Positions 1-64,000 of a stretch of 64,000 nucleotides of DNA are shown piece by piece. Made by a program: the position numbers and the translations under genes. The DNA is from Acidobacteriota bacterium (GTDB taxonomy: Bacteria; Acidobacteriota; Terriglobia; Terriglobales; SCQP01). Position 1 is the first letter of the stretch, and each line of letters starts with the position of its first letter. The stretch spans positions 372,001 to 436,000 of the forward strand of contig SCQP01000014.1 of NCBI GenBank assembly GCA_004299485.1. The letters are read 5' to 3'. The notes under the pieces are model-generated. The model was given only the letters and a program-made list of their open reading frames with translations, had not been told where the DNA came from and did no database searches.

Positions 1-1
1 A

Positions 2-700
2 GTGACGGCGCTGACGTACGGGCTGCTCGGTCTCTGTCTGCTCGCGACCTTTCGGCACACGTTCGATCGGTTCCTGTCGTTCCTGCGCTGGTACATCCTC
101 GTAGTCGTCGTAGGAAACATTGTCGCCTCCGTTTCCCTCTCTGAATTTGGAGTCAGGTCGGCTTCGTACGCCTATGCGTACTATGCGAGTGACATTGCTG
201 CCACTGTGCTCGGGTTCGTAGTTCTCGCGCGCTTGGTTGAACTCGCGTTCGAGAAGTCCTCGCTGAAGCTCCCGCGCCTCCGCTTGGTAGCGATCCTTCT
301 GTTTACCGGCATCTTCGTCGGAAGCGCAGCTATCGTTTATCTCTCACGGGGCCACCTGTCAACCGGTGCCGTCGGTGCTGCTCTCGATCAGAACTTCTCG
401 TTTTTAGGGATGGTCTTGGCAATCATCCTGTTTGGCGCCATGAATGCCATGTTTGTGCAGGGCGTACGCTTTCGTCGCGTGGTGCTGTCGTTCAGCATCA
501 TGTACGGGGCGAGTGCAATCGTATTCTCGATTGAAGCCATCGCGCCCAGCCTGCTCCACGCACTTGGCACTTACGTGATCCCCGCGGTTAGCCTTGGCAC
601 CATTGCCCTGCTGGCCTTTGCCCTCTGGGTACCGGAGAAGCAGGCGCCGGATGCGGCGACCATGCGGGCGCGGATCAATGCCTTGGGGGCGCGAGCATGA
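2..700 (+). CDS. Multi-pass membrane protein, unknown function (possibly 5'-truncated)
   Basis: The frame opens with GTG at base 2, so the true start may lie upstream of the window. The 232 residues seen form about seven hydrophobic segments separated by short charged loops, with a basic C-terminal tail. No catalytic motif or recognisable family signature is visible. The stop overlaps the start of the next gene by four bases (ATGA), so the two are probably translated as a coupled pair. Base composition is somewhat less GC-rich than the rest of the window. I do not recognise the family and assign no function. Confidence 0.6.
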   Translation: MTALTYGLLGLCLLATFRHTFDRFLSFLRWYILVVVVGNIVASVSLSEFGVRSASYAYAYYASDIAATVLGFVVLARLVELAFEKSSLKLPRLRLVAILLFTGIFVGSAAIVYLSRGHLSTGAVGAALDQNFSFLGMVLAIILFGAMNAMFVQGVRFRRVVLSFSIMYGASAIVFSIEAIAPSLLHALGTYVIPAVSLGTIALLAFALWVPEKQAPDAATMRARINALGARA

Positions 701-1089
701 TCTTCAACTCCATGGCGTGGTCGGTCGGGATTCTGGTGGTGTCGTTTACCGGCCTGCTGTACTCGGCTATTTCGTTTGCGCACAGTCAGACCAAGCATGC
801 GGAAATGAAAGAGCTGGAGAAAATGTACGCCGCCGGCATCCTGGAGGGCATCCCCGCAACCCGGCTGGTGGACACCTACAAATTCATCGACGCGAAGCTG
901 ACTTACCTGGCGCCGGTGATTTGCCTGCGGCGGGAGCTGTGGCTGCGGCCCTACTCGCGCCTGATCCGCTGCCTGCGCTGGTCGTTTCCCTGCCCCTTGT
1001 TCGATCACGAAATGCGCTGTCTGAACGCCGTCCAGGCGCGGCATTACTGGATCGCCATGCAGCGCTACGACGAGTTCACGCGGGCGTAG
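697..1089 (+). CDS. Small membrane-anchored hypothetical protein
   Basis: A 130-residue protein starting with ATG inside the stop of the preceding gene (ATGA overlap). One hydrophobic segment lies at about residues 5-28, followed by a charged helical stretch (SQTKHAEMKELEKMY) and a basic, Cys- and Trp-containing C-terminal half that should be cytoplasmic. No known domain is recognised. Coupling to the upstream membrane protein suggests the two act together. The region after the stop is filled by short tandem repeats up to the convergent regulator gene. Confidence 0.55.
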   Translation: MIFNSMAWSVGILVVSFTGLLYSAISFAHSQTKHAEMKELEKMYAAGILEGIPATRLVDTYKFIDAKLTYLAPVICLRRELWLRPYSRLIRCLRWSFPCPLFDHEMRCLNAVQARHYWIAMQRYDEFTRA

Positions 1090-1101
1090 CAAAAGAAGTT
1101 T

Positions 1102-1263
1102 ACAGCTCACAGTTCACAGCTCACAGCTTTGCTGTGCCATGCGCCGGGTACGATCCCAACTCCAGCTTGCCGCGGTCTCCTCAGCGCCACCGCCGCACCC
1201 GCCGACCACGGCGCTCAAGCTGTAAGCTGTAAGCTGTAAGCTGTAAGCTGTGAACTGTGAACT
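1102..1263. repeat. Inverted pair of heptamer arrays (ACAGCTC / AAGCTGT)
   Basis: Bases 1102-1129 are four 7-base units of the type ACAGCTC/ACAGTTC. Bases 1217-1263 are five AAGCTGT units followed by GAACTGT and a partial unit. The two arrays are inverted relative to each other and share the 15-base inverted match AGCTGTGAACTGTGA, with about 87 bases of GC-rich spacer containing GCGCTCA between them. They lie between two convergent genes, and the right array reaches into the stop codon of the regulator gene. A long stem could form and act as a bidirectional terminator; that is inference. Confidence 0.85.
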
Positions 1264-2728
1264 AGCTCTTCCCCGTTATCGCCTTCACATCAATCCCGTG
1301 GCGCTTGATCTTCTGATTCAGCGTGGAAACGGGAATCTGGAAGCGCTCCGCAGCTTCCGTCTGGCGGCCGTGGGTCTGATCGAGCATGTCGAGGATGAGG
1401 CGGCGTTCGTAATCATCGACCAGGCCGAACAAGGACTGCGGGTTGATGGCGCCGGGCGCGGAGTTACGGCCACCGGTGATAGCATCGGGCAGCAGATCGG
1501 GGCCAATAAGGGGCGCGTTCGACAGCACCACCGCCCGCTCGATGACGTTTTCCAGCTCGCGCACATGGCCGGGCCAGGAGTAGTCCAGCAGGTCGCGTAG
1601 CGCCTCCGGCGTGAGCTGCCGCGGCGCCATTCCGTTTTCGGCCGCATAGCGGACAAGAAAATGTTCCGCCAGCAGCGGGATATCCTGCCGCCGGTCGCGC
1701 AGCAGCGGCAGCGTCAGCGCCAGTACATTGAGACGGTAGTACAGGTCTTCGCGAAATTTACCCTCCGTCACCTGGTTTTTGAGATTGACGTTGGTGGCGG
1801 CTATGACGCGCACATCGACCTGGATTTCTTCCACCGAACCCAGGCGCATGAAACGCCGGTCCTGCAAGACGCGCAGGATCTTCGCCTGCGTCTCCAGGCT
1901 CATGTTGCCGATTTCGTCGAGGAAGATGGTGCCCTGATCGGCAACCTCGAACAGGCCTTTTTTGGGTGCAATGGCGCCGGTAAAGGCGCCGCGCACATGG
2001 CCGAACAGGGTTGATTCCAGCAGATCGGTCGCCATGCTGCCGCTGTTGACGGGCACGAAGGGTCCGTCGGCGCGGGGCGAGTTGGCGTGAATGGCCTTGG
2101 CGATGACTTCTTTGCCCGTACCGCTTTCCCCCTGCAGCAGGACCGTCGAGCGACTGGGCGCGACCTGCGCGATCCAGTCGAAAACGCGCAGCATGGCTTC
2201 GCTTTTGCCGATGATGTTTTCGAAGCTGTAGCGCTCCTTCAGGGCTCGCTTGAGCTGGAGGTTTTCCTGGCTAACGCGTGCACTGGCAATGGCGGTGCGA
2301 ATATCGGACAGCAGCTTCTCGTTGTTCCAGGGCTTTTGCAGGAACGTCTGCGCTCCGGCACGCATGGCCTCGACCGCCAGCTCGACGGTGGCATATGCCG
2401 AGATCATGATTACCGGAACCGGCGACACCTCGCGGATGCGGCGCAATAGATCAAGGCCGCCGGAAGGGCCGGGACCTTGGTCTCCGGCGGGCAGCGCGAC
2501 GTCGAGCAGCACCAAGTCAAAAATGTCGCTCTGAAACGCCTGCCAACCCTGATCCGCGTCGGCTGCGGTCGAGACCGCAAAGGATTCGTCCGCACCTGGC
2601 GCCAGCCGGAACAACGCCTCGAGGCTCTCGCGAATGGCCGGCTCATCATCGACGATGAGAATGCGGCTGGCAGCCAGCGTGCGGGCCGGCTCGGCTTCTG
2701 CGGCAGGCGGATGAGCAACGGAGGCCAT
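1262..2728 (-). CDS. Sigma-54-dependent response regulator, NtrC family
   Basis: A 488-residue activator with the classic three-part layout. The N-terminal receiver carries acidic residues in IVDDE (27-28) and phospho-acceptor D76 in LLDVALP. The central AAA+ domain has Walker A GESGTGKE (200-207), the sigma-54 contact loop GAFTGA (247-252) and Walker B TIFLDE (267-272). A Fis-type helix-turn-helix lies at about 453-476. It should open sigma-54 promoters when phosphorylated. The gene starts three bases after the stop of the histidine kinase at 2732-5644, so the kinase is its likely partner. Targets are unknown. Confidence 0.95.
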   Translation of the reverse strand: MASVAHPPAAEAEPARTLAASRILIVDDEPAIRESLEALFRLAPGADESFAVSTAADADQGWQAFQSDIFDLVLLDVALPAGDQGPGPSGGLDLLRRIREVSPVPVIMISAYATVELAVEAMRAGAQTFLQKPWNNEKLLSDIRTAIASARVSQENLQLKRALKERYSFENIIGKSEAMLRVFDWIAQVAPSRSTVLLQGESGTGKEVIAKAIHANSPRADGPFVPVNSGSMATDLLESTLFGHVRGAFTGAIAPKKGLFEVADQGTIFLDEIGNMSLETQAKILRVLQDRRFMRLGSVEEIQVDVRVIAATNVNLKNQVTEGKFREDLYYRLNVLALTLPLLRDRRQDIPLLAEHFLVRYAAENGMAPRQLTPEALRDLLDYSWPGHVRELENVIERAVVLSNAPLIGPDLLPDAITGGRNSAPGAINPQSLFGLVDDYERRLILDMLDQTHGRQTEAAERFQIPVSTLNQKIKRHGIDVKAITGKS

Positions 2729-2731
2729 AAG

Positions 2732-5644
2732 CTACACCGTGGCGGGGACGCGTTCGGGCGCCATCAGAGGCAGTTCAATCCTGAAAGTGGCGCCGCGACC
2801 CGGCTCGCTCGCTACTTGGATTGAGCCGCCGTGTTCTTCGATAATGCCGTAGGTAACTGCCAAGCCTAAACCTGTCCCTGTGCTCATGCTACTCCCACTG
2901 GCGCCGCCCGTCAGGCCGCGCGCCGGCTTGGTGGTAAAGAAGGGGTCGAAAATGCGGTGGTGGAGATCGCCGGGAATGCCCTCGCCGGTGTCGGCGACTT
3001 CGATCCAGGCAACGTTGTCTTCACCTCTGCCGGTGGTCAGGCGCAACGTGCCGCCGCGGTTTTTTTCACTCGACATGGCGTCGCGGGCGTTCAGAATCAG
3101 GTTCAGAAAGACCTGCTGGAGTTTGCCGGCATCGCCCAGGACTTCCACCGCTTGCGGGTGCAGGGCGGTAATGACATGAATGCCGGCACTGCGCAGGGGA
3201 TGCTCGACCAGCGCCAGCGTATCGCGCACCACGGCGTTGAGCTCGACCGCACGGAACTGCGCCGCGCCGGTACGGGAAAAGTTCAGCAAATTGGAAACGA
3301 TCTCCGACGCCCGGAAGGTCTGGCGGGTGATGGTCTCCAGCACGGCACTGCGGGGATCCCCGGCCGGGGTCTGCCGGGCAAGCAACTGGGCATAGCTGGA
3401 GATGACTGCCAGGGGAGTATTGACCTCGTGGGCGACGCCCGCGGCGAGCAGTCCCACGGAACGCAGCCGGTCGGCCTGAATCAGCCGCTGTTCCATTTCC
3501 ACTTCGGCGGTAACGTCGCTGAGCAGCACAATCTGACCCACGCGCTCGAAGCGGCTGGTGACCAGCGGCGCGATCGCGAGGTTGACAATCTTGCTGTCCG
3601 GTCCGCTGGTCATGCGGAACTTGTGTTGAGTATGAATGCCGCCGCGCGCAGCCGCGGCGGTGAACTCCTGCGCAAATTCCGGACCCAGCAGCTCCGCCAG
3701 CGGGCGCCCCAGAGCCGAGCTGCGGGGCAGCGCCGAGAGCACTTCCATCTGCGCGTTCCAGCTCTCGACCCGACCCTCCAGATCGGTGGCAACCACGCCC
3801 ACCTGGATGCTCTCGACAATATTTTCGTTGAAATCCTTGAGGCGCTCGTACTCGGTCGCCTTGCGCAGCAGGGAAGCGTACAGACGGGCGTTTTCAATCG
3901 CGATCGCGACGTTACCGGCCAGCGATTCCACCAAATCCAGATCGTCGCCGCTCAAAAATTCACCCGACGAGGTTTTTCCCAAACCGATAATGGCCACGGT
4001 GCGGCCCTGACGTTGACAGGGCAGGAAATAATGCAGCCCCAGGCAGAGCGAGGCCGCGTGCCCGCTTTCGAGAAACAGGCGCGGCGCCCCGGGCAGGCGG
4101 AAATGCTCGTCCAGGAAACTCAGGCTATCCGGATCGCTGGGCTGTGGTTTGCGGGCACGGGCCAGCAGAAAGTGATCCCCGGCTTCATTGCTCGCCAGAA
4201 AAATAGCTACCTGGCCGATTTCCAGCGTCTGCGCGAGCCGGTCGGGAACCAGGCGCAGCAGTGTATCGAGATCGGGCTGCTCGTTAATCTGGCGGCCGAA
4301 ATCCATCAGGGTGCGGCGAAAATCGTAGCGCTCGCGGTAGAACATGCGGTCCAGACGCTGCTGCAACCAGCGCTTGACCGGCTCGAACAGCACCGCCGTG
4401 ACCAGTATCGCCAGCAGCCAGCCAGCCCAGCCCCAGAATTGGCTCGACGCAGGCAGACGGTTGTGAATCAGGATGCCGGCCAGGCCGATGACACCCCAGT
4501 AGACCGCGACCACCAGGATGGTGGCGAGCGTATAGACCACGCCCCTGCGGAACACGATTTCCGCCTCCAGTAAATGATGGCGCCAGATGGCGTATGCGAA
4601 CGCCAGCGGCACCAGGATCAGCGATAGCAGCGAGAGGCCGGCATAGCGGGGCAGATCCGCGCCCAGCGCGAACGGAAGGATATAGAGGGCGAGAAAGGGC
4701 AGGATGGCTGCCAGGGTGCCGCGGGCCATAACTCGTGCCTGCGTGGCCACGCGGGCGCCGGTCGACGCTGTCTGGGCGCGGCGGTAAAACAGCGCGACTG
4801 CCCCCAGAAAATAGGCGGCCAACAGGATGTAGGCAGCGCGGTCGAGCAGCGCCTGGCTGGCGGTCATGCTCACCGGCAACCAGATGGCGCCGGTAGCCAG
4901 CGAGATTTCGGCCAGACCCAGCAACAGCGCCGGCGCGTAGACCAGCAGCCGCAGCAGCCGGAGCGGCGAGCGCACGGCTTCGCGGCGGCCGGGAAAACGC
5001 CAGGCAAACTCGAACAACAAACAGGGCGCCAGCAGCAGCGCGGCTTCATGCGCCCAGAAGATGACCCGGTCAAAGGTGTTGAGTTTGCCGGTAAAGTGGA
5101 ACGCGAACAGTACAAACGCGGCCAGGCAGAACAGGTAAAAATGCAGCGCCTGCGGCGCGCTGCGGCGGCGGGAAAACACGAAAAGGCCCACCGCCAGAAA
5201 TAGCAGGCCGATAATGTCGAGAAAGGTGTAGCGACCGAGCGGGGGGCGGGTGCGATGGGCGTGCACCGCGAGCGTGAGCATCTCACCGCCGCGCACGATA
5301 GTGTAGGCTAGCGTGCCTCCGAGGCCGGACGCATAAAGCTGCTGCTCGACCGCTCCCGGCGTCGCCACCAAATGGCCGTTGACCGCGACCAGAACGTCGC
5401 CCCGGGCCAGCGGCTGCGGGGCAAAGGCAGGATCGGTAGCCGTCACCTGCAGGCCCGCCGTGGTGGGCCGCCAGAGCACACCATCGGTAGGCTGGCGGTA
5501 GAGCCAGTCCTGATGCACATTCAGCAGCGCCAGGATAACCAGCGCCAACGTCAGCAGCACCAGCGCGGCCGTGCCGAGGCGCCAGCTCCCGCGCGCGCTC
5601 GCCATTGGCTGCCGCCCCCGAACTTGATCCGCAATCTCCACCAC
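2732..5644 (-). CDS. Membrane histidine kinase with PDZ-like, GAF and PAS domains
   Basis: A 970-residue sensor kinase. Order: one membrane segment (about 18-42), an extracytoplasmic PDZ-like domain (about 50-120, with LARGDVLVAVNG), a block of seven or eight membrane segments (about 140-420), a GAF-like domain, a PAS domain (about 620-720), HisKA with H739 in the H-box (AHEVNTP), and an ATPase domain with N-box NLILNARD, DTGEGIPG and GTGLGLAV. It should phosphorylate the NtrC-type regulator encoded immediately downstream. The start used is GTG at 5644; ATG at 5605 is also possible. The PDZ-like module suggests sensing of a periplasmic peptide or protein end, which is inference. Confidence 0.92.
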   Translation of the reverse strand: MVEIADQVRGRQPMASARGSWRLGTAALVLLTLALVILALLNVHQDWLYRQPTDGVLWRPTTAGLQVTATDPAFAPQPLARGDVLVAVNGHLVATPGAVEQQLYASGLGGTLAYTIVRGGEMLTLAVHAHRTRPPLGRYTFLDIIGLLFLAVGLFVFSRRRSAPQALHFYLFCLAAFVLFAFHFTGKLNTFDRVIFWAHEAALLLAPCLLFEFAWRFPGRREAVRSPLRLLRLLVYAPALLLGLAEISLATGAIWLPVSMTASQALLDRAAYILLAAYFLGAVALFYRRAQTASTGARVATQARVMARGTLAAILPFLALYILPFALGADLPRYAGLSLLSLILVPLAFAYAIWRHHLLEAEIVFRRGVVYTLATILVVAVYWGVIGLAGILIHNRLPASSQFWGWAGWLLAILVTAVLFEPVKRWLQQRLDRMFYRERYDFRRTLMDFGRQINEQPDLDTLLRLVPDRLAQTLEIGQVAIFLASNEAGDHFLLARARKPQPSDPDSLSFLDEHFRLPGAPRLFLESGHAASLCLGLHYFLPCQRQGRTVAIIGLGKTSSGEFLSGDDLDLVESLAGNVAIAIENARLYASLLRKATEYERLKDFNENIVESIQVGVVATDLEGRVESWNAQMEVLSALPRSSALGRPLAELLGPEFAQEFTAAAARGGIHTQHKFRMTSGPDSKIVNLAIAPLVTSRFERVGQIVLLSDVTAEVEMEQRLIQADRLRSVGLLAAGVAHEVNTPLAVISSYAQLLARQTPAGDPRSAVLETITRQTFRASEIVSNLLNFSRTGAAQFRAVELNAVVRDTLALVEHPLRSAGIHVITALHPQAVEVLGDAGKLQQVFLNLILNARDAMSSEKNRGGTLRLTTGRGEDNVAWIEVADTGEGIPGDLHHRIFDPFFTTKPARGLTGGASGSSMSTGTGLGLAVTYGIIEEHGGSIQVASEPGRGATFRIELPLMAPERVPATV

Positions 5645-5649
5645 TTGGC

Positions 5650-5692
5650 CTGAACTGCTGAACTACTGAGCTACTGAAATACTGAGCTGCTG
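5650..5692. repeat. CTGA octamer array (5 units)
   Basis: Five 8-base units beginning CTGA: CTGAACTG, CTGAACTA, CTGAGCTA, CTGAAATA and CTGAGCTG, then CTG. They fill the junction between the histidine kinase start (5644) and the stop of the upstream gene (5699), so on the transcript they form the leader of the kinase. One of about 16 related arrays in the window. Confidence 0.85.
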
Positions 5693-5698
5693 CAATCC

Positions 5699-7486
5699 TT
5701 AAAACGAAATCGTCAGTCCGCCACGCAGCGACCGCGCCGATTGCACCAGGAACAACGTTTGCCCGTCCGGAGCCAGCACCGGGATGTAGCCCTGCGCCAG
5801 CAGATTATGAATCTCAATCAGAGCGGCCAGTTTGCCGCCGGCGCCAAGAAAGGCGGGCAGCGGCTGGCGGAGGAAAATGTTGGCGTACGAGGGTCCCTGG
5901 GTGAAGCTGTCGTCGTAGGGGTCCAGACTGGTCGCCGCTAGACGATTCAGAGCCCGATAACTGCAGACCAGTTGCGTATGGGTCAAGGGCGCGGTACCGG
6001 CAATTTTAAACGTCAGCGCATGCGCACGGGCGGGAGCCAGGTCCGCCGCGACTGCGCGCAATGCTGCTGAAGCCGTGGTATTGGGCGCCAGCACTTCCCC
6101 GGTCGCATAGCCGACGATTGCCTTCCAGCCGCCCCCCAATTGATGCTCAAGACCGAAGCGGTAACCCCAGCCGCTGTAATCGCCGCCATTGGCCAAAAAC
6201 ATATTGCTGGCCAGGTCCGGCAGCAGCTCCGGGTTGGCGTCGATTTCCTGCGTAGACACCGACCCGGAAAGCGCGAAGGCGCCGTTGACGGCGGTGCGCG
6301 TGAACTGATCCGCAAAAACCGCGGCGCTCACCGTGTCCTGCGGCGTCAGATTTTCCGTGTAGCGCACCTCCTCATGGCGCGCGCGCTCCAGACGGGCGCG
6401 GCCCTGATCGAGACTGACGCGAGGCATGGGGTCATCCATGTTGACGCTGTCGCGGCTGAAGTGCAGCGGTGGCACACCGGAAACCGCCCGAAACTCGACC
6501 ACCGCTTCCGGACTCACCTGCTCCATGACGCGCACGTAGGGATCAAACGTGGTCACCGTATCGGTCATGGTGGCAGCGTTGAACATGGAGCCGTACTGGA
6601 CGCGCAGATGCGGGCTCAGATCGAGAGCGTTCGAGTAGTTGAGCGAGAACAGCCGCAGCGCCGGCAACGCGGAACGGGCGGCAATGTTCATTTGCCTCAC
6701 CGAGACGGAAAGCCGCTGCATGTTGGACGGATCCGCGGATTGCAGCGTGGCCTTGACCTGGGTATCGGCGGCGGCGATGCCAGTATCGGTGCCGACAATG
6801 CCACTGAGCGATAACCGCTGGCTGCCGAGGGCAATGGAGTTGACGGCAAACGTCGTCGCCAGCGCCGCCGCGGCAAAGGCACTGTCGCCCGCGCCTCCGG
6901 TGAGCGCCACGAAGCCCTCAACCGGAGCACGCGTCATGCTGGAATCCAGCGCTTCGGGATCGTTGAAACGCAGGATGGGTCCCCAGAGCGTGGCGGAGCG
7001 CAATGCCCAGGCAAAGGCAGTATCCGGCGAGACGCCCGGAGGCGGGCCGAAGCGCGCCGCTTCCAGCAGGGAAGGCAAATTGAACAGCAGCAGCGCGCGC
7101 TCGGAAGCGGCGATGCGCACCTTGCGCCGCGCGGCAACACGCTGCCCCTTGCCGACGCGAACGTAATAGGTGCCTGGGACTAACTGTAAAACGCGGAACA
7201 GGCCTTCGGCGGAGGTGCGCGCACGCAGGGGTACGGTGCGCACGCCCGCGGCCCGAACCTCAACCACTGCATCCGCTTCCGGACGGCCCTTGGCGTCAAC
7301 CACGTAGCCGAGCAATTGCCCGCGGCCTTGGACCACCGGCGGCGCGCCCGCCGCCGCTGAAAACAGAACTTGCGCTGCAGTGGGCGCGGGCGTGGCAGCG
7401 CGCCGGGTTTGCGCGAACCCCGGCAGAGCGAGCAGCAGGCTGATCGCTGAAAGCTGAATGCTGATCGCTAATCGCCGCCGCTGCAT
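5699..7486 (-). CDS. Secreted protein with carboxypeptidase-regulatory-like domain and predicted outer-membrane barrel
   Basis: A 595-residue protein with an N-terminal signal peptide (cleavage probably after PGFAQ), a carboxypeptidase-regulatory-like beta-sandwich at about 58-125 (GYVVDAKGRPEADAVVEV, FRVLQLVPGTYYVRV), and a C-terminal half of alternating hydrophobic strands ending in phenylalanine (GGLTISF), as in outer-membrane beta-barrels. It resembles a TonB receptor without a recognisable plug. It lies 11 bases after the GWxTD gene and is probably cotranscribed. A heptamer repeat array encodes residues 5-16 of the signal peptide. A role as a non-TonB-dependent barrel or adhesin is inferred only from architecture. 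Confidence 0.75.
   Translation of the reverse strand: MQRRRLAISIQLSAISLLLALPGFAQTRRAATPAPTAAQVLFSAAAGAPPVVQGRGQLLGYVVDAKGRPEADAVVEVRAAGVRTVPLRARTSAEGLFRVLQLVPGTYYVRVGKGQRVAARRKVRIAASERALLLFNLPSLLEAARFGPPPGVSPDTAFAWALRSATLWGPILRFNDPEALDSSMTRAPVEGFVALTGGAGDSAFAAAALATTFAVNSIALGSQRLSLSGIVGTDTGIAAADTQVKATLQSADPSNMQRLSVSVRQMNIAARSALPALRLFSLNYSNALDLSPHLRVQYGSMFNAATMTDTVTTFDPYVRVMEQVSPEAVVEFRAVSGVPPLHFSRDSVNMDDPMPRVSLDQGRARLERARHEEVRYTENLTPQDTVSAAVFADQFTRTAVNGAFALSGSVSTQEIDANPELLPDLASNMFLANGGDYSGWGYRFGLEHQLGGGWKAIVGYATGEVLAPNTTASAALRAVAADLAPARAHALTFKIAGTAPLTHTQLVCSYRALNRLAATSLDPYDDSFTQGPSYANIFLRQPLPAFLGAGGKLAALIEIHNLLAQGYIPVLAPDGQTLFLVQSARSLRGGLTISF
7440..7474. repeat. CTGA heptamer array inside a signal peptide coding region
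   Basis: Five 7-base units CTGATCG, CTGAAAG, CTGAATG, CTGATCG and CTAATCG. On the minus strand they encode residues 5-16 (RLAISIQLSAIS) of the secreted barrel protein, the start of its hydrophobic signal-peptide core. The same unit type is otherwise mostly intergenic in this window. Confidence 0.85.
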
Positions 7487-7497
7487 GCGCGCCCTAT

Positions 7498-9201
7498 CTA
7501 TTTCAGAATGATGAAGTCGGTCTGCGGTTGAATACTCTTGCCGTCCATATTGTCCGTCACTTGTATCGTAAGCCGATATGTGCCGGGAGGCAAGCTGGCC
7601 AGCGGGAGCGTTTTTTCGATGGTAATCTCGGTCGCCGCATTGGGCATGGCGCCCGCCTGCTCGGTGTGATCGAGGACCACCTTTTGAGTCCCCAGGTCCT
7701 GGATGGTGTAGTGAATGCCGGCGTTGGGCTTATGGGTGACCTTATCGACCTTAAGGTCGTAGACCTGCAGCCAGATGCCCAGCGACTGCGTCTGCTTGAA
7801 CACCGCCGGCGAGCCAATGCCGCCCATTACTGGATCGACTTTGGAATCCCCGATGATAAAGGCGCCGTTGCCCACATCCTTGGCTGGTACCTTCGCGATG
7901 TTGTCGGCCAAAATCACGCTCGACGACGAGAGTTGATTGCTCTTGTACGCGGGCACGACAATGGCATAGGACTTGGTGCCCAGCTTGTTGGGGCTGTTCT
8001 CATCCTTGAGGACGATGTTCACCTTGTAGCGGCCCGGTTTCAGCAGCGCCCCATGCCAGTAGCGCGCCGTTTTGTTGACCATCGAGGGCAGCAGCTCGGC
8101 CGGGAAGTTCGCCTGCGCCGTGTTGTCCCACTGGTCCACGATGCGGCCGCTGATGGTGGTGATGCGGCCGTAGACATCGATCTTGCCCTGATCGACCCCG
8201 CCGTTGTCCTTTAACGTCATGTTGCGGTAGGCGATCTGCAGCGTGATGGGCACCAGCACGGTGTCGTCGGTGACCTTGACGAAGTCGGTGCGATAACGGA
8301 ACGGCAGCAGCGAATAAGTGACGTTGTGGTTTACGATTTCCTGCAAATCCTTGAATTTGACGGGCGGAGGCGCAAACACCTTGGCGTAGGTCTCCAGGCG
8401 GTTGAACTCGTTCTGCGACTCGCGGAAATAGGTGCCCGCGCCGCAGGTGGTGCCATTAGTATTGGCGAAGCGCGAGCTCTTGTTGGCTGTGCCCATGGAC
8501 TCATCCAGCGTCTGGCCAGCGCCAGGCACGTGCAACAGGGCGTCTTTTTCGCAAGGATCGGTCGTGAGCTCGAAGTCGCCGCACCAGCACTTGTCCACGA
8601 ACTCGAGCTGCACGTTCTCGCCGATGCCGGGCAGGTAGTTGTAGGTCCAGTCTTCGAACGGATAGGTCGAGGTCGACCCGCCACCCAGCTCAAACGGCCG
8701 GTCGTACGGGCCGCCGGCATCGTGGTTATCCTTCACATCGGGCGGACCCCAGGTAATGTAGATGCGCCCCCGGTCCGTTTTCCAGCCTGGCTCGCCGGCG
8801 GCAAAGTGCTGGTTGACGTAGGCAAAACGCCGATAATACTCTTCTTTATAGGAGTTGTAGGTTGAGCCCGGAGTAGGGTTGCGCCGCTGCCAGAACTCTT
8901 CGATGAACTGCTGGCGTTCGTCTTCGTTCTGAAGCTGCAGAAACGCCTGGCGCTCTTCCGGCGTAATGATATACGCCACATCCTCGTTCAACCACTTCTT
9001 GTCCTCGGGATTGAGCTCTTTTTCCAGCTCTTTCTGCTGCTTTTTGCGCTGCTGGCTGGTGAGGGCGTGCTTAGGCGGAGGAATCGCTTGCGCCACCTTC
9101 TCCGGAACATTGCCGGTTTGCATCGGCGACTGCGCCGCCGCTCCGGCGCACACCAGCGCCACAGCCAAAGGAGCGATCCAGAATGCCGAACGAAGGGGCA
9201 T
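7498..9201 (-). CDS. GWxTD domain-containing secreted protein
   Basis: A 567-residue protein with a signal peptide (about 1-24, ending GAAAQ), a charged Lys/Glu-rich stretch, and the GWxTD motif at 139-143 (GWKTD) followed by RGRIYITWGPPD, the hallmark of this family. The C-terminal half is beta-rich and ends in a region resembling extracellular beta-sandwich domains (about 470-567). The family is common in Acidobacteria; its biochemical role is not established to my knowledge. A clear promoter lies just upstream, and the downstream barrel protein gene follows after 11 bases, suggesting a two-gene envelope operon. Confidence 0.9.
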   Translation of the reverse strand: MPLRSAFWIAPLAVALVCAGAAAQSPMQTGNVPEKVAQAIPPPKHALTSQQRKKQQKELEKELNPEDKKWLNEDVAYIITPEERQAFLQLQNEDERQQFIEEFWQRRNPTPGSTYNSYKEEYYRRFAYVNQHFAAGEPGWKTDRGRIYITWGPPDVKDNHDAGGPYDRPFELGGGSTSTYPFEDWTYNYLPGIGENVQLEFVDKCWCGDFELTTDPCEKDALLHVPGAGQTLDESMGTANKSSRFANTNGTTCGAGTYFRESQNEFNRLETYAKVFAPPPVKFKDLQEIVNHNVTYSLLPFRYRTDFVKVTDDTVLVPITLQIAYRNMTLKDNGGVDQGKIDVYGRITTISGRIVDQWDNTAQANFPAELLPSMVNKTARYWHGALLKPGRYKVNIVLKDENSPNKLGTKSYAIVVPAYKSNQLSSSSVILADNIAKVPAKDVGNGAFIIGDSKVDPVMGGIGSPAVFKQTQSLGIWLQVYDLKVDKVTHKPNAGIHYTIQDLGTQKVVLDHTEQAGAMPNAATEITIEKTLPLASLPPGTYRLTIQVTDNMDGKSIQPQTDFIILK

Positions 9202-9221
9202 AGCACCAAAATCTTAACTTT

Positions 9222-9250
9222 ATAGTAGGTCCGCCGGCTACGAGGGTCAA
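9222..9250 (-). promoter_or_regulatory. Sigma-70-type promoter of the GWxTD gene
   Basis: On the minus strand TTGACC (9245-9250) is separated by exactly 17 bases from TACTAT (9222-9227), close to the -35/-10 consensus. The start codon at 9201 follows so closely that the predicted leader is only about 14 bases with no strong ribosome-binding site. Confidence 0.7.
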
Positions 9251-9382
9251 GCAAAATTGGGGAACTTGGGTGCCTGGCCTCCCGTTTCAATCCCTATCAG
9301 GGACAGGTCACAAACGCGCCGGGCTAGGCGTTATCCGGTTAAGCTGGAAAAAAGGCCCTATTAGATTCGCATTGATAAGTTT

Positions 9383-10774
9383 ATGAGCACCGGGAAGAAA
9401 CTCGCCATTTTCATTGTCATTGTTGTGGTGCTGGGCGGCGTCATTGCCGTCTCGCTCAACCAGGCGGGGCGCGGTCGCGTCAGCGTCCAAACCGGACGGG
9501 CGCTGGTGCAGAACATTGCCTCCGTAGTCACGGCCTCAGGCGAAATCACCCCCCAAACCTACGCCGACATCAGCCCCAGCGAAGGTGCCGGCCAAATCAC
9601 CGACCTCTACGTTAAAGAGGGCGACCGGGTCACCAAGGGTGAGCTGCTTGCGAAACTCTGGAACCTTCAGCAGGCGGCAGCGGTGTCGGGCATGAATGCC
9701 TCACTGAAAACCAGCGAGGCCAATCTCGGTGCGCAAGTCGCTGCCTTGGGCACCGCCCGCGCCAATATCGCGCGTGATCAGGCCCAGCTTGCCCAGGCCA
9801 CACAGAACTGGCGCCGCACGGAGGCGCTCTATGAAGACCAGTTGCTGTCCAAATCCGACTACGACTCCCAGGAAGCGGCGTATAAGACCGCACGCGCGCA
9901 AGCGCAAGTGTCCGAAGCTGCGCTCAAGCAGACCGAAGCGCAAGTCAATAGCCTGAAAGCCCAGATCGCGCAGGCACACGCCAACCTCGCCGCCGCCAAA
10001 AGCATCCTCAGCCGCACTGAGTTCCGCAGCCCGCTCAACGGTATCGTGACCTATTTGCCCGTCCACATCGGCGACACCGTCGTCACCGGCATTCAGAACT
10101 CACCCGGCAGCGTCATCATGCGTGTGGCGGACATGTCCACGGTGATTGCGGACGTGCTGGTGGATGAGACCGACATCGCCAATGTCGCCGTGGGCCAGCC
10201 CGCCACCATTGCCATTGACGCTTTTGGCGACAAGCCCTTCCCCGCGCACGTCATCGAGGTCGGCGACACTGCGATTCTGCGCTCGACCGGCGCCGCAGCC
10301 ACCAGCACCACCGGCTCCGATGCCCAGCAGGCGAAAGATTTCGAGGTCAAGGTCCAGCTCGACGATCCTCCCTCCAGCATCCGCCCCGGCCTGAGCTGCA
10401 CTGCCAATATCACCACCGCAACCGCCAGCAATGCGGTAACCATTCCGCTGCAAGCCGTGGTCGAGCGCGATCCCAGCCAGCTCCAGCCGCAGAATCCCAA
10501 CGCACCCCCGCAAACGGTGGCGCTGGTGGCCCAAAAGACCGAGAAACCGATTCAGGGCGTCTTCGTCATTCATCCGGGCGATATGGCCGCGGTTTTCGTA
10601 CCGGCCGCGACCGGCGTCACCGGCGTGGACCGGGTTCAGGTGCTGAAAGGAGTCAAAGCCGGCGATGAAATCGTCACCGGGCCCTACACCGCCTTGCGTA
10701 CCTTGGCCAATCACGCCAGGATAAAGGTGGATAATTCCTTGGCAGCCGCCACGACCGGCGCCGCCGGATCATAG
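9383..10774 (+). CDS. Periplasmic adaptor subunit of MacA/HlyD type
   Basis: A 463-residue membrane-fusion protein: N-terminal membrane anchor (about 5-23), a biotinyl-lipoyl-like half (SEGAGQITDLYVKEGDRV), a long coiled-coil hairpin (about 90-215) rich in Ala, Gln and Lys, the second lipoyl half (FRSPLNGIVTYLPVHIGDTV), a barrel domain and a C-terminal membrane-proximal domain. It should link the ABC transporter encoded by the next three genes to an outer-membrane channel. The gene opens the cluster. Its last 17 or so codons recur as a separate copy about 190 bases downstream. Confidence 0.92.
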   Translation: MSTGKKLAIFIVIVVVLGGVIAVSLNQAGRGRVSVQTGRALVQNIASVVTASGEITPQTYADISPSEGAGQITDLYVKEGDRVTKGELLAKLWNLQQAAAVSGMNASLKTSEANLGAQVAALGTARANIARDQAQLAQATQNWRRTEALYEDQLLSKSDYDSQEAAYKTARAQAQVSEAALKQTEAQVNSLKAQIAQAHANLAAAKSILSRTEFRSPLNGIVTYLPVHIGDTVVTGIQNSPGSVIMRVADMSTVIADVLVDETDIANVAVGQPATIAIDAFGDKPFPAHVIEVGDTAILRSTGAAATSTTGSDAQQAKDFEVKVQLDDPPSSIRPGLSCTANITTATASNAVTIPLQAVVERDPSQLQPQNPNAPPQTVALVAQKTEKPIQGVFVIHPGDMAAVFVPAATGVTGVDRVQVLKGVKAGDEIVTGPYTALRTLANHARIKVDNSLAAATTGAAGS

Positions 10775-10909
10775 TTATATGACCCTGCTCAATCAATTCC
10801 ACGCACGGCACCGGGCTGGGGCATACGCGCCCCTGGCCCAACGCCAGACGATGCCGAGAGCGGGCCACGCGGCTCAGCCGCGCTGGGTCCCCGCAATCAA
10901 TTCAATGTC

Positions 10910-10961
10910 AAAGGTGGATAATTCCCTGGCGGCAGCAACCGGCGGCGCCAGCGGATCGTAG
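10910..10961 (+). repeat. Duplicated 3' end of the adaptor gene
   Basis: Bases 10910-10961 closely repeat bases 10722-10774: both contain AAAGGTGGATAATTCC, both encode [10 protein letters not shown] followed by a Gly/Ala/Ser tail, and both end in TAG. The 135 bases between have no recognisable coding content, although the duplicate is open from an ATG at 10779. It looks like a decayed tandem duplication of the adaptor gene end, now in the leader of the ATPase gene. Confidence 0.8.
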
Positions 10962-10995
10962 TAGTAAGGACGCCGTTCCGGGAGCCGACACTACC

Positions 10996-11766
10996 ATGTC
11001 AACCGCCTCGCTTGTCAGCGAACCCACTTCTACCCCTGCCCAGCCCGCTGCCGACGTGGTCATCCAGACCGAAGATCTCTGGAAGATCTACCAGATGGGC
11101 ACCGAGAAGGTCGCCGCGCTGCGGGGTGTGTCGATCTCGATCAAGCGCAACGAGTACGTGGCCATCATGGGACCGTCCGGCTCGGGCAAGTCCACGCTCA
11201 TGAACCTGATCGGCTGCCTGGACTCGCCCACGCGCGGCCATTACTGGCTCAACCACCAGCTCGTGAGCGAGCTGGACGACGATTCCCTCGCCCACATCCG
11301 CAACCACGAGATCGGCTTCGTTTTCCAGACCTTCAACCTGCTGGCGCGTGCCTCGGCCCTGCATAACGTCGAGCTGCCGCTCATTTATGCCGGCGTCGCC
11401 GCCACCCAGCGCGCCGAGCGCGCCCAGGACGCCCTGAAAAAAGTCGACTTGGGTGACCGGCAGAACCACAAGCCCAATGAAATGTCCGGCGGCCAGCGGC
11501 AGCGCGTGGCAATTGCGCGGGCGCTCATCAACAATCCCAGCATCCTGCTCGCCGACGAGCCCACCGGCAACCTGGACTCAACCACCAGCAAGGAAATCAT
11601 GGGGCTGATGGACACGCTCTGGGCGCAGGGCAACACCATCGTGCTGGTCACCCACGAGCCCGACATCGCCGAATTCGCGCACCGCGTCATCCACATCCGC
11701 GACGGCAAGGTGGACCGGGACGAGCCCACCCGGCTGGGGCGCGAGAAGGCCACTCCTCGAGCCTGA
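10996..11766 (+). CDS. ABC transporter ATPase, MacB/LolD type
   Basis: A 256-residue ATP-binding subunit with Walker [10 protein letters not shown] (59-67), signature MSGGQ (163-167) and Walker B ILLADEP with GNLDS following, then a switch His in VLVTHEP. The D-loop and the sequence around it match the MacB/LolD/FtsE branch, which powers mechanotransmission rather than direct transport. Unlike classical MacB, the ATPase is a separate polypeptide and the two permeases follow as distinct genes. The first permease begins three bases after this stop. Confidence 0.95.
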
Positions 11767-11769
11767 ACT

Positions 11770-13005
11770 TTGCCCCTCAGCGAATCCATCGAGCAAGCCT
11801 GGGCGACGCTGTGGGGGCATAAGCTGCGCAGCTTTCTGACGCTGCTTGGCATCATTATCTCCATTTGGACGCTGGTCGCGGTGGTGGCCCTGGTGCAGGG
11901 CGTGAACCGCTACGTGGGCGATAAGATCGCCGGCCTGGGATCGAACGTCCTCAACGTGCAGCAGTACAGTCTGGCGGAAATGACCGACCGCTCGCTGTTC
12001 CGCAAAGCGCAGTTGACCAACCGCCGGCTCAGCATCGCCGACTATGAGTTTTTGCGCACCCACGTCACCCTCGCCGCCCAGGTGGGCGCCAAGGTGGGCC
12101 GCGGCGGCGCAACCCTGGCCAAGGCGGGCAATCACTCCATGAACGCCATCACGGTGAATGGCATGACCGCCAACCAGATCGACTTTGCCACCTGGAAAGT
12201 GCTGGAGGGGCGCTATCTGACGCCCGCCGACGTGCAGCACCACCGCTCCGTCGCCTTCATCGGCGCCGACCTGGCCAAAGATCTCTACCCTGGCGTCGAT
12301 CCCATCGGCCAGACGCTGAACATCGATGGCCACAACTACCGCGTCATCGGCCAGGCGACCGCGCAGGGCAATATCTTCGGCCGCTCGCAGGACAGTTTCG
12401 CCGACACTCCTATCACCGTGTTTCAGGATCTGTACGGCACGCAAGCGTCCCTCAACATCTCGATCAAGGCGCGCTCGGCGGCGCTGCTGCCGGCCACCGA
12501 GGACCAGACCGAAGTCATGATGCGCGCCTTCCGTCACCTGCACTACCAGGATAAAGACAACTTCGGCATCATTGGCGCCGACTCGCTGATGGCGTTGTTC
12601 CACAAGGTCACTGGCGTGATCGCAGGCGTGATGGTGGGCGTGGCGGCAGTGTTTCTAGTGGTCGGCGGCATCGTGATCATGAACATCATGCTGGCCGCGG
12701 TCACCGAGCGCACCTACGAAATCGGCATCCGCAAAGCGATGGGGGCCAAGCGCCAGGACATCCTGAAGCAGTTTCTGGTTGAGTCGGCGGTGCTCTCCGG
12801 CGTCGGCGGCATTATCGGCATCGTCTGCGCTTGGACCTTCTGTGTTCTCCTTACCCATTTCACGCCTCTGCCCTTTGCCCTGCCCTGGTTTGCTGCGGTG
12901 GCGGCGCTGGTGATCGCCACTGCGGTGGGCCTGTTTTTCGGCATCTATCCCGCGGCCAAAGCCTCGAAGCTGGAGCCGATTGCGGCCCTGCGGGCAGAAA
13001 CATGA
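11770..13005 (+). CDS. ABC transporter permease, MacB/FtsX type (first)
   Basis: A 411-residue permease: N-terminal membrane segment (about 18-42, FLTLLGIIISIWTLVAVV), a large periplasmic core domain, and three C-terminal membrane segments (about 282-400) ending with AAKASKLEPIAALRAE, typical of FtsX-like permeases. The start is TTG at 11770, three bases after the ATPase stop; no ATG is nearby. It is about 30% similar by eye to the second permease, suggesting the pair works as a heterodimer with the shared ATPase. The substrate is unknown; the family exports peptides, macrolides or lipoproteins. Confidence 0.92.
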   Translation: MPLSESIEQAWATLWGHKLRSFLTLLGIIISIWTLVAVVALVQGVNRYVGDKIAGLGSNVLNVQQYSLAEMTDRSLFRKAQLTNRRLSIADYEFLRTHVTLAAQVGAKVGRGGATLAKAGNHSMNAITVNGMTANQIDFATWKVLEGRYLTPADVQHHRSVAFIGADLAKDLYPGVDPIGQTLNIDGHNYRVIGQATAQGNIFGRSQDSFADTPITVFQDLYGTQASLNISIKARSAALLPATEDQTEVMMRAFRHLHYQDKDNFGIIGADSLMALFHKVTGVIAGVMVGVAAVFLVVGGIVIMNIMLAAVTERTYEIGIRKAMGAKRQDILKQFLVESAVLSGVGGIIGIVCAWTFCVLLTHFTPLPFALPWFAAVAALVIATAVGLFFGIYPAAKASKLEPIAALRAET

Positions 13006-13013
13006 TCCCGGCT

Positions 13014-13115
13014 ATCAGCAATCAGCTTTCAGCGATCAGCCCGGCGGTCACGCCCCAGCGCTCATCGGCGGCCTCCCGGCACAAGCTGATGGCTGATGGC
13101 TGACGGCTGACAGCT
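13014..13115. repeat. Inverted pair of ATCAGC / GCTGATG heptamer arrays
   Basis: Bases 13014-13041 are four units (ATCAGCA, ATCAGCT, TTCAGCG, ATCAGCC) and bases 13085-13112 are four units of the opposite orientation (GCTGATG twice, GCTGACG, GCTGACA). The 43-base core contains GCGCTCA and CCCGGCA. It separates the two permease genes and ends just before the second start, so it could form a stem that alters translation of the second permease. Confidence 0.85.
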
Positions 13116-13119
13116 TTTT

Positions 13120-14376
<1,257 letters not shown>

Positions 14377-14380
14377 TACG

Positions 14381-14803
14381 ATGTGGCTGTTCCCACAGCC
14401 CGAGGTTGAGCTGACGACGCCCGCTGAAGTGCCCTTGCTCATCAGCGACGTACGTCTGGAGCAAACCCTTTTCCGGCGTCCGCTCCGCCTGCATTACGCC
14501 CTCACCAATACCTCTGGCCGCAGTCTGCGCGCCTGGAATACGTCCTGGTATTTTCAAATCCGCCGCCACGGCCAATTGGAGGGCGCCCCAAGCACCTGCA
14601 CTTCGGTCGTGGTGGCTCCGCACAAATCGGGGCGAGGTTACTTCGCGCCGGGCACAACACGGCAGTGCAGCCAAGAACTGAATTTCAAGCCCAGAATCCA
14701 ACCCATCGTCAAAATCACCGGCAAGGCTGACTATGCCGGCTTTGTCGAGGGCGGCACCGTCGGCCCCGGCGGCCCGCCAGGGAAGCGCCCGACGTCGTGC
14801 TAG
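14381..14803 (+). CDS. Hypothetical protein
   Basis: A 140-residue protein starting four bases after the second permease. It has no clear signal peptide or membrane segment. The middle (RLHYALTNTSGRSLRAWNTSW) looks like a beta-sandwich strand pattern, and it has four cysteines, including the last residue. I do not recognise the family. Its position suggests cotranscription with the efflux genes. The stop codon overlaps a TAGAAT hexamer that may serve as the -10 of the following toxin-antitoxin pair. Confidence 0.55.
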   Translation: MWLFPQPEVELTTPAEVPLLISDVRLEQTLFRRPLRLHYALTNTSGRSLRAWNTSWYFQIRRHGQLEGAPSTCTSVVVAPHKSGRGYFAPGTTRQCSQELNFKPRIQPIVKITGKADYAGFVEGGTVGPGGPPGKRPTSC

Positions 14804-14812
14804 AATGACAGC

Positions 14813-15112
14813 ATGCCAGCAAAGCGGCAAACGCGTCAAAAACTGTCGGTGCGTCTTTCTGAACCGCTGTTCCGGAGGTTCAAGAGCTCGGCCGCGGGTC
14901 GCGGTCTCTCATTGCAGGCGGCTACCGAGGCGGCCCTCGATGCGTGGCTGGCCAAGCCCGCCGCCAGCCTGGATTCGCCCCATGGCACCCTGCGCGGCTT
15001 TCTGGCGGATGTCGATGTATGGGCGGAGCGCCAGCACGATCGCGCCACCGAAAAGGCCCACGAGCGCCGTCTGGCGGATATCGGGTCGCGCACTCGTGGC
15101 GCCGCCCGATGA
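14813..15112 (+). CDS. Putative ribbon-helix-helix antitoxin
   Basis: A 99-residue protein whose N-terminal half (KLSVRLSEPLFRRFKSSA, then a second helix LQAATEAALDAWL) fits a ribbon-helix-helix DNA-binding fold; the C-terminal half is charged and helical, as expected for the toxin-binding arm. The stop overlaps the start of a PIN-domain gene by four bases (ATGA). It should neutralise that toxin and repress the pair. A TAGAAT -10-like hexamer at 14801-14806 lies very close to the ATG, suggesting a short leader. Confidence 0.75.
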   Translation: MPAKRQTRQKLSVRLSEPLFRRFKSSAAGRGLSLQAATEAALDAWLAKPAASLDSPHGTLRGFLADVDVWAERQHDRATEKAHERRLADIGSRTRGAAR

Positions 15113-15519
15113 AGGATTTCGTTCTCGATTCCTGGGCTCTGCTGTGCTGGCTGCATAATGAACCAGCCGCAGGCGCAGTTGAGGAACTCTGGCAAGGCGC
15201 CGGCAGCGGAATTTGCGCGCTGCACATGTGTATCCTGAATCTCGGCGAGGTCTTCTACATCACCGTCCGCCGTCGTGGATGGCCCGCCGCGGAGCACATC
15301 GACGCCTATGTCCGCTCCCGGGTGCATATCCATGCCGTCCCCAACGACCTGGTATTGCGCGCAGCCTCCCTCAAAGCCTCCCATCCGATCTCGTACGCGG
15401 ACGCGTTTGCGGCAGTTACCGCCCTGGAGATGGACGCTCCGTTAGTTACCGGCGATCCGGAGATCCGCGCGATGGCGCGGACCGTGCCGCAGCTCCAACT
15501 TCACTGGCTGGAGAATTAG
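15109..15519 (+). CDS. PIN-domain ribonuclease toxin (VapC-like)
   Basis: A 136-residue PIN domain. Acidic residues expected to hold the catalytic metal are D7 (FVLDSWALL), the Glu in LNLGEV, the Asp in SYADAF and the Asp in VTGDPE. ATG at 15109 is chosen because it overlaps the antitoxin stop in the ATGA arrangement usual for vapBC; an upstream in-frame extension would run through the antitoxin gene. Its 3' end overlaps the convergent GT39-like gene by 74 bases. Targets are unknown; characterised VapC toxins cut tRNA or rRNA. Confidence 0.85.
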   Translation: MKDFVLDSWALLCWLHNEPAAGAVEELWQGAGSGICALHMCILNLGEVFYITVRRRGWPAAEHIDAYVRSRVHIHAVPNDLVLRAASLKASHPISYADAFAAVTALEMDAPLVTGDPEIRAMARTVPQLQLHWLEN

Positions 15520-16942
15520 CCGTGGGCCGGGCCAGCAGCACCCATTGCCCATGCGCGGCGCGACGAAACACCGGATGCAGGTGCAACCGCGCCAGCCACG
15601 CGGCGGGCGGCGCCGGCCGGGCGAAGTTAAAATACTCCTGCGCCCAGCGCGTCCAGAAGGGCGTGTCATCGGCAACGTTCAGTGTCGGCTGATAGGTGCG
15701 GCTGTAGAGGTATAGTTCCGCCGGCGTGCCGCGCAGCCCGGCCAGCGTCTCGCGGCTGAAATTCGAAAGCGGATGCACAGCCAGCGGGCGGATCACATAG
15801 CCCAGCGCCGGGCGCGTGAGCTCATCGGTTGCAGGCCAGGCGGTCCAGATCGCGCCTGCAGGCGGGTGCGCCGCAAGCACGCGCGCGGCGGTCTCGTGCA
15901 GCCTCACGAAGTGCGCGTAGGCAAGGTTGTCTTCATAGGGGAACGGGTAAGGAGGGTTCCAGAACCAGCTTGCGACCAGCACCGCTGCGCAACCGGCCAC
16001 CCACCAGCCCGCCCGTGGCAGCTTCAAGATCAACTCCGCGGCGCCGAGATAGTACAGCGCCAGTGCCGGCAACAAATACCGCGCCAGCACCGCACCCCCG
16101 ACGGCAGCGTGAAAGAGCAGGTAGACGCCGAGCACCAAAATCCACGCCACAGGCCAGGATTGCGCGGCACTTACTGGCGCCGTTTGCTTGCGCGTTCGCC
16201 ACCAGGCGATGGCGGCGACCAGCGTTACGATGCCAGTGCCATCGTAAAACGCCAACTGCCAGATGCGCCGCACCAAAGACAGCGCCACCCGCGGCAGCGA
16301 CACCGCCGTCGTCGATAGGTTATAGGCAAAGTACTGTGGGTTGCCGAACCAGTAGCCGGTGTGAGCGTGGTAGTAGAGATACCAGGCGGCAAGCGCCGCA
16401 ATCGGGAAAAGGTAACGCAGCCCCTTGCGCCGGTCGTACAGCAACAGCACCGCAGGCACAATCACCGCGGTCTCTTTCATCAGGCAAGCCGCCACCAGCA
16501 AGCCGGCTTCGACCCACGGCCGACGCTGCTCGCGCGCCACCAGTGCCCACAAGATCAGCGCCGCCACCGGCAGATCGAGCTGGGCGAGCGAGCCTTGCGC
16601 AAACACCAGCGGTGCAACCGCCACCAGCAATGGCGGCACGAGCGCCGCGCGTGCCCCGAGACGCGCTTCCGCCAGCTTGTAGACGGCGCAGATGAGCGCC
16701 GCCGCCCAGGCAAGCATGGCCGCACGCGTGGCAAGAATATGAAAGCCCGCCAGTGTCCAGACCAGCGCCAGGTAGAGCGACAACAGCGGCGGATGCCCGT
16801 TGGCGAGCGTCGAGCGCGGAATCAGCCAGCCGTGCCGGAAGCAGTCCAGCGCGGCAAAAACGTAGTAGCCCGCCTCATCCCAGTAATAGGGCAGCCGCAG
16901 CAGCGGCGCATGTGCCCCGACCAGCGCCGCCCACACCCCCAC
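15446..16942 (-). CDS. GT39/ArnT-like membrane glycosyltransferase
   Basis: A 498-residue protein with about ten membrane segments. Near the N-terminus YYWDEAGYY (D22-E23) matches the catalytic acidic motif of the first periplasmic loop in GT39/ArnT-like enzymes, followed by NGHPPLLSLYLAL and a second loop with GSLAQLDLP. It should transfer a sugar from a polyprenyl-phosphate donor to a protein or lipid. The start is GTG at 16942; no alternative start is seen upstream before a repeat array. The last 74 bases overlap the convergent PIN toxin gene. The acceptor is unknown. Confidence 0.8.
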   Translation of the reverse strand: MGVWAALVGAHAPLLRLPYYWDEAGYYVFAALDCFRHGWLIPRSTLANGHPPLLSLYLALVWTLAGFHILATRAAMLAWAAALICAVYKLAEARLGARAALVPPLLVAVAPLVFAQGSLAQLDLPVAALILWALVAREQRRPWVEAGLLVAACLMKETAVIVPAVLLLYDRRKGLRYLFPIAALAAWYLYYHAHTGYWFGNPQYFAYNLSTTAVSLPRVALSLVRRIWQLAFYDGTGIVTLVAAIAWWRTRKQTAPVSAAQSWPVAWILVLGVYLLFHAAVGGAVLARYLLPALALYYLGAAELILKLPRAGWWVAGCAAVLVASWFWNPPYPFPYEDNLAYAHFVRLHETAARVLAAHPPAGAIWTAWPATDELTRPALGYVIRPLAVHPLSNFSRETLAGLRGTPAELYLYSRTYQPTLNVADDTPFWTRWAQEYFNFARPAPPAAWLARLHLHPVFRRAAHGQWVLLARPTANSPASEVGAAARSAPSRGSPDRR

Positions 16943-16990
16943 CGGCGCCGCCCACCGCCGCCAAAGGCCGCCCCGCCGCTTGAGCCCGGA

Positions 16991-17014
16991 ACTGACAAAC
17001 TGATCTACTGATAA
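16991..17014. repeat. ACTGA octamer array (3 units)
   Basis: Three 8-base units ACTGACAA, ACTGATCT and ACTGATAA in the junction between the GT39-like gene and the DUF3467 gene. Member of the window-wide CTGA array family. Confidence 0.7.
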
Positions 17015-17028
17015 ACGGATATACCCTT

Positions 17029-17325
17029 CTATTGCACGGCCCCGGGCAGGTTCAGCGGCTGCAGTTGCACCTCGCCAAAGGCTTTCTCGTAGCTGTCGAG
17101 GTGTGTCTTCAGCAGATGCAGCACCGCCTTGGCCTGCTGCGGGCTCAAATAGATGCCCTGGCTGAGATGGACCTCGACTTCATCGGCCGCCTTCTGCTCC
17201 AGCAGGCCGAACTGCAGCAGGAAGTCCCAGGTGGAGGGGCGGATTTGCACCGAGTTGGCGTAGACCTCGCGGTAATCGGCGTTTTGGGTGACGCGCACGC
17301 GCGGCGCATTGGCAGGAACACTCAT
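17029..17325 (-). CDS. DUF3467 family protein
   Basis: A 98-residue protein matching the DUF3467 pattern: YANSVQIRPSTWDFLLQFG near the N-terminus, then LSPQQAKAVLHLLKTHLDSYEKAFG. The family is a small soluble alpha/beta protein of unknown function. It follows the DUF507 pair after four bases, so the three are probably one operon. No catalytic residues can be proposed. Confidence 0.82.
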   Translation of the reverse strand: MSVPANAPRVRVTQNADYREVYANSVQIRPSTWDFLLQFGLLEQKAADEVEVHLSQGIYLSPQQAKAVLHLLKTHLDSYEKAFGEVQLQPLNLPGAVQ

Positions 17326-17329
17326 CGGC

Positions 17330-17632
17330 TTACACTCCCAGGCGCTTCAGTTCTTCCTGATAATACTTGCGATAGAGGATCTCCCATTCGTCGGAGCCCT
17401 CGAGAATCCCTTTTTTCTGCGAGGTAATCTTGGCGCGCACCGCCTCATCCATTTTGGCCTCACCGGCGAACATCTGCTCCAGCAACCGCCGCACCGCGAG
17501 CCGCACGGTGTTGTGGTCCTGATGGAAACTCACCTCCGGCCGCGCCGCGAGCGCCTCCACCACCACGTGGGAGAGCTTGTTCACCTTGTCGCGCGAGATG
17601 CGCGGCTTTTCCTCCTCCCGTTCGACCCTCAT
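17330..17632 (-). CDS. DUF507 family protein (second of pair)
   Basis: A 100-residue, strongly charged helical protein whose C-terminus (EWEILYRKYYQEELKRLG) carries the DUF507 signature. Its start overlaps the stop of the other DUF507 gene by four bases. Two different DUF507 proteins in tandem suggest a heteromeric complex. Function is not established; there are no membrane segments or enzyme motifs. Confidence 0.82.
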   Translation of the reverse strand: MRVEREEEKPRISRDKVNKLSHVVVEALAARPEVSFHQDHNTVRLAVRRLLEQMFAGEAKMDEAVRAKITSQKKGILEGSDEWEILYRKYYQEELKRLGV

Positions 17633-17907
17633 AGCACCACCTTGTGCTTGCGCACCAGCTCGGCCTTGATCTTCTTGAAGGAATCGCCGTAGCTGGCGCC
17701 CAACTGCTGCATTTCTGCAGCGTGGGATTGCAGAATGGCGCGGGCCTCGTCGTTGATGCGGTCTTCGACGGTGAACTCCTCCAGCAGCGCCTTGTGGATA
17801 ACTTCGGCCAGACCGCGTGCGTCCGGCGCCGAGATCAGCTTTTCCGCCTGCAGCCGCTCGGCGAGCGCGTGGGCGAGGTAGGTGGTGTATTCGCGGGCGA
17901 TGCGCAT
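17629..17907 (-). CDS. DUF507 family protein (first of pair)
   Basis: A 92-residue helical protein that begins MRIAREYTTYLAHALAERL and ends DSFKKIKAELVRKHKVVL, both typical of DUF507. It is the first gene of the DUF507-DUF507-DUF3467 run, starting six bases from a heptamer array that separates it from the Nudix gene. Function unknown. Confidence 0.82.
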   Translation of the reverse strand: MRIAREYTTYLAHALAERLQAEKLISAPDARGLAEVIHKALLEEFTVEDRINDEARAILQSHAAEMQQLGASYGDSFKKIKAELVRKHKVVL

Positions 17908-17913
17908 GAGAGA

Positions 17914-17948
17914 ACAGTTTACAGTTTACAGTTCACAGTTTACAGTTT
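17914..17948. repeat. ACAGTTT heptamer array overlapping a stop codon
   Basis: Five 7-base units, ACAGTTT four times and ACAGTTC once. The last codons and stop of the Nudix gene (AAA CTG TAA, minus strand) lie inside the array, so the array has supplied the C-terminal KL and the terminator codon. It then fills the gap to the DUF507 start. Confidence 0.88.
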
Positions 17949-18365
17949 TGCGAGCCGCGGCAGCAGGGGACGGTCGGCTTCCAGGAAATCGTAGGCCTCG
18001 AGCGATGTAGCCGCCTCCCAGCGGATGGCCGCGAAAACGCGGTTCTGCGGTTCCGCGGCCGGGGCCGCGACTGCGTAGAAGGCCAGCTCGACCGCCAACT
18101 CGCCATAGCGGTGCTGCAGGCGGGCTACGAGAGGACCGATTTGCTCCGGACCAATGCGCAGGGCCAGCTCTTCGGCCAGCTCGCGGGCTAAGGCTTCGGG
18201 CTCGGTTTCCCCCGCCTCCACCTTGCCGCCGGAAAACTCCCAGCGCAGCGGATGGCGGCCCGCGGCCGCGCGCTGGCAGATGAGGATTTTGCCATCCCGG
18301 CGCAGAATCGCCGCGACTACCTGAAGCGCCGGTTTTGCGCTACTCTGTTGACCTTGTGCGTCCAC
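17940..18365 (-). CDS. Nudix hydrolase, MutT-like
   Basis: A 141-residue Nudix enzyme. The Nudix box spans residues 47-69: G47, E53, R61-E62-L63 and E65-E66 are all present, while the usual Gly near the end of the box is Ala68. The N-terminal LQVVAAILRRDGKILICQR and RWEFSGGKVE match the MutT/NudG branch, which hydrolyses oxidised or modified (d)NTPs. Start is GTG at 18365. The C-terminal residues are encoded by a repeat array. Substrate specificity cannot be read from the sequence. Confidence 0.9.
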   Translation of the reverse strand: MDAQGQQSSAKPALQVVAAILRRDGKILICQRAAAGRHPLRWEFSGGKVEAGETEPEALARELAEELALRIGPEQIGPLVARLQHRYGELAVELAFYAVAAPAAEPQNRVFAAIRWEAATSLEAYDFLEADRPLLPRLAKL

Positions 18366-18436
18366 GGAAGATCTATCCGATGTGCCAGTTGTCGGCTGCT
18401 ATTGGCCAGCGGTGCAGGGCCACACTGGAGACTTGG

Positions 18437-18464
18437 AACTGACAACTGAGAACTGACAACTGAG
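18437..18464. repeat. AACTGAC/AACTGAG heptamer array before the M28 peptidase
   Basis: Four 7-base units alternating AACTGAC and AACTGAG, with a fifth degenerate unit AACTTTT that ends directly at the ATG of the peptidase at 18472. No ribosome-binding site other than the array is present. A short inverted match, AGTTGTC, lies near 18381. Confidence 0.85.
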
Positions 18465-18471
18465 AACTTTT

Positions 18472-20460
18472 ATGAAGCGATTCCCTGCCCTGCTCACCGC
18501 TCCTATAGTAATCGCTGCCGCGGCATTGCTTCTGGCCGCCAAGCCCGCACCGCCAAAATTCGGCAACGCCAACGCGATTACCATCCACGAGCTGGAGACC
18601 TACGATTACTTCCTCGCCTCCGACCAGTTGGAAGGCCGTAATACGCCTTCACGCGGCTACGATTTGGCGGCGCTGTACGTCGCCAGCCACCTGAGCGAAT
18701 GGGGCCTCGCGCCGGGCGGCAGCACCTCTGGCACCCTGGGTCCGCTGCAGCCCTTTTTTTTGCCCATCGATCTGGCCTCCACCAACCCTGTGCCCCAGGC
18801 CATGCGCATGGCGATCACCCTGCCGGCTCCGGAGGGCAATAACGCCCGTCTGCTGCGCTTTTTCGGCGGCGCCGCGCCCCTGCCGGCGGGCACGCACGCG
18901 CTCGCCTACGGCCACGACTGGCTGGTTCCTGCCCCGCGCGGCCGCAACGCGCCGCCCCTCACCGGCGGCGATATCGCCAGTGCCCAGCTCATCTTTGCCG
19001 GCAACGGTTATGTCATGGGTGGCCACAACCCCTATCAGGGTCTCGATGTGCAGGGCAAAGTCATTGTCGTCGCCGGCCAGCCGCCCGCACTGTCGCGCTA
19101 CCAGCATGATCTGATCGCCAGCTTTCTCACCCGCAGCGCGCGGCCGGAAGATCCCATGCGGCCGGGCGACCTGACGCCCGCTCAGTACGCCTCCCAGCAC
19201 GGCGCCCTGGCGGTGATTTCCGCGCCCAGCTTCACCGAACTGAGCCAGATGGCGCAGCCTGGCGCCGGCACCCTGCGCTTCGGTCCCAACGGCCCCAACT
19301 ATCGCGTGGCCAAGTTTCTAGCTCCAACAGGAGCTTCGGTTCCTCAGATTGTGGCTGGCTCCAGACTCATGGACGCGCTGTTTCAGGGCGAACGGCTGAG
19401 CGCCGAAGAAGTCATGGCGCAGGCCGGCTCGGGCAAGCTGCCCAGTTTCGCCCTGGCAACCGGCAAGACCCTCTCCGCCCACATCGCCGTCGCCACCACC
19501 CATAACCACACCGAAGATGTGATCGGCGTGCTCGAGGGTTCCGATCCGGTGCTCAAAAACCAGTACGTCATCATGAGCGCCCACCTCGACCACATCGGCC
19601 GGAGCGCCACCCCCAACTGCACCCAGCAGAATCCGGTGCTCGCCGCCGGCGATGCCACCGACTTCGGACTGACCATGGCCGCCGATCAGCACGACTGCGA
19701 TGGCATCAATAACGGCGGCGACGACGACGGCTCCGGCTCGACCGGCCTGCTGGGCATCGCCCACGCCTTTGCCACCGGCGCCGCGCGCGGCCTGCGCCCC
19801 AAACGCACTATGATTTTTCTCTGGAATGCGGGCGAGGAAAAAGGCCTGTGGGGTTCGCAGTACTTCGTCGAGTTCCCGCCCATCGATTTGAGCAAGGTGG
19901 TCGTGGACCTGAACATGGACATGATCGGCCGCACCCGTCCGCCCGGCTACGTCGATCCGCCCCATTACCGTCTGGTGGCGCCGCACGAGGCCTTTATCGT
20001 CGGCCCCGATATTTCCAGCGACGCGCTCGAACACACCATCGAGCAGGTCAACAACGACTTTCAGAAGCTCGACCTGAACCATTTCTACGACGTTACTGCC
20101 CCCGACGCCGCCCATGACAACCTCGGCCCCGGTCCGCGCGGCCAGCGCATCTTCTACCGCAGCGATCACTACAACTTCGCCAAGATGGGTATCCCCATCG
20201 CCTTCTTCACCGATGGCTTGCATGTGGACTATCACCGCGTCACCGACTCGCCGGTGAAGGTCGACTACACCGAAATCCAGCAGGTGGCCCAAACCGTCGC
20301 CGCCACGGCCTGGACCATCGGCAACGAAGCCACGAGCGCCCTGCCCAAGTTGAACGCCCACCTGCCGCAGCAGTTGATCCGCGATATGGCACAGGTGAAG
20401 CGCGCCGGCTGGGGCCAGCGTACGCCCGTGCTCGCGCCCCTGCCAGGGGAACCGTTCTAA
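18472..20460 (+). CDS. Secreted M28-family zinc aminopeptidase with PA domain
   Basis: A 662-residue protein with an N-terminal signal segment (about 1-25), a protease-associated insert (about 150-290) and an M28 catalytic domain. Zinc ligands expected for the family are visible: H371 and D373 in SAHLDHIG, the Asp in DDDGSGSTG, EE in NAGEEKGLWG, D in NMDMIGR and H in RSDHYNF. It should remove N-terminal residues from peptides outside the cytoplasm. It stands alone, transcribed away from the Nudix gene. Substrate preference is unknown. Confidence 0.92.
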   Translation: MKRFPALLTAPIVIAAAALLLAAKPAPPKFGNANAITIHELETYDYFLASDQLEGRNTPSRGYDLAALYVASHLSEWGLAPGGSTSGTLGPLQPFFLPIDLASTNPVPQAMRMAITLPAPEGNNARLLRFFGGAAPLPAGTHALAYGHDWLVPAPRGRNAPPLTGGDIASAQLIFAGNGYVMGGHNPYQGLDVQGKVIVVAGQPPALSRYQHDLIASFLTRSARPEDPMRPGDLTPAQYASQHGALAVISAPSFTELSQMAQPGAGTLRFGPNGPNYRVAKFLAPTGASVPQIVAGSRLMDALFQGERLSAEEVMAQAGSGKLPSFALATGKTLSAHIAVATTHNHTEDVIGVLEGSDPVLKNQYVIMSAHLDHIGRSATPNCTQQNPVLAAGDATDFGLTMAADQHDCDGINNGGDDDGSGSTGLLGIAHAFATGAARGLRPKRTMIFLWNAGEEKGLWGSQYFVEFPPIDLSKVVVDLNMDMIGRTRPPGYVDPPHYRLVAPHEAFIVGPDISSDALEHTIEQVNNDFQKLDLNHFYDVTAPDAAHDNLGPGPRGQRIFYRSDHYNFAKMGIPIAFFTDGLHVDYHRVTDSPVKVDYTEIQQVAQTVAATAWTIGNEATSALPKLNAHLPQQLIRDMAQVKRAGWGQRTPVLAPLPGEPF

Positions 20461-20463
20461 AAA

Positions 20464-20500
20464 AGTTCACAGTTTTCAGTTGAGCCGGGCACCTGACAGC
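20464..20500. repeat. Short AGTTNNN array with CCGGGCAC core
   Basis: Units AGTTCAC, AGTTTTC and AGTTGAG (20464-20484) are followed by CCGGGCAC (20485-20492) and CTGACAGC. The CCGGGCAC core is also in the larger element at 39887-39894. It lies between the convergent peptidase and anmK genes. Confidence 0.6.
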
Positions 20501-21594
20501 TATTGGGGAGGCGCGGGGGTAAAGCTACCGAGCACCACGGCGCGGCGGGCGCCGGTCACCGCCGGCAGGTTCGCCGGCACGCCGCGCAGATGGGCGGCGC
20601 CCAGCATCGCAAACGCCATCGCCTCGCGGAACTGGGAGGGCACACCGAACTCCTCCGAGCGGAGAAAGCGGGCCTGCGGCGCCGCCTCCTTCAGCGCGGC
20701 CATCAGCGCCCGGTTGCGCGTGCCCCCGCCTGCGGCGATCACTTCGGTGGCTTCTTGCGGCAGATGCCGGGCCACGGTATGGGCCGTTAGCGCGACCAGC
20801 GTGGCCATCAGGTCGTGCCGATTGAACCGCGGAAAGCGGCGGCGAATCCCGGCCACATATGCGGCGCCAAACTGCTCGCGGCCACAGGACTTTGGCGGCT
20901 GGCGGCGGAAATAGGGGTGCTGCAATAGTGCCTGTAGCAGCTCCGGCTGCACCCGGCCTAGCACCGCGTAATCCCCATTTTTGTCATAGGCTTGCCGTCC
21001 ATTTGATATCTGCTGCATGAAGGCATCGAGCGCCATATTCCCTGGCCCCGTGTCAAAACCCCGAATGCCCGCCGGCTCGCCGCCCGCGGGCAGGAACGTC
21101 AGGTTGGCGATGCCCCCCAGGTTCAACACCACACGCGGCCGAGTGGGGTGCGCGAACAGCTTGCCATCCGACCAGGGCACAAGCGGCGCTCCTTCCCCGC
21201 CCTGGGCAATGTCGGCCGCACGGAAGTCGCTGATCACCGCCGCGCCCGCGAGCGCCGCGACCATGGCCGCATCCCCCAACTGCAGCGTCGCCCGCCGGCC
21301 CGCGTGGAAAACGGTCTGGCCATGCGATGCAACCGCGTTCAGCGAGCTGAGGTCGCAGGCTCGCACCGCACGCCCGATCCGCCGTCCCAGCGCTCCATGC
21401 AACGCGGCAATTTCCGAGGTTGTGGCCTGGTCGCCCGCGGCCGCCAGAATCGCCTGCCGTTCGCTCCGGCTATAGGCGGCATGATGGGTCGCCTCCAGCC
21501 ACCAGCGCCAGGCAGGACTGATGCGCATCACGGCGACATCGATGCCGTCCGCCGACGTGCCCGACATCACCCCCGCGATACGGAGGGATTTCAC
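20500..21594 (-). CDS. anmK: Anhydro-N-acetylmuramic acid kinase
   Basis: A 364-residue sugar kinase of the ASKHA fold. The N-terminal phosphate loop GVMSGTSADGIDVAV is diagnostic for AnmK, and the second nucleotide loop GGGTRNRALM and GFDTGPGNMALDAF are also present. It phosphorylates and opens 1,6-anhydro-MurNAc to give MurNAc-6-phosphate in cell-wall recycling. The start is GTG and overlaps the mutS stop by four bases (GTGA), so it is translationally coupled to mutS. No other recycling gene is adjacent. Confidence 0.95.
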   Translation of the reverse strand: MKSLRIAGVMSGTSADGIDVAVMRISPAWRWWLEATHHAAYSRSERQAILAAAGDQATTSEIAALHGALGRRIGRAVRACDLSSLNAVASHGQTVFHAGRRATLQLGDAAMVAALAGAAVISDFRAADIAQGGEGAPLVPWSDGKLFAHPTRPRVVLNLGGIANLTFLPAGGEPAGIRGFDTGPGNMALDAFMQQISNGRQAYDKNGDYAVLGRVQPELLQALLQHPYFRRQPPKSCGREQFGAAYVAGIRRRFPRFNRHDLMATLVALTAHTVARHLPQEATEVIAAGGGTRNRALMAALKEAAPQARFLRSEEFGVPSQFREAMAFAMLGAAHLRGVPANLPAVTGARRAVVLGSFTPAPPQ

Positions 21595-24248
21595 GCGAGC
21601 GCGGCCTTGAGTTCGGCAATCAGATTGAGCGCTTCGAGCGGCGTCAGCGTGTCGGGGTTGACCGCCGCCAGGCGATCGGCAATCTTCTGCGCCTGCGGGG
21701 TAAACAGCGTGAGCTGCATCTCCCCCGCCGCGCCTGCCGCCGGACGCGGCGCCTCGTGCTCACGCAGTACGGCGCGGGCGCGCTCGATCACCGCGCGCGG
21801 CAGCCCGGCCAGCCGCGCGACTTCAATGCCATAGCTGCGGCTGGCCTCGCCGGCTTCGACCTTGCGCAAAAACACGATGCCATCCTTGCTCTCGCGCACC
21901 GCTACCTGGGCGTTGCGCAACCCCGGAAGCTGAGCCGCCAGCGCCGTCAACTCGTGGTAGTGGGTGGCAAACAGCGTCAAGGCGCGGGTGTGATCGTGCA
22001 GATGCTCGACCATCGCCCAGGCCAGCGCCAGCCCGTCGTAGGTCGAGGTGCCGCGGCCAATCTCATCGAGGATCACCAGCGAGCGCGTCGTCGCTTGATT
22101 CAGAATCACTGCCGCCTCGGTCATCTCCACCATGAACGTCGAGCGCCCGCGCGCCAGATTGTCGCTCGCCCCGATGCGGGTAAAAATCCGGTCCACCAGC
22201 GGAATGCGGGCGGAGGAAGCCGGCACAAAGCTGCCCATGTGCGCCATCAGCACAATCAGCGCCGCCTGCCGCAGATAGGTCGACTTGCCTCCCATATTAG
22301 GCCCGGTCACCAGCAGCAGCCGCTGGGCGTCCGGGGCGAGCGCCAGGCTATTGGGCACAAACGTCTCGGCATTCCCCTGCATGAGCCGCTCCACCACGGG
22401 ATGCCGCCCTTCGAGTATTTCCAGGATCCCCTCGGCGGTCATCTCCGGTCGGCAGTAGGTGCGCTCCTGGGCCAAATGCGCGAAGCTAGCCAGCACATCG
22501 ATCTCCGCAATCGCCGCCGCATCCTGCCGGATCGCCCCGGCATTTTCCGCCGCCTGCCGCCGCAGCCCTAGAAACAACTCCAGCTCCAGCGCTCGCGACC
22601 GCTCTTCCGCCGACAAGATCTTCCGCTCCAACTCCTTGAGCTCGGCCGTAGTGAAGCGCTCGGCATTGACCAGCGTCTGCTTGCGCTCATAATCGGGGGG
22701 TACGAGGCGCAAATTGGCTTTCGAAACTTCGATATAGTAGCCAAAAATATTGTTAAAGCGGATCTTTAAGGAACCAATCGTAGTCCGCTCCCGCTCCCGC
22801 GCTTCAATGGCGGCAATAGCGGTCTTGGCGCCATGCGCCAGCGCCCGCAGCTCGTCGAGCTCGGCGTTGATGCCGGCCCGGATATAACCCCCCTCGGCAA
22901 GCGTCGCCGGCGGAGCCTCGACCAGGTGCGCCCCAACCGCCGCCCGCAGCGCATCGCAGGCATCGAGTCTTGCCGCCAGTTCGCCCAGCCTGCCAGCACC
23001 GTCGCTCCCAGCACCCTTCCCGCCTCCCGCTGCCCCCTCGTCTCCTCTGACCCCTGGCCTCTGGCCCCTGAGCCCTTCCTTCACTTCCGGCACCCGGTCC
23101 AGCGAGGCGGCGAGCGCCAGCAGATCGCGTGGCAGGGCGGTATCGAGCGCCACCCGCGCCAGCAGCCGTTCCAGATCCTGAATCCCGCCGAGCGTTTCCC
23201 GCAGCTTTTCCCTCTGGCTCCATTCGGCTACTAGCGCGGCCACGGCTTCGTGCCGCGCCCGGATCTCCACTAGCTCCCCGCTCGGCGCCAGCATCCACTG
23301 CCGCAGCAACCGCTTGCCCATGGGCGTGCAGGTCGCATCCAGCACCGCCCGTAAAGTGGAGGCCCCGTCGCCCTGAAACTGCGGCTCGACCAGCTCGAGG
23401 TTTCTGGCGCTCACCGCATCGATCACAAGGCCCTGCTGGCGCTCATAAAACCCCAGCCGGTCGATGTGGGCGAGCGTGCTGCGCTGCGTCTCTTTCACGT
23501 AATGCACAATCGCCCCGGCCGCAGCTTGTGCCCACGGCCGCCCGCTGAGCCCGAAGCCTTCGAGCGACAACACCCCAAAGTGGCTCTCCAGCACGCCCTG
23601 CGCAAAGGCGGGTTCCAGAATCCAGGGCTCCAGCGGAGTCAGCGTCGCAGCCGCGGCAGCATCCGCAGGCGCGGCGGCAAATAGCGGCGCCTCCGGCGCC
23701 GCATAGAGAATCTCGCGCGGCCGCCAGCGCGCCTGCTCTTCCGCTACCCGGCTCGCCGCCACCGTACCGTCAAATTCGGTGGCATGGAATTCGCCGGTTG
23801 AGACATCGACTACCGCCCAGCCCACCGTGTTTCCCTCGGGCGAGCGGGCCAGTGCCGCGAGATAACGGTTGTCCGCCTCCGGCAGCGCAAACGCCACCGT
23901 GCCCGGCGTCAACACCCGTGTGACTTCCCTTCTGACCAAGGTCTTGGTCAGCTTGGGGTCTTCCATCTGCTCGCACAGCGCTACTTTATACCCCTGCTGA
24001 ACCAGCCGTGCGATATAGGTTTCCGCCGCATGCCAGGGCACCCCGCACATGGGGATGGGTGCGCCCTTTTCCTTATTGCGGCTGGTGAGCGTGATGTCGA
24101 GCACTGCCGCCGCGGTCTTGGCGTCCTCGTAGAACAACTCGTAGAAATCGCCGAGGCGAAACAGCAGCAACGCCTCGGGATGCTGCCGCTTGGCCGCCAG
24201 GTACTGCCGCATCACCGGGGTTGCCGTTTCAAGAGCCGCCGACGCCAT
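21591..24248 (-). CDS. mutS: DNA mismatch repair protein MutS
   Basis: An 885-residue MutS. The mismatch-reading motif F35-Y36-E37 lies in the N-terminal domain, and the ATPase has Walker A GPNMGGKST at 649-657, Walker B VILDEIGRGTST and the switch His in FATHYHEL. The C-terminal helix-turn-helix region is present. An unusual Gly/Arg-rich insert of about 30 residues (about 390-422) in the lever/core domain replaces a normally short loop; it is encoded by a heptamer array and adjoining low-complexity DNA. The frame is intact through it. The upstream region carries a TonB receptor leader stub with terminator. Confidence 0.95.
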   Translation of the reverse strand: MASAALETATPVMRQYLAAKRQHPEALLLFRLGDFYELFYEDAKTAAAVLDITLTSRNKEKGAPIPMCGVPWHAAETYIARLVQQGYKVALCEQMEDPKLTKTLVRREVTRVLTPGTVAFALPEADNRYLAALARSPEGNTVGWAVVDVSTGEFHATEFDGTVAASRVAEEQARWRPREILYAAPEAPLFAAAPADAAAAATLTPLEPWILEPAFAQGVLESHFGVLSLEGFGLSGRPWAQAAAGAIVHYVKETQRSTLAHIDRLGFYERQQGLVIDAVSARNLELVEPQFQGDGASTLRAVLDATCTPMGKRLLRQWMLAPSGELVEIRARHEAVAALVAEWSQREKLRETLGGIQDLERLLARVALDTALPRDLLALAASLDRVPEVKEGLRGQRPGVRGDEGAAGGGKGAGSDGAGRLGELAARLDACDALRAAVGAHLVEAPPATLAEGGYIRAGINAELDELRALAHGAKTAIAAIEARERERTTIGSLKIRFNNIFGYYIEVSKANLRLVPPDYERKQTLVNAERFTTAELKELERKILSAEERSRALELELFLGLRRQAAENAGAIRQDAAAIAEIDVLASFAHLAQERTYCRPEMTAEGILEILEGRHPVVERLMQGNAETFVPNSLALAPDAQRLLLVTGPNMGGKSTYLRQAALIVLMAHMGSFVPASSARIPLVDRIFTRIGASDNLARGRSTFMVEMTEAAVILNQATTRSLVILDEIGRGTSTYDGLALAWAMVEHLHDHTRALTLFATHYHELTALAAQLPGLRNAQVAVRESKDGIVFLRKVEAGEASRSYGIEVARLAGLPRAVIERARAVLREHEAPRPAAGAAGEMQLTLFTPQAQKIADRLAAVNPDTLTPLEALNLIAELKAALA
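23047..23074. repeat. CTGRCCC heptamer array inside mutS
   Basis: Four units CTGACCC, CTGGCCT, CTGGCCC and CTGAGCC. In frame they encode GLRGQRPGVRG of a MutS loop near residue 395. The same GC-rich unit type appears between DinB and secA at 43295-43322. Confidence 0.8.
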
Positions 24249-24297
24249 AGATCTACGATGTAGTTTACCCCTGTCCGGGTGGGACCCCGTCCGGCAT

Positions 24298-24327
24298 AAA
24301 AAAATGGCCGCGGCGGGCGCCGCAGCC
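24298..24327 (-). terminator. Terminator directly after the TonB leader stub
   Basis: On the minus strand a ten-base stem (GGCTGCGGCG paired with CGCCGCGGCC, one wobble) is followed by seven T. It lies only a few bases after the last recognisable codon of the leader stub at 24332-24376 and ahead of mutS, so transcription from the stub promoter should end here. Confidence 0.8.
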
Positions 24328-24331
24328 GTCC

Positions 24332-24376
24332 TGTCAGCAGGCGCTCAGCGCACTTGCCGAAACGACGAAGTGACAT
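24332..24376 (-). pseudogene. 5' stub of a fourth TonB receptor gene (leader and first 15 codons)
   Basis: The minus strand reads ATG then codons for MSLRRFGKCAERLLT, matching the starts of the complete receptors (MSLRCFGKHASNLLL and MLRCRFGKCATNLLI). Upstream the ribosome-binding site AGGGGAGGAG (24381-24390) and the leader motif TGGATATTCC (24391-24400) also match the 33339 gene. After about 15 codons similarity ends and a terminator begins. The rest of the 372-base gap between mutS and the first receptor holds the stub's promoter region and the terminator of the next gene; I see no other gene there. Confidence 0.82.
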
Positions 24377-24486
24377 TCAACTCCTCCCCTGGAATATCCA
24401 TGCTCCGCGCCCGGGTGCCGCGCCCTCCCACGCGTCGGGAACCGCATGGCCCGCACGCCGCCCCTCTGCACGCTCCTGCTCCACTC

Positions 24487-24542
24487 TCTCAAGGACCAAT
24501 CTGGATCACATCACCCTGAACCATCCCGAATTGCTACAATTC
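24487..24542 (-). promoter_or_regulatory. Promoter region and inverted repeat of the leader stub
   Basis: TTGAGA at 24487-24492 (minus strand) sits in TGGTCCTTGAGAGAG, which resembles TTGTACTTGACAGGGAG before the gene at 33339. A perfect inverted repeat GAATTG-CTA-CAATTC at 24528-24542 lies 35 bases further upstream, the same distance as in two of the intact receptors. The -10 region is poor, so activity is uncertain. Confidence 0.55.
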
Positions 24543-24562
24543 CTAGGCATCTACCTGCCACC

Positions 24563-24598
24563 AAAAATGCGGGCCGTAGCGCAGAAGCGCTACGGCCC
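24563..24598 (-). terminator. Rho-independent terminator of first TonB receptor
   Basis: Perfect 12-base stem GGGCCGTAGCGC / GCGCTACGGCCC with a four-base loop; on the minus strand the stem is followed by GCATTTTT. It lies 22 bases after the receptor stop codon at 24621. Confidence 0.92.
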
Positions 24599-24620
24599 AT
24601 ACTTCTCGTTTGGATGGATT

Positions 24621-27600
24621 CTACCAGCGCACCAACAGCCCGACCTCGACGGCGCGCGCATTGAGCTGGTTCCCGTAAATTACGCCGAAACTGCTGGGTG
24701 AGTTGATGTCGTTAAAGTTATCCGAGGAAGAAAAGTGGTTGAAGACGTTGGTGGCTTGCGCGTTCAATACCGTCGAAAAGCGCTCCGACAACGCCAGGTC
24801 CTTGGTCACCGAAAAATCTACGTCGGTTTCGCTCAAGCCAGGGAAGTTGTTGCCTTCCGCTCCCGTGGTGTCCTGACCCAGTACAATTGGCCGGAATTCG
24901 GCCTTAATGGCCGCCGGATCCGCCCAGCGGTCCATGCCCGTCCCGCCCTGCGCCGGGTTCGCCTGTCCGTAGGTGGAGTTCCGGACAATACCGCTGCCGC
25001 CGGTATAGCCCGTGGTGAGAATCGCAGCTTCCTCCGTGTACGCCCCGATACAGTTGCTCTCCCCGAAGGAACCGCATTGGGAACCGTTAATGACCTGGGA
25101 GATGCCGCCGTTCAGAGAGTAATAGTTGGCGCCGATCCGCTGCCAGGTAATGATCGGCGCAAGCGACCAGCCGTGCGCAAGATGCTGCCAGAATGTGCTC
25201 TGACTCTTGGCCCCCGGTGACCAGACAAAGTAGGCGTTGTACGCCAGCGGAGTCTGGTTTTCCTGCGGGCCGTACATGGCGTGCATATTGAACGCGTCGG
25301 TGACGGTGTATTCGCTATTGAGCTGCTCGACCTGGCCCGTACCCATGGACCTGGCCCAGGTGAAATTGGAGGCTCCAGTAAGGCCATGGAAATTCCGGAA
25401 GTTCAATGTCCAGATGAACGCATTGTAGTTGCCCCAGCCCACCGAATCGTTGTCGAAGACATCCGCGAGCTGCCCGCCCCCGCTGATGAGACCGTTGGCA
25501 GGGCAGCCCGGCTGGGAAGCCGGGTTGCAGGTCGTAGGCGCATTCATGTTCGTCCGCCCGAATGTCCAGGAGGGAGAAGACTGCAGGTCCTGCCACAAAT
25601 TGAACACCGTGTTCCCGTTGACCGGGTCAATGTTGTCGGCTGCGGCTGGCCCTTCGTTTTCGGCCACCGCCAGCGCGCAGTCACCGGCTGCGCGGCAATA
25701 GGCGGAGTTGTTGCCCCCCAAAGCGGCGGTGAAAAACGGCGATGCGGTGACGCGATCGTAGGGATTGGCGTCGTTCTGCCCTGCGCCAATCTGGTTGAAC
25801 AGCGTGGCAAACGCCTGCTGGAACTGCTGGCCGCCGGCCGTTAGCATATAGGGCACCACATCCAGATTGGTTTCCTGGTATTCGTTGCGGATGATGCGGC
25901 CGGTGTAGCCGAGCATGGTGGTCAAGCTCGGTGTGAGCTGGCGTTGGAAGGTTAGATCAAACTCATCGGACCGGTTCGGACGGAAGTAGGGATCCAGGAA
26001 ATCACCGTTCCCTGCCGAGGGGTTGGGCACGCCGTTCTGCAATTCGCCTGAGAAATATGGTTGCGGCAGCGTGGGCGTGGGTGCCTGCCCCAGCGGCGCC
26101 GTCATGCCGTTGTAGCCATCGGCTGCGGGCCCGATGCGGAAGGCATCGGTCGGATCCACGCCGCTGGAGCCCAGGCACTGTCCGCTCCCCGAGGCGCCGA
26201 TGCATTCCACCGGCTGTCCCAGTCCGGTCCCGAGCAAGGGCACCAGCACCAGATCCACGCCGTTGAGACGCCCGTAGATGCGCGACCAGCCGCCGCGCAG
26301 CACGGCCTTGTTCCCGCCAAAAATCGCTCCCAGAAAACCGCCTTGGATATTGGGATTCCACGCCAGCGCCAAGCGGGGCGAAAAACCGGCGTAGAAAGGA
26401 TGGTAGGGGTATTTCAGCCCGCCGCCTACGTTGCCGACCGTAGCCCAGCCAATCTTGGGGTTGTAGATCTGGCCGCCCAGCGCCGCACGTTCTTGCGAGG
26501 CCAGATAGTTGTTGACATCGAGCGGGCTCCCAGCAGCATCCACCAGTGCTACCTGCTTGCCATGATCCTCCCTGGGGGGTAACTCGACGGTGTAGCCGGC
26601 GCCGAAATCCACCGTCAGGCTTGGCCGCACGTGCCAGGCGTCGGAAAAATAAACGTTGTACATAGGGATATAGCTGTTGTCGAACATAGGCGTGCCCAGC
26701 GGCTGCAGTCCCAGGTTCGCGCCCGAACGGGTGTACAGCGTCTGTGGCTGACTTACCATGCCCAGCGTCTCCGCATAGTACTGGTTGAAGGTCCCCTTGT
26801 CGGCGCCGGCGCCGAAGTCTGTGGGGAGATAATCGAAGCGGATGCCTGGACCGTTGGTGACCTGATAGACGGTGTTGGCCATGATACCGCCGCCGTTGTC
26901 ATTGCGCTGGTGGTAGTCCCACTGATCCGTAAACCGCCCGCCGAACTGGAACAGATGGTTGCCATGCAGGATGCTGACGTCGTCCTTGAACGTGTTTCCG
27001 ACTCCGTCCCACACGCGCGTGCGCACGGCCTGCGTATCCACGTTGTAGGGAATCAGCGCGTTGGAGCTTTCGCCGCCGACTTCGAGCGCGCCCCCTAAAG
27101 CCGGAAAGCCGCTGAGCGGCGTGGGTTTCAGATACGAGCCGGCCCACTGCCAGAAATTGCGCAAGTACGAATAGTTGAACGTATTCGTCACATTCGAGCT
27201 TATGTTGGTAGTGAATTGCGCCGTCCACATCGAAGGCAGTTGCGGGCGCTGGCTGCTCGTCGCGGGCACGCCAAAGGTATCGCCGGGGATGCCGCCGCCG
27301 ATATCGTGCTGCGCGTTGGGATCCAGCCGGACGAGACTGAAAAAGTGGTAGGTCAGCGTAAAGTGGGTTTTTGCGCCAAAGTCGTGATCGATGCGGGTCA
27401 CGAAGAAATTGGTATTCTGGGCGGCCGGAATATTACCCGTGAAGCCTTGCGTGTTGAAGTGGTCACCCGCATGGCTGTTGTTGGCCGTGGGCATGTACTG
27501 CTTCCACAACTGCGCGACTACCGGGTTAATCCCCAGCTTCTCAGGATCGCAGGGAACGGCGCCCGCGCCATTCGCCGTGCAGCTCGCCGGTGCATAGGCG

Positions 27601-28775
27601 ACATTGTTGACGGTGACCGTATTCGGGTTCAGGTTGTAGAAGCCGACCGAGTGCGACGCGTCGGCACAGTCGGCAGCTCCCGCAGCCCCCGCACTGCCGC
27701 ATACAGCTTCCGTGTTGCCGCTGCCGTTGTCGGCCGCAATGACCCCGGCCCGCAGCGTGGCTGTGGGCGTGTTACGCGTGAAGGTCGGTGACTGGGGATA
27801 GCGCAGGCCCTCAAATAAACCGTACAAGTAGGTCTTTCCACCCAGCCAGTCCGGTAACAGTCGGCCGCCCAGCGAGACCCCGAAACGATTCCGGTGTTTT
27901 TTGGCCCGCGGAATCCCCGCCTGGTTGTTGCCCCAATCGTTGGCGCTCAAATAACTGCCAAGATAATAATCGTAGGCGGCGCCATGCACCGCGTCTGTAC
28001 CGCGCTTGGTCACCATGGCGACGGTCGAGCCGGCAGCGCTATTGACATCGGCGGTCTGGTTTTGGGTGGTGATGGTGAACGTCTCCACACTTTCCGCCGG
28101 GGTCGGAATAGTACCGGAGGTGTAGCCGCTGGACGATGCGGAGGTGTACGTATACGCGGTATGAAAGCCGTCCATGTCGTCGGTATTATTACCGCCATCG
28201 AGCGTGAAGCTGTTTTGATCGCCGGCGGCACCGCCGACGCCCCCTTCCTGGTTGATTTCCGGCTGCAGGTTGGTGAGCGCATTGGCGTCGCGGTTGAGGC
28301 TGGGCAGTCGCACGATGGCTTGGCCCGACAGGGAGCTGGCGACGGTGGAGTTGAGCGTCTGCAACTCCGCGCCCGTGGCCGTCACCTCCACGGTTTGCGT
28401 AGTCGAACCTACCTGCATGGTGATATTGAGCAGCCGGTTCTTGCCCACGCTGACGAGCTGGTCGGTCACCGTGGCGCTTTTGAAACCGGCTTTCTTGACG
28501 GCTAGCGTGTAGGTGCCGGGCTGCAAGTTGGAAAAACTATAGCGGCCGGCGCCGTTGGTGACCGTGGGAGTCACGCCATTGGTGGCGACGTTGGTTAGCG
28601 TGGCTACCGCCCCCACAATGGCCTTGCCTTGGGCGTCTACCACCTGGCCAGTTACGGAACCACTGGTGGCGTTTTGGGCTGGCAGCCCTAGCGGTGAAAA
28701 GCAACACATGCCGGCGATGGCGCCAGCCACGAGCAACAGGTTCGAAGCGTGTTTACCGAAACAACGAAGTGACAT
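24621..28775 (-). CDS. TonB-dependent receptor, Oar-like, copy 1
   Basis: A 1384-residue outer-membrane receptor. Signal peptide about 1-33 (ending LPAQ), carboxypeptidase-regulatory domain about 35-120 (GSVTGQVVDAQGKAIVGAV, YSFSNLQPGTYTLAVKKAGF), plug about 125-260 (SFTLDGGNNTDDMDG, AGSTVAMVTKRGTD) and a long beta-barrel ending VEVGLLVRW. Such receptors import bulky nutrients using TonB energy; the ligand is unknown, and no SusD-like partner is encoded nearby. ATG at 28775 follows a GGGGAGG ribosome-binding site. A receptor 3' relic and a terminator-like hairpin lie in its upstream region, so its leader is about 150 bases longer than its paralogues'. Confidence 0.92.
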   Translation of the reverse strand: MSLRCFGKHASNLLLVAGAIAGMCCFSPLGLPAQNATSGSVTGQVVDAQGKAIVGAVATLTNVATNGVTPTVTNGAGRYSFSNLQPGTYTLAVKKAGFKSATVTDQLVSVGKNRLLNITMQVGSTTQTVEVTATGAELQTLNSTVASSLSGQAIVRLPSLNRDANALTNLQPEINQEGGVGGAAGDQNSFTLDGGNNTDDMDGFHTAYTYTSASSSGYTSGTIPTPAESVETFTITTQNQTADVNSAAGSTVAMVTKRGTDAVHGAAYDYYLGSYLSANDWGNNQAGIPRAKKHRNRFGVSLGGRLLPDWLGGKTYLYGLFEGLRYPQSPTFTRNTPTATLRAGVIAADNGSGNTEAVCGSAGAAGAADCADASHSVGFYNLNPNTVTVNNVAYAPASCTANGAGAVPCDPEKLGINPVVAQLWKQYMPTANNSHAGDHFNTQGFTGNIPAAQNTNFFVTRIDHDFGAKTHFTLTYHFFSLVRLDPNAQHDIGGGIPGDTFGVPATSSQRPQLPSMWTAQFTTNISSNVTNTFNYSYLRNFWQWAGSYLKPTPLSGFPALGGALEVGGESSNALIPYNVDTQAVRTRVWDGVGNTFKDDVSILHGNHLFQFGGRFTDQWDYHQRNDNGGGIMANTVYQVTNGPGIRFDYLPTDFGAGADKGTFNQYYAETLGMVSQPQTLYTRSGANLGLQPLGTPMFDNSYIPMYNVYFSDAWHVRPSLTVDFGAGYTVELPPREDHGKQVALVDAAGSPLDVNNYLASQERAALGGQIYNPKIGWATVGNVGGGLKYPYHPFYAGFSPRLALAWNPNIQGGFLGAIFGGNKAVLRGGWSRIYGRLNGVDLVLVPLLGTGLGQPVECIGASGSGQCLGSSGVDPTDAFRIGPAADGYNGMTAPLGQAPTPTLPQPYFSGELQNGVPNPSAGNGDFLDPYFRPNRSDEFDLTFQRQLTPSLTTMLGYTGRIIRNEYQETNLDVVPYMLTAGGQQFQQAFATLFNQIGAGQNDANPYDRVTASPFFTAALGGNNSAYCRAAGDCALAVAENEGPAAADNIDPVNGNTVFNLWQDLQSSPSWTFGRTNMNAPTTCNPASQPGCPANGLISGGGQLADVFDNDSVGWGNYNAFIWTLNFRNFHGLTGASNFTWARSMGTGQVEQLNSEYTVTDAFNMHAMYGPQENQTPLAYNAYFVWSPGAKSQSTFWQHLAHGWSLAPIITWQRIGANYYSLNGGISQVINGSQCGSFGESNCIGAYTEEAAILTTGYTGGSGIVRNSTYGQANPAQGGTGMDRWADPAAIKAEFRPIVLGQDTTGAEGNNFPGLSETDVDFSVTKDLALSERFSTVLNAQATNVFNHFSSSDNFNDINSPSSFGVIYGNQLNARAVEVGLLVRW

Positions 28776-28823
28776 TTCCTGGTCCTCCCCTTGGACGTCT
28801 ACACGCGCTTACTTGCAGTGGCC

Positions 28824-28844
28824 GGTCCGCCCCCAGGGCGGCCC
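28824..28844 (-). promoter_or_regulatory. Terminator-like hairpin without T tract in leader of copy 1
   Basis: GGTCCGCCC and GGGCGGCCC pair at eight of nine positions around a three-base loop. It stands where the terminator of the relic gene should be but lacks a T run on the minus strand. It would lie in the leader of the copy 1 transcript and could act as an attenuator or just be a decayed terminator. Confidence 0.5.
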
Positions 28845-28858
28845 GACACGGTTCACGG

Positions 28859-28945
28859 CTACCACCGGAGAAGTAACCCCACCTCGACGGTGCGTGGAGC
28901 GAGGCGGTTTCCGGTGATCTCTCCAAAACTCGTCGGCCGATCGAT
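28859..28945 (-). pseudogene. 3' relic of a TonB receptor gene
   Basis: Minus-strand reading gives PTSFGEITGNRLAPRTVEVG followed by LLLRW and stop, aligning with the final residues of all three intact receptors (for example PSSFGVIYGNQLNARAVEVG, LLVRW). Nothing upstream of about 28945 aligns convincingly. The 403-base gap between copies 1 and 2 thus contains this relic, a hairpin, a promoter region and the terminator of copy 2; no other gene is seen. Confidence 0.82.
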
Positions 28946-29040
28946 GCGTCCGATCGCCTTTGCACTCTCCTTACCCTGAGTCCTCGTGCCAAGCTACTAG
29001 AGCCCCAAACGCGAGTTAGATACTATTGAAATGAGTCTCA

Positions 29041-29105
29041 TGTCAAGCACAAAATATAAGTCTCCTCATTGTGATCGCGTCAAACTGCTAGTCTCGCTAG
29101 TATTT
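29041..29105 (-). promoter_or_regulatory. Promoter and upstream inverted repeat before copy 1 and its relic
   Basis: TTGTGCTTGACA (TTGACA at 29041-29046, minus strand) is followed by TATCTA about 18 bases on. At 29083-29105 an imperfect inverted repeat AACTGCTAG-N5-CTAGTATTT (seven of nine pairs) lies 36 bases upstream of the -35. The arrangement matches that before copy 2. The start of copy 1 is 266 bases away rather than about 100, the extra length being the relic. Confidence 0.65.
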
Positions 29106-29113
29106 CGGATCGT

Positions 29114-29157
29114 AAAAATAAGGGCCGCAGCATCGCAGCGCTGCAACGTTGCGGCCC
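29114..29157 (-). terminator. Rho-independent terminator of second TonB receptor
   Basis: Outer stem GGGCCGCA / TGCGGCCC with an inner GCAGCGCTGC palindrome; on the minus strand followed by TTATTTTT. It lies 21 bases after the stop at 29179. Confidence 0.88.
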
Positions 29158-29178
29158 AAACGCTTGCTCGCTGGAGTG

Positions 29179-32100
29179 CTACCAGCGGACCAGCAGTCCC
29201 ACCTCCACCGTGCGCGGGCTGAGAGAGTTGTTGTAGATATAACCGAAGTCCGACGGCGCCGTGATGTTGTTGTAGTACTCCAGCGCCGAAAAGTGATTGA
29301 ACACGTTGGTCGCCTGGGCGTTCAGCTCGGTCGAGAAACGTTCCGAGAGCGCCAGATCCTTGGTCACCGCAAAATCCACATTGGTCTTGCTCAGACCAGG
29401 GAAGAAACTGCCGTTGCCGGTGGTATCGAGCCCGAGCACCAGCGGCCGGAAGGTCGCCAGTACCGCTGCCGGATCCGCCCAGCGGTTCAGGCCGGTGCCG
29501 TGGGCTTTCGGATTGCTGCGACCGTAAGTTGAGTTGCGCACCATGCCCGAGCCGCCGGTGTAGCCGGTAGTGATGACCGCGTTTTCGATGGTCGAGCCGG
29601 TGGAGCAGTCTATCTCGCCGAACGAGCTGCACTGCCCGCCGTTGCCCACCGAATCCATGGCGTAACCGTTGGCGTTTGCCGCCGCCTGCCGCGTCCATGT
29701 GATGATCGGGGCGAACGACCAGCCGTGCACCAAGTGCTGCCATATTGTGCTCTGGTCTTTCGCCCCCGGCGACCAGACGAAGTAAGCGTTGTACTGTACC
29801 GGCGCCGAGTTGAACTGCGGCCCATACATGAACTTCAGGTCGAACGGATTGGTCACTGAGTATTCGCTCGACGCCTGCACCGTCTGGCCGGTGCCCATGG
29901 ATTTCGACCAGGTCAGGTTCGACCCGCCGGTGATGCCATGGAAGTTGCGGAAGTTCACGCTCCAGAACAGGGAATTGAAATTCCCCCAGCCAATGGAGTC
30001 GTTCATGTAGATGGCCGACAATTGGCCGCCGCCGCTGATGACGCCGCTCGCCGGGCAACCCGGCTGCACGCCGACCTGGCAAGTCGTAGGGGCGCTGGCC
30101 GTGGTCCGGCCCAGCGTCCAGGCGGGGTTGGACTGCAGTTTCGCCCACAGGCCATACACATCGTTGCCAAACGTGGGGTCAATGTAGTCTCCGCCGCTGG
30201 GGCCCGCCATTTCGGCCACCGCCAGAGCGCAATTGTTCTGCGCCGGGGCGCAGAACGCCGAGCTATTGCCCCCCATCGCCGCCGAGAAAAACGGTGATTG
30301 CGTGACCTTGCTTAGCTTCGTGGGGTCGGCCGCGATCTGCTCAAACAATTGGGCGAAGGCTTTCTGGAACTGCTCGCCCCCGGCGGTCATCATGTAGGGC
30401 ACGGCGTTGGGCGTCAGCTCCTGGAACTCATTGCGGATGATGCGGCCGGTGTAACCGATCATGGTGGTCAGGTTCGCCGTAAGCTGGCGCTGGAAGGTCA
30501 GATCAAATTCATCCGAACGGTTGGGCTTGAAGTTGGGATCGAGCGAGGAACCGGAACCGGCCGAAGGGTTGGCCACGCCGTTTTGCAACTCGCCCGGGAA
30601 GTAGGGTTGGGGCAGCGTCTGTGTGGGCGCATGCCCGAGCGGCGCGCTCATGCCGTCGTCGCCGTTCGCGGTGGGCCCGATGCGGAAGGCATCAGTGGGA
30701 TTCGCACCGCGGCTCCCCAGGCAGGCACCCGTACTCGTAGCGCCCAGGCAGCTCACCGGCTGGCCGAGGCCGGTCCCCAGCAGGGGCACCAACACCAGAT
30801 CCACGCCGTTGAGGCGGCCATAGATGCGCGACCAACCCCCGCGCAGTACCGACTTGTTGCCCCCAAACATCCAGCCCAGGACTCCACCCGAAACGTTCGG
30901 GTTCCAGGCCAGAGAGATGCGTGGCGAAAAGCCGCCATAAAAGGGATGGTAGGGGTACTTCAGGCCGCTGCCGACGTTGCCGACGGTGGCAAAGCCCAGC
31001 TCGGGATTGAACGTCTGCCCGGCGAGCGCCGCCTTTTCCGTCTGCGCCAGGTAGTTGGTGGTCACCACCGGGTTATCGGCGCCATCCACCAGCACCACCT
31101 GCTTGCCCTGCGCCTCATACGGCGGCATCTCGATGGTGTAGCCGGCGCCGTACGTGAAGGTCAGCGAGGGCTTGATATGCCAGGCGTCGGAAAAGTACAT
31201 GTTGTACATCGGAATCGAGCTCTTGTCGAACATGGGCGTGCCCAGCGGCTGCAGCGCCAAATCCTTGCCCGCTCGGGTATAGAGCGTCTGCGGCTGGCTC
31301 ACCATGCCCAGCACTTCGGCGTAAGTCTGATCAAAGGTGCCCTTGTCCGCTCCCGAGTTGGCCCCGGTCTGGAAGTCCGCGGGCAGGTAGTTGAAGCTGA
31401 TGCCGTTACCGTTGGTGACCTGATAGACGTTGTTGGCCATAATGCCACCGCCATTGTCATTGCGCTGGTGGTAGTCGATCTGGTGGGTGTAGCGCCCGCC
31501 AAACTGGAACAAGTGGTTGCCGTGCAGAATGGTGACATCATCCTTGAAGGTGTTCCCGATCCCGTCCCAGACGCGCGTGCGCACACGCTGCGTATTGACG
31601 TTATAGGGAATGAGAGCGTTGGAGCTTTCGCCGCCAATCTCCAGCGCACCGCCCAGCGCTCCAAAGCCGCTCAGCGGCGTTGGCTGAAGATACGAACCCG
31701 CCCACTGCCAGAAGTTGCGCAAATACGAGTAGTTGAAGGTGTTGGTGATGTTCGAGTTCACGTTGGTAGTGATTTGCGCCGTCCACATGGAGGGCAACTG
31801 CGGGCGCGTCGTGGGCGAGACGGGCACGCCGAAGCTGTCGCCGGGTATGCCGCCGCCGATATCGTGCTGGGCGAACTGATCGACCCTCGAGAAGCTGTAG
31901 AAGTGGTAGGTCAGCGTGAAGTGGGTTTTCTGCCCGAGGTCGTGATCAATGCGGGTCACGAAAAAATTGCTTGACTGTGGCGTATTGATGTTGGCGGTGA
32001 ATCCCTGGGTGTTGAAGCCGTCGCCGCCGTTGGGATTGTTGGGGTTAGGCATGTACTGCTTCCAGAGCTGTGCCACCACCGGGTTCAATCCCAGCCCGCG

Positions 32101-33339
32101 CGGATCACAGGCGACCGCAGGCAGCGGGTTGGCGCTGGTGGAGGCGGGGTTCGCACACTGCGCCACCGGATAGGTGATGCCGCCGACCTGCGTGGAGTGG
32201 TTGTTGAGGTTGTAGTAGGTGACGGTGCGCGAGGAATCCGCGCAGCCGCCGGCAGCATCGGAACCCTGGCCGCAAATGGGTTCGGTCGCTTCGTTGCCGC
32301 TGGTCGCCGCCACTACGCCCGCGCGCAGCGTCGCCGTCGGCGTGTCCCACGTGTTGCTCGGCGCTTGCGGATAGCGCAGCCCTTCGTAGTTACCGAAAAG
32401 GTAGGTTTTGCCGCCCAGCCAGTCGGGCAGAATCCGCCCGCCCAGCGCCGCTCCGAAACGGTTGCGGTGGCTCTTGGCGCGCGGGGTGTGGCTGCGATTG
32501 CTTCTCCAGCCGTTCGCGCTCAGGTAGGACCCCAGATAGTAGTCGTACGCCGAGCCATGGATGGAATCGGTCCCGCGCTTGGTGACCATAGTCACCGATG
32601 AGCCGGCCGCGGAGTTCACATCCGCAGACTGATTGGAAACGCTGACCGTGAATTCAGTGACGCTTTCCGCGGGCGTCGGGATGACACCCGACGTCTGGCC
32701 GCCGGTCGCAGCAATGTAGATGCCCGCGCCGCCACCCATATCGTTGGTATTGTTGCCGCCATCCACCGTGAAGCTGTTCTGGTCGGCGTCCGCACCGCCC
32801 ACGCCGCCGTCCGGATTGGTGTTGGGCTGCAGCATCGTCAGTGAGTTGGCGTCGCGGTTGAGGTTGGGCAGATCGACAATCGCCGCTCCGGACAGGGAGT
32901 TGCCCACGGTGGCGTTCATGGTCTGCAGCTCAGCCCCCGAGGCCGTCACCTCTACGGTCTGGTTCGCCTCGCCCACCTGCATCGACACGTTCAGCGTCAG
33001 CGGCCGCCCCACAATCACAGCCTGATTCTTGACGCTGGCGGTTTTGAATCCCGCCTTCTTCACCATCAGCGTGTAGGTGCCCGGCTCCAGGTTGCCGAAG
33101 GTATACCGGCCCACGCTATTGCTGACCGCGGGCGTCACCCCGTTGCTGGCCTGATTGGTCAGCGTGATGACGGCTCCCACAATCGCCTTCCCTTGAGCGT
33201 CCGTGACCTGGCCGGCCACGGTGCCGCTCGATGAATTCTGCGCGAGGGCGAGGTTGGGTGCAAAGCAGCTCAGCCCAACGATCGCCGTTGCGACGATGAG
33301 CAGATTGGTGGCGCACTTCCCGAAGCGACAACGCAACAT
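29179..33339 (-). CDS. TonB-dependent receptor, Oar-like, copy 2
   Basis: A 1386-residue receptor with the same order as copy 1: signal peptide (ending ALAQ), carboxypeptidase-regulatory domain (GTVAGQVTDAQGKAIVGAV), plug (SFTVDGGNNTNDMGG, AGSSVTMVTKRGTD) and barrel ending RTVEVGLLVRW. The start is ATG at 33339, which follows an AGGGGGAA ribosome-binding site; an in-frame extension to 33399 would precede that site and is not used. Copies 2 and 3 are closer to each other than to copy 1 in the plug and barrel. The ligand is unknown; differences lie mainly in barrel loops. Confidence 0.93.
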   Translation of the reverse strand: MLRCRFGKCATNLLIVATAIVGLSCFAPNLALAQNSSSGTVAGQVTDAQGKAIVGAVITLTNQASNGVTPAVSNSVGRYTFGNLEPGTYTLMVKKAGFKTASVKNQAVIVGRPLTLNVSMQVGEANQTVEVTASGAELQTMNATVGNSLSGAAIVDLPNLNRDANSLTMLQPNTNPDGGVGGADADQNSFTVDGGNNTNDMGGGAGIYIAATGGQTSGVIPTPAESVTEFTVSVSNQSADVNSAAGSSVTMVTKRGTDSIHGSAYDYYLGSYLSANGWRSNRSHTPRAKSHRNRFGAALGGRILPDWLGGKTYLFGNYEGLRYPQAPSNTWDTPTATLRAGVVAATSGNEATEPICGQGSDAAGGCADSSRTVTYYNLNNHSTQVGGITYPVAQCANPASTSANPLPAVACDPRGLGLNPVVAQLWKQYMPNPNNPNGGDGFNTQGFTANINTPQSSNFFVTRIDHDLGQKTHFTLTYHFYSFSRVDQFAQHDIGGGIPGDSFGVPVSPTTRPQLPSMWTAQITTNVNSNITNTFNYSYLRNFWQWAGSYLQPTPLSGFGALGGALEIGGESSNALIPYNVNTQRVRTRVWDGIGNTFKDDVTILHGNHLFQFGGRYTHQIDYHQRNDNGGGIMANNVYQVTNGNGISFNYLPADFQTGANSGADKGTFDQTYAEVLGMVSQPQTLYTRAGKDLALQPLGTPMFDKSSIPMYNMYFSDAWHIKPSLTFTYGAGYTIEMPPYEAQGKQVVLVDGADNPVVTTNYLAQTEKAALAGQTFNPELGFATVGNVGSGLKYPYHPFYGGFSPRISLAWNPNVSGGVLGWMFGGNKSVLRGGWSRIYGRLNGVDLVLVPLLGTGLGQPVSCLGATSTGACLGSRGANPTDAFRIGPTANGDDGMSAPLGHAPTQTLPQPYFPGELQNGVANPSAGSGSSLDPNFKPNRSDEFDLTFQRQLTANLTTMIGYTGRIIRNEFQELTPNAVPYMMTAGGEQFQKAFAQLFEQIAADPTKLSKVTQSPFFSAAMGGNSSAFCAPAQNNCALAVAEMAGPSGGDYIDPTFGNDVYGLWAKLQSNPAWTLGRTTASAPTTCQVGVQPGCPASGVISGGGQLSAIYMNDSIGWGNFNSLFWSVNFRNFHGITGGSNLTWSKSMGTGQTVQASSEYSVTNPFDLKFMYGPQFNSAPVQYNAYFVWSPGAKDQSTIWQHLVHGWSFAPIITWTRQAAANANGYAMDSVGNGGQCSSFGEIDCSTGSTIENAVITTGYTGGSGMVRNSTYGRSNPKAHGTGLNRWADPAAVLATFRPLVLGLDTTGNGSFFPGLSKTNVDFAVTKDLALSERFSTELNAQATNVFNHFSALEYYNNITAPSDFGYIYNNSLSPRTVEVGLLVRW

Positions 33340-33454
33340 GACAATTCCCCCTTTGGAATATCCACACGCCGGAACCATGCCGCACACACCATGCTGCACA
33401 CCACCATGACGGCTCGGTCCGAACGCGAAGATGTTCGACGGAAGCAGGTCTCCC

Positions 33455-33520
33455 TGTCAAGTACAAATCGAGAATCTGTCATATGCGATTTACAACATTG
33501 CTAGCGTGACTAGCAATGTT
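33455..33520 (-). promoter_or_regulatory. Promoter and operator-like inverted repeat before copy 2
   Basis: TTGTACTTGACA (TTGACA at 33455-33460, minus strand) lies 116 bases before the ATG. A perfect 11-base inverted repeat AACATTGCTAG-N5-CTAGCAATGTT occupies 33494-33520, 33 bases upstream of the -35. Its position suits binding of an activator, or of a repressor acting from upstream. The TTGCTA half-site recurs in the leader stub's repeat, and TGCTAG in the one before copy 1. Confidence 0.72.
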
Positions 33521-33526
33521 TTCTGC

Positions 33527-33564
33527 AAAAAAAAATGGGCCGCAGCGCCCAAGCGCTGCGGCCC
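33527..33564 (-). terminator. Rho-independent terminator of third TonB receptor
   Basis: Perfect 12-base stem GGGCCGCAGCGC / GCGCTGCGGCCC with a four-base loop; on the minus strand followed by A and eight or nine T. It lies 23 bases after the stop at 33588 and only seven bases from the operator-like repeat of copy 2. Confidence 0.93.
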
Positions 33565-33587
33565 AAACTGCGGTTTCTGGATAAAAT

Positions 33588-36500
33588 CTACCAGCGAACC
33601 AGCAGGCCGACTTCGACTTGGCGGGCACCCAGCAGGTTACCGCCGATCACGCCGAAGTTGGCCGGGTCGGAAATGTTATTGCCGTTTTCCGACGCCGAGA
33701 AGTGATTAAACAGGTTGGTCGCCTGAGCGTTGATCTCGGTCGAGAACCGCTCCGACAAAGCCAGGTTTTTGGTCACCGAGAAGTCCACGTTGGTCATGCT
33801 CACGCCCGGGAAGAAAGCGCTGTTCCCGTTCGTGTCCAAGCCCAGCACCAGCGGCCGGAACTCGGCGCGGATGGCCGACGGATCGGCGAAGCGGTTCATA
33901 CCCGTTCCGCCGCTCCCCGGATCGCTGTTGCCGTAGGTGGAGTTCCGCACGATGCCCGAGCCGCCGGTGTAGCCGGTGGTCAGCACCGCGTTCTCAATGG
34001 TGTTGCCCGTCGAGCAGTCCATCTCGCCGAACGAGCTGCACTGCCCGCCATTGCTCACGCTGTCAGCGCCGCCGAAGAAGCTGTTGCTGCCGACGCGCCG
34101 CCAGGTGATGATGGGCGCAAACGACCAGCCGTTGACCAGATGCTCGAGGAAGCTCGACTGCGTCTTGCCGCCCGGCGTCCACACAAAGTAGGCGTTGTAC
34201 TGCAGCGGCGTCGAGTCAAATTGCGGCCCGTACATGTACTTCAGGTCAAACGGATTGGTCACGGAGTATTCGCTCGTGGCCTGATCCACTTGGCCTGTGC
34301 CCATCGACCGCGCCCAGGTCAGGTTCGACCCGCCTGTAATGCCGTGGAAGTTGCGGAAGTTCACGCTCCAGAACATGGAGTTGAAATTCCCCCAACCGAT
34401 GGAGTCGTTCATGTAGATGGCCGACAATTGGCCGCCGCCACTGATGCGGCCGCTCGCCGGGCAACCCGGCTGCGTAGCCGCGCAGGTAGTTGTGGCGCTG
34501 GCAGTGGTGCGGCCCAGCGTCCAGGCGGAATTGTTCTGCAGCTTCTGCCACAGACCGTAAACGTCATTGCCGTTTACCGGATCGATGTAGCCATTGGCGT
34601 TCGGCCCGGCCAGTTGGGCCACCGCCAGCGCGCAATCGCCCGCTTTGCCGCAGAAGGTCGAGTTGTTGCCGCCGAGCGCCGCCGTAAAGAACGGCGAGGA
34701 CGTAACATGGCTCAGCCCCTTGGGATCCGCCGCGATTTGCTGGAACAGCGTCGCAAACGCGGTCTGGAACTGCTCGCCGCCTGCGGTCATCATGTAGGGC
34801 ACCGCCGCCAGATCCACCGCCTGATACTCGTCGCGGATGATGCGGCCGGTGTAACCGATCATGGTGCTCAGGCTCGCGGTGAGCTGGCGCTGATAGGTGA
34901 GGTCGAACTCGTCGGAACGGTTCGGCTTGAACTTCGGATCCAGCACTTCGCCCGAACCGGCCGAGGCGTTGGCCACGCCGTTCTGGAGTTCACCGGGGAA
35001 ATAGGGTTGCGGCAGCGTCTGCGTCGGCGGATTGCCGAGCGGCGCACTCATGCCATCGGTGCCAATGCGGAAGGCATTGGTCGGGTTCACACCCGCCACG
35101 CCGGTGCAACCGCCGGTCATGGAGGCGCCGATGCAGCTAACCGGCTGACCCAGGCCCGTGCCCAGTAGCGGCACCAGCACCAGATCGACACCGTTCAACC
35201 GGCCGTAGATACGACTCCAGCCACCGCGGATAACGCCCTTGTTGCCGCCAAACAGCCAGCCCAGCGGGCCGCTGCTGATGTTCGGGTTCCAGGCCAACGA
35301 AACGCGCGGCGAGAAGCCGCCGTAGAACGGCTTGTAGGGGTACTTCAAGCCGCTGCCCACGTTCTGCACCGTGGCAAAGCCGAGCTGCGGGTTGTAGGTC
35401 TGCCCGCTCAGCGCCGCTTTTTCGGTCTGGGCGAGGTAGTCGGTCGTGGTCACCAGATTGTCGGCGCCATCGACCAATTCCACCTGCTTGCCGTGCTCCT
35501 CCAGCGGCGGCATTTCGACGGTGTAGCCGGCGCCGTAGCTCAGCGTCAGGCTGGGCTTGATGTGCCAGGCATCGGCGAAGTAAGCGTTGTACATCGGAAT
35601 CGAGCTCTTGTCGAACATGGGCGTGCCCAGGGGCTGCAGGTCCAGGTTCTTGCCCGCGCGCGTGTATAGCGTTTGCGGCTGGCTGACGATGCCCAGCACT
35701 TCGTCGTAGTAGGTGTCGTAGGTGCTCTTGTCGGCGCTGGAGCTGAAGTCGGTCGGCAGGTAGTTATAGTTCACGCCGTTACCCTTGGTGATCTGGTAAA
35801 CGTTGTTCGCCATAATGCCGCCGCCGTTGTCATTGCGCTGGTGGAAGTCGATCTGGTGGGTGTAGCGGCCGCCGAACTGGAACAGGTGGTTGCCGTGCAG
35901 CACGGTCACGTCGTCCTTGAAGGTGTTGCCGATACCGTCCCAGATGCGGGTGCGCACGCGCTGCGTGTTCACGTTGTAGGGAATCAGGGCATTGTTGCTC
36001 TCGCCGCCGATTTCCAGCGCGCCGCCCAGCGTGCCCAGGCCGCCGCCGAGAGGCGTCGGTTTGAGGTAGCTGCCGGCCCACTGCCAGAAGTTCCGCAGGT
36101 AAGAGTAGTTGAAGTTGTTGGTGACGTTGGAGCTGATGTTGCTGGTGATTTCCGCCGTCCACATGGAGGGCTTCTGCGGCCGCACGCTGGTGATGGTGGG
36201 CACGCCCTTGACGTCGCCCGGAATGCCGCCGCCGATGTCCGCTTGGCCGTTCGGGTACAGTCGCGTGAAAGCGTACCAGTGATAAGTCAGCTCGAAGTGG
36301 TTCTTCGCGCCAAAATCGTGATCAACGCGGGTGACGAAGAAGTTAGACGACTGCGCTTCATTCGCGCTCGCGGTGTAGTTCAGAGTGTTGTGCCGGTCGC
36401 CCCCGACGGTGCTGTTGGGCATGGGCTCATACTGATTCCACAACTGCGCCACCACGGCATTCATGCCCAGGCTGCGCGGATCGCAGGGAACCGAACCGGC

Positions 36501-37661
36501 GCCGCTGGCGGTGCAGGTAGCGGGCGCATAGGCCGTGCCGTTTACCGTCACGGAGTTGGGATTCAGGTTGTAGGCTTCCCATTTACCGGTGTAGCCCGTA
36601 GCAGTAGAGTCGGTCACGGCCAGCGCCTGCACCACGCCTGCGCGTAGCAGCGCGGTGGGCACCGCCCGGCTGAATACCGCCGAGTTGGGATACCGCAGGC
36701 CTTCGTAGTTGCCGAACAAATAGGTCTTGCCGCCCAGCCAGTCGGGCAGGATTTCCCCGCCCAGCGCCGCGCCAAAACGGTTGCGATGGCTGATGCCGCG
36801 GGCCACGTTCGACTGGTTGTTGCCCCAGGCATTGGCGGATAGCTTGCTGCCGAGGTAGTAGTCGTACACCGAGCCATGCACCGCATTGGTGCCGCGCTTG
36901 GTGACCATGGAAACCGAGGAGCCGGCGGCGCTGTTCACGTCAGCCGACTGATTGGAGGTGGCGACGGTAAACTGCTCGACCGATTCCGTCGGCGTCGGGA
37001 TGACGCCCGAGGTCATGCCGCCGGTGGCGTTGGTATAGTCGGCGTTGTTGCCGTCCATGTCGTTCGAGTTGTTGCCGCCGTCAATCGAAAAGCTGTTCTG
37101 GTCCGAGTCCGCTCCGCCCACGCCGCCATCCGGATTGGTGTTGGGCTGCAGCATGGTAAGCGAATTGGCGTCCCGGTTCAGCGCGGGTAACGCCGCAATG
37201 GTGGCGCCGCTGATGGAGTTGCCCACCGTGGCGTTCATGGTCTGCAGTTCGGCGCCGGAGGCCGTGACCTCCACCGTCTGTGTCGCCGCGCCGACTTGCA
37301 TGGGAATGTTAATAGTAAGCGGCTTACCCACGATCACGGTCTGATCTTTCACCGCCGCGGACTTGAAGCCCGTCTTTTTCACCGCCAGCGAGTAGGTGCC
37401 CGCGCCCAGGTTGGTGAAGCTGTAGCGGCCGGCGCTGTTGGTGATGGTGGGCGTGACGCCGTTGGTGGCTTGGTTGGTCAATGTGACCACCGCGCTCACA
37501 ATGGCTTTGCCTTGCGCATCGGTAACCTGTCCGGTCACCGTGCCCGAGGCTGAGTTCTGGGCCATGAGCATGGGCGTAAACCCGCTCAGGCCGATAAGCA
37601 CCAGTAGAGCCATCAACAGGTGCTCCACACGCTTGCTGCATTTACTGCGAAGTTGCGGCAT
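33588..37661 (-). CDS. TonB-dependent receptor, Oar-like, copy 3
   Basis: A 1357-residue receptor with signal peptide (ending LMAQ), carboxypeptidase-regulatory domain (GTVTGQVTDAQGKAIVSAV), plug (SFSIDGGNNSNDMDG, AGSSVSMVTKRGTN) and barrel ending RQVEVGLLVRW. ATG at 37661 is chosen because GGGGAGG lies just before it; an in-frame TTG at 37676 would put that site inside the gene. It is the first gene of the array in transcription order, and its terminator separates it from copy 2, so the receptors are separately transcribed. Ligand unknown. Confidence 0.93.
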   Translation of the reverse strand: MPQLRSKCSKRVEHLLMALLVLIGLSGFTPMLMAQNSASGTVTGQVTDAQGKAIVSAVVTLTNQATNGVTPTITNSAGRYSFTNLGAGTYSLAVKKTGFKSAAVKDQTVIVGKPLTINIPMQVGAATQTVEVTASGAELQTMNATVGNSISGATIAALPALNRDANSLTMLQPNTNPDGGVGGADSDQNSFSIDGGNNSNDMDGNNADYTNATGGMTSGVIPTPTESVEQFTVATSNQSADVNSAAGSSVSMVTKRGTNAVHGSVYDYYLGSKLSANAWGNNQSNVARGISHRNRFGAALGGEILPDWLGGKTYLFGNYEGLRYPNSAVFSRAVPTALLRAGVVQALAVTDSTATGYTGKWEAYNLNPNSVTVNGTAYAPATCTASGAGSVPCDPRSLGMNAVVAQLWNQYEPMPNSTVGGDRHNTLNYTASANEAQSSNFFVTRVDHDFGAKNHFELTYHWYAFTRLYPNGQADIGGGIPGDVKGVPTITSVRPQKPSMWTAEITSNISSNVTNNFNYSYLRNFWQWAGSYLKPTPLGGGLGTLGGALEIGGESNNALIPYNVNTQRVRTRIWDGIGNTFKDDVTVLHGNHLFQFGGRYTHQIDFHQRNDNGGGIMANNVYQITKGNGVNYNYLPTDFSSSADKSTYDTYYDEVLGIVSQPQTLYTRAGKNLDLQPLGTPMFDKSSIPMYNAYFADAWHIKPSLTLSYGAGYTVEMPPLEEHGKQVELVDGADNLVTTTDYLAQTEKAALSGQTYNPQLGFATVQNVGSGLKYPYKPFYGGFSPRVSLAWNPNISSGPLGWLFGGNKGVIRGGWSRIYGRLNGVDLVLVPLLGTGLGQPVSCIGASMTGGCTGVAGVNPTNAFRIGTDGMSAPLGNPPTQTLPQPYFPGELQNGVANASAGSGEVLDPKFKPNRSDEFDLTYQRQLTASLSTMIGYTGRIIRDEYQAVDLAAVPYMMTAGGEQFQTAFATLFQQIAADPKGLSHVTSSPFFTAALGGNNSTFCGKAGDCALAVAQLAGPNANGYIDPVNGNDVYGLWQKLQNNSAWTLGRTTASATTTCAATQPGCPASGRISGGGQLSAIYMNDSIGWGNFNSMFWSVNFRNFHGITGGSNLTWARSMGTGQVDQATSEYSVTNPFDLKYMYGPQFDSTPLQYNAYFVWTPGGKTQSSFLEHLVNGWSFAPIITWRRVGSNSFFGGADSVSNGGQCSSFGEMDCSTGNTIENAVLTTGYTGGSGIVRNSTYGNSDPGSGGTGMNRFADPSAIRAEFRPLVLGLDTNGNSAFFPGVSMTNVDFSVTKNLALSERFSTEINAQATNLFNHFSASENGNNISDPANFGVIGGNLLGARQVEVGLLVRW

Positions 37662-37758
37662 GCAATTCCTCCCCAAAAATTGCGGCGGTGCCCGTAACCC
37701 AACTGCCCTAGCGCACGGATCCCGCCGTCATGGGGAGTTTGCGACATGTCAGTCATTG

Positions 37759-37812
37759 TGTCAATACAAAAACATCCCGTTAATGATTATTAATTTTCTG
37801 TCATCCCTGTGA
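37759..37812 (-). promoter_or_regulatory. Promoter of TonB receptor copy 3
   Basis: TTGTATTGACA (TTGACA at 37759-37764, minus strand) lies 98 bases before the ATG, as in copy 2. Where the others have a CTAG-type repeat, this gene has only a weak CTGTCA-N6-TGACTG inverted match around 37797-37812. Its control may therefore differ from that of copies 1 and 2. Confidence 0.5.
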
Positions 37813-37900
37813 CTGGCATTTTTTAGTTTTCAGTAATTAGTTTTCAATTTTGTGGAAACCGCCGTCAGCGCCGGGCGGGGGCGCCATCACTGCTTCCGCC

Positions 37901-37906
37901 TATAAT
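37901..37906 (+). promoter_or_regulatory. -10 hexamer of metG
   Basis: A consensus TATAAT lies 12 bases before the metG ATG. No good -35 is seen 16-18 bases upstream. If used, the transcript leader would be only a few bases long. Confidence 0.45.
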
Positions 37907-37917
37907 GAAGGGGCGCC

Positions 37918-39849
37918 ATGCCGTTTACGCTCACCACACCGCTTTATTACGTCAATGCCCGGCCCCATCTCGGCCACGCCTACTCCACCCTCGCCGCCGA
38001 TGCCATGGTCCGCTTTCAGCGCCAGCAGCGGCAGGAGGCCTTTTTGCTCACCGGCACCGACGAACACGGTCAGAAAATCGAGCGCGCCGCCGCTGCCCAG
38101 AACATTGCCCCGCAGGCCTTTGCCGACGCCATCAGCGCCGAGTTCCGCAGCGAATGGGACCGCCTCGGCCTGCACTATGACGCCTTCATCCGCACTACCG
38201 AACCGCGCCATACCCGTGCCGTGCAGGACGTCTTCGAACGCCTGCGCCGCAATGGCGCCATCTATAAAGGCAGCTACAGCGGACCCTATTGTGTCAGCGA
38301 TGAGCTCTTTGTAGGCGAAGGCAAGGTGGGTGACCCCTGCCCGCTCTGCGGCAAGCCCACCGAGCTGGTAAGCGAGGAAAACTACTATTTCAAGCTCTCT
38401 GCCTACGGCGATCAATTGCTCAAACTGTACCAGGACAATCCCGACTTCATCCGCCCCGAAACCCGCCGCAACGAAGTCATTGCCTTTGTGAAATCGGGCC
38501 TGAAAGACGTTTCCATCACGCGCACTTCGATCACCTGGGGCATTCCCGTCCCCGGCGATGAGAAGCACGTCCTCTATGTCTGGTTCGACGCCCTCATCGG
38601 CTATCTCAGCGGCATGGGCTACGCCTCGCCCAATGAAGCCGACCGCGCCCGCTGGGAGCATCTCTGGCCCGCCTGGCATCTGGTAGGCAAGGAAATTGTC
38701 CGCTTCCACTGCGTCTACTGGCCGGCGTTTTTGCTCGCCGCCGGGCTGCCCCTGCCGCGGGGCATCATTGCCCACGGCTGGCTGCTGTTTGACGAAGCCA
38801 AGATGTCGAAATCGGTGGGCAACGTCGTCCGCCCCGAACCCATCCGCCAGGTGCTGGGCGCCGACGCCCTGCGCTACTTCCTGCTGCGCGAGGTCAGCTT
38901 CGGCCAGGACGGTAACTTCAGCTACGCGGCGCTGATCGATCGCTACAACGCCGATCTCGCCAACGGCTGGGGCAATCTTGCCGCCCGCCTGCTGGCGATG
39001 ATTGATAAATACTGCGGCGGCCGCGTCCCTCCGCTGCACCGCACCAGCGGCGCTATTCCGCCGGTGAACCAGACCCGCACGCACTTTGTCGACAACATGG
39101 AAAACTGGCAGTTCTCGCGCGCCCTCGAAGCCGTCTGGGCGCTGATCGGCCAAACCGACCGCTATATTTCGGCTGCCAAGCCCTGGGATCTGGCCAAGGG
39201 CGGCGCCGCAACTGCCGCGCAGCTCGACGATGTGCTGCGCGACGGCTACGAAGTGCTGCGCTGGACGGCGGTGCTGCTGGCGGCGATTTTGCCGGAAAGC
39301 GCCGAGCGGCTGTGGCAGCAGTTGGGCCTGCCCGGCAAGCCCCAAGGGGTTCCCTACGCCACGCTGCAGTGGAACATGCCGCTGCCCGCTGGCCCCCAGC
39401 TCGGTGCGCGCGCGCCGCTATTCCCGCGCGCCGACAAAGTGAAAACCATGGAAGAACTGAAGATCCTCGAAGAAAGCCATCAGCCATCAGCCATCAGCCA
39501 TCAGTCCCCGGGCGCGGGCGATGGGCGTATTTCGATCGACGATTTCGGGAAAGTCGAAATGCGCGTCGGCACCATCGTCGCTGCCGAGCGCATCGAAAAA
39601 GCCGACAAGCTGCTCAAACTCACCGTCGACATCGGCGCCGAGGTCCGCACCATCTGCGCCGGCATCGCCAAATCCTACGACCCCGCCACGCTCCCCGGCC
39701 GCAAGGTGGTCATCGTGGCCAACCTCGCCCCGCGCAAGCTGCGCGGCATCGAATCCAACGGCATGATCGTGGCCGCCACCCTTCCCGACGGCAGCGCCGC
39801 CCTAATCAGCGTCCCCGACGACACCCCCAATGGCGCCCGCCTGAAGTAG
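37918..39849 (+). CDS. metG: Methionyl-tRNA synthetase with C-terminal tRNA-binding domain
   Basis: A 643-residue class I synthetase. HIGH-type motif HLGH at 17-20, one zinc-type CPLC at 141-144, KMSKS at 295-299, an anticodon-binding helical domain, and a C-terminal Trbp111-like OB-fold (about 535-643, KVEMRVGTIVAAERIEKADKLLKL). It charges initiator and elongator tRNA-Met. The linker between the catalytic body and OB-fold is encoded by a perfect (CCATCAG)4 array giving SHQPSAISHQS. The next gene, tatD, is on the same strand after a large hairpin-forming repeat. Confidence 0.97.
   Translation: MPFTLTTPLYYVNARPHLGHAYSTLAADAMVRFQRQQRQEAFLLTGTDEHGQKIERAAAAQNIAPQAFADAISAEFRSEWDRLGLHYDAFIRTTEPRHTRAVQDVFERLRRNGAIYKGSYSGPYCVSDELFVGEGKVGDPCPLCGKPTELVSEENYYFKLSAYGDQLLKLYQDNPDFIRPETRRNEVIAFVKSGLKDVSITRTSITWGIPVPGDEKHVLYVWFDALIGYLSGMGYASPNEADRARWEHLWPAWHLVGKEIVRFHCVYWPAFLLAAGLPLPRGIIAHGWLLFDEAKMSKSVGNVVRPEPIRQVLGADALRYFLLREVSFGQDGNFSYAALIDRYNADLANGWGNLAARLLAMIDKYCGGRVPPLHRTSGAIPPVNQTRTHFVDNMENWQFSRALEAVWALIGQTDRYISAAKPWDLAKGGAATAAQLDDVLRDGYEVLRWTAVLLAAILPESAERLWQQLGLPGKPQGVPYATLQWNMPLPAGPQLGARAPLFPRADKVKTMEELKILEESHQPSAISHQSPGAGDGRISIDDFGKVEMRVGTIVAAERIEKADKLLKLTVDIGAEVRTICAGIAKSYDPATLPGRKVVIVANLAPRKLRGIESNGMIVAATLPDGSAALISVPDDTPNGARLK
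39477..39504. repeat. Perfect (CCATCAG)4 array inside metG
   Basis: Four identical 7-base units. As 7 and 3 are coprime the array translates with a seven-residue period (SHQPSAI) and stays in frame here. It encodes residues about 520-529, the linker before the tRNA-binding domain. The unit is the complement of the GCTGATG type seen between genes. Confidence 0.95.
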
Positions 39850-39854
39850 TTTGT

Positions 39855-39945
39855 CAGTAGCTCAGTACATCAGTATTTCAGTTCTGCCGGGCACACCCGG
39901 ACGTGGCGCGCGAACTGAAATACTGACAAACTGAAATACTGAAAT
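39855..39945. repeat. Composite inverted-array element between metG and tatD
   Basis: Left array: CAGTAGCT, CAGTACAT, CAGTATTT, CAGTTCTG (39855-39886). Right array: ACTGAAAT, ACTGACAA, ACTGAAAT, ACTGAAAT (39914-39945). Within them TCAGTATTTCAGTTC (39870-39884) and its exact complement at 39912-39926 form a perfect 15-base stem. The loop carries a nested hairpin CCGGG-CACA-CCCGG (39887-39900). It could terminate metG transcription or stabilise the mRNA end. Confidence 0.92.
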
Positions 39946-39952
39946 ACTCTTC

Positions 39953-40720
39953 ATGATCGACTCCCACTGCCATCCCGACGACGCCGCCTTTTCTGACGAT
40001 CGCGCGGCCATGCTGGCGCGTGCCGCAGAAAAACTCGAAGGCATCGTCGCCATCGACGGCGCCGCATCCATCGACGGCCTCAAGGTCTGGACCACGGTGG
40101 GCATCCATCCGCATCAGGCCGCCAACGCGGCCGCGCGCTGGGACCAACTCGAAGCCACGGTAGCGGGAGACCGACCGACCGACAGACCGATAGACCGACA
40201 ACTTTCTCTCATCGCCATCGGCGAGATCGGCCTCGATTACCATTACGACAACTCCCCGCGCGCAACCCAAATTGCGGTTTTTGAGCGACAGCTCTCGCTC
40301 GCCGCCGCGCACCACTTGCCCGTCTCGGTGCACTGCCGCGAAGCCTGGGACGATGGCTTTGCCGCGATTCGCAACCAGCCCGGCATCCGCGGCGTGTTTC
40401 ACTGCTTCACCGGCGGCCAGCGTGAAGCCGAGCAGGCTCTCGCCCTCGGCTGGTATCTTTCCTTTTCTGGCATGCTGACGTTCCCCAAGCTCGACGCCCT
40501 GCGCGCCGTCGCCGCATGGTCTCCCGCCGACCGCCTTCTGGTCGAAACCGACGCCCCTTATTTAGCCCCCGTGCCGCATCGCGGCAAGCGCAACGAACCC
40601 GCCTGGGTCTGGGACACCGCCCAGAAGCTGGCCGAATGCCGCAAAACCAGCCTTGACGAAATTGATCACCTGACCACCACCAACTTCTACGGCCTCTTTC
40701 CACTTGCGGCCGCACACTGA
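39953..40720 (+). CDS. tatD: TatD-family metal-dependent hydrolase (DNase)
   Basis: A 255-residue TIM-barrel hydrolase. Metal ligands are visible: H5 and H7 in DSHCHPD, Glu in GEIGLDYHYD, His in SVHCREAW, His in FHCFTGG and Asp in VETDAPYLAP. TatD proteins act as 3'-5' exonucleases or D-aminoacyl hydrolases. A loop at residues 73-84 (DRPTDRPIDRQL) is encoded by an octamer array and has no equivalent in typical TatD. The gene follows the metG hairpin element and its stop codon lies in another array. The usual bacterial metG-tatD linkage supports the assignment. Confidence 0.95.
   Translation: MIDSHCHPDDAAFSDDRAAMLARAAEKLEGIVAIDGAASIDGLKVWTTVGIHPHQAANAAARWDQLEATVAGDRPTDRPIDRQLSLIAIGEIGLDYHYDNSPRATQIAVFERQLSLAAAHHLPVSVHCREAWDDGFAAIRNQPGIRGVFHCFTGGQREAEQALALGWYLSFSGMLTFPKLDALRAVAAWSPADRLLVETDAPYLAPVPHRGKRNEPAWVWDTAQKLAECRKTSLDEIDHLTTTNFYGLFPLAAAH
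40169..40200. repeat. GACCGACA octamer array inside tatD
   Basis: Four 8-base units GACCGACC, GACCGACA, GACCGATA and GACCGACA. They begin exactly on a codon boundary and encode DRPTDRPIDRQ within the TatD loop before GEIGLDY. The unit differs from CTGA but has the same length and behaviour. Confidence 0.88.
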
Positions 40721-40744
40721 AAACTGAGAACTGATAACTGATAA
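40717..40744. repeat. CTGANAA heptamer array overlapping tatD stop
   Basis: Four units CTGAAAA, CTGAGAA, CTGATAA and CTGATAA. The tatD stop codon TGA is bases 2-4 of the first unit, and the array ends ten bases before the yajQ ATG. Confidence 0.88.
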
Positions 40745-40753
40745 CCTTAGACC

Positions 40754-41260
40754 ATGGCCGCCCAAGAAAACTCCTTCGACGTCGCCAGCGAGGTGAACCC
40801 GCAGGAGGTCGCCAACGCCGTGCAGCAGGCGCTGAAGGAAACCTCGACCCGCTACGATCTCAAAGACGCGCACACGACCATGGTCTGGAACGAAAAAGAA
40901 AAAAAGTTGATGCTGGCCACCAAAGACGACTACAAGCTCAAGGCGGTGACCGAAATTCTGCAGCAGAAGCTGGTCAAGCGCGGCGTCTCCCTCAAAGCCC
41001 TGCAATACGGCCCCATCGAAGCCGCTGCGGGCAGCACGGTGCGGCAAACCGTTGAGGTACAGAGCGGCATCCCCAGCGAAAAGGCGCGCGAGATCGTGCG
41101 CGTCATTAAAGACTCGAAAAAGAAAGTGCAGGCCTCGATTCAGGGCGAAGCCGTGCGCGTCGCCGGCAAGGACCGCGACACCCTGCAGGAGGTCATCGCC
41201 CTGCTCCGCGGTCATGACTTTGGCCTGGACCTGCAGTTTGTGAACTACCGCAGCCAATAA
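40754..41260 (+). CDS. yajQ: YajQ-family nucleotide-binding protein
   Basis: A 168-residue protein matching YajQ (DUF520) along its whole length: NSFDVASEVNPQEVANAV at the start, STRYDLKD, then GKDRDTLQEVIALLRGHDFGLDLQFVNYR at the end. The fold is two ferredoxin-like domains. Some members bind cyclic di-GMP and affect transcription, others bind tRNA, so its role here cannot be fixed. It starts after a heptamer array and is followed four bases later by a prenyl synthase, suggesting an operon. Confidence 0.93.
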   Translation: MAAQENSFDVASEVNPQEVANAVQQALKETSTRYDLKDAHTTMVWNEKEKKLMLATKDDYKLKAVTEILQQKLVKRGVSLKALQYGPIEAAAGSTVRQTVEVQSGIPSEKAREIVRVIKDSKKKVQASIQGEAVRVAGKDRDTLQEVIALLRGHDFGLDLQFVNYRSQ

Positions 41261-41264
41261 AGCG

Positions 41265-42260
41265 ATGCAACCGGCGCTCACCGATTCCGAAGCCGTCACC
41301 GCCGCTGACGTACTGAGTCTGGTCCGCGACGACCTCGCCTTAGTCGAGCGCGAGCTGCGCGAGGGCGCCGCCTGCGCGGTTGAGGCGGTTACCGCTATCG
41401 GCCAGCACCTGCAGGCGAGCGGCGGCAAACGCATCCGCGCCGGGCTGGTGCTGCTGGCCGCGCGGCTGAGCGATTGCCCCGAGCAGCCGCGCGTGCGCCT
41501 GGCCGCGATTGTGGAGATGATCCACGCCGCCACGCTCATTCACGACGATGTTATCGACGAGTCCCCGCTCCGCCGCGGCCGCCCCTCGGCCAATGCGCAG
41601 TGGGGCAATCAGCGCTCGGTGCTCGCCGGCGACTGGCTCTACATGCAGGCCTTCCGCCTCGCCCTGGGCGAACGCAACTTCGCCATTCTCGACGCTCTCA
41701 TTGCTCTCACGCAACAGATGGTCGAAGGCGAGTTGCTGCAACTGGAAATGCTGGGCCGCGTCGTGACCGCCGCCGAGCATCTGGATCTGATCGAGCGCAA
41801 AACCGCCCGCCTGTTTGCCGTCGCCTCGCAGTTGGGCGCGCTCGCTGCCGGCGCCGGCGCCGGCGCCGTCGAGCAGCTCGGCCGCTTCGGCCGTCATCTA
41901 GGCTTGGCGTTCCAGATGGTCGATGACATTCTCGACTTCAGCGCCGCCGCAGAAGTTTTGGGCAAGCCGGTCGCCAACGATCTGCGCGAAGGCAAAATGA
42001 CGCTGCCGGCGATTTACGCCTATGAGGCTGCCGACGCCTCCGGCCGCGAAGCCATCGAGCAGATCCTGCGCGCCCGTCCTGCCGAGGGCGTCTGGCCGCG
42101 CGTCCGCGAACTGGTCGCCCGCCTCGGCCTCGAACGCGCCCGCCACGAAAGCCGCGAGCAGGCTGCACTCGCCGCCCGGGCTCTGGAGGAATTCCCGGCA
42201 TCGCGCTGGAAAGAGGCGCTGCTGCGTCTGCCGGAGCTGGTCATTGCCCGAAGAAATTGA
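41265..42260 (+). CDS. Polyprenyl diphosphate synthase (trans-type)
   Basis: A 331-residue isoprenoid synthase with the two aspartate-rich motifs: DDVID at 94-98 (LIHDDVIDESPLRRGRPS) and DDILD at 220-224 (FQMVDDILDFS). GGKRIRAG near residue 53 and lysines in KPVANDLREGKMTLP complete the substrate site. The length and small residues before the first motif fit long-chain (C30-C50) synthases making the menaquinone or ubiquinone side chain. The product chain length cannot be read by eye. The CYTH gene begins within its last codons. Confidence 0.92.
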   Translation: MQPALTDSEAVTAADVLSLVRDDLALVERELREGAACAVEAVTAIGQHLQASGGKRIRAGLVLLAARLSDCPEQPRVRLAAIVEMIHAATLIHDDVIDESPLRRGRPSANAQWGNQRSVLAGDWLYMQAFRLALGERNFAILDALIALTQQMVEGELLQLEMLGRVVTAAEHLDLIERKTARLFAVASQLGALAAGAGAGAVEQLGRFGRHLGLAFQMVDDILDFSAAAEVLGKPVANDLREGKMTLPAIYAYEAADASGREAIEQILRARPAEGVWPRVRELVARLGLERARHESREQAALAARALEEFPASRWKEALLRLPELVIARRN

Positions 42261-42789
42261 GCTGAAGTTTCCCCTCGCCGGGCCTCGCGCCCTACGCGCC
42301 CGCCTGCGCCGGCTCGGCTTCCGCGTCTCCCGTCCACGCACCCGCGAAACCAACTGGCTCTTCGATGACGCCCGTCACTCCCTGCGTGCCGCCGGCAAGC
42401 TGCTGCGCTTGCGCCGCGCTGGCCCCCGCTGGCTGCTCACCGCCAAAGGCCCCCGCCAGCCGGGCGTGCTCAAGCGCCGCGCCGAATCCCAAACCGGGGT
42501 CGACGATGGCTCGGCCTGCCGCGCTCTGCTCGAGCTCGTGGGCTGGCGCGTGGTCGGCAGCTATACCGTCGTCCGCACACTCCTGCGCAAACCGGGCGAG
42601 GCGGGCGAGATCGCCTGGGATGAAACCCCGCTCGGCCCGTATCTGGAAATCGAGGGCTCGGCCCGTTGGGTACGTCACACCGCCGCCGCCCTCGGTCTCG
42701 ATCCCCGCGCCGCCGAGCCCCGCTCCTACCTCGAGCTGCTTATTGCTCGTCCGCCGAAGGCCCGTAGATCGACGGCACGGCGAGGTTGA
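42244..42789 (+). CDS. CYTH-domain protein (triphosphate tunnel family)
   Basis: A 181-residue protein beginning PEEIELKFPL, the EIELK motif of CYTH, followed by an Arg/Lys-rich beta-barrel core (KLLRLRRAGPRWLLTAKGP, LEIEGSARWV). These enzymes act on triphosphates such as ThTP or PPPi, or as class IV adenylate cyclases. TTG at 42244 is the only start close to the motif; it overlaps the prenyl synthase stop by 17 bases. The 3' end overlaps the convergent DinB gene by 50 bases. No SD is evident, so the start is inferred from the conserved N-terminus. Confidence 0.8.
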   Translation: MPEEIELKFPLAGPRALRARLRRLGFRVSRPRTRETNWLFDDARHSLRAAGKLLRLRRAGPRWLLTAKGPRQPGVLKRRAESQTGVDDGSACRALLELVGWRVVGSYTVVRTLLRKPGEAGEIAWDETPLGPYLEIEGSARWVRHTAAALGLDPRAAEPRSYLELLIARPPKARRSTARRG

Positions 42790-43231
42790 GCAGCCGCAAG
42801 TAGACCCCCAACTGCGCCCGGTGATGGGCTACGTGATTGGCGTACATGGCGCGCCAGGCGAGAAACCGCGAGCCGCTGAAAAATACCTGCTCGCCCATGC
42901 ACAGCTTCCAGGGCTCGCTCCAGGCGGCGTCGTCCACTTTTTGCAAGGCCTCGCGTACCTGCTTTTGCCCGGCGTCAAACTCCCGCACCAACTGCGCCGC
43001 CGACTCGAACTGCAGCGGCTTCATCCCGGCGGTGGCGAAATCCAGTTGCGGCATGGTGACGACCACCACCCCAAAGCCACCCAACTGCGCCACATGCGCC
43101 GCCAGCTTGCCCAGCGCCATGGATTTTTGATGCGGCTTGAACTCCGGCTGCTGGGGCACACGCTCCAGCGTTGTGCGGGTGCGCGGAGCATCGTAGTCCA
43201 GTTCCTGAAGCAGCAGGTCGCGAATGGCCAT
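42740..43231 (-). CDS. DinB-family protein
   Basis: A 163-residue four-helix-bundle protein. Candidate metal ligands are His in LGKLAAHVAQL and the HxxxH pair in ANHVAHHRAQLGVYLR, as in DinB/YfiT hydrolase-like or thiol-transferase proteins. ATG at 43231 gives the family's usual N-terminus (MAIRDLLLQELDYD); an extension to 43294 adds only low-complexity residues and is rejected. The 3' end overlaps the CYTH gene by 50 bases in convergent orientation. Substrate unknown. Confidence 0.82.
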   Translation of the reverse strand: MAIRDLLLQELDYDAPRTRTTLERVPQQPEFKPHQKSMALGKLAAHVAQLGGFGVVVVTMPQLDFATAGMKPLQFESAAQLVREFDAGQKQVREALQKVDDAAWSEPWKLCMGEQVFFSGSRFLAWRAMYANHVAHHRAQLGVYLRLLNLAVPSIYGPSADEQ

Positions 43232-43294
43232 GCCCAAGTCTACCCCGCTCCGGCGGTTACGCCCCCGGCCGCCCCCTCCGCCGCCCTTTCTCAC

Positions 43295-43321
43295 TGGCCC
43301 CCGGCCCCTGGTCTCTGATCC

Positions 43322-43322
<1 letters not shown>
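43295..43322. repeat. CTGGCCC heptamer array at the secA stop
   Basis: Units CTGGCCC, CCGGCCC, CTGGTCT and CTGATCC. The array ends at the secA stop codon and resembles the array inside mutS. Confidence 0.75.
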
Positions 43323-46156
<2,834 letters not shown>

Positions 46157-46192
46157 GGCGTGGGAAAACAGCTAGACCAAGAACACCCAATT

Positions 46193-46594
46193 TTACCACG
46201 CGCGCCGCAGGCCCGAGATGACGCGCAACGGCGTGAACCGGGCTATGGCGTCGAAGTCGCGGTCCTGGTGCCACACCGGAAGCTGATGCGCGAGCGCGAT
46301 GGCGGCAATCAGACAATCCACCGACGAGCGGATGGTCAAGCCGCGCGCCCGCCCCCATTGGTACCGCTCGGCCGCACGCAGAAACAGCTCCAGGGGGAGC
46401 GGATCGCCGTAGCGCGGCAGCGCCAGCAGCGCGCTCCGGAATGAGGTCAGACTCCGCGCCAGCGATTCTCCTTGCAATACTTCCTGGATGACTGGTCCGC
46501 AGGTCGCCAACCGCACCTGCAGCCGCCCGGGCAGCTTCAGCGTCTGCCCCGGCCGCTGCAGCTCAATCCAGATCGAGGTGTCGACCAGAATCAT
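46193..46594 (-). CDS. PIN-domain ribonuclease toxin (VapC)
   Basis: A 133-residue PIN protein: D5 in ILVDTSIWIE, Glu in PVIQEVLQG, Asp in SSVDCLIAA and acidic residues in HQDRDFDAIA form the metal site. It overlaps the antitoxin stop by four bases (ATGA), the usual vapBC order. It lies directly upstream of secA but has its own regulatory site. The RNA target is unknown. Confidence 0.93.
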   Translation of the reverse strand: MILVDTSIWIELQRPGQTLKLPGRLQVRLATCGPVIQEVLQGESLARSLTSFRSALLALPRYGDPLPLELFLRAAERYQWGRARGLTIRSSVDCLIAAIALAHQLPVWHQDRDFDAIARFTPLRVISGLRRAW

Positions 46595-46827
46595 TTGCGC
46601 CGCCGCGGGCGCCGCCCCTGCGGAATACGCGGCTTATCTTCCCGCATCGCGGCCAGGTCTCCCTCCCAAACCCCCGATCCAGTCCAATCGTCCAAACCGC
46701 GCAACTGATTGATCCGCACCAACTCCGCCAGCGCATGGTTCACCGTGGCCGAATAGGTCCCTGCGCCGGCCACGCACTGCGCTGCCGCCAGCAGCTTCTC
46801 ATCCAGCACAAGATTTGTGCGCGTCAT
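46591..46827 (-). CDS. VapB-type antitoxin
   Basis: A 78-residue protein beginning MTRTNLVLDEKLLAAAQCVAG, the common VapB pattern (ribbon then two helices, with NHALAELVR), and a basic C-terminal tail (PRIPQGRRPRRRK). ATG at 46827 is chosen because it opens the conserved motif; longer readings run into the upstream regulatory palindrome. It should bind the toxin and repress the operon. Confidence 0.9.
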   Translation of the reverse strand: MTRTNLVLDEKLLAAAQCVAGAGTYSATVNHALAELVRINQLRGLDDWTGSGVWEGDLAAMREDKPRIPQGRRPRRRK

Positions 46828-46841
46828 GTGGCTTAGGCTAA

Positions 46842-46853
46842 CACGCCGGCGTG
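46842..46853. promoter_or_regulatory. 12-base palindrome upstream of vapB
   Basis: CACGCCGGCGTG is a perfect palindrome 15 bases before the VapB start. A related half-site, GACGCCGGTG, follows at about 46864-46873. The position fits an operator for autoregulation by the VapBC complex. Confidence 0.55.
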
Positions 46854-46899
46854 AGTTCTCCGTTGACGCCGGTGCGCCCCGACGGATACAGTTCCAGTC

Positions 46900-48726
46900 A
46901 TGAAACTCCATGGCTGGGCCGTTGGACTGGCGTTGTTCGCTACCTTGCCCCTGTGGGCCGATACCGTGCCGCGGCCCAAGGGCTATGTCGTCGATCACTA
47001 CACCTTCGCCGTCTCGCTGACCGACGCCAACAACTCCGTCGCCGTGCGCGACACCGTCACGCTGCATTTCACTGAGAGCGGCGTGCGCTCCGTCTGGCTG
47101 AACCTGTGCCAGTACCGCAGCCAGTCCGAGCCCGCCAATTCAGCCAATCCTTGCCTGCCGCGCGAACCCTACGGCGCGCCGAAAACCGCCCTCGCCCCGT
47201 CGGCCGGCACCGGCATGGTCGTCACGGCCGTCGCGGCCGCGGGCGGCAGCGCCGTGCGTTACCAGCAGGCGCACGATCTACTGACGATTACATTGCCGGG
47301 ACCCTCGCGCGCCGGCGAGCAGTTCCAGTTCACCGCCGTCTACCATGGCGTGCCCGCCAACGGCCTCATCATCGGCGAGAACCGCCACAGCGATCGCGAG
47401 TTCTTCGTGAACGAATGGCCGGATCTGGCGCGCAACTGGCTGGCCGTCGTCGACCACCCATCGATGAAGGCCACGCTGACCATGGATGTCACCGCGCCGC
47501 GCAAGTATCAGGTGCTCTCCAACGGCACCAAGCAGAAGCAGATCGCCCTGCCCGGCGATCTGGAAGAGACCGTCTGGCAGGAGCACGTTCCCATCTGCAC
47601 CTGGCAGTTCTCCCTCGCCGCCGCGCCCATGGCGGTTGACTACTTCGGCGAATATCACGGCATTCCGCTTTCTGCCTGGGTCTATCCGCAGGAGCGCAAG
47701 GTGGGCTTTAAGGCGTTCTCCACCTGGACGCAGCCGATTCTGGAGTTCTACATCGACCACATCGGCCCGTTCTCCTATGAAAAGCTGGCGCAGGTTGAGG
47801 CCAACGGCACCGGCGGCGGCATGGAGCTGGCCTCCGACATTTACTACGGCTATCCGCCCAGCGGCCCCGGACGTCAGCTTCTGGCGCATGAAATGGCGCA
47901 TCAATACTTTGGCGACTCGGTTACCGAAAGCGACTGGGACGATGTCTGGTTGAGTGAAGGCTTTGCCACCTACTTCGCGCTGCTCTACACCGAATATCAG
48001 GATGGCCACGACGCCTTCCTCCAGGGCATCGAGCGCAGCGCCGCCCAGGCCCGCCGCTACTACGAGGCTCACCCCGGCTCCCCGCTCGTCCACAACGACC
48101 TGAGCAATATCGGCGCGGTGATCGCCAACCAGGTGCAGATCTATCAGGGTGGCGCGCAGACCCTGCAGATGCTGCGCGGTGTGCTCGGCACGCGCACCTT
48201 CTGGGAAGGCATCCGCCTCTATTACCAGCGTCATCGCAACCGCAACGCCGATGACGCCGACCTGCAAAAAGCCATGCAGGACGCCTGCCAGCAGGATTCC
48301 GCCTGCCCGGTCTACGGCCGCAACCTCAACTGGTTTTTCCCGCAGTGGCTACACTGGGGCGGCATTATGAAGGTCAGCGGCACCTGGAGCTACGACGCCA
48401 CCGCACACGAAGTGGTGATCACGTTGAAGCAGACACCCGATCAAGGCCGCTACCGCCAGATGCCGTTTCAGGTTCGCGTCAGCGAACCGGAAACGGCCCT
48501 GCGTAGCGCGCAGCGCGGAGCAGGGCGTAGGCGCCGCATGCAGCCCGAACCGCCCCCGCCCCTGCCGGTAATCATGGTCAAAGGCGCCGAGACCACGCTC
48601 CGTCTGCCCGCCGCCCAGCTCCCTGTCACTGTCACGCTCGACCCCAACCACTGGGTCACGCTTGCCCAAAAGCGCTTCGTCGGTCCGGCGGTCACGGCCG
48701 TCCCCGTCGGTGGCGGCAACCGCTAG
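46900..48726 (+). CDS. Secreted M1-family zinc aminopeptidase
   Basis: A 608-residue peptidase with a signal peptide (about 1-20), an N-terminal beta domain, the exopeptidase motif GGGMELAS (a GAMEN variant), and HEMAHQYFGDS with H330, E331, H334 and the third ligand E353 (HExxH-18-E). It should cleave N-terminal residues from peptides outside the cytoplasm, complementing the M28 enzyme at 18472-20460. The helical C-terminal domain is short and ends with a Pro/Arg-rich segment (about 530-550). A GGDEF-like gene follows 18 bases later. Confidence 0.92.
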   Translation: MKLHGWAVGLALFATLPLWADTVPRPKGYVVDHYTFAVSLTDANNSVAVRDTVTLHFTESGVRSVWLNLCQYRSQSEPANSANPCLPREPYGAPKTALAPSAGTGMVVTAVAAAGGSAVRYQQAHDLLTITLPGPSRAGEQFQFTAVYHGVPANGLIIGENRHSDREFFVNEWPDLARNWLAVVDHPSMKATLTMDVTAPRKYQVLSNGTKQKQIALPGDLEETVWQEHVPICTWQFSLAAAPMAVDYFGEYHGIPLSAWVYPQERKVGFKAFSTWTQPILEFYIDHIGPFSYEKLAQVEANGTGGGMELASDIYYGYPPSGPGRQLLAHEMAHQYFGDSVTESDWDDVWLSEGFATYFALLYTEYQDGHDAFLQGIERSAAQARRYYEAHPGSPLVHNDLSNIGAVIANQVQIYQGGAQTLQMLRGVLGTRTFWEGIRLYYQRHRNRNADDADLQKAMQDACQQDSACPVYGRNLNWFFPQWLHWGGIMKVSGTWSYDATAHEVVITLKQTPDQGRYRQMPFQVRVSEPETALRSAQRGAGRRRRMQPEPPPPLPVIMVKGAETTLRLPAAQLPVTVTLDPNHWVTLAQKRFVGPAVTAVPVGGGNR

Positions 48727-48744
48727 CCAACAGGAGCGTCCCGA

Positions 48745-49524
48745 GTGCCAGCAACGCGCGCCGAAATCGAGACGCTCATCCTGAAGATGCTGGCCTCGCG
48801 CTCGAACGGCGAGTACAAGTACAACCTAACCGGCCGTGACGCTCCGGGCGAGCTTGAGAGGACGTTCGGCGAGGCTTGGTCAGCCGCACAGCGCCGCTCG
48901 GCTGCGGAGGCATTCGAAGGGTTGCGAAAAGGGGGCCTTGTCCGATCGACGATGACCAACCCAAACGACACTGAAAACTGGGTGGAGATTACCGAAGCTG
49001 GGCGAAAATCCCTCTCCAGCCCCGAACCCACATCGGCTACGGCCGAGATCAGCGTCGTGACCGACGAATGGCTGGCGGAGATCACCAAGCCAGCTCTCAA
49101 CGCCGGCCAACCGGTCGCCATTGCATACGCCGACCTCGACCATTTCAAGCAGGTCAACGACCGCCTTGGTCACGAAGCGGGCGATCTGTGCATCAAAGGG
49201 TTCGCAGAGGTCATTGCCAGTGTGCTCGCCCGTAAGGGCGAGTTTCGGCGCGGTTACGCCCGAGGCGATGAGTTCGTAGCCGTATTTCCAAACTTCACGC
49301 GCCGCGAGGCGACGTCGTGCTGCCAGAGGATCCGCGAAGAATTGATGCGCCTGAAAATTGGCGCGCCTGTCCAAGTGACCGCAAGCATAGGAGTGGCCGA
49401 CGCCACCGAGACCGAACCGCCGGACGTGAAGGCGGCGGTCACAGCCGCAGAACAAAGAATGCGGCTGGCCAAAAACACGCGCGACACTGTTATCTCCGGC
49501 ACAGAAACGCGCAGATTCATCTGA
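48745..49524 (+). CDS. Winged-helix/GGDEF-like protein (soluble)
   Basis: A 259-residue cytoplasmic protein. Residues 1-95 look like a winged helix (two helices, then GLRKGGLVRSTM and WVEITEAGRKSL). Residues 120-255 are a GGDEF cyclase domain with metal-site D130 and D132 (YADLDHFKQVNDRLGHEAGD) and the signature as RGDEF at 173-177, the first Gly replaced by Arg. It may make cyclic di-GMP or a related nucleotide, or bind GTP only. GTG at 48745 follows AGGAG. Base composition is less GC-rich than its neighbours, hinting at transfer. No membrane or receiver domain is present. Confidence 0.8.
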   Translation: MPATRAEIETLILKMLASRSNGEYKYNLTGRDAPGELERTFGEAWSAAQRRSAAEAFEGLRKGGLVRSTMTNPNDTENWVEITEAGRKSLSSPEPTSATAEISVVTDEWLAEITKPALNAGQPVAIAYADLDHFKQVNDRLGHEAGDLCIKGFAEVIASVLARKGEFRRGYARGDEFVAVFPNFTRREATSCCQRIREELMRLKIGAPVQVTASIGVADATETEPPDVKAAVTAAEQRMRLAKNTRDTVISGTETRRFI

Positions 49525-49575
49525 CGCAGCCTCGCCGACGCCCGGCACCCCGCCCCGCCAGGGCCACCGCGCTCA

Positions 49576-49603
49576 CTGAACACTGAAACCTGAACACTGA
49601 ACA
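49576..49603. repeat. CTGAACA heptamer array
   Basis: Units CTGAACA, CTGAAAC, CTGAACA and CTGAACA. The preceding 35 bases carry CCCGGCA and GCGCTCA, the core motifs found with the arrays at 13014 and 1102. It separates the convergent GGDEF-like and LytTR genes. Confidence 0.87.
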
Positions 49604-49609
49604 CTCGCT

Positions 49610-50332
49610 TCAGCCTCCCAGCACTTCCTTCAGTCTCGCATGCCCGCTCCGGCTCACTGGCAGCCGCTCGCCAGAGTGCAGCACCACCATAAAGCTATCC
49701 TTGCCCGCCGGCTCGATGCGCGCTACGCGGTCGAGCCGCACCAGGCAGGAGCGGTGAATGCGGATGAACTGCGCCGGGTCGAGCGCCGTTTCCAGGCTGG
49801 CAATCGTCTGCTGCTTCAGGTATTTATTGCCTTCGCTTGCCAGCGCCACATAGTCATCCTGCGCTTCGGCGTAGTCAAGCTTGGCCACCGGAATGATCGT
49901 CACCTTGGCGCCATCGCGCACCACGATCCGCTCCAGCGGTCCCGGATGGACGGCGGCGCTCAGCTCGCGGGCGTCGGGCGGACGGCGCGTGAGCGCACGG
50001 TCAATCGCCGCCTGCAGTCGCTCGGTGGTGAAGGGTTTGAGCAGGTAGTCGACCGCATGTACCTCAAACGCCCGCAGCGCGTACTCATCATGCGCAGTCA
50101 CAAACACGACGGGCAGTTTCTTGTCGATGATCTCCAGCACTTCAAAGCCATCGAGCTTGGGCATCTGAATATCGAGCAGCAGCAGGTCGGGGCTATGGAG
50201 CGCGACCGCCCGCACGGCGTCAAAGCCGTTGGCGCACTCGGCCACAATCTCGATGCGCGCATCGTGCGCCAGCATTTCCCGCAGCACCGAGCGCGCCAGC
50301 TCTTCATCATCGACGATGATGGCTCTAAGCAC
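49610..50332 (-). CDS. LytTR-type response regulator
   Basis: A 240-residue regulator with a receiver (D8-D9 in IVDDEE, phospho-acceptor D54 in LLLLDIQMP, Lys in LLKPF) and a C-terminal LytTR DNA-binding domain (IPVAKLDYAEAQDDYVAL, FIRIHRSCLVRLDRVARI). Its start overlaps the kinase stop by eight bases, so the two form a LytS/LytR-like system. Targets unknown; LytTR regulators often control envelope or adhesion genes. Confidence 0.95.
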   Translation of the reverse strand: MLRAIIVDDEELARSVLREMLAHDARIEIVAECANGFDAVRAVALHSPDLLLLDIQMPKLDGFEVLEIIDKKLPVVFVTAHDEYALRAFEVHAVDYLLKPFTTERLQAAIDRALTRRPPDARELSAAVHPGPLERIVVRDGAKVTIIPVAKLDYAEAQDDYVALASEGNKYLKQQTIASLETALDPAQFIRIHRSCLVRLDRVARIEPAGKDSFMVVLHSGERLPVSRSGHARLKEVLGG

Positions 50333-51347
50333 GGGCTCCCTCCTCCACCGGCAGCGCCAGCGTCACGCAGAACCGTGCATCGGCGGCGCTGACTTCCATT
50401 AGTCCGCGCCCGCCAAACACCGCTTCCAGCCGCGCCCGCACGTTGCGCAGGCCCACCCCGCCGGAACGCCGCCGCGTGCTCTCCGGATCGTAGGCATTCT
50501 GCACCTCGACTACCAGCGCGCCTTCACGCAACACCGCCCGCAACTCGACCGCCCCGCCTTCGACCAGCCCGCTGATACCGTGCACCACGGCATTTTCCAC
50601 CAGCGGTTGCAGCAGCAGCGGCGGCACCAGCACCTCCAGCGCTCCATCGCTGACCTGCTCGTCAAACCGCAGCCGCGCCCCGAAACGGATCTGCTCGACC
50701 GCCACGAAGCTGTGAATCAGCGCCAGTTCCTCGCGTAGCGGCACCAATGCCTGTGCTTCACCCAGTGTCAGCGTGCGCCGCAGAAAATCACCCAATCGCA
50801 CGCACATCTCGCGGGCGCGGGCGGCATCGGTCGTCGTCAGCGCACTGATGGAGTTGAGCGAGTTGTACAGAAAATGGGGATTGATCTGCGCCTTCAGCGC
50901 CCGCAGTTCCGCCTCCCGCGCCAGCCCATGCGCCTCCTGCGCCCGTTCGGCTTCGAGCGTCAGGTAATACCCGGCCGCCGCCAGCCAGTAGAACAAAATG
51001 CCGGGTATCCAGACCGCGATCATGCCCGCGGTATCCAGCATCGGCCAACCGTAGAGAAACGCCAACAAGCGTGCCAGCAGCGACCATACCCACCCCACTA
51101 CCACGGCATCGATGCCATGCGCCGCCAAAGCCGTGCCCGGATATTTGCTCAACGGCAGCGCCCGGCACGTGTACCAGATGGGCAGCAGCCCGAACGCCAG
51201 CACCAGCGTCAGCGGCCCCGCCAGCGCCGCCGCATGCCCCACCGGCAGCCCGCTCGCGTGCAGCAGATATGCCAGCAGGAAGCCCAGCGGCACCCACGCG
51301 GCCACGTAGATCGCCAGGCGGCGGTTATTTTGCAGCACCGGGTGCAT
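50325..51347 (-). CDS. LytS-like histidine kinase
   Basis: A 340-residue kinase with four membrane segments (about 10-30, 38-60, 82-100, 108-130) and a His_kinase domain: H158 in AQINPHFLYNSLNSIS, N-box LLLQPLVENAVVHGI and GGVGLRNVRARL. It has no separate extracytoplasmic sensor domain, so the membrane part or a partner protein may sense. It begins three bases after the stop of the LiaF-like gene and overlaps the regulator gene, a likely three-gene operon. Confidence 0.93.
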   Translation of the reverse strand: MHPVLQNNRRLAIYVAAWVPLGFLLAYLLHASGLPVGHAAALAGPLTLVLAFGLLPIWYTCRALPLSKYPGTALAAHGIDAVVVGWVWSLLARLLAFLYGWPMLDTAGMIAVWIPGILFYWLAAAGYYLTLEAERAQEAHGLAREAELRALKAQINPHFLYNSLNSISALTTTDAARAREMCVRLGDFLRRTLTLGEAQALVPLREELALIHSFVAVEQIRFGARLRFDEQVSDGALEVLVPPLLLQPLVENAVVHGISGLVEGGAVELRAVLREGALVVEVQNAYDPESTRRRSGGVGLRNVRARLEAVFGGRGLMEVSAADARFCVTLALPVEEGARA

Positions 51348-51349
51348 GT

Positions 51350-52204
51350 CTAGTTCTTGATGACCACCCCGCCAAACATCGCCCAGCCGGTAATGATCAG
51401 CCGCTTGGCGCCGGACACGGGCGTGTCCTGTTGCGTTTCATCGCTGTAGCCGCCCAGAAACGGCTGGCCGTGCATTTCGATGATCCAGTGCTCCGGTACA
51501 CGGATTTCTGCGCCCCCAAACAAGGCCGTGATGTCGAGCGTGGCCGCGTCGCCGGCAATTTCGGCGCGATGCAGGTCGAGTTGGATGCCGCCAAAGAACG
51601 CATGCAGCCGCCCACCCCGAAACTGCTGCGAGTTGATTCGCCGCTGATAGCCGCCGAGCACCGCCACCCCGTCAATATAGCTATCGTCGCCGCCCGAAGG
51701 CGCACTCGCCTCCGTGCTGCCCGGCGCCGGGCCGCTCGGACTGGGCTCAGCGGATGCGCCGGTAGCACCGCTGTCGCCCGCGCCGGACCAGTCCTCCGCC
51801 CAGCCGGAGCGCCGGCGAGTCCGGTAGTAATGCCGACCGTGGCGCCGGTAGCTCCAGGGCCGGCGGAACAGCAACGAAATGCCCACCACGATCAGAATCA
51901 CCGGCCAGTAGTTGGTCAGGTCTAAGTACCAATAACCGAGATTGCTCGCGATCCAGCCCGCGCCCACCACAATCGCTACCACGCCCCAGAACAATCGCAT
52001 CCCGCGCGGACGCCAGCTCAGCAGCTCAATACCGAAAATAATGAACACCGCTGGCCAGAAATAGTTAAAAAAATATCCGGCCGAGATCACATGAAGCTGA
52101 TCGAGCAGAAAAATCACGCCCAGCGCGATCAGGATCAGGGGACCGAACAGCCCGCGGCCGCCGCAACGGCAGTGGCGGGATTGAGAATCGATGACATCGA
52201 ACAT
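51350..52204 (-). CDS. LiaF-like membrane protein
   Basis: A 284-residue protein: Cys-rich start (HCRCGGRG), four membrane segments (LLGP-like, about 20-110), a basic linker, a Pro/Ser/Gly-rich stretch, and a C-terminal LiaF-type beta-helix (VAVLGGYQRRINS, AFFGGIQLDLHRAEI, ALFGGAEIRVPEHW, MFGGVVIKN). In Firmicutes LiaF restrains the LiaS kinase under envelope stress. ATG at 52204 is chosen as it starts the conserved region; the upstream reading covers the divergent promoter. It heads the operon with the LytS-like kinase. Confidence 0.88.
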   Translation of the reverse strand: MFDVIDSQSRHCRCGGRGLFGPLILIALGVIFLLDQLHVISAGYFFNYFWPAVFIIFGIELLSWRPRGMRLFWGVVAIVVGAGWIASNLGYWYLDLTNYWPVILIVVGISLLFRRPWSYRRHGRHYYRTRRRSGWAEDWSGAGDSGATGASAEPSPSGPAPGSTEASAPSGGDDSYIDGVAVLGGYQRRINSQQFRGGRLHAFFGGIQLDLHRAEIAGDAATLDITALFGGAEIRVPEHWIIEMHGQPFLGGYSDETQQDTPVSGAKRLIITGWAMFGGVVIKN

Positions 52205-52354
52205 AGGCGCTTGCGCCTCCAAGATCGAGATTATGCAGCCATCCACGCTATCACGACCGCCAATCGGCCAACGCCCTTCCTTTACCGGCAAATACCGCCC
52301 AAATGGCGCTATGGAGCCTGCAACTCTGCCCAGCTCTGCCGCACCCAAGCGCAG

Positions 52355-53176
52355 GTGGGTTGGGATTTTAACCCGGTCATTCTGGCGGGCTGCGCCGCGC
52401 TGGCGACGATCTATTTCGCAGCCTACTACGGCACCGGCGCCCACCGCGAGAAGCAATGGCACTTCTGGCCCCGCGCTATCACATTTCTATTCGCTGACGT
52501 CGTCCTGCTTTTGGCGCTGATTTCTCCGCTCGACCCGCTCGGCGAGACGCGCCTTTTCAGCGCCCACATGGTCCAGCATTTGCTGCTGCTCGAAGTCGTC
52601 GCGCCTCTCTGGGTGCTGGGCCTGCCCGTGCCCGTCGCGCAGCGCCTCCTGCGCCTCCCTGCCCTGTCCCGTATCGAAAAACGCCTGCGTGATCCGCGCA
52701 TCGCCTGGCCCATCGGCTTTTTCACGCTCGCCCTCTGGCACATCCCCTACTTCTACGACCTGGCGCTGAGCGCGGATGGCACCCATGCCCTCGAGCACCT
52801 GTGCTTTCTTCTCAGCGCGTTCGTCTTCTGGTGGCCGGTCGTCTCGCCCCTTGCCAGCCACCGCATGCCGACGGTGACTTCGGTCCTCTATTTGTTCAGC
52901 CGCATGACCGCCAACCTTATGTTAGGCGTCGTGGTAATTGCCCTGCCGGTCGGCGCCTACGCCGCCTACGCCCATCGCGTTCTGCCACTGCCCTTTGGCC
53001 TTACCCCCTATACCGACAAGGAACTCGGCGGCTACCTCATGTGGCTGCCCACGCTACTGATCGATGTCGCCGCGGTCCCCCTCTTCCTGGTGCTCCTGCT
53101 TAAACCCGCGGTACTCCCGAGCCAAACGTTACCGGAGGTGACAAATCCCGCCGCACCGGCGGCTTTTCACGGCTGA
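52355..53176 (+). CDS. ctaG: Cytochrome c oxidase assembly protein, CtaG (caa3) family
   Basis: A 273-residue membrane protein with about seven segments, including LFSAHMVQHLLLLEVVAPLWVLG, ALWHIPYFYDLAL and ALEHLCFLLSAFVFWWPV. The His residues in HMVQH, WHIPYFYD and EHL are characteristic of CtaG, which helps insert copper into caa3-type oxidase. GTG at 52355 gives the family's N-terminus (GWDFNPVILAG); an ATG at 52091 would overlap the divergent LiaF gene and is rejected. The 3' end overlaps the GMC oxidase gene by 77 bases. No oxidase subunits lie nearby. Confidence 0.85.
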   Translation: MGWDFNPVILAGCAALATIYFAAYYGTGAHREKQWHFWPRAITFLFADVVLLLALISPLDPLGETRLFSAHMVQHLLLLEVVAPLWVLGLPVPVAQRLLRLPALSRIEKRLRDPRIAWPIGFFTLALWHIPYFYDLALSADGTHALEHLCFLLSAFVFWWPVVSPLASHRMPTVTSVLYLFSRMTANLMLGVVVIALPVGAYAAYAHRVLPLPFGLTPYTDKELGGYLMWLPTLLIDVAAVPLFLVLLLKPAVLPSQTLPEVTNPAAPAAFHG

Positions 53177-54806
53177 CGTGGCTCGAGGTAAAAATGGCCT
53201 CGCCCTGCTGATTCAGGTAATCGGCAGTTCGGGCGGCAAGGGCCTGAATGGTCAGGCCAGGGTTGGCCGAGCCTTGAGTGGGAAAGACGCTGCCGTCGCA
53301 GATAAACAGGTTTGCGATGTCGTGCGTGCGGCAGAAACCATCGACTATGGAGTTTTCCGGCCTCGTGCCCATCCGCGCCGCGCCGACCAGGTGCGCGTAG
53401 CGCTGCTCCTCGACGACTTCTTTGGCGCCCGCCGCCAATAGAATTTCTTCGACCTTCTTGACCGCGAAGCGGATCATCTTGTGATCGTTTTCGTGCAGGC
53501 TGAAGGTCACGTGCGCGACCGGCAAGCCGAAGTCATCTTTTTCTTCCGCCAGTTCAATCTTGTTGTCGTAAGCCGGGAGAATCTCGCCCAGCACGCCGAG
53601 AGTGGACCAATGGTTGTAGTCCATCATCACCTCGCGCAAACCCCAGCCCCAGGCGCCTTTGGCTTTGGCCATTTGCTTGGCAAACGCGATGGGCAGCGGA
53701 CCGACGGTCTGGACGGCAAAGCCGCGCGCGAAATCGCGCTTGGGGTCGGTCTCGTAGAACTCCTCTGTCATGGCATGTGCAGGTGGAGCTTTGTACAGCC
53801 GCACCAGATCCGGAAAGCGCCCCGCGACCACGTTGCCCGCCTGCACCATGAGGTAATGGCCAAGCAAGCCGCTGGAATTCGCCAGCCCTTGCTCAAATCC
53901 TGGGCAGGCCGAGTTGAACAACAGGCGCGGGGTTTCGATGGCGTAGCCGCAGACGATGATGGCGCGAGCGCGCTGCACGTGCTCCCGGCCATCGCGGTCG
54001 AAGTAGGTGACGGCGTTGACGCGGCGGTTCGGACCGAGATGAATGCGCGCCACCATAGAGCGGTCGCGGATCTCAGCGCCATGCGCGATGGCGTCGGGCA
54101 CGTGCGAGATGAGCGTCGATTGCTTCGCCCCCACCTTGCAGCCCTGAATGCAAAAACCGCGATAGATGCAGTGCGGCCGGTCGGCGCGCGAGCCGGAAAG
54201 AATCGCCACTGGCCCTCCCGCACACACGCGAATTCCCAGCTTAGTGCAGCCTCTGACCAAGGTGTCGCCGACGCCGCCCATCGGATGCGGTCCATACGGA
54301 TATCCGTGCGGATCTCCCCAGGTGAACCATGCCGGTCCCGCCGCAGGCATTTCCCGCTCGATCAACTCGTAGTAGGGTTTGAGGTCTTTGTAGCTGATGG
54401 GCCAGTCGCAACCCACGCCATCTTCGGTGTACGTGCGAAAGTCCGAGGGATGCAGCCGCGGTACAAACGCCGCCCAGTGCACCGAACCGCCGCCCACGCC
54501 CCGACCGCTGTTGTTCTCGCCCAACGCAATCGGGTCGCTGCCGCCGGTAATGCGCAAATCGGTCCAGTAGAGCTGGTGTGAGCCGGCCTCGTCGCTCACC
54601 CAATCCCGCTCGGTATCCCAGAACGGCCCCGCTTCCAGCCCCACGACTTTGAACCCAGCCCGCGCCAGCCGTTGCAACAGCACCGCACCGGCCGACCCCA
54701 CGCCGACGATGCAGTAGTCCACGGCCTCTTCCTCCCGGTAGCATTTCATCTCCGGTCCGAGGTGCTGCATGGGCCCCAACCGATGCCCCTCCATCGCCAT
54801 CTTCAT
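53100..54806 (-). CDS. GMC-family sugar/alcohol dehydrogenase (flavoprotein)
   Basis: A 568-residue FAD enzyme. The Rossmann motif G35-x-G37-x-x-G40 (VGVGSAGAVL) and GVGGGSVHWAAFVPRLHP bind FAD; the C-terminal segment YAHLVGAARMG with NPGLTIQALAARTADYL is the GMC_oxred_C signature, with His near residue 494 as a likely catalytic base. The next genes upstream encode a gluconate-2-dehydrogenase-subunit-3-like protein and a membrane protein, the usual partners of membrane-bound sugar dehydrogenases. No Tat signal is seen on it. The last 77 bases overlap ctaG. Substrate is probably a sugar or sugar acid. Confidence 0.92.
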   Translation of the reverse strand: MKMAMEGHRLGPMQHLGPEMKCYREEEAVDYCIVGVGSAGAVLLQRLARAGFKVVGLEAGPFWDTERDWVSDEAGSHQLYWTDLRITGGSDPIALGENNSGRGVGGGSVHWAAFVPRLHPSDFRTYTEDGVGCDWPISYKDLKPYYELIEREMPAAGPAWFTWGDPHGYPYGPHPMGGVGDTLVRGCTKLGIRVCAGGPVAILSGSRADRPHCIYRGFCIQGCKVGAKQSTLISHVPDAIAHGAEIRDRSMVARIHLGPNRRVNAVTYFDRDGREHVQRARAIIVCGYAIETPRLLFNSACPGFEQGLANSSGLLGHYLMVQAGNVVAGRFPDLVRLYKAPPAHAMTEEFYETDPKRDFARGFAVQTVGPLPIAFAKQMAKAKGAWGWGLREVMMDYNHWSTLGVLGEILPAYDNKIELAEEKDDFGLPVAHVTFSLHENDHKMIRFAVKKVEEILLAAGAKEVVEEQRYAHLVGAARMGTRPENSIVDGFCRTHDIANLFICDGSVFPTQGSANPGLTIQALAARTADYLNQQGEAIFTSSHVSREKPPVRRDLSPPVTFGSGVPRV

Positions 54807-54856
54807 TGCCGAGTCCCGTCGCGCCCCGCCTCACAACGAACAGTTCGCGCTGCACG

Positions 54857-54884
54857 GCTGATGGCTGATCGCTTATAGCTGATG
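54857..54884. repeat. GCTGATG heptamer array
   Basis: Units GCTGATG, GCTGATC, GCTTATA and GCTGATG, plus GCTGTCT. It lies in the 85-base junction between the GMC gene and its subunit-3-like partner, following a CGCCCCGCC stretch like those beside the arrays at 13014 and 49576. Confidence 0.8.
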
Positions 54885-54891
54885 GCTGTCT

Positions 54892-55563
54892 TCACAAGTG
54901 ACTCCCCGGCAGCGGCCGGCATTCGCCCGACAACGAATCTTCCGGCGCCGCCCACTCGTAGCGTTGCTCGGGTTTTTCCCACGGCTCCGGCTCCCCGCGC
55001 TCCAGCCGCATGTAGCCGCGCGGATACGCGGGTCCGCCAAAGCCGATTTCATCCCACGCCCAGGGATGGGCATAGTAGACCTCGGCTACGTCGTTGACCA
55101 GCATCAGCCAGAAATGTTTCACCGACATGCGCGCGAAAATCGCCTTGGCCGCTGGCGGCTCGCCGTCGTGAAGGGTAAACAGCACTTGATCGCGCTCCCG
55201 ATTCCTCAAGTACAGAAATTCGGCGCCGAAGAGATGCTGTGCAATCTCTTCGATGGCGCGCAAGCCCATGCGGTAAGCCTCGCCATCCGGCGGCATGTCG
55301 GCGTAGCGATAGCCCGGCCCGCGATGCTCGTACAGTCTCTTGTCCAACTCCGGAACGATGGCAATACGCCGCTCCGCCGGACGGTCATCCTGCGGCAGAA
55401 TCTGGTTCACCACCGCCTCCAGACGCTCGGCTTCGCCCGGCCCAAAAAAGCGCAGCGGTGCTGGCGGCTCCAGTCGCTTCAGTACAACGGCGCGAGTGGC
55501 ATCGTCCCAGAAGTCCTTCTGGGCAAGCGTTGAGTAGCCGGGATAGTAGCCGATCTGCTTCAT
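54892..55563 (-). CDS. Gluconate 2-dehydrogenase subunit 3 family protein
   Basis: A 223-residue protein matching the subunit-3 family: FGPGEAERLEAVVNQILPQDD near the N-terminus, then GLRAIEEIAQHLFGAEFL and HFWLMLVNDVAEVYYAHPWAWDEIGFGGPAYPRGY toward the end. It should be the small subunit that partners the GMC flavoprotein. ATG at 55563 is chosen because it overlaps the stop of the upstream membrane gene (ATGA). Unlike many relatives no Tat signal peptide is present, so cellular location is uncertain. A longer reading to 55887 is only the shadow of the membrane gene. Confidence 0.88.
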   Translation of the reverse strand: MKQIGYYPGYSTLAQKDFWDDATRAVVLKRLEPPAPLRFFGPGEAERLEAVVNQILPQDDRPAERRIAIVPELDKRLYEHRGPGYRYADMPPDGEAYRMGLRAIEEIAQHLFGAEFLYLRNRERDQVLFTLHDGEPPAAKAIFARMSVKHFWLMLVNDVAEVYYAHPWAWDEIGFGGPAYPRGYMRLERGEPEPWEKPEQRYEWAAPEDSLSGECRPLPGSHL

Positions 55564-56408
55564 TTCCCCCGCAACGCGGTCGCGAGCAGACCGAAAAACC
55601 CGCAAGCAGCAAACAGCAGCGGCGCCAGCACCGGCGGGCCATAGAGGATGTTGTAGATGAGGTGTTTGTGCCCGCCTGGCCGCCGCAAAATTCCCCGGGC
55701 GTGATAGCCGAAACCGGCAGCGCCGTCCGCCATCGCCGCCACCGACAGTGCCGGCAGCAGCCAGCGCGGCCCCCGGCGTGCGAACGCCGCTGCCGCCAGC
55801 GCCGGTGCCACCGCAATCGGCGTCCACTGCACCCAATAACGGAAGTTGTTCTTGTGATGGGAATAGAGCGCCTCGCCGCCGCTGCACAGCGCCGCAATTC
55901 CCGTGGCCAGGCAGAGATGCCGCTCGATGGATTCCCGCAGCCCGGCCGGAACCGATGCACTGCTGAATTCCGGCTGCAGGCGCGCGGCCAGAATGCCGAG
56001 ATACGCCGAAATGCCCAGCAACAGCGGCGCGAACAGTGGTGGTCCCATCGCCAGGTTGGGCACAATCAGCCGCCAGCCTCCGGGCTTACGGGCGATACCG
56101 CGAATATGAAAGAACCAGCCGGTGGCGCAATCCACCGCGGTTAGCGCTGATACGGCGGGCAGCAGCGTCCGTGCCAGCTTCGGCTGAATCGCCGCGGCAA
56201 TGCCCGCTGCCTGCAGCGCCTGCGTCATCACGATGGGCGTCCACATGATGCGCTGGCCAAACCCGGCGCGATAGTGCATGTAGCCCACCTCGAGGCCGCT
56301 CAGGCCGCTCGTCAGTCCGGCCAGCAGCGCCAGCGAGCGCTGCATGCGGCCCGCCTCCGCTTCCGCAACGACAGCGGTTTCGAGTTCACGCAGCGTAGCG
56401 CCGGGCAT
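55560..56408 (-). CDS. Multi-pass membrane protein with two tandem repeats and paired histidines
   Basis: A 282-residue protein with about eight membrane segments. Residues about 36-143 and 176-279 are copies of one unit: YMHYRAGFGQRIMWTPI / YSHHKNNFRYWVQWTPI, HIRGIARKPGG / HARGILRRPGG, and GPPLFAPLL / GPPVLAPLL. Each unit has two conserved His (H45 and H101; H184 and H236). Adjacent flavin dehydrogenase subunits suggest it is a membrane anchor, and the His pairs could hold haem b; neither is proven. The start is ATG 56408, overlapping the dehydratase gene by 23 bases; ATG 56345 is an alternative. Family not recognised. Confidence 0.82.
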   Translation of the reverse strand: MPGATLRELETAVVAEAEAGRMQRSLALLAGLTSGLSGLEVGYMHYRAGFGQRIMWTPIVMTQALQAAGIAAAIQPKLARTLLPAVSALTAVDCATGWFFHIRGIARKPGGWRLIVPNLAMGPPLFAPLLLGISAYLGILAARLQPEFSSASVPAGLRESIERHLCLATGIAALCSGGEALYSHHKNNFRYWVQWTPIAVAPALAAAAFARRGPRWLLPALSVAAMADGAAGFGYHARGILRRPGGHKHLIYNILYGPPVLAPLLFAACGFFGLLATALRGK

Positions 56409-57474
56409 CGCGAGTTTTGAGGTCCAATCCGATTCCCGGACGCGACAGGTCCGGCCAGAGCGCGCCCTGGCGTGGCTGGGACGCGCCATCGAACAGCATG
56501 CTCTCAATCCGGGCGTGGTCGTGGAAGTACTCGATATTGCGCACCCGCTCCAATGCACAACAGGGATGCAAGTGGGCCGAGGGCGCGGTGTGCGCCGAAA
56601 GGGGGGTTTGATACGCCGCGCACTGGCTGTCGACCCGGGCAAATTCGCTTGGACCGGCGCAGCGGGTGATATCGGCCTGCTGCACGTGCACCGCCTCGGC
56701 AGCCAGCATGTGCTGGAAATAGGCGAGCTCGTAGCCGTACTCGCCCGCCGCAATTTCCATGCCCGCCGGAACGCGATCTCGCAGCCAGTGCAGCCCCTCC
56801 AGATCGTCGCTCGACACCGGCTCTTCAAACCACGTCACGCCTTCGGCGGCAAACTGTTCGGCAAACCGCCGTGCCTGCTGGCGCGAATAGGCGCCATTGG
56901 CATCAACGTACAGCGCGATGTCGGGCCCAATTGCCGCCCGCGCCGCTCGCACCCGTTCGAAGTCGTGCACCGGCTCGCGGCCGACCTTCATCTTGACCGC
57001 GGCAATTCCCTGCTCGGCCCAGCCCCCAAGCTGTTCCTGCAGCTCGGCGATGCTGTAAGAGGTAAACCCTCCGCTGCCGTAAATCGGCACGTGATCGCGC
57101 ACCAGGCCCAGCAATTTGGCCAAAGGCAAATTGAGCAGCTTGGCTTTCAGGTCCCACAGCGCAAGGTCAACCGCCGCCATCGCCATCGAGCAAATCCCTG
57201 GCCGCCCCAAATTGCGGATTGCCCGCCGCATCGCCTCCCAGCAGCCCGGAATATCCATTGCATCGCGGCCTTCAATCTCGGCCGCCAGTTTTCCATGCAC
57301 AACCGCCGCCACTGCGGGCGAGCCGTAGGTATAGCCCAGCCCCACACTGCGATCGGCATGCACCTCCGCCAGCACCACTTCGGTGGCGTCCCACGCCATG
57401 GTGCCATCCGACTCCGGCCGCTCCGTCGGAATGCTGAACAGTTCCACCGTTGGCCGCCGCAGGCGTGCATGCAT
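56386..57474 (-). CDS. Mandelate racemase/enolase-superfamily sugar acid dehydratase
   Basis: A 362-residue enolase-superfamily enzyme. Base K161-M-K163 (AAVKMKVG), metal ligands D191 (LYVDANGAY), E217 (WFEEP) and E245 (AAGEYG), and a His-rich segment at 295-303 (PLSAHTAPSAHLH) place it in the mandelate racemase branch, which includes dehydratases for gluconate, galactonate and rhamnonate. It heads the four-gene minus-strand cluster ending with the GMC dehydrogenase. An aldonate made by that dehydrogenase would be a sensible substrate; this is inference. Confidence 0.88.
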   Translation of the reverse strand: MHARLRRPTVELFSIPTERPESDGTMAWDATEVVLAEVHADRSVGLGYTYGSPAVAAVVHGKLAAEIEGRDAMDIPGCWEAMRRAIRNLGRPGICSMAMAAVDLALWDLKAKLLNLPLAKLLGLVRDHVPIYGSGGFTSYSIAELQEQLGGWAEQGIAAVKMKVGREPVHDFERVRAARAAIGPDIALYVDANGAYSRQQARRFAEQFAAEGVTWFEEPVSSDDLEGLHWLRDRVPAGMEIAAGEYGYELAYFQHMLAAEAVHVQQADITRCAGPSEFARVDSQCAAYQTPLSAHTAPSAHLHPCCALERVRNIEYFHDHARIESMLFDGASQPRQGALWPDLSRPGIGLDLKTRDARRYAA

Positions 57475-57570
57475 AGCTACATCGGATGCTCCGCAGCCGA
57501 TCTCAGAGTTGTCTGCTAAAGTAGGTGCCCATGAGAATCCTGGGCCTCGCTACGGTCGCGCCAGGGCCGG

Positions 57571-57999
57571 CTAATCGGGAATTTGAACACGCCGCGCCAC
57601 CTCGGACCCAAACTGCCGGAAGTGGCGCTCATTCCAGGTGTAGATCGACTCGGCGCTGGCTTTAAGCGCACAGCGGGCCAGCAGCGCGTCGTACACCGCT
57701 CCGCCTGCAACGCCCATCCCGGCCGCCCAGCCAAGCGCGGCAGCATACTCGTCGCCGTCCAGTGCAACCACTTTCAGCCGCTCTCGTATGCTCCCTATGA
57801 ACAGCATCGCCTGCTCGCTGCCGACGCGAAATCGCCCTGGCATCCGCGTCAGAGTCGCAAACACTTCGGCCAAGCTATGCGCCGCGCAGCAGCCACGCTG
57901 GCGCTCCACTCTTAGAAAGCATCGCGCGCTGGCATCGTGGTGAACGTGATCACCGTAAAAAACAGGAACCAGGACCGAGGTGTCAAAGAACGCCTTCAC
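57571..57999 (-). CDS. PIN-domain ribonuclease toxin (VapC)
   Basis: A 142-residue PIN protein with D6 (AFFDTSVLVPVFY), Glu in HSLAEVFATLT, Asp in AVYDALLARCA and Asn in TWNERHFRQF at the fourth metal-site position, the usual variant in this subgroup. Its start overlaps the AbrB-type antitoxin stop by four bases. Target RNA unknown. Confidence 0.93.
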   Translation of the reverse strand: MKAFFDTSVLVPVFYGDHVHHDASARCFLRVERQRGCCAAHSLAEVFATLTRMPGRFRVGSEQAMLFIGSIRERLKVVALDGDEYAAALGWAAGMGVAGGAVYDALLARCALKASAESIYTWNERHFRQFGSEVARRVQIPD

Positions 58000-58268
58000 C
58001 GCTTCCGTCCGCGCGCACTTTCGCCGCGTTCCATGCGAACCTGTTCGAGCACACTGTTCGTTTCCGCCGCTGTCAGCCGCTCACCCGTCCGCCACACCCA
58101 GACGCCGTGTTCTTTTGTGAGCGGTCCCGTCGCCCGCACCGGGATCAAGGCAATCCTGTCCCCCGACTGTTCCATCTCCAATTCCGCGCCCGCCTCCAGT
58201 CCCAGTTGCTCGCGGACCGGTTTTGGAATCACCAGGCGCCCCGCCCTGTCAATCTTCAAACGAGCCAT
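57996..58268 (-). CDS. SpoVT/AbrB-type antitoxin
   Basis: A 90-residue protein whose first 45 residues (LKIDRAGRLVIPKPVREQLGLEAGAELEMEQ) are the swapped-hairpin AbrB fold used by VapB/MazE antitoxins; the charged C-terminal arm should bind the PIN toxin. An eight-base inverted repeat overlaps its start codon, as expected of an autoregulated pair. Confidence 0.95.
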   Translation of the reverse strand: MARLKIDRAGRLVIPKPVREQLGLEAGAELEMEQSGDRIALIPVRATGPLTKEHGVWVWRTGERLTAAETNSVLEQVRMERGESARGRKR

Positions 58269-58289
58269 AGTAGATCCATTTTACTATGG
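58265..58289. promoter_or_regulatory. Inverted repeat overlapping the AbrB antitoxin start
   Basis: CCATAGTA (58265-58272) and its exact complement TACTATGG (58282-58289) are separated by nine bases and include the start codon (58266-58268). A second symmetry, TTTTAC-TATG-GTAAAA (58279-58294), overlaps it. The layout fits an operator bound by the AbrB-fold antitoxin, which would block both transcription and start-codon access. Confidence 0.68.
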
Positions 58290-58316
58290 TAAAAACCACA
58301 GCTCAATGGCACGCAG

Positions 58317-59402
58317 CTAGGTCCATTCCACGACGGCCTTGATCACCCCCGGGGCGAGCGCGCCGTTGGATGCCACAAACTCCTCCGGCGTAAGGTGGTG
58401 CGTAATCAGCCCTTCGATGTGCTTGCCCCAGGTCTGCCGCGCTTGCGCCAGATCATCGGCGGCCATCTGGAAATGGCCGCGGGCGGCGTTCACGCTGCCA
58501 AACATGAGTTGATTGTTGAGCACGATCTGGCGCAGCAGCGCCGCACCGGCGATCTGCAGTGGCTTGTTGCCGCCCGGAATGCCGGTGAGGGCGTAAATGC
58601 CGTTGGGTGCGAGCGCGTCCAGCAAGTTGAATTCGAGCGCGGCAAAGCCGCTGGCATCGAGCACCAGCGCCATCGGTTCGGGACACTTGGCGTTCGGGCC
58701 TTTGAGGTAATGACCGCCAATCGTGGTCAACCATTGCGGCCGGGCGCTCGTGGCATCGACGATATCGAGGCCGTAAACTTCAGCGCCGCGCAGGCGCAGC
58801 ACCATGGCGGCCAGCAAACCAACCGGGCCGAGCCCCGCGACCAGACAAGGCTGGCCGTGAATCCAGCGCGGCGTGATCTGCGCTTCCGGATTTCGCTGGT
58901 GCGCCAGCTTGAGCGCCTCGGCGATGGCCTTCTCGACAATCGTCAGCGGCTCCATCAGCACGCCGGTGACTTCCAACTCGGGCGCGAGGCGCGTAATCCA
59001 GGTCTCGCTGTCGACGACAAACTCGGTCTGGTAGCCGTCGGCGCCATGAATGCCGCGCTCGGTGTACAGGCCCGTCTGGCACATATCGTTGCGCAGCATG
59101 TTGCAGTTGGCGCAGCGGCCACAACCGCGCCGCACCGAAAATACCGCATAGTCACCCACGCGGACGCGGCTGACCTTTTGGCCGATCTCGACCACCTTGC
59201 CCATCATCTCGTGGCCGATCACCAGCTCGGCCTGCCCCGCCGGCGCCATCGCGCGTCCGCCGGTGACTTCCTCACGATCAGTACCGCACACGCCCACACG
59301 GACGACTTGCAGTTTGATCTGATCGGGCGCAGTGAGTTCAGGTTCCGGGCGCGTGATCAGCCGCGCACCCGCCGTTCCGGGCGTAATCGCAATGGCTCGC
59401 AT
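58317..59402 (-). CDS. Zinc-dependent glucose 1-dehydrogenase-like enzyme
   Basis: A 361-residue medium-chain dehydrogenase. Catalytic zinc ligands C39 (VGVCGTD), H64-E65 (IGHEMMG); structural zinc C94, C97, C100 and C108 (RGCGRCANC). TERGIHGADGYQTEF and the C-terminal domain match the archaeal-type glucose dehydrogenase group rather than ordinary alcohol dehydrogenases. The nucleotide motif GLGPVGLLAAMVLRLRGAEVYGLD binds NAD(P). It would oxidise an aldose to a lactone, consistent with the neighbouring aldonate dehydratase and sugar genes. Substrate not proven. Confidence 0.85.
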   Translation of the reverse strand: MRAIAITPGTAGARLITRPEPELTAPDQIKLQVVRVGVCGTDREEVTGGRAMAPAGQAELVIGHEMMGKVVEIGQKVSRVRVGDYAVFSVRRGCGRCANCNMLRNDMCQTGLYTERGIHGADGYQTEFVVDSETWITRLAPELEVTGVLMEPLTIVEKAIAEALKLAHQRNPEAQITPRWIHGQPCLVAGLGPVGLLAAMVLRLRGAEVYGLDIVDATSARPQWLTTIGGHYLKGPNAKCPEPMALVLDASGFAALEFNLLDALAPNGIYALTGIPGGNKPLQIAGAALLRQIVLNNQLMFGSVNAARGHFQMAADDLAQARQTWGKHIEGLITHHLTPEEFVASNGALAPGVIKAVVEWT

Positions 59403-59423
59403 TGTTCCAGACTAGCATTGCTC

Positions 59424-62075
59424 TTACTGCGGTGCGAACGTGATCGAGCTCAGCGACCCGCTCAGCACCGTCACGGTTTGCGCCGACGAGGTGGTGCTGG
59501 TGCCTACAAGCGTCGTGCTGAAGCTGCCGCTGGCGACAATGCCGCTTGCGTTCACCGTTCCGGTCAGTGTCACCATCAGCGGGTAATGCGTGCCACTGGA
59601 GAAGTTCGCAGTGAAATGTCCTGTGGCATCGACCGATACGGGGCCGGTCACGGCCTTGCTGAACGGTGTACCCGAGCAGCTATCCGATGCCGGACAGGAA
59701 ACAACGGTGATATTAATCTGGCCGGTAAGGTTTGCGGACCCCGACAGCAAGGTGCTGCCCGAGCCAGTCTGCAACGTGATGCTGCCTGCCAGGGTAAGCG
59801 AGGCCGAATAAACGCCGCCGGCGGGATCCGAGGCGGTGCCGTTAAACGGCGCTGAAGCCGAGCCGGTGAACGTCGTCCCCGGCGGCGGCCCGAAGTTGGC
59901 GGTAACGGAGTGATTCGCGCTCATGGTGACCGAACACGCGCCCGTACCCGAACAGTCGCCGCCCCAGCCGGTGAACACGCTCCCCGTGGCCGGCACTGCG
60001 GCGACGAAGACTTGCGTGCCCGCCGCGAAGCCTGCCGAGCAACTTCCGCCCGCCGAGCCGCAGGCCAGCGTGCCCGGATACGACGCGATGCCGCCGCTAC
60101 CGCTGCCCGCGGTTGCCAGGCTGAGCGTAAATGTCGAGCTCGGCGCTGTGCCGCCGTCATAAGGCGGCGCCTTGGTAAAGGCCTCGAGCACTTCCTTGCC
60201 GTCAACGACGGCTTCGCCGAGGCCCAGCCAGGCATCGGGATCGTTGACGCCGAGCTGAGTAAGAATGCCGCCGCTGCCGGCCTTGAGCAGCATCGTTTTG
60301 CCGAGGTTCTCAAATTCGGCCACGCCCTGTTCGATCAGTTGCTTGCCCGCGGCGGTGGTCTGCGCCAGCGCACCACCCACGGCAATCTGCCCGCCTGCAG
60401 CCACCACCGTGACATAAAGCACGGCGGCGGCGGGCAGGGCCAGCGCGGCGGCGATCGCATCGGCGGGAATCGAGGCCACCGCCGCCGCGGCAGCCACCAC
60501 GCCCAGTGCCACGCCGCCAAGGCCTGCGATAATGCCGACGCCGTCGCTGAACGCCTGCGCGGCCGCGCAGGGCGACGTCTGGGGCGCTCCTAAATAATTG
60601 GTCAAATCGTTGCTGTTGGGCGAGGCGTTCGTGCTGTAGTCGTTGTAGGCCGTCGCCGCCTCTGCCGACTGACAGCCGCCCGCCCCGGTAATGGCAGCAA
60701 ACGGTGGCCCCGTGGTCGCGCCGCTGGAGCCGGCTTGCGCCGCCAGCATGCCCAGCAGCAGGCGGTCGACCTCGCTGAGTGCGGCCGGTGTGACGACCAC
60801 GTTCTGACCGGCATAAGTGCCGATGATATAGCTGGCGCTTTGGCCATTCACCACCGCGCGGATCCCCGGCAGGATGGTGTCCAATGCGGTCAACTCATTC
60901 GCCAGCGCGGCATCGAGATCGGACGTCTCGATGCTGGACCCTTGCACGCTGCTGATGAGGGTCGTGCCCAGATAGTTCCGCGTCGCTTGTAGAAAGTCGA
61001 GCGTCAGCCGGCCTTGCGCCGAAGGCAGCGTGGGCAACGCCTGCACCGCCAGACCGGGCAGCGCCGCGCTGGAGACCGTCTGACCGGTCGCCGTCTGGGT
61101 GACACTTATGGTGAAGCTACCGCTGGCGAGCGCGCCACTGGAGGCGTCCACAAAAGGCGGCACGCTGACGGTCATGCTCGTGGCCGAAACGCTGGTAGGC
61201 GCCACCTGCGCGCTGAAGCCACTGGCCTCGGCAAAGGTGACGAGCGGACTTTGCGTCGCATCAAAGCCGGTTCCTGTGAGCGTCACCTGACCGCCGGGCA
61301 GCACCGAAGCTGGCGCGAACGACTGCACCGTGATCGGCGGCGCCACCCCGGTGCCGCTGAGCGCCAGTTTCTGTGGGCTGTCCGCGGCGTTGTCGGTAAT
61401 GCTGAGCGTGCCCGCGAGCGTGCCGGTGGAAGCAGGCGTGAAAGTCACCGAAAGCGTGCAGGTACTGCCGGCCGCCACGCTCGTACCGCAGGTGTTGGTC
61501 TGCTGAAAGCTGCTGTTGTCGAGCGCCACGCCGCTGATCGTCAGCGCGGCGCTGCCGCTGTTGCTGAGCGTGACCGTCTGCGCCGTGCTGGTCGTGCCCT
61601 GCGTTTGCTGACTAAAACTGAGGCTGGTGGGCGTGAGCGTAACTGCAGGTCCCGGCGCCGCGCCGGTGCCGCTCAGGCTCACGCTTTGTGGGCTACCGGA
61701 AGCATTGTCGGCAATGCTCAGCGTCCCGGTGCGCGCGCCGGTCGCGGTGGGCTTGAAGGTGACCGACACCGCGCAGTTCGCGCCCGCGGCAACCGTCGAA
61801 CAGGTATTCGTTTCGGAGAAATCGCCGGTGACCGTGACCGACGAAACCGTCAGCGCTGCCTGACCGGAATTCGTCACCGTGACCGTCTGTGCGGTGCTGC
61901 TGGTGCCTGTCGGTTCGGAAGCAAACGTCAGGCTCGTCGCCGAGAGCGTTACCGCAGGCGTGCTGGAATTGTTGCTGCCGCCGCCCGTTGAGGTTCCGCC
62001 GCCGCCCCCGCAGGCGGCCAGTGCCAGACTGGCGGTGATGCCGAGAAGTGTTGTGACCATAGTCCGGGTTGCCAT
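59424..62075 (-). CDS. Large surface lipoprotein with choice-of-anchor-D, IPT and InlB-like repeats
   Basis: An 883-residue protein. Lipobox LALAAC places lipid on C22, followed by a Gly/Ser linker. Two choice-of-anchor-D beta-sandwiches (about 34-140 and 143-248) are near copies of each other; then an IPT/TIG domain (about 250-345, SVLPGGQVTLTGTGFD), a helical, Ala-rich middle of unknown family (about 360-650), an InlB-type repeat (about 660-735, FTGWGGDCSGTGACSVTM) and a C-terminal beta domain. ATG 62075 is chosen because GGAGGTGG lies before it. Cell-surface adhesion or binding is likely; no enzymatic motif is seen. Confidence 0.85.
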   Translation of the reverse strand: MATRTMVTTLLGITASLALAACGGGGGTSTGGGSNNSSTPAVTLSATSLTFASEPTGTSSTAQTVTVTNSGQAALTVSSVTVTGDFSETNTCSTVAAGANCAVSVTFKPTATGARTGTLSIADNASGSPQSVSLSGTGAAPGPAVTLTPTSLSFSQQTQGTTSTAQTVTLSNSGSAALTISGVALDNSSFQQTNTCGTSVAAGSTCTLSVTFTPASTGTLAGTLSITDNAADSPQKLALSGTGVAPPITVQSFAPASVLPGGQVTLTGTGFDATQSPLVTFAEASGFSAQVAPTSVSATSMTVSVPPFVDASSGALASGSFTISVTQTATGQTVSSAALPGLAVQALPTLPSAQGRLTLDFLQATRNYLGTTLISSVQGSSIETSDLDAALANELTALDTILPGIRAVVNGQSASYIIGTYAGQNVVVTPAALSEVDRLLLGMLAAQAGSSGATTGPPFAAITGAGGCQSAEAATAYNDYSTNASPNSNDLTNYLGAPQTSPCAAAQAFSDGVGIIAGLGGVALGVVAAAAAVASIPADAIAAALALPAAAVLYVTVVAAGGQIAVGGALAQTTAAGKQLIEQGVAEFENLGKTMLLKAGSGGILTQLGVNDPDAWLGLGEAVVDGKEVLEAFTKAPPYDGGTAPSSTFTLSLATAGSGSGGIASYPGTLACGSAGGSCSAGFAAGTQVFVAAVPATGSVFTGWGGDCSGTGACSVTMSANHSVTANFGPPPGTTFTGSASAPFNGTASDPAGGVYSASLTLAGSITLQTGSGSTLLSGSANLTGQINITVVSCPASDSCSGTPFSKAVTGPVSVDATGHFTANFSSGTHYPLMVTLTGTVNASGIVASGSFSTTLVGTSTTSSAQTVTVLSGSLSSITFAPQ

Positions 62076-62166
62076 GCTCCACCTCCGGCCACCCGAATCA
62101 TATCCCACGACTCATGTTTCAGGTGGTACTGAGCCGGGAGTATATCACAGACGTGAGCTAACGCAA

Positions 62167-63219
62167 CTAGGCTCGAGAGAGGACGACAATCGCCAGGATC
62201 AGCACAGCGATGCCGGCGTACATAATGCGCACCGGCTGCTTCCCGCTCCCCTTCCATTCGCCCGTCCGCAGGCCATGAACGCTGGCGGTGATCACGATGA
62301 GCGACATGAAGACCGGCCAGCCGAGAACGGTGCCGAGTGAACCCAGCTTTCCGGCGCCGATGCCGTAGAGCACCGTGCTGCCAAACCAGAAAATCGCCAT
62401 CAATCCGGCCAGCCACCAATAGGCGCCGGTCGCCGGCCGGCGAAAACGATCGCCCGTGTGATTCTTTTTGACCAGATAACCGCAATACAGCCAGCCCGGA
62501 ATGCCGCCGGCAAGCATCAGCGGCAGCCAGACGGCGTTGGGCGCCCAGATGGCCGCCGCGCCATGCGACTGGGCGAACTGCTGCAGCGGCTGGCCCTCAG
62601 TAAAGCCGATGTTCACCAGCGCCGAACCCACGCCGCTGATCAGGCAGTAAATGAGACCCTGCACGATCGTGGTGCGCCGCACCGGAGCGGCGACCGCGGC
62701 CGCTCCGCTCGCGGATGCCTCCGGGGCAGTCGGCGGCTTCAGCGCGGCTTCCCGCCTGCGCCCGGCGACGGCGCACACGCCCACGCCGATGAGCACCAGG
62801 ATGACCCCGCCCAGCACTTGCAAACCCAGCGGCTGCAACAGCTCGCCCGGATTCTGCCGCAGCAGCGGCACCAGGCTGCCCACCGCCGCCGACAAGCCGA
62901 GAATCACCGAAAACGCCAGCGCAATGCCGACGCCTTCGACCGCCAGGCCGAAAAAGATCTGCGAGATGCCCCAGCCCGCGCCGCACGCGGCGACCGTCCA
63001 CATGATGGCGGCAGCCCCGGGCGCAGCATAGACGGCGCCGAGATTGGGCACCGTCAGCCAGGCCAGCAGCGGCGGAAACAGCACCAGCGCCCACAGCGTA
63101 TAGATGAGCCAGGTGTTTTCCCACTCCCAGGCGCGGGTAAACTTCATGGGCAGCGTAAAGCTGCCGTTGGCGATGCCTGCGATAACGAGGATTCCCAAAC
63201 CAACAAATGCGAAGTTCAT
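62167..63219 (-). CDS. L-rhamnose-proton symporter family permease (RhaT-like)
   Basis: A 350-residue protein with ten membrane segments; the start FVGLGILVIAGIANGSFTLPMKF and the VEGVGIALAFSVILGLSAAVGSLVPLL segment are characteristic of RhaT. A cytoplasmic loop at about 180-205 is Ala-rich. ATG 63219 opens the family motif; the longer reading to 63276 crosses into the divergent kinase gene. It should import rhamnose or a related sugar with protons, supplying the nearby oxidation and kinase genes. Only 26 bases separate it from the divergent ROK gene. Confidence 0.88.
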   Translation of the reverse strand: MNFAFVGLGILVIAGIANGSFTLPMKFTRAWEWENTWLIYTLWALVLFPPLLAWLTVPNLGAVYAAPGAAAIMWTVAACGAGWGISQIFFGLAVEGVGIALAFSVILGLSAAVGSLVPLLRQNPGELLQPLGLQVLGGVILVLIGVGVCAVAGRRREAALKPPTAPEASASGAAAVAAPVRRTTIVQGLIYCLISGVGSALVNIGFTEGQPLQQFAQSHGAAAIWAPNAVWLPLMLAGGIPGWLYCGYLVKKNHTGDRFRRPATGAYWWLAGLMAIFWFGSTVLYGIGAGKLGSLGTVLGWPVFMSLIVITASVHGLRTGEWKGSGKQPVRIMYAGIAVLILAIVVLSRA

Positions 63220-63231
63220 AGAGTTCGAGGC

Positions 63232-63239
63232 AGTATACT
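63232..63239. promoter_or_regulatory. Palindromic -10-like site between rhaT-like and ROK genes
   Basis: AGTATACT is its own complement and gives a TATACT -10 hexamer on both strands within the 26-base divergent gap. Neither side has a convincing -35, and both transcripts would have almost no leader. Confidence 0.35.
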
Positions 63240-63245
63240 CCGAGA

Positions 63246-64000
63246 GTGTACTTGGGAGTAGATATCGGTGGCACAAAAGTGGCCGCCGGACGGGTGACTG
63301 CCGAGGGCCGTATCCTCAGCCGCGTTCGGGTTCCCATGAACGGCATCGAGGCCGTCGAAGCCGCCATCGCCCAGGCGCGCGGCAACCGCCGCGTGGCTGC
63401 AATCGGCCTCAGCTCGCCCGGACCGCTCGACCCGCGCCGCGGCGTCATTATCAACCCGCCTAATCTTCCTTACTGGCGTAATTTCCCTCTGGTGCGAACG
63501 ATCGAGCGCAGGTTCAAATTCCCCACGTACCTCGACAACGACGCCAACGCCGCTGCGCTCGCCGAGGCCCGCTGGGGCGCTGGCCGCGGCTATGGCGCTG
63601 TCTTCTACGCCACCCTCGGCACCGGCATCGGCGCCGGCCTGGTGCTCGACGGCAAGATCTATCACGGCCGCACCGGCGCCGCGGTCGAAGGCGGACACGT
63701 CTCCATCAATCCACGCGGCCCGCGCTGCGGCTGCGGCAAACGCGGCTGCATTGAAGCCCTGGCCTCCGGACCCGCCTTGGCTCGCCGCGCGCAAGCGGCG
63801 GCGCGCCGTCAGCCGCGTCGCGCGGCAAAGTTGCGTCAGCTTGCCGGCGCCCAACCGATTGCGGCCGAGCACGTCGCTGCCGCCTGGCGTGCCGGCGACC
63901 GGCTGGCCACCGAGATACTGGCCGAAACCGCTTCCCTTCTGGCGCAATGGCTAGGCACGATTGTCGACCTCCTCGAGCCCGAGGTCATTATCTTCGGCGG
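63246..64000 (+). CDS. ROK-family sugar kinase (3' end beyond window)
   Basis: The first 251 residues of a ROK protein. The phosphate loop VDIGGTKVAAG starts at residue 5; TLGTGIGAGLVLDG, VEGGHVSINPRG and the zinc-finger-like CGCGKRGCIEALASG follow, with ending EPEVIIFGG at the edge. There is no N-terminal helix-turn-helix, so it is a kinase, probably glucokinase-like, not a repressor. GTG at 63246 directly precedes the motif. The gene is truncated by the window end. Confidence 0.92.
   Translation, partial: MYLGVDIGGTKVAAGRVTAEGRILSRVRVPMNGIEAVEAAIAQARGNRRVAAIGLSSPGPLDPRRGVIINPPNLPYWRNFPLVRTIERRFKFPTYLDNDANAAALAEARWGAGRGYGAVFYATLGTGIGAGLVLDGKIYHGRTGAAVEGGHVSINPRGPRCGCGKRGCIEALASGPALARRAQAAARRQPRRAAKLRQLAGAQPIAAEHVAAAWRAGDRLATEILAETASLLAQWLGTIVDLLEPEVIIFG

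Follow-up and report, generated by a model that had tools for sequence, protein, structure and literature searches.

A short element on the minus strand, just upstream of mutS, begins like a large outer-membrane receptor gene, continues for 15 codons and then runs directly into a transcription terminator. This arrangement raises the question of whether the stub is a small functional transcription unit, as the sequence-only reading of this DNA suggested when it proposed an RNA decoy for factors that bind receptor leaders, or the residue of a deletion. Here, we compare both ends of the stub with its paralogues and with related genomes, and find that it is very probably the deletion scar of a receptor gene in a tandem array.

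The locus and its stub

The window, meaning the whole 64,000-nt stretch of DNA analysed (G000:C14:372001-436000, from a genome of 3.3 Mb that is 98.8% complete), carries three large receptors, A, B and C, in tandem on the minus strand, with metG on one side and mutS on the other (Table 1). Receptors A and B are 69-70% identical to receptor C, and the stub lies on the same strand, between the stop codon of C and the start of mutS. A contig scan with mutS, our synteny anchor, as query returned only mutS loci, all at 59% identity or less. Every stub part listed by the sequence-only reading is present: TTGAGA, an inverted repeat, TGGATATTCC, GGGGAGG, an ATG, and a stem followed by seven T. The stem, of nine or ten pairs, occupies 24327-24306 and the T-run 24304-24298. 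The reading frame that begins at the ATG has no stop before the terminator; it stays open from 24376 to 24212, spanning the terminator and passing the mutS start. If transcribed, the predicted stub RNA would be about 150 nt long, with a start codon and a strong Shine-Dalgarno sequence and no stop codon.

Table 1. Features of the receptor array, the stub and their control sites (window coordinates unless another contig is given).
Feature	Position	Strand	Remarks
metG	37918	plus	
Receptor A	33591..37661	minus	CarboxypepD_reg + OMP_b-brl_4 barrel
Receptor B control region	33455..33520	minus	perfect inverted repeat AACATTGCTAG-tcacg-CTAGCAATGTT + TTGACA
Receptor B	29182..33339	minus	CarboxypepD_reg + OMP_b-brl_4 barrel
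Promoter module in B-C gap	29041..29100	minus	CTAGCGAGACTAG-N41-TTGACA, in front of remnant; TTGACA at 29046
Receptor C-terminal remnant	28862..28966	minus	about 35 codons, ending RTVEVGLLLRW-stop; E 4.4e-4 and E 8.7e-10
Receptor C	24624..28775	minus	CarboxypepD_reg + OMP_b-brl_4 barrel
Stub, changed copy of control site	24534..24546	minus	CTAGGAATTGTAG; family form CTAG-N5-CTAG; 41 nt before -35
Stub, inverted repeat	24542-24528	minus	GAATTG-TAG-CAATTC
Stub, -35-like box	24487..24492	minus	TTGAGA; no recognisable -10
Stub leader	24377..24486	minus	with TGGATATTCC and Shine-Dalgarno
TGGATATTCC	24400-24391	minus	inside stub leader
Shine-Dalgarno	24389-24383	minus	GGGGAGG, inside stub leader
Stub, 15 receptor-like codons	24332..24376	minus	MSLRRFGKCAERLLT, ATG 24376; compare B MLRCRFGKCATNLLI, C MSLRCFGKHASNLLL
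Stub terminator	24298..24327	minus	GGCTGCGGCGCCCGCCGCGGCC-A-TTTTTTT; homologue after G003 receptor
mutS	21594..24248	minus	start 24248; conserved neighbour
Control site of G001 orthologue (L157)	G001:C127:836-891		

Homology of the two ends

The proposal that the 15 codons are homologous to the receptors is borne out, far above chance. A profile built from just two sequences, the opening 45 coding bases of B and of C, gives the stub 32.2 bits at 24376, against 11.9 bits for the next-best site on both strands of the window with B and C excluded. A sequence model, R1, spans the leader end and the 15 codons and was trained on A, B, C, the stub and the single receptor of G003, a genome of the same genus. 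Below E = 0.02 it finds in its own genome only A, B, C and the stub, all of them training sequences; it also matches the G003 receptor, likewise a training sequence, and the next match has E = 0.026. Because both the profile and the model single it out, the stub is, by these comparisons, the real 5′ end of a CarboxypepD_reg/OMP_b-brl_4 receptor. Its homology to the intact paralogues is confined to this one end, as in a gene remnant. Counted by codon position, the differences between stub and C number 6, 4 and 3, with no third-position excess, and those between stub and B number 3, 5 and 8, all of these being small numbers.

The leader proved to be shared only in part. The stub leader aligns clearly with the receptor leaders in its last ~30 nt, and the element common to the receptor leaders is the Shine-Dalgarno sequence only; GGGGAGG with an ATG 3-9 nt downstream is found ahead of A, C and the stub and nowhere else. 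TGGATATTCC is indeed common to the stub and B, but receptor C has TAGACGTCC, and TGGATATTCC is lacking in A and in G003. A third exact copy of TGGATATTCC is found at 57248-57257 of the window.

The other end of the stub finds its counterpart in G003, where the gene order is metG, one receptor, terminator and mutS, with the stub absent. The G003 receptor is 59-62% identical to A, B and C; its terminator begins 25 nt past the receptor stop, and mutS lies 97 nt after that stop. The stub and G003 terminators align through the stem, the T-run and a trailing ATGCC, with hairpin energies of -20.1 and -25.8 kcal/mol, respectively, and the right flank of the stub has its homologue in the sequence 3′ of an intact receptor at the same locus, as a remnant's would. 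A terminator scan by itself was not above chance (11 found, 13.3 expected), and the functional look ascribed to this hairpin therefore gains its weight from the G003 homologue, because of which we take the terminator as real. Receptors A, B and C end in another stem, TGGGCCGyAryGyTT...; since the G003 homologue matches and the A-C stems differ, the stub terminator is, on this evidence, the old terminator of the mutS-side receptor position. Among the other genus and family members examined, none has a receptor of the A-C group directly upstream of mutS.

Given the 25-nt spacing between stop and stem in G003, the segment lost between codon 15 and the terminator would be a receptor body plus about 25 nt. 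The break does fall at the foot of the stem, as the sequence-only reading emphasized, but its precision is less surprising because in G003 no more than 25 nt separate the receptor stop from the stem. Deletions that kept the terminator may, moreover, have been favoured, since the terminator would insulate mutS. The motif ACGGC, present both around codon 18 of B and in the 3′ flank in G003, is a possible deletion microhomology.

A second scar between receptors B and C

The stub is not the only broken gene in the array. In order, the gap between B and C contains a promoter module, a C-terminal receptor remnant without its N-terminal part, and the leader end of receptor C. Receptor C lacks its own CTAG/TTGACA module and is probably driven by the relict promoter, through a leader that contains the remnant. 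With this second scar, receptor bodies have been lost at least twice in the array. We also considered, and rejected, that C interrupted a single gene whose halves are the remnant and the stub, because the C-terminal piece comes first, followed by C and then by the N-terminal piece.

The control site and its state in the stub

Upstream of the TTGACA box in this receptor group, at a distance of 38-41 nt, lies a CTAG-N5-CTAG element that is probably the operator of a regulator. It is perfect in B, where it is embedded in a perfect 11-bp inverted repeat, in the B/C relict and in the G001 orthologue; the copies in G003 (CTAC..CTAG) and in the stub (CTAG..GTAG) are variants, and that of A is divergent. 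Across five genus genomes, CTAG-N5-CTAG-N34..46-TTGAC occurs only three times, each time in front of these receptors. The inverted repeat that had been noted in the stub's promoter region is there, but it is part of a changed copy of this putative operator, which is the true shared element. Conserved across the genus in this receptor group, CTAG-N5-CTAG offers a lead to the group's regulator and is more useful in this respect than the stub itself. The extended form GCTAG-N5-CTAGC was considered as the mark of a wider regulon and discarded, its other genus matches lying only in G000:C20 and G003:C2, neither of which adjoins these receptors. CTAG as such is rare in the window, with 29 occurrences found and 78-214 expected under three simple models.

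The claim that the stub retained all of its control parts does not hold. Its -35 box reads TTGAGA, one mismatch from the TTGACA of A, B, the B/C relict and G003 (G001 has TTGACT); its best -10 matches at 2/6 positions, as compared with 3-4/6 in the paralogues; and one half-site of its control site is changed, with the 11-bp perfect arms of B lost. G+C content is higher in the stub both in the leader (0.71 vs 0.58 in A and B) and upstream (0.47 vs 0.32-0.41 in the paralogues). We read the promoter changes and the raised G+C as modest signs of decay in a single genome, short of proof. The stub is not fully scrambled, since it retains the Shine-Dalgarno sequence, the start codon and one half of the control site, CTAG; the same appearance would be expected of a young scar.

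Origin of the stub

The deletion scar, which the sequence-only reading had offered as its plainer option, is well supported by a terminator that is homologous to and syntenic with that of G003 and by the second scar in the array. We propose that the ancestral locus consisted of metG, a receptor, a terminator and mutS, as it still does in G003, and that it grew into a tandem array of receptors. A deletion would then have removed almost the entire coding region of the receptor adjacent to mutS, beginning at about codon 16 and ending shortly before the terminator, so that the upstream region, leader, Shine-Dalgarno sequence and first 15 codons came to adjoin the old terminator directly. That terminator may still shield mutS from transcription of the array, while the rest of the stub, its promoter presumably no longer active, is most likely drifting. 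Two steps could have run otherwise: the single receptor of G003 could be a reduced array and not the ancestral state, and the stub could be a partial duplication of a 5′ end and not the loss of a complete fourth gene. As a deletion scar, the stub documents that large outer-membrane receptors were gained and lost repeatedly in this array, and that the terminator beside mutS outlived its own receptor gene.

There is a slim chance that the deletion instead created a small transcription unit. Its RNA, a copy of the receptor leader, would then titrate a leader-binding factor, or its stop-less frame would override the terminator and tie mutS expression to receptor induction. If it is transcribed, the stub would be a regulatory RNA born by one deletion. 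That the stub is transcribed along with the receptors, and that its ~150-nt RNA, ending at the terminator, acts as a decoy by titrating a leader-binding sRNA or protein, is very unlikely. The leader end, Shine-Dalgarno sequence and terminator are kept, the genome encodes Hfq, and control of an outer-membrane porin by a decoy mRNA has precedent in chb and ChiX (PMC4098024), but the -35 box is eroded, no -10 is visible, and the leader fold is unremarkable (z -0.91). TGGATATTCC, which the stub shares with B only, is not a site common to all target leaders, and no homologous stub turned up in G001-G004, so that conservation beyond one genome was not seen. A start codon and Shine-Dalgarno sequence without a stop would trap ribosomes, and since the frame closes only at 24212, inside mutS, the message would be a poor decoy design, although ribosome load on a non-stop RNA is compatible with a decoy. 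Rfam gave no match to the stub RNA. Further stubs, which the sequence-only reading had thought worth looking for, were absent from the five genus genomes by model search; a search with the stub DNA in 60 relatives gave no match outside its own genome, with no stub in G001-G004 or in 55 further relatives, a result expected at such divergence and not decisive alone. The decoy proposal thus gains no positive support.

Similarly improbable is an accidental attenuator or extra promoter for mutS, in which a translating ribosome blocks the hairpin and lets transcription continue into mutS. The frame does remain open across the entire terminator and beyond the start of mutS, all on one strand, but the mechanism depends on the stub promoter being active, and that promoter looks weak; a conserved antiterminator or leader-peptide signature was not seen, and the arrangement is absent in G003. 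Less likely still is a decoy at the DNA level, with the CTAG..GTAG site titrating the array's regulator without any RNA: the site keeps, to within one base, the position that it has in B and the B/C relict, but one half-site is changed, the flanking arms no longer match, and a single weak site would titrate little. A CsrA decoy is rejected, CsrA having no match in the 98.8%-complete genome.

Comparison with known systems

In E. coli and Salmonella, chb mRNA is a decoy for the sRNA ChiX (PMC4098024). The stub resembles this system in that a leader-like RNA would act on outer-membrane protein expression, and differs from it in having no known sRNA partner, pairing site or transcript. Leader-peptide attenuators share with the stub a short open frame ahead of a terminator and a downstream gene. 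Unlike them, the stub's frame runs through the terminator with no stop before or in it, no alternative antiterminator hairpin is seen beside its ordinary fold, and the frame originates from a receptor N-terminus. The closest likeness is to truncated pseudogenes in tandem paralogue arrays, with which the stub shares 5′ homology, a missing body, a retained terminator and a second remnant nearby. It departs from the usual truncated pseudogene in that its breakpoint falls at the foot of the terminator stem, giving a scar that resembles a complete small transcription unit.
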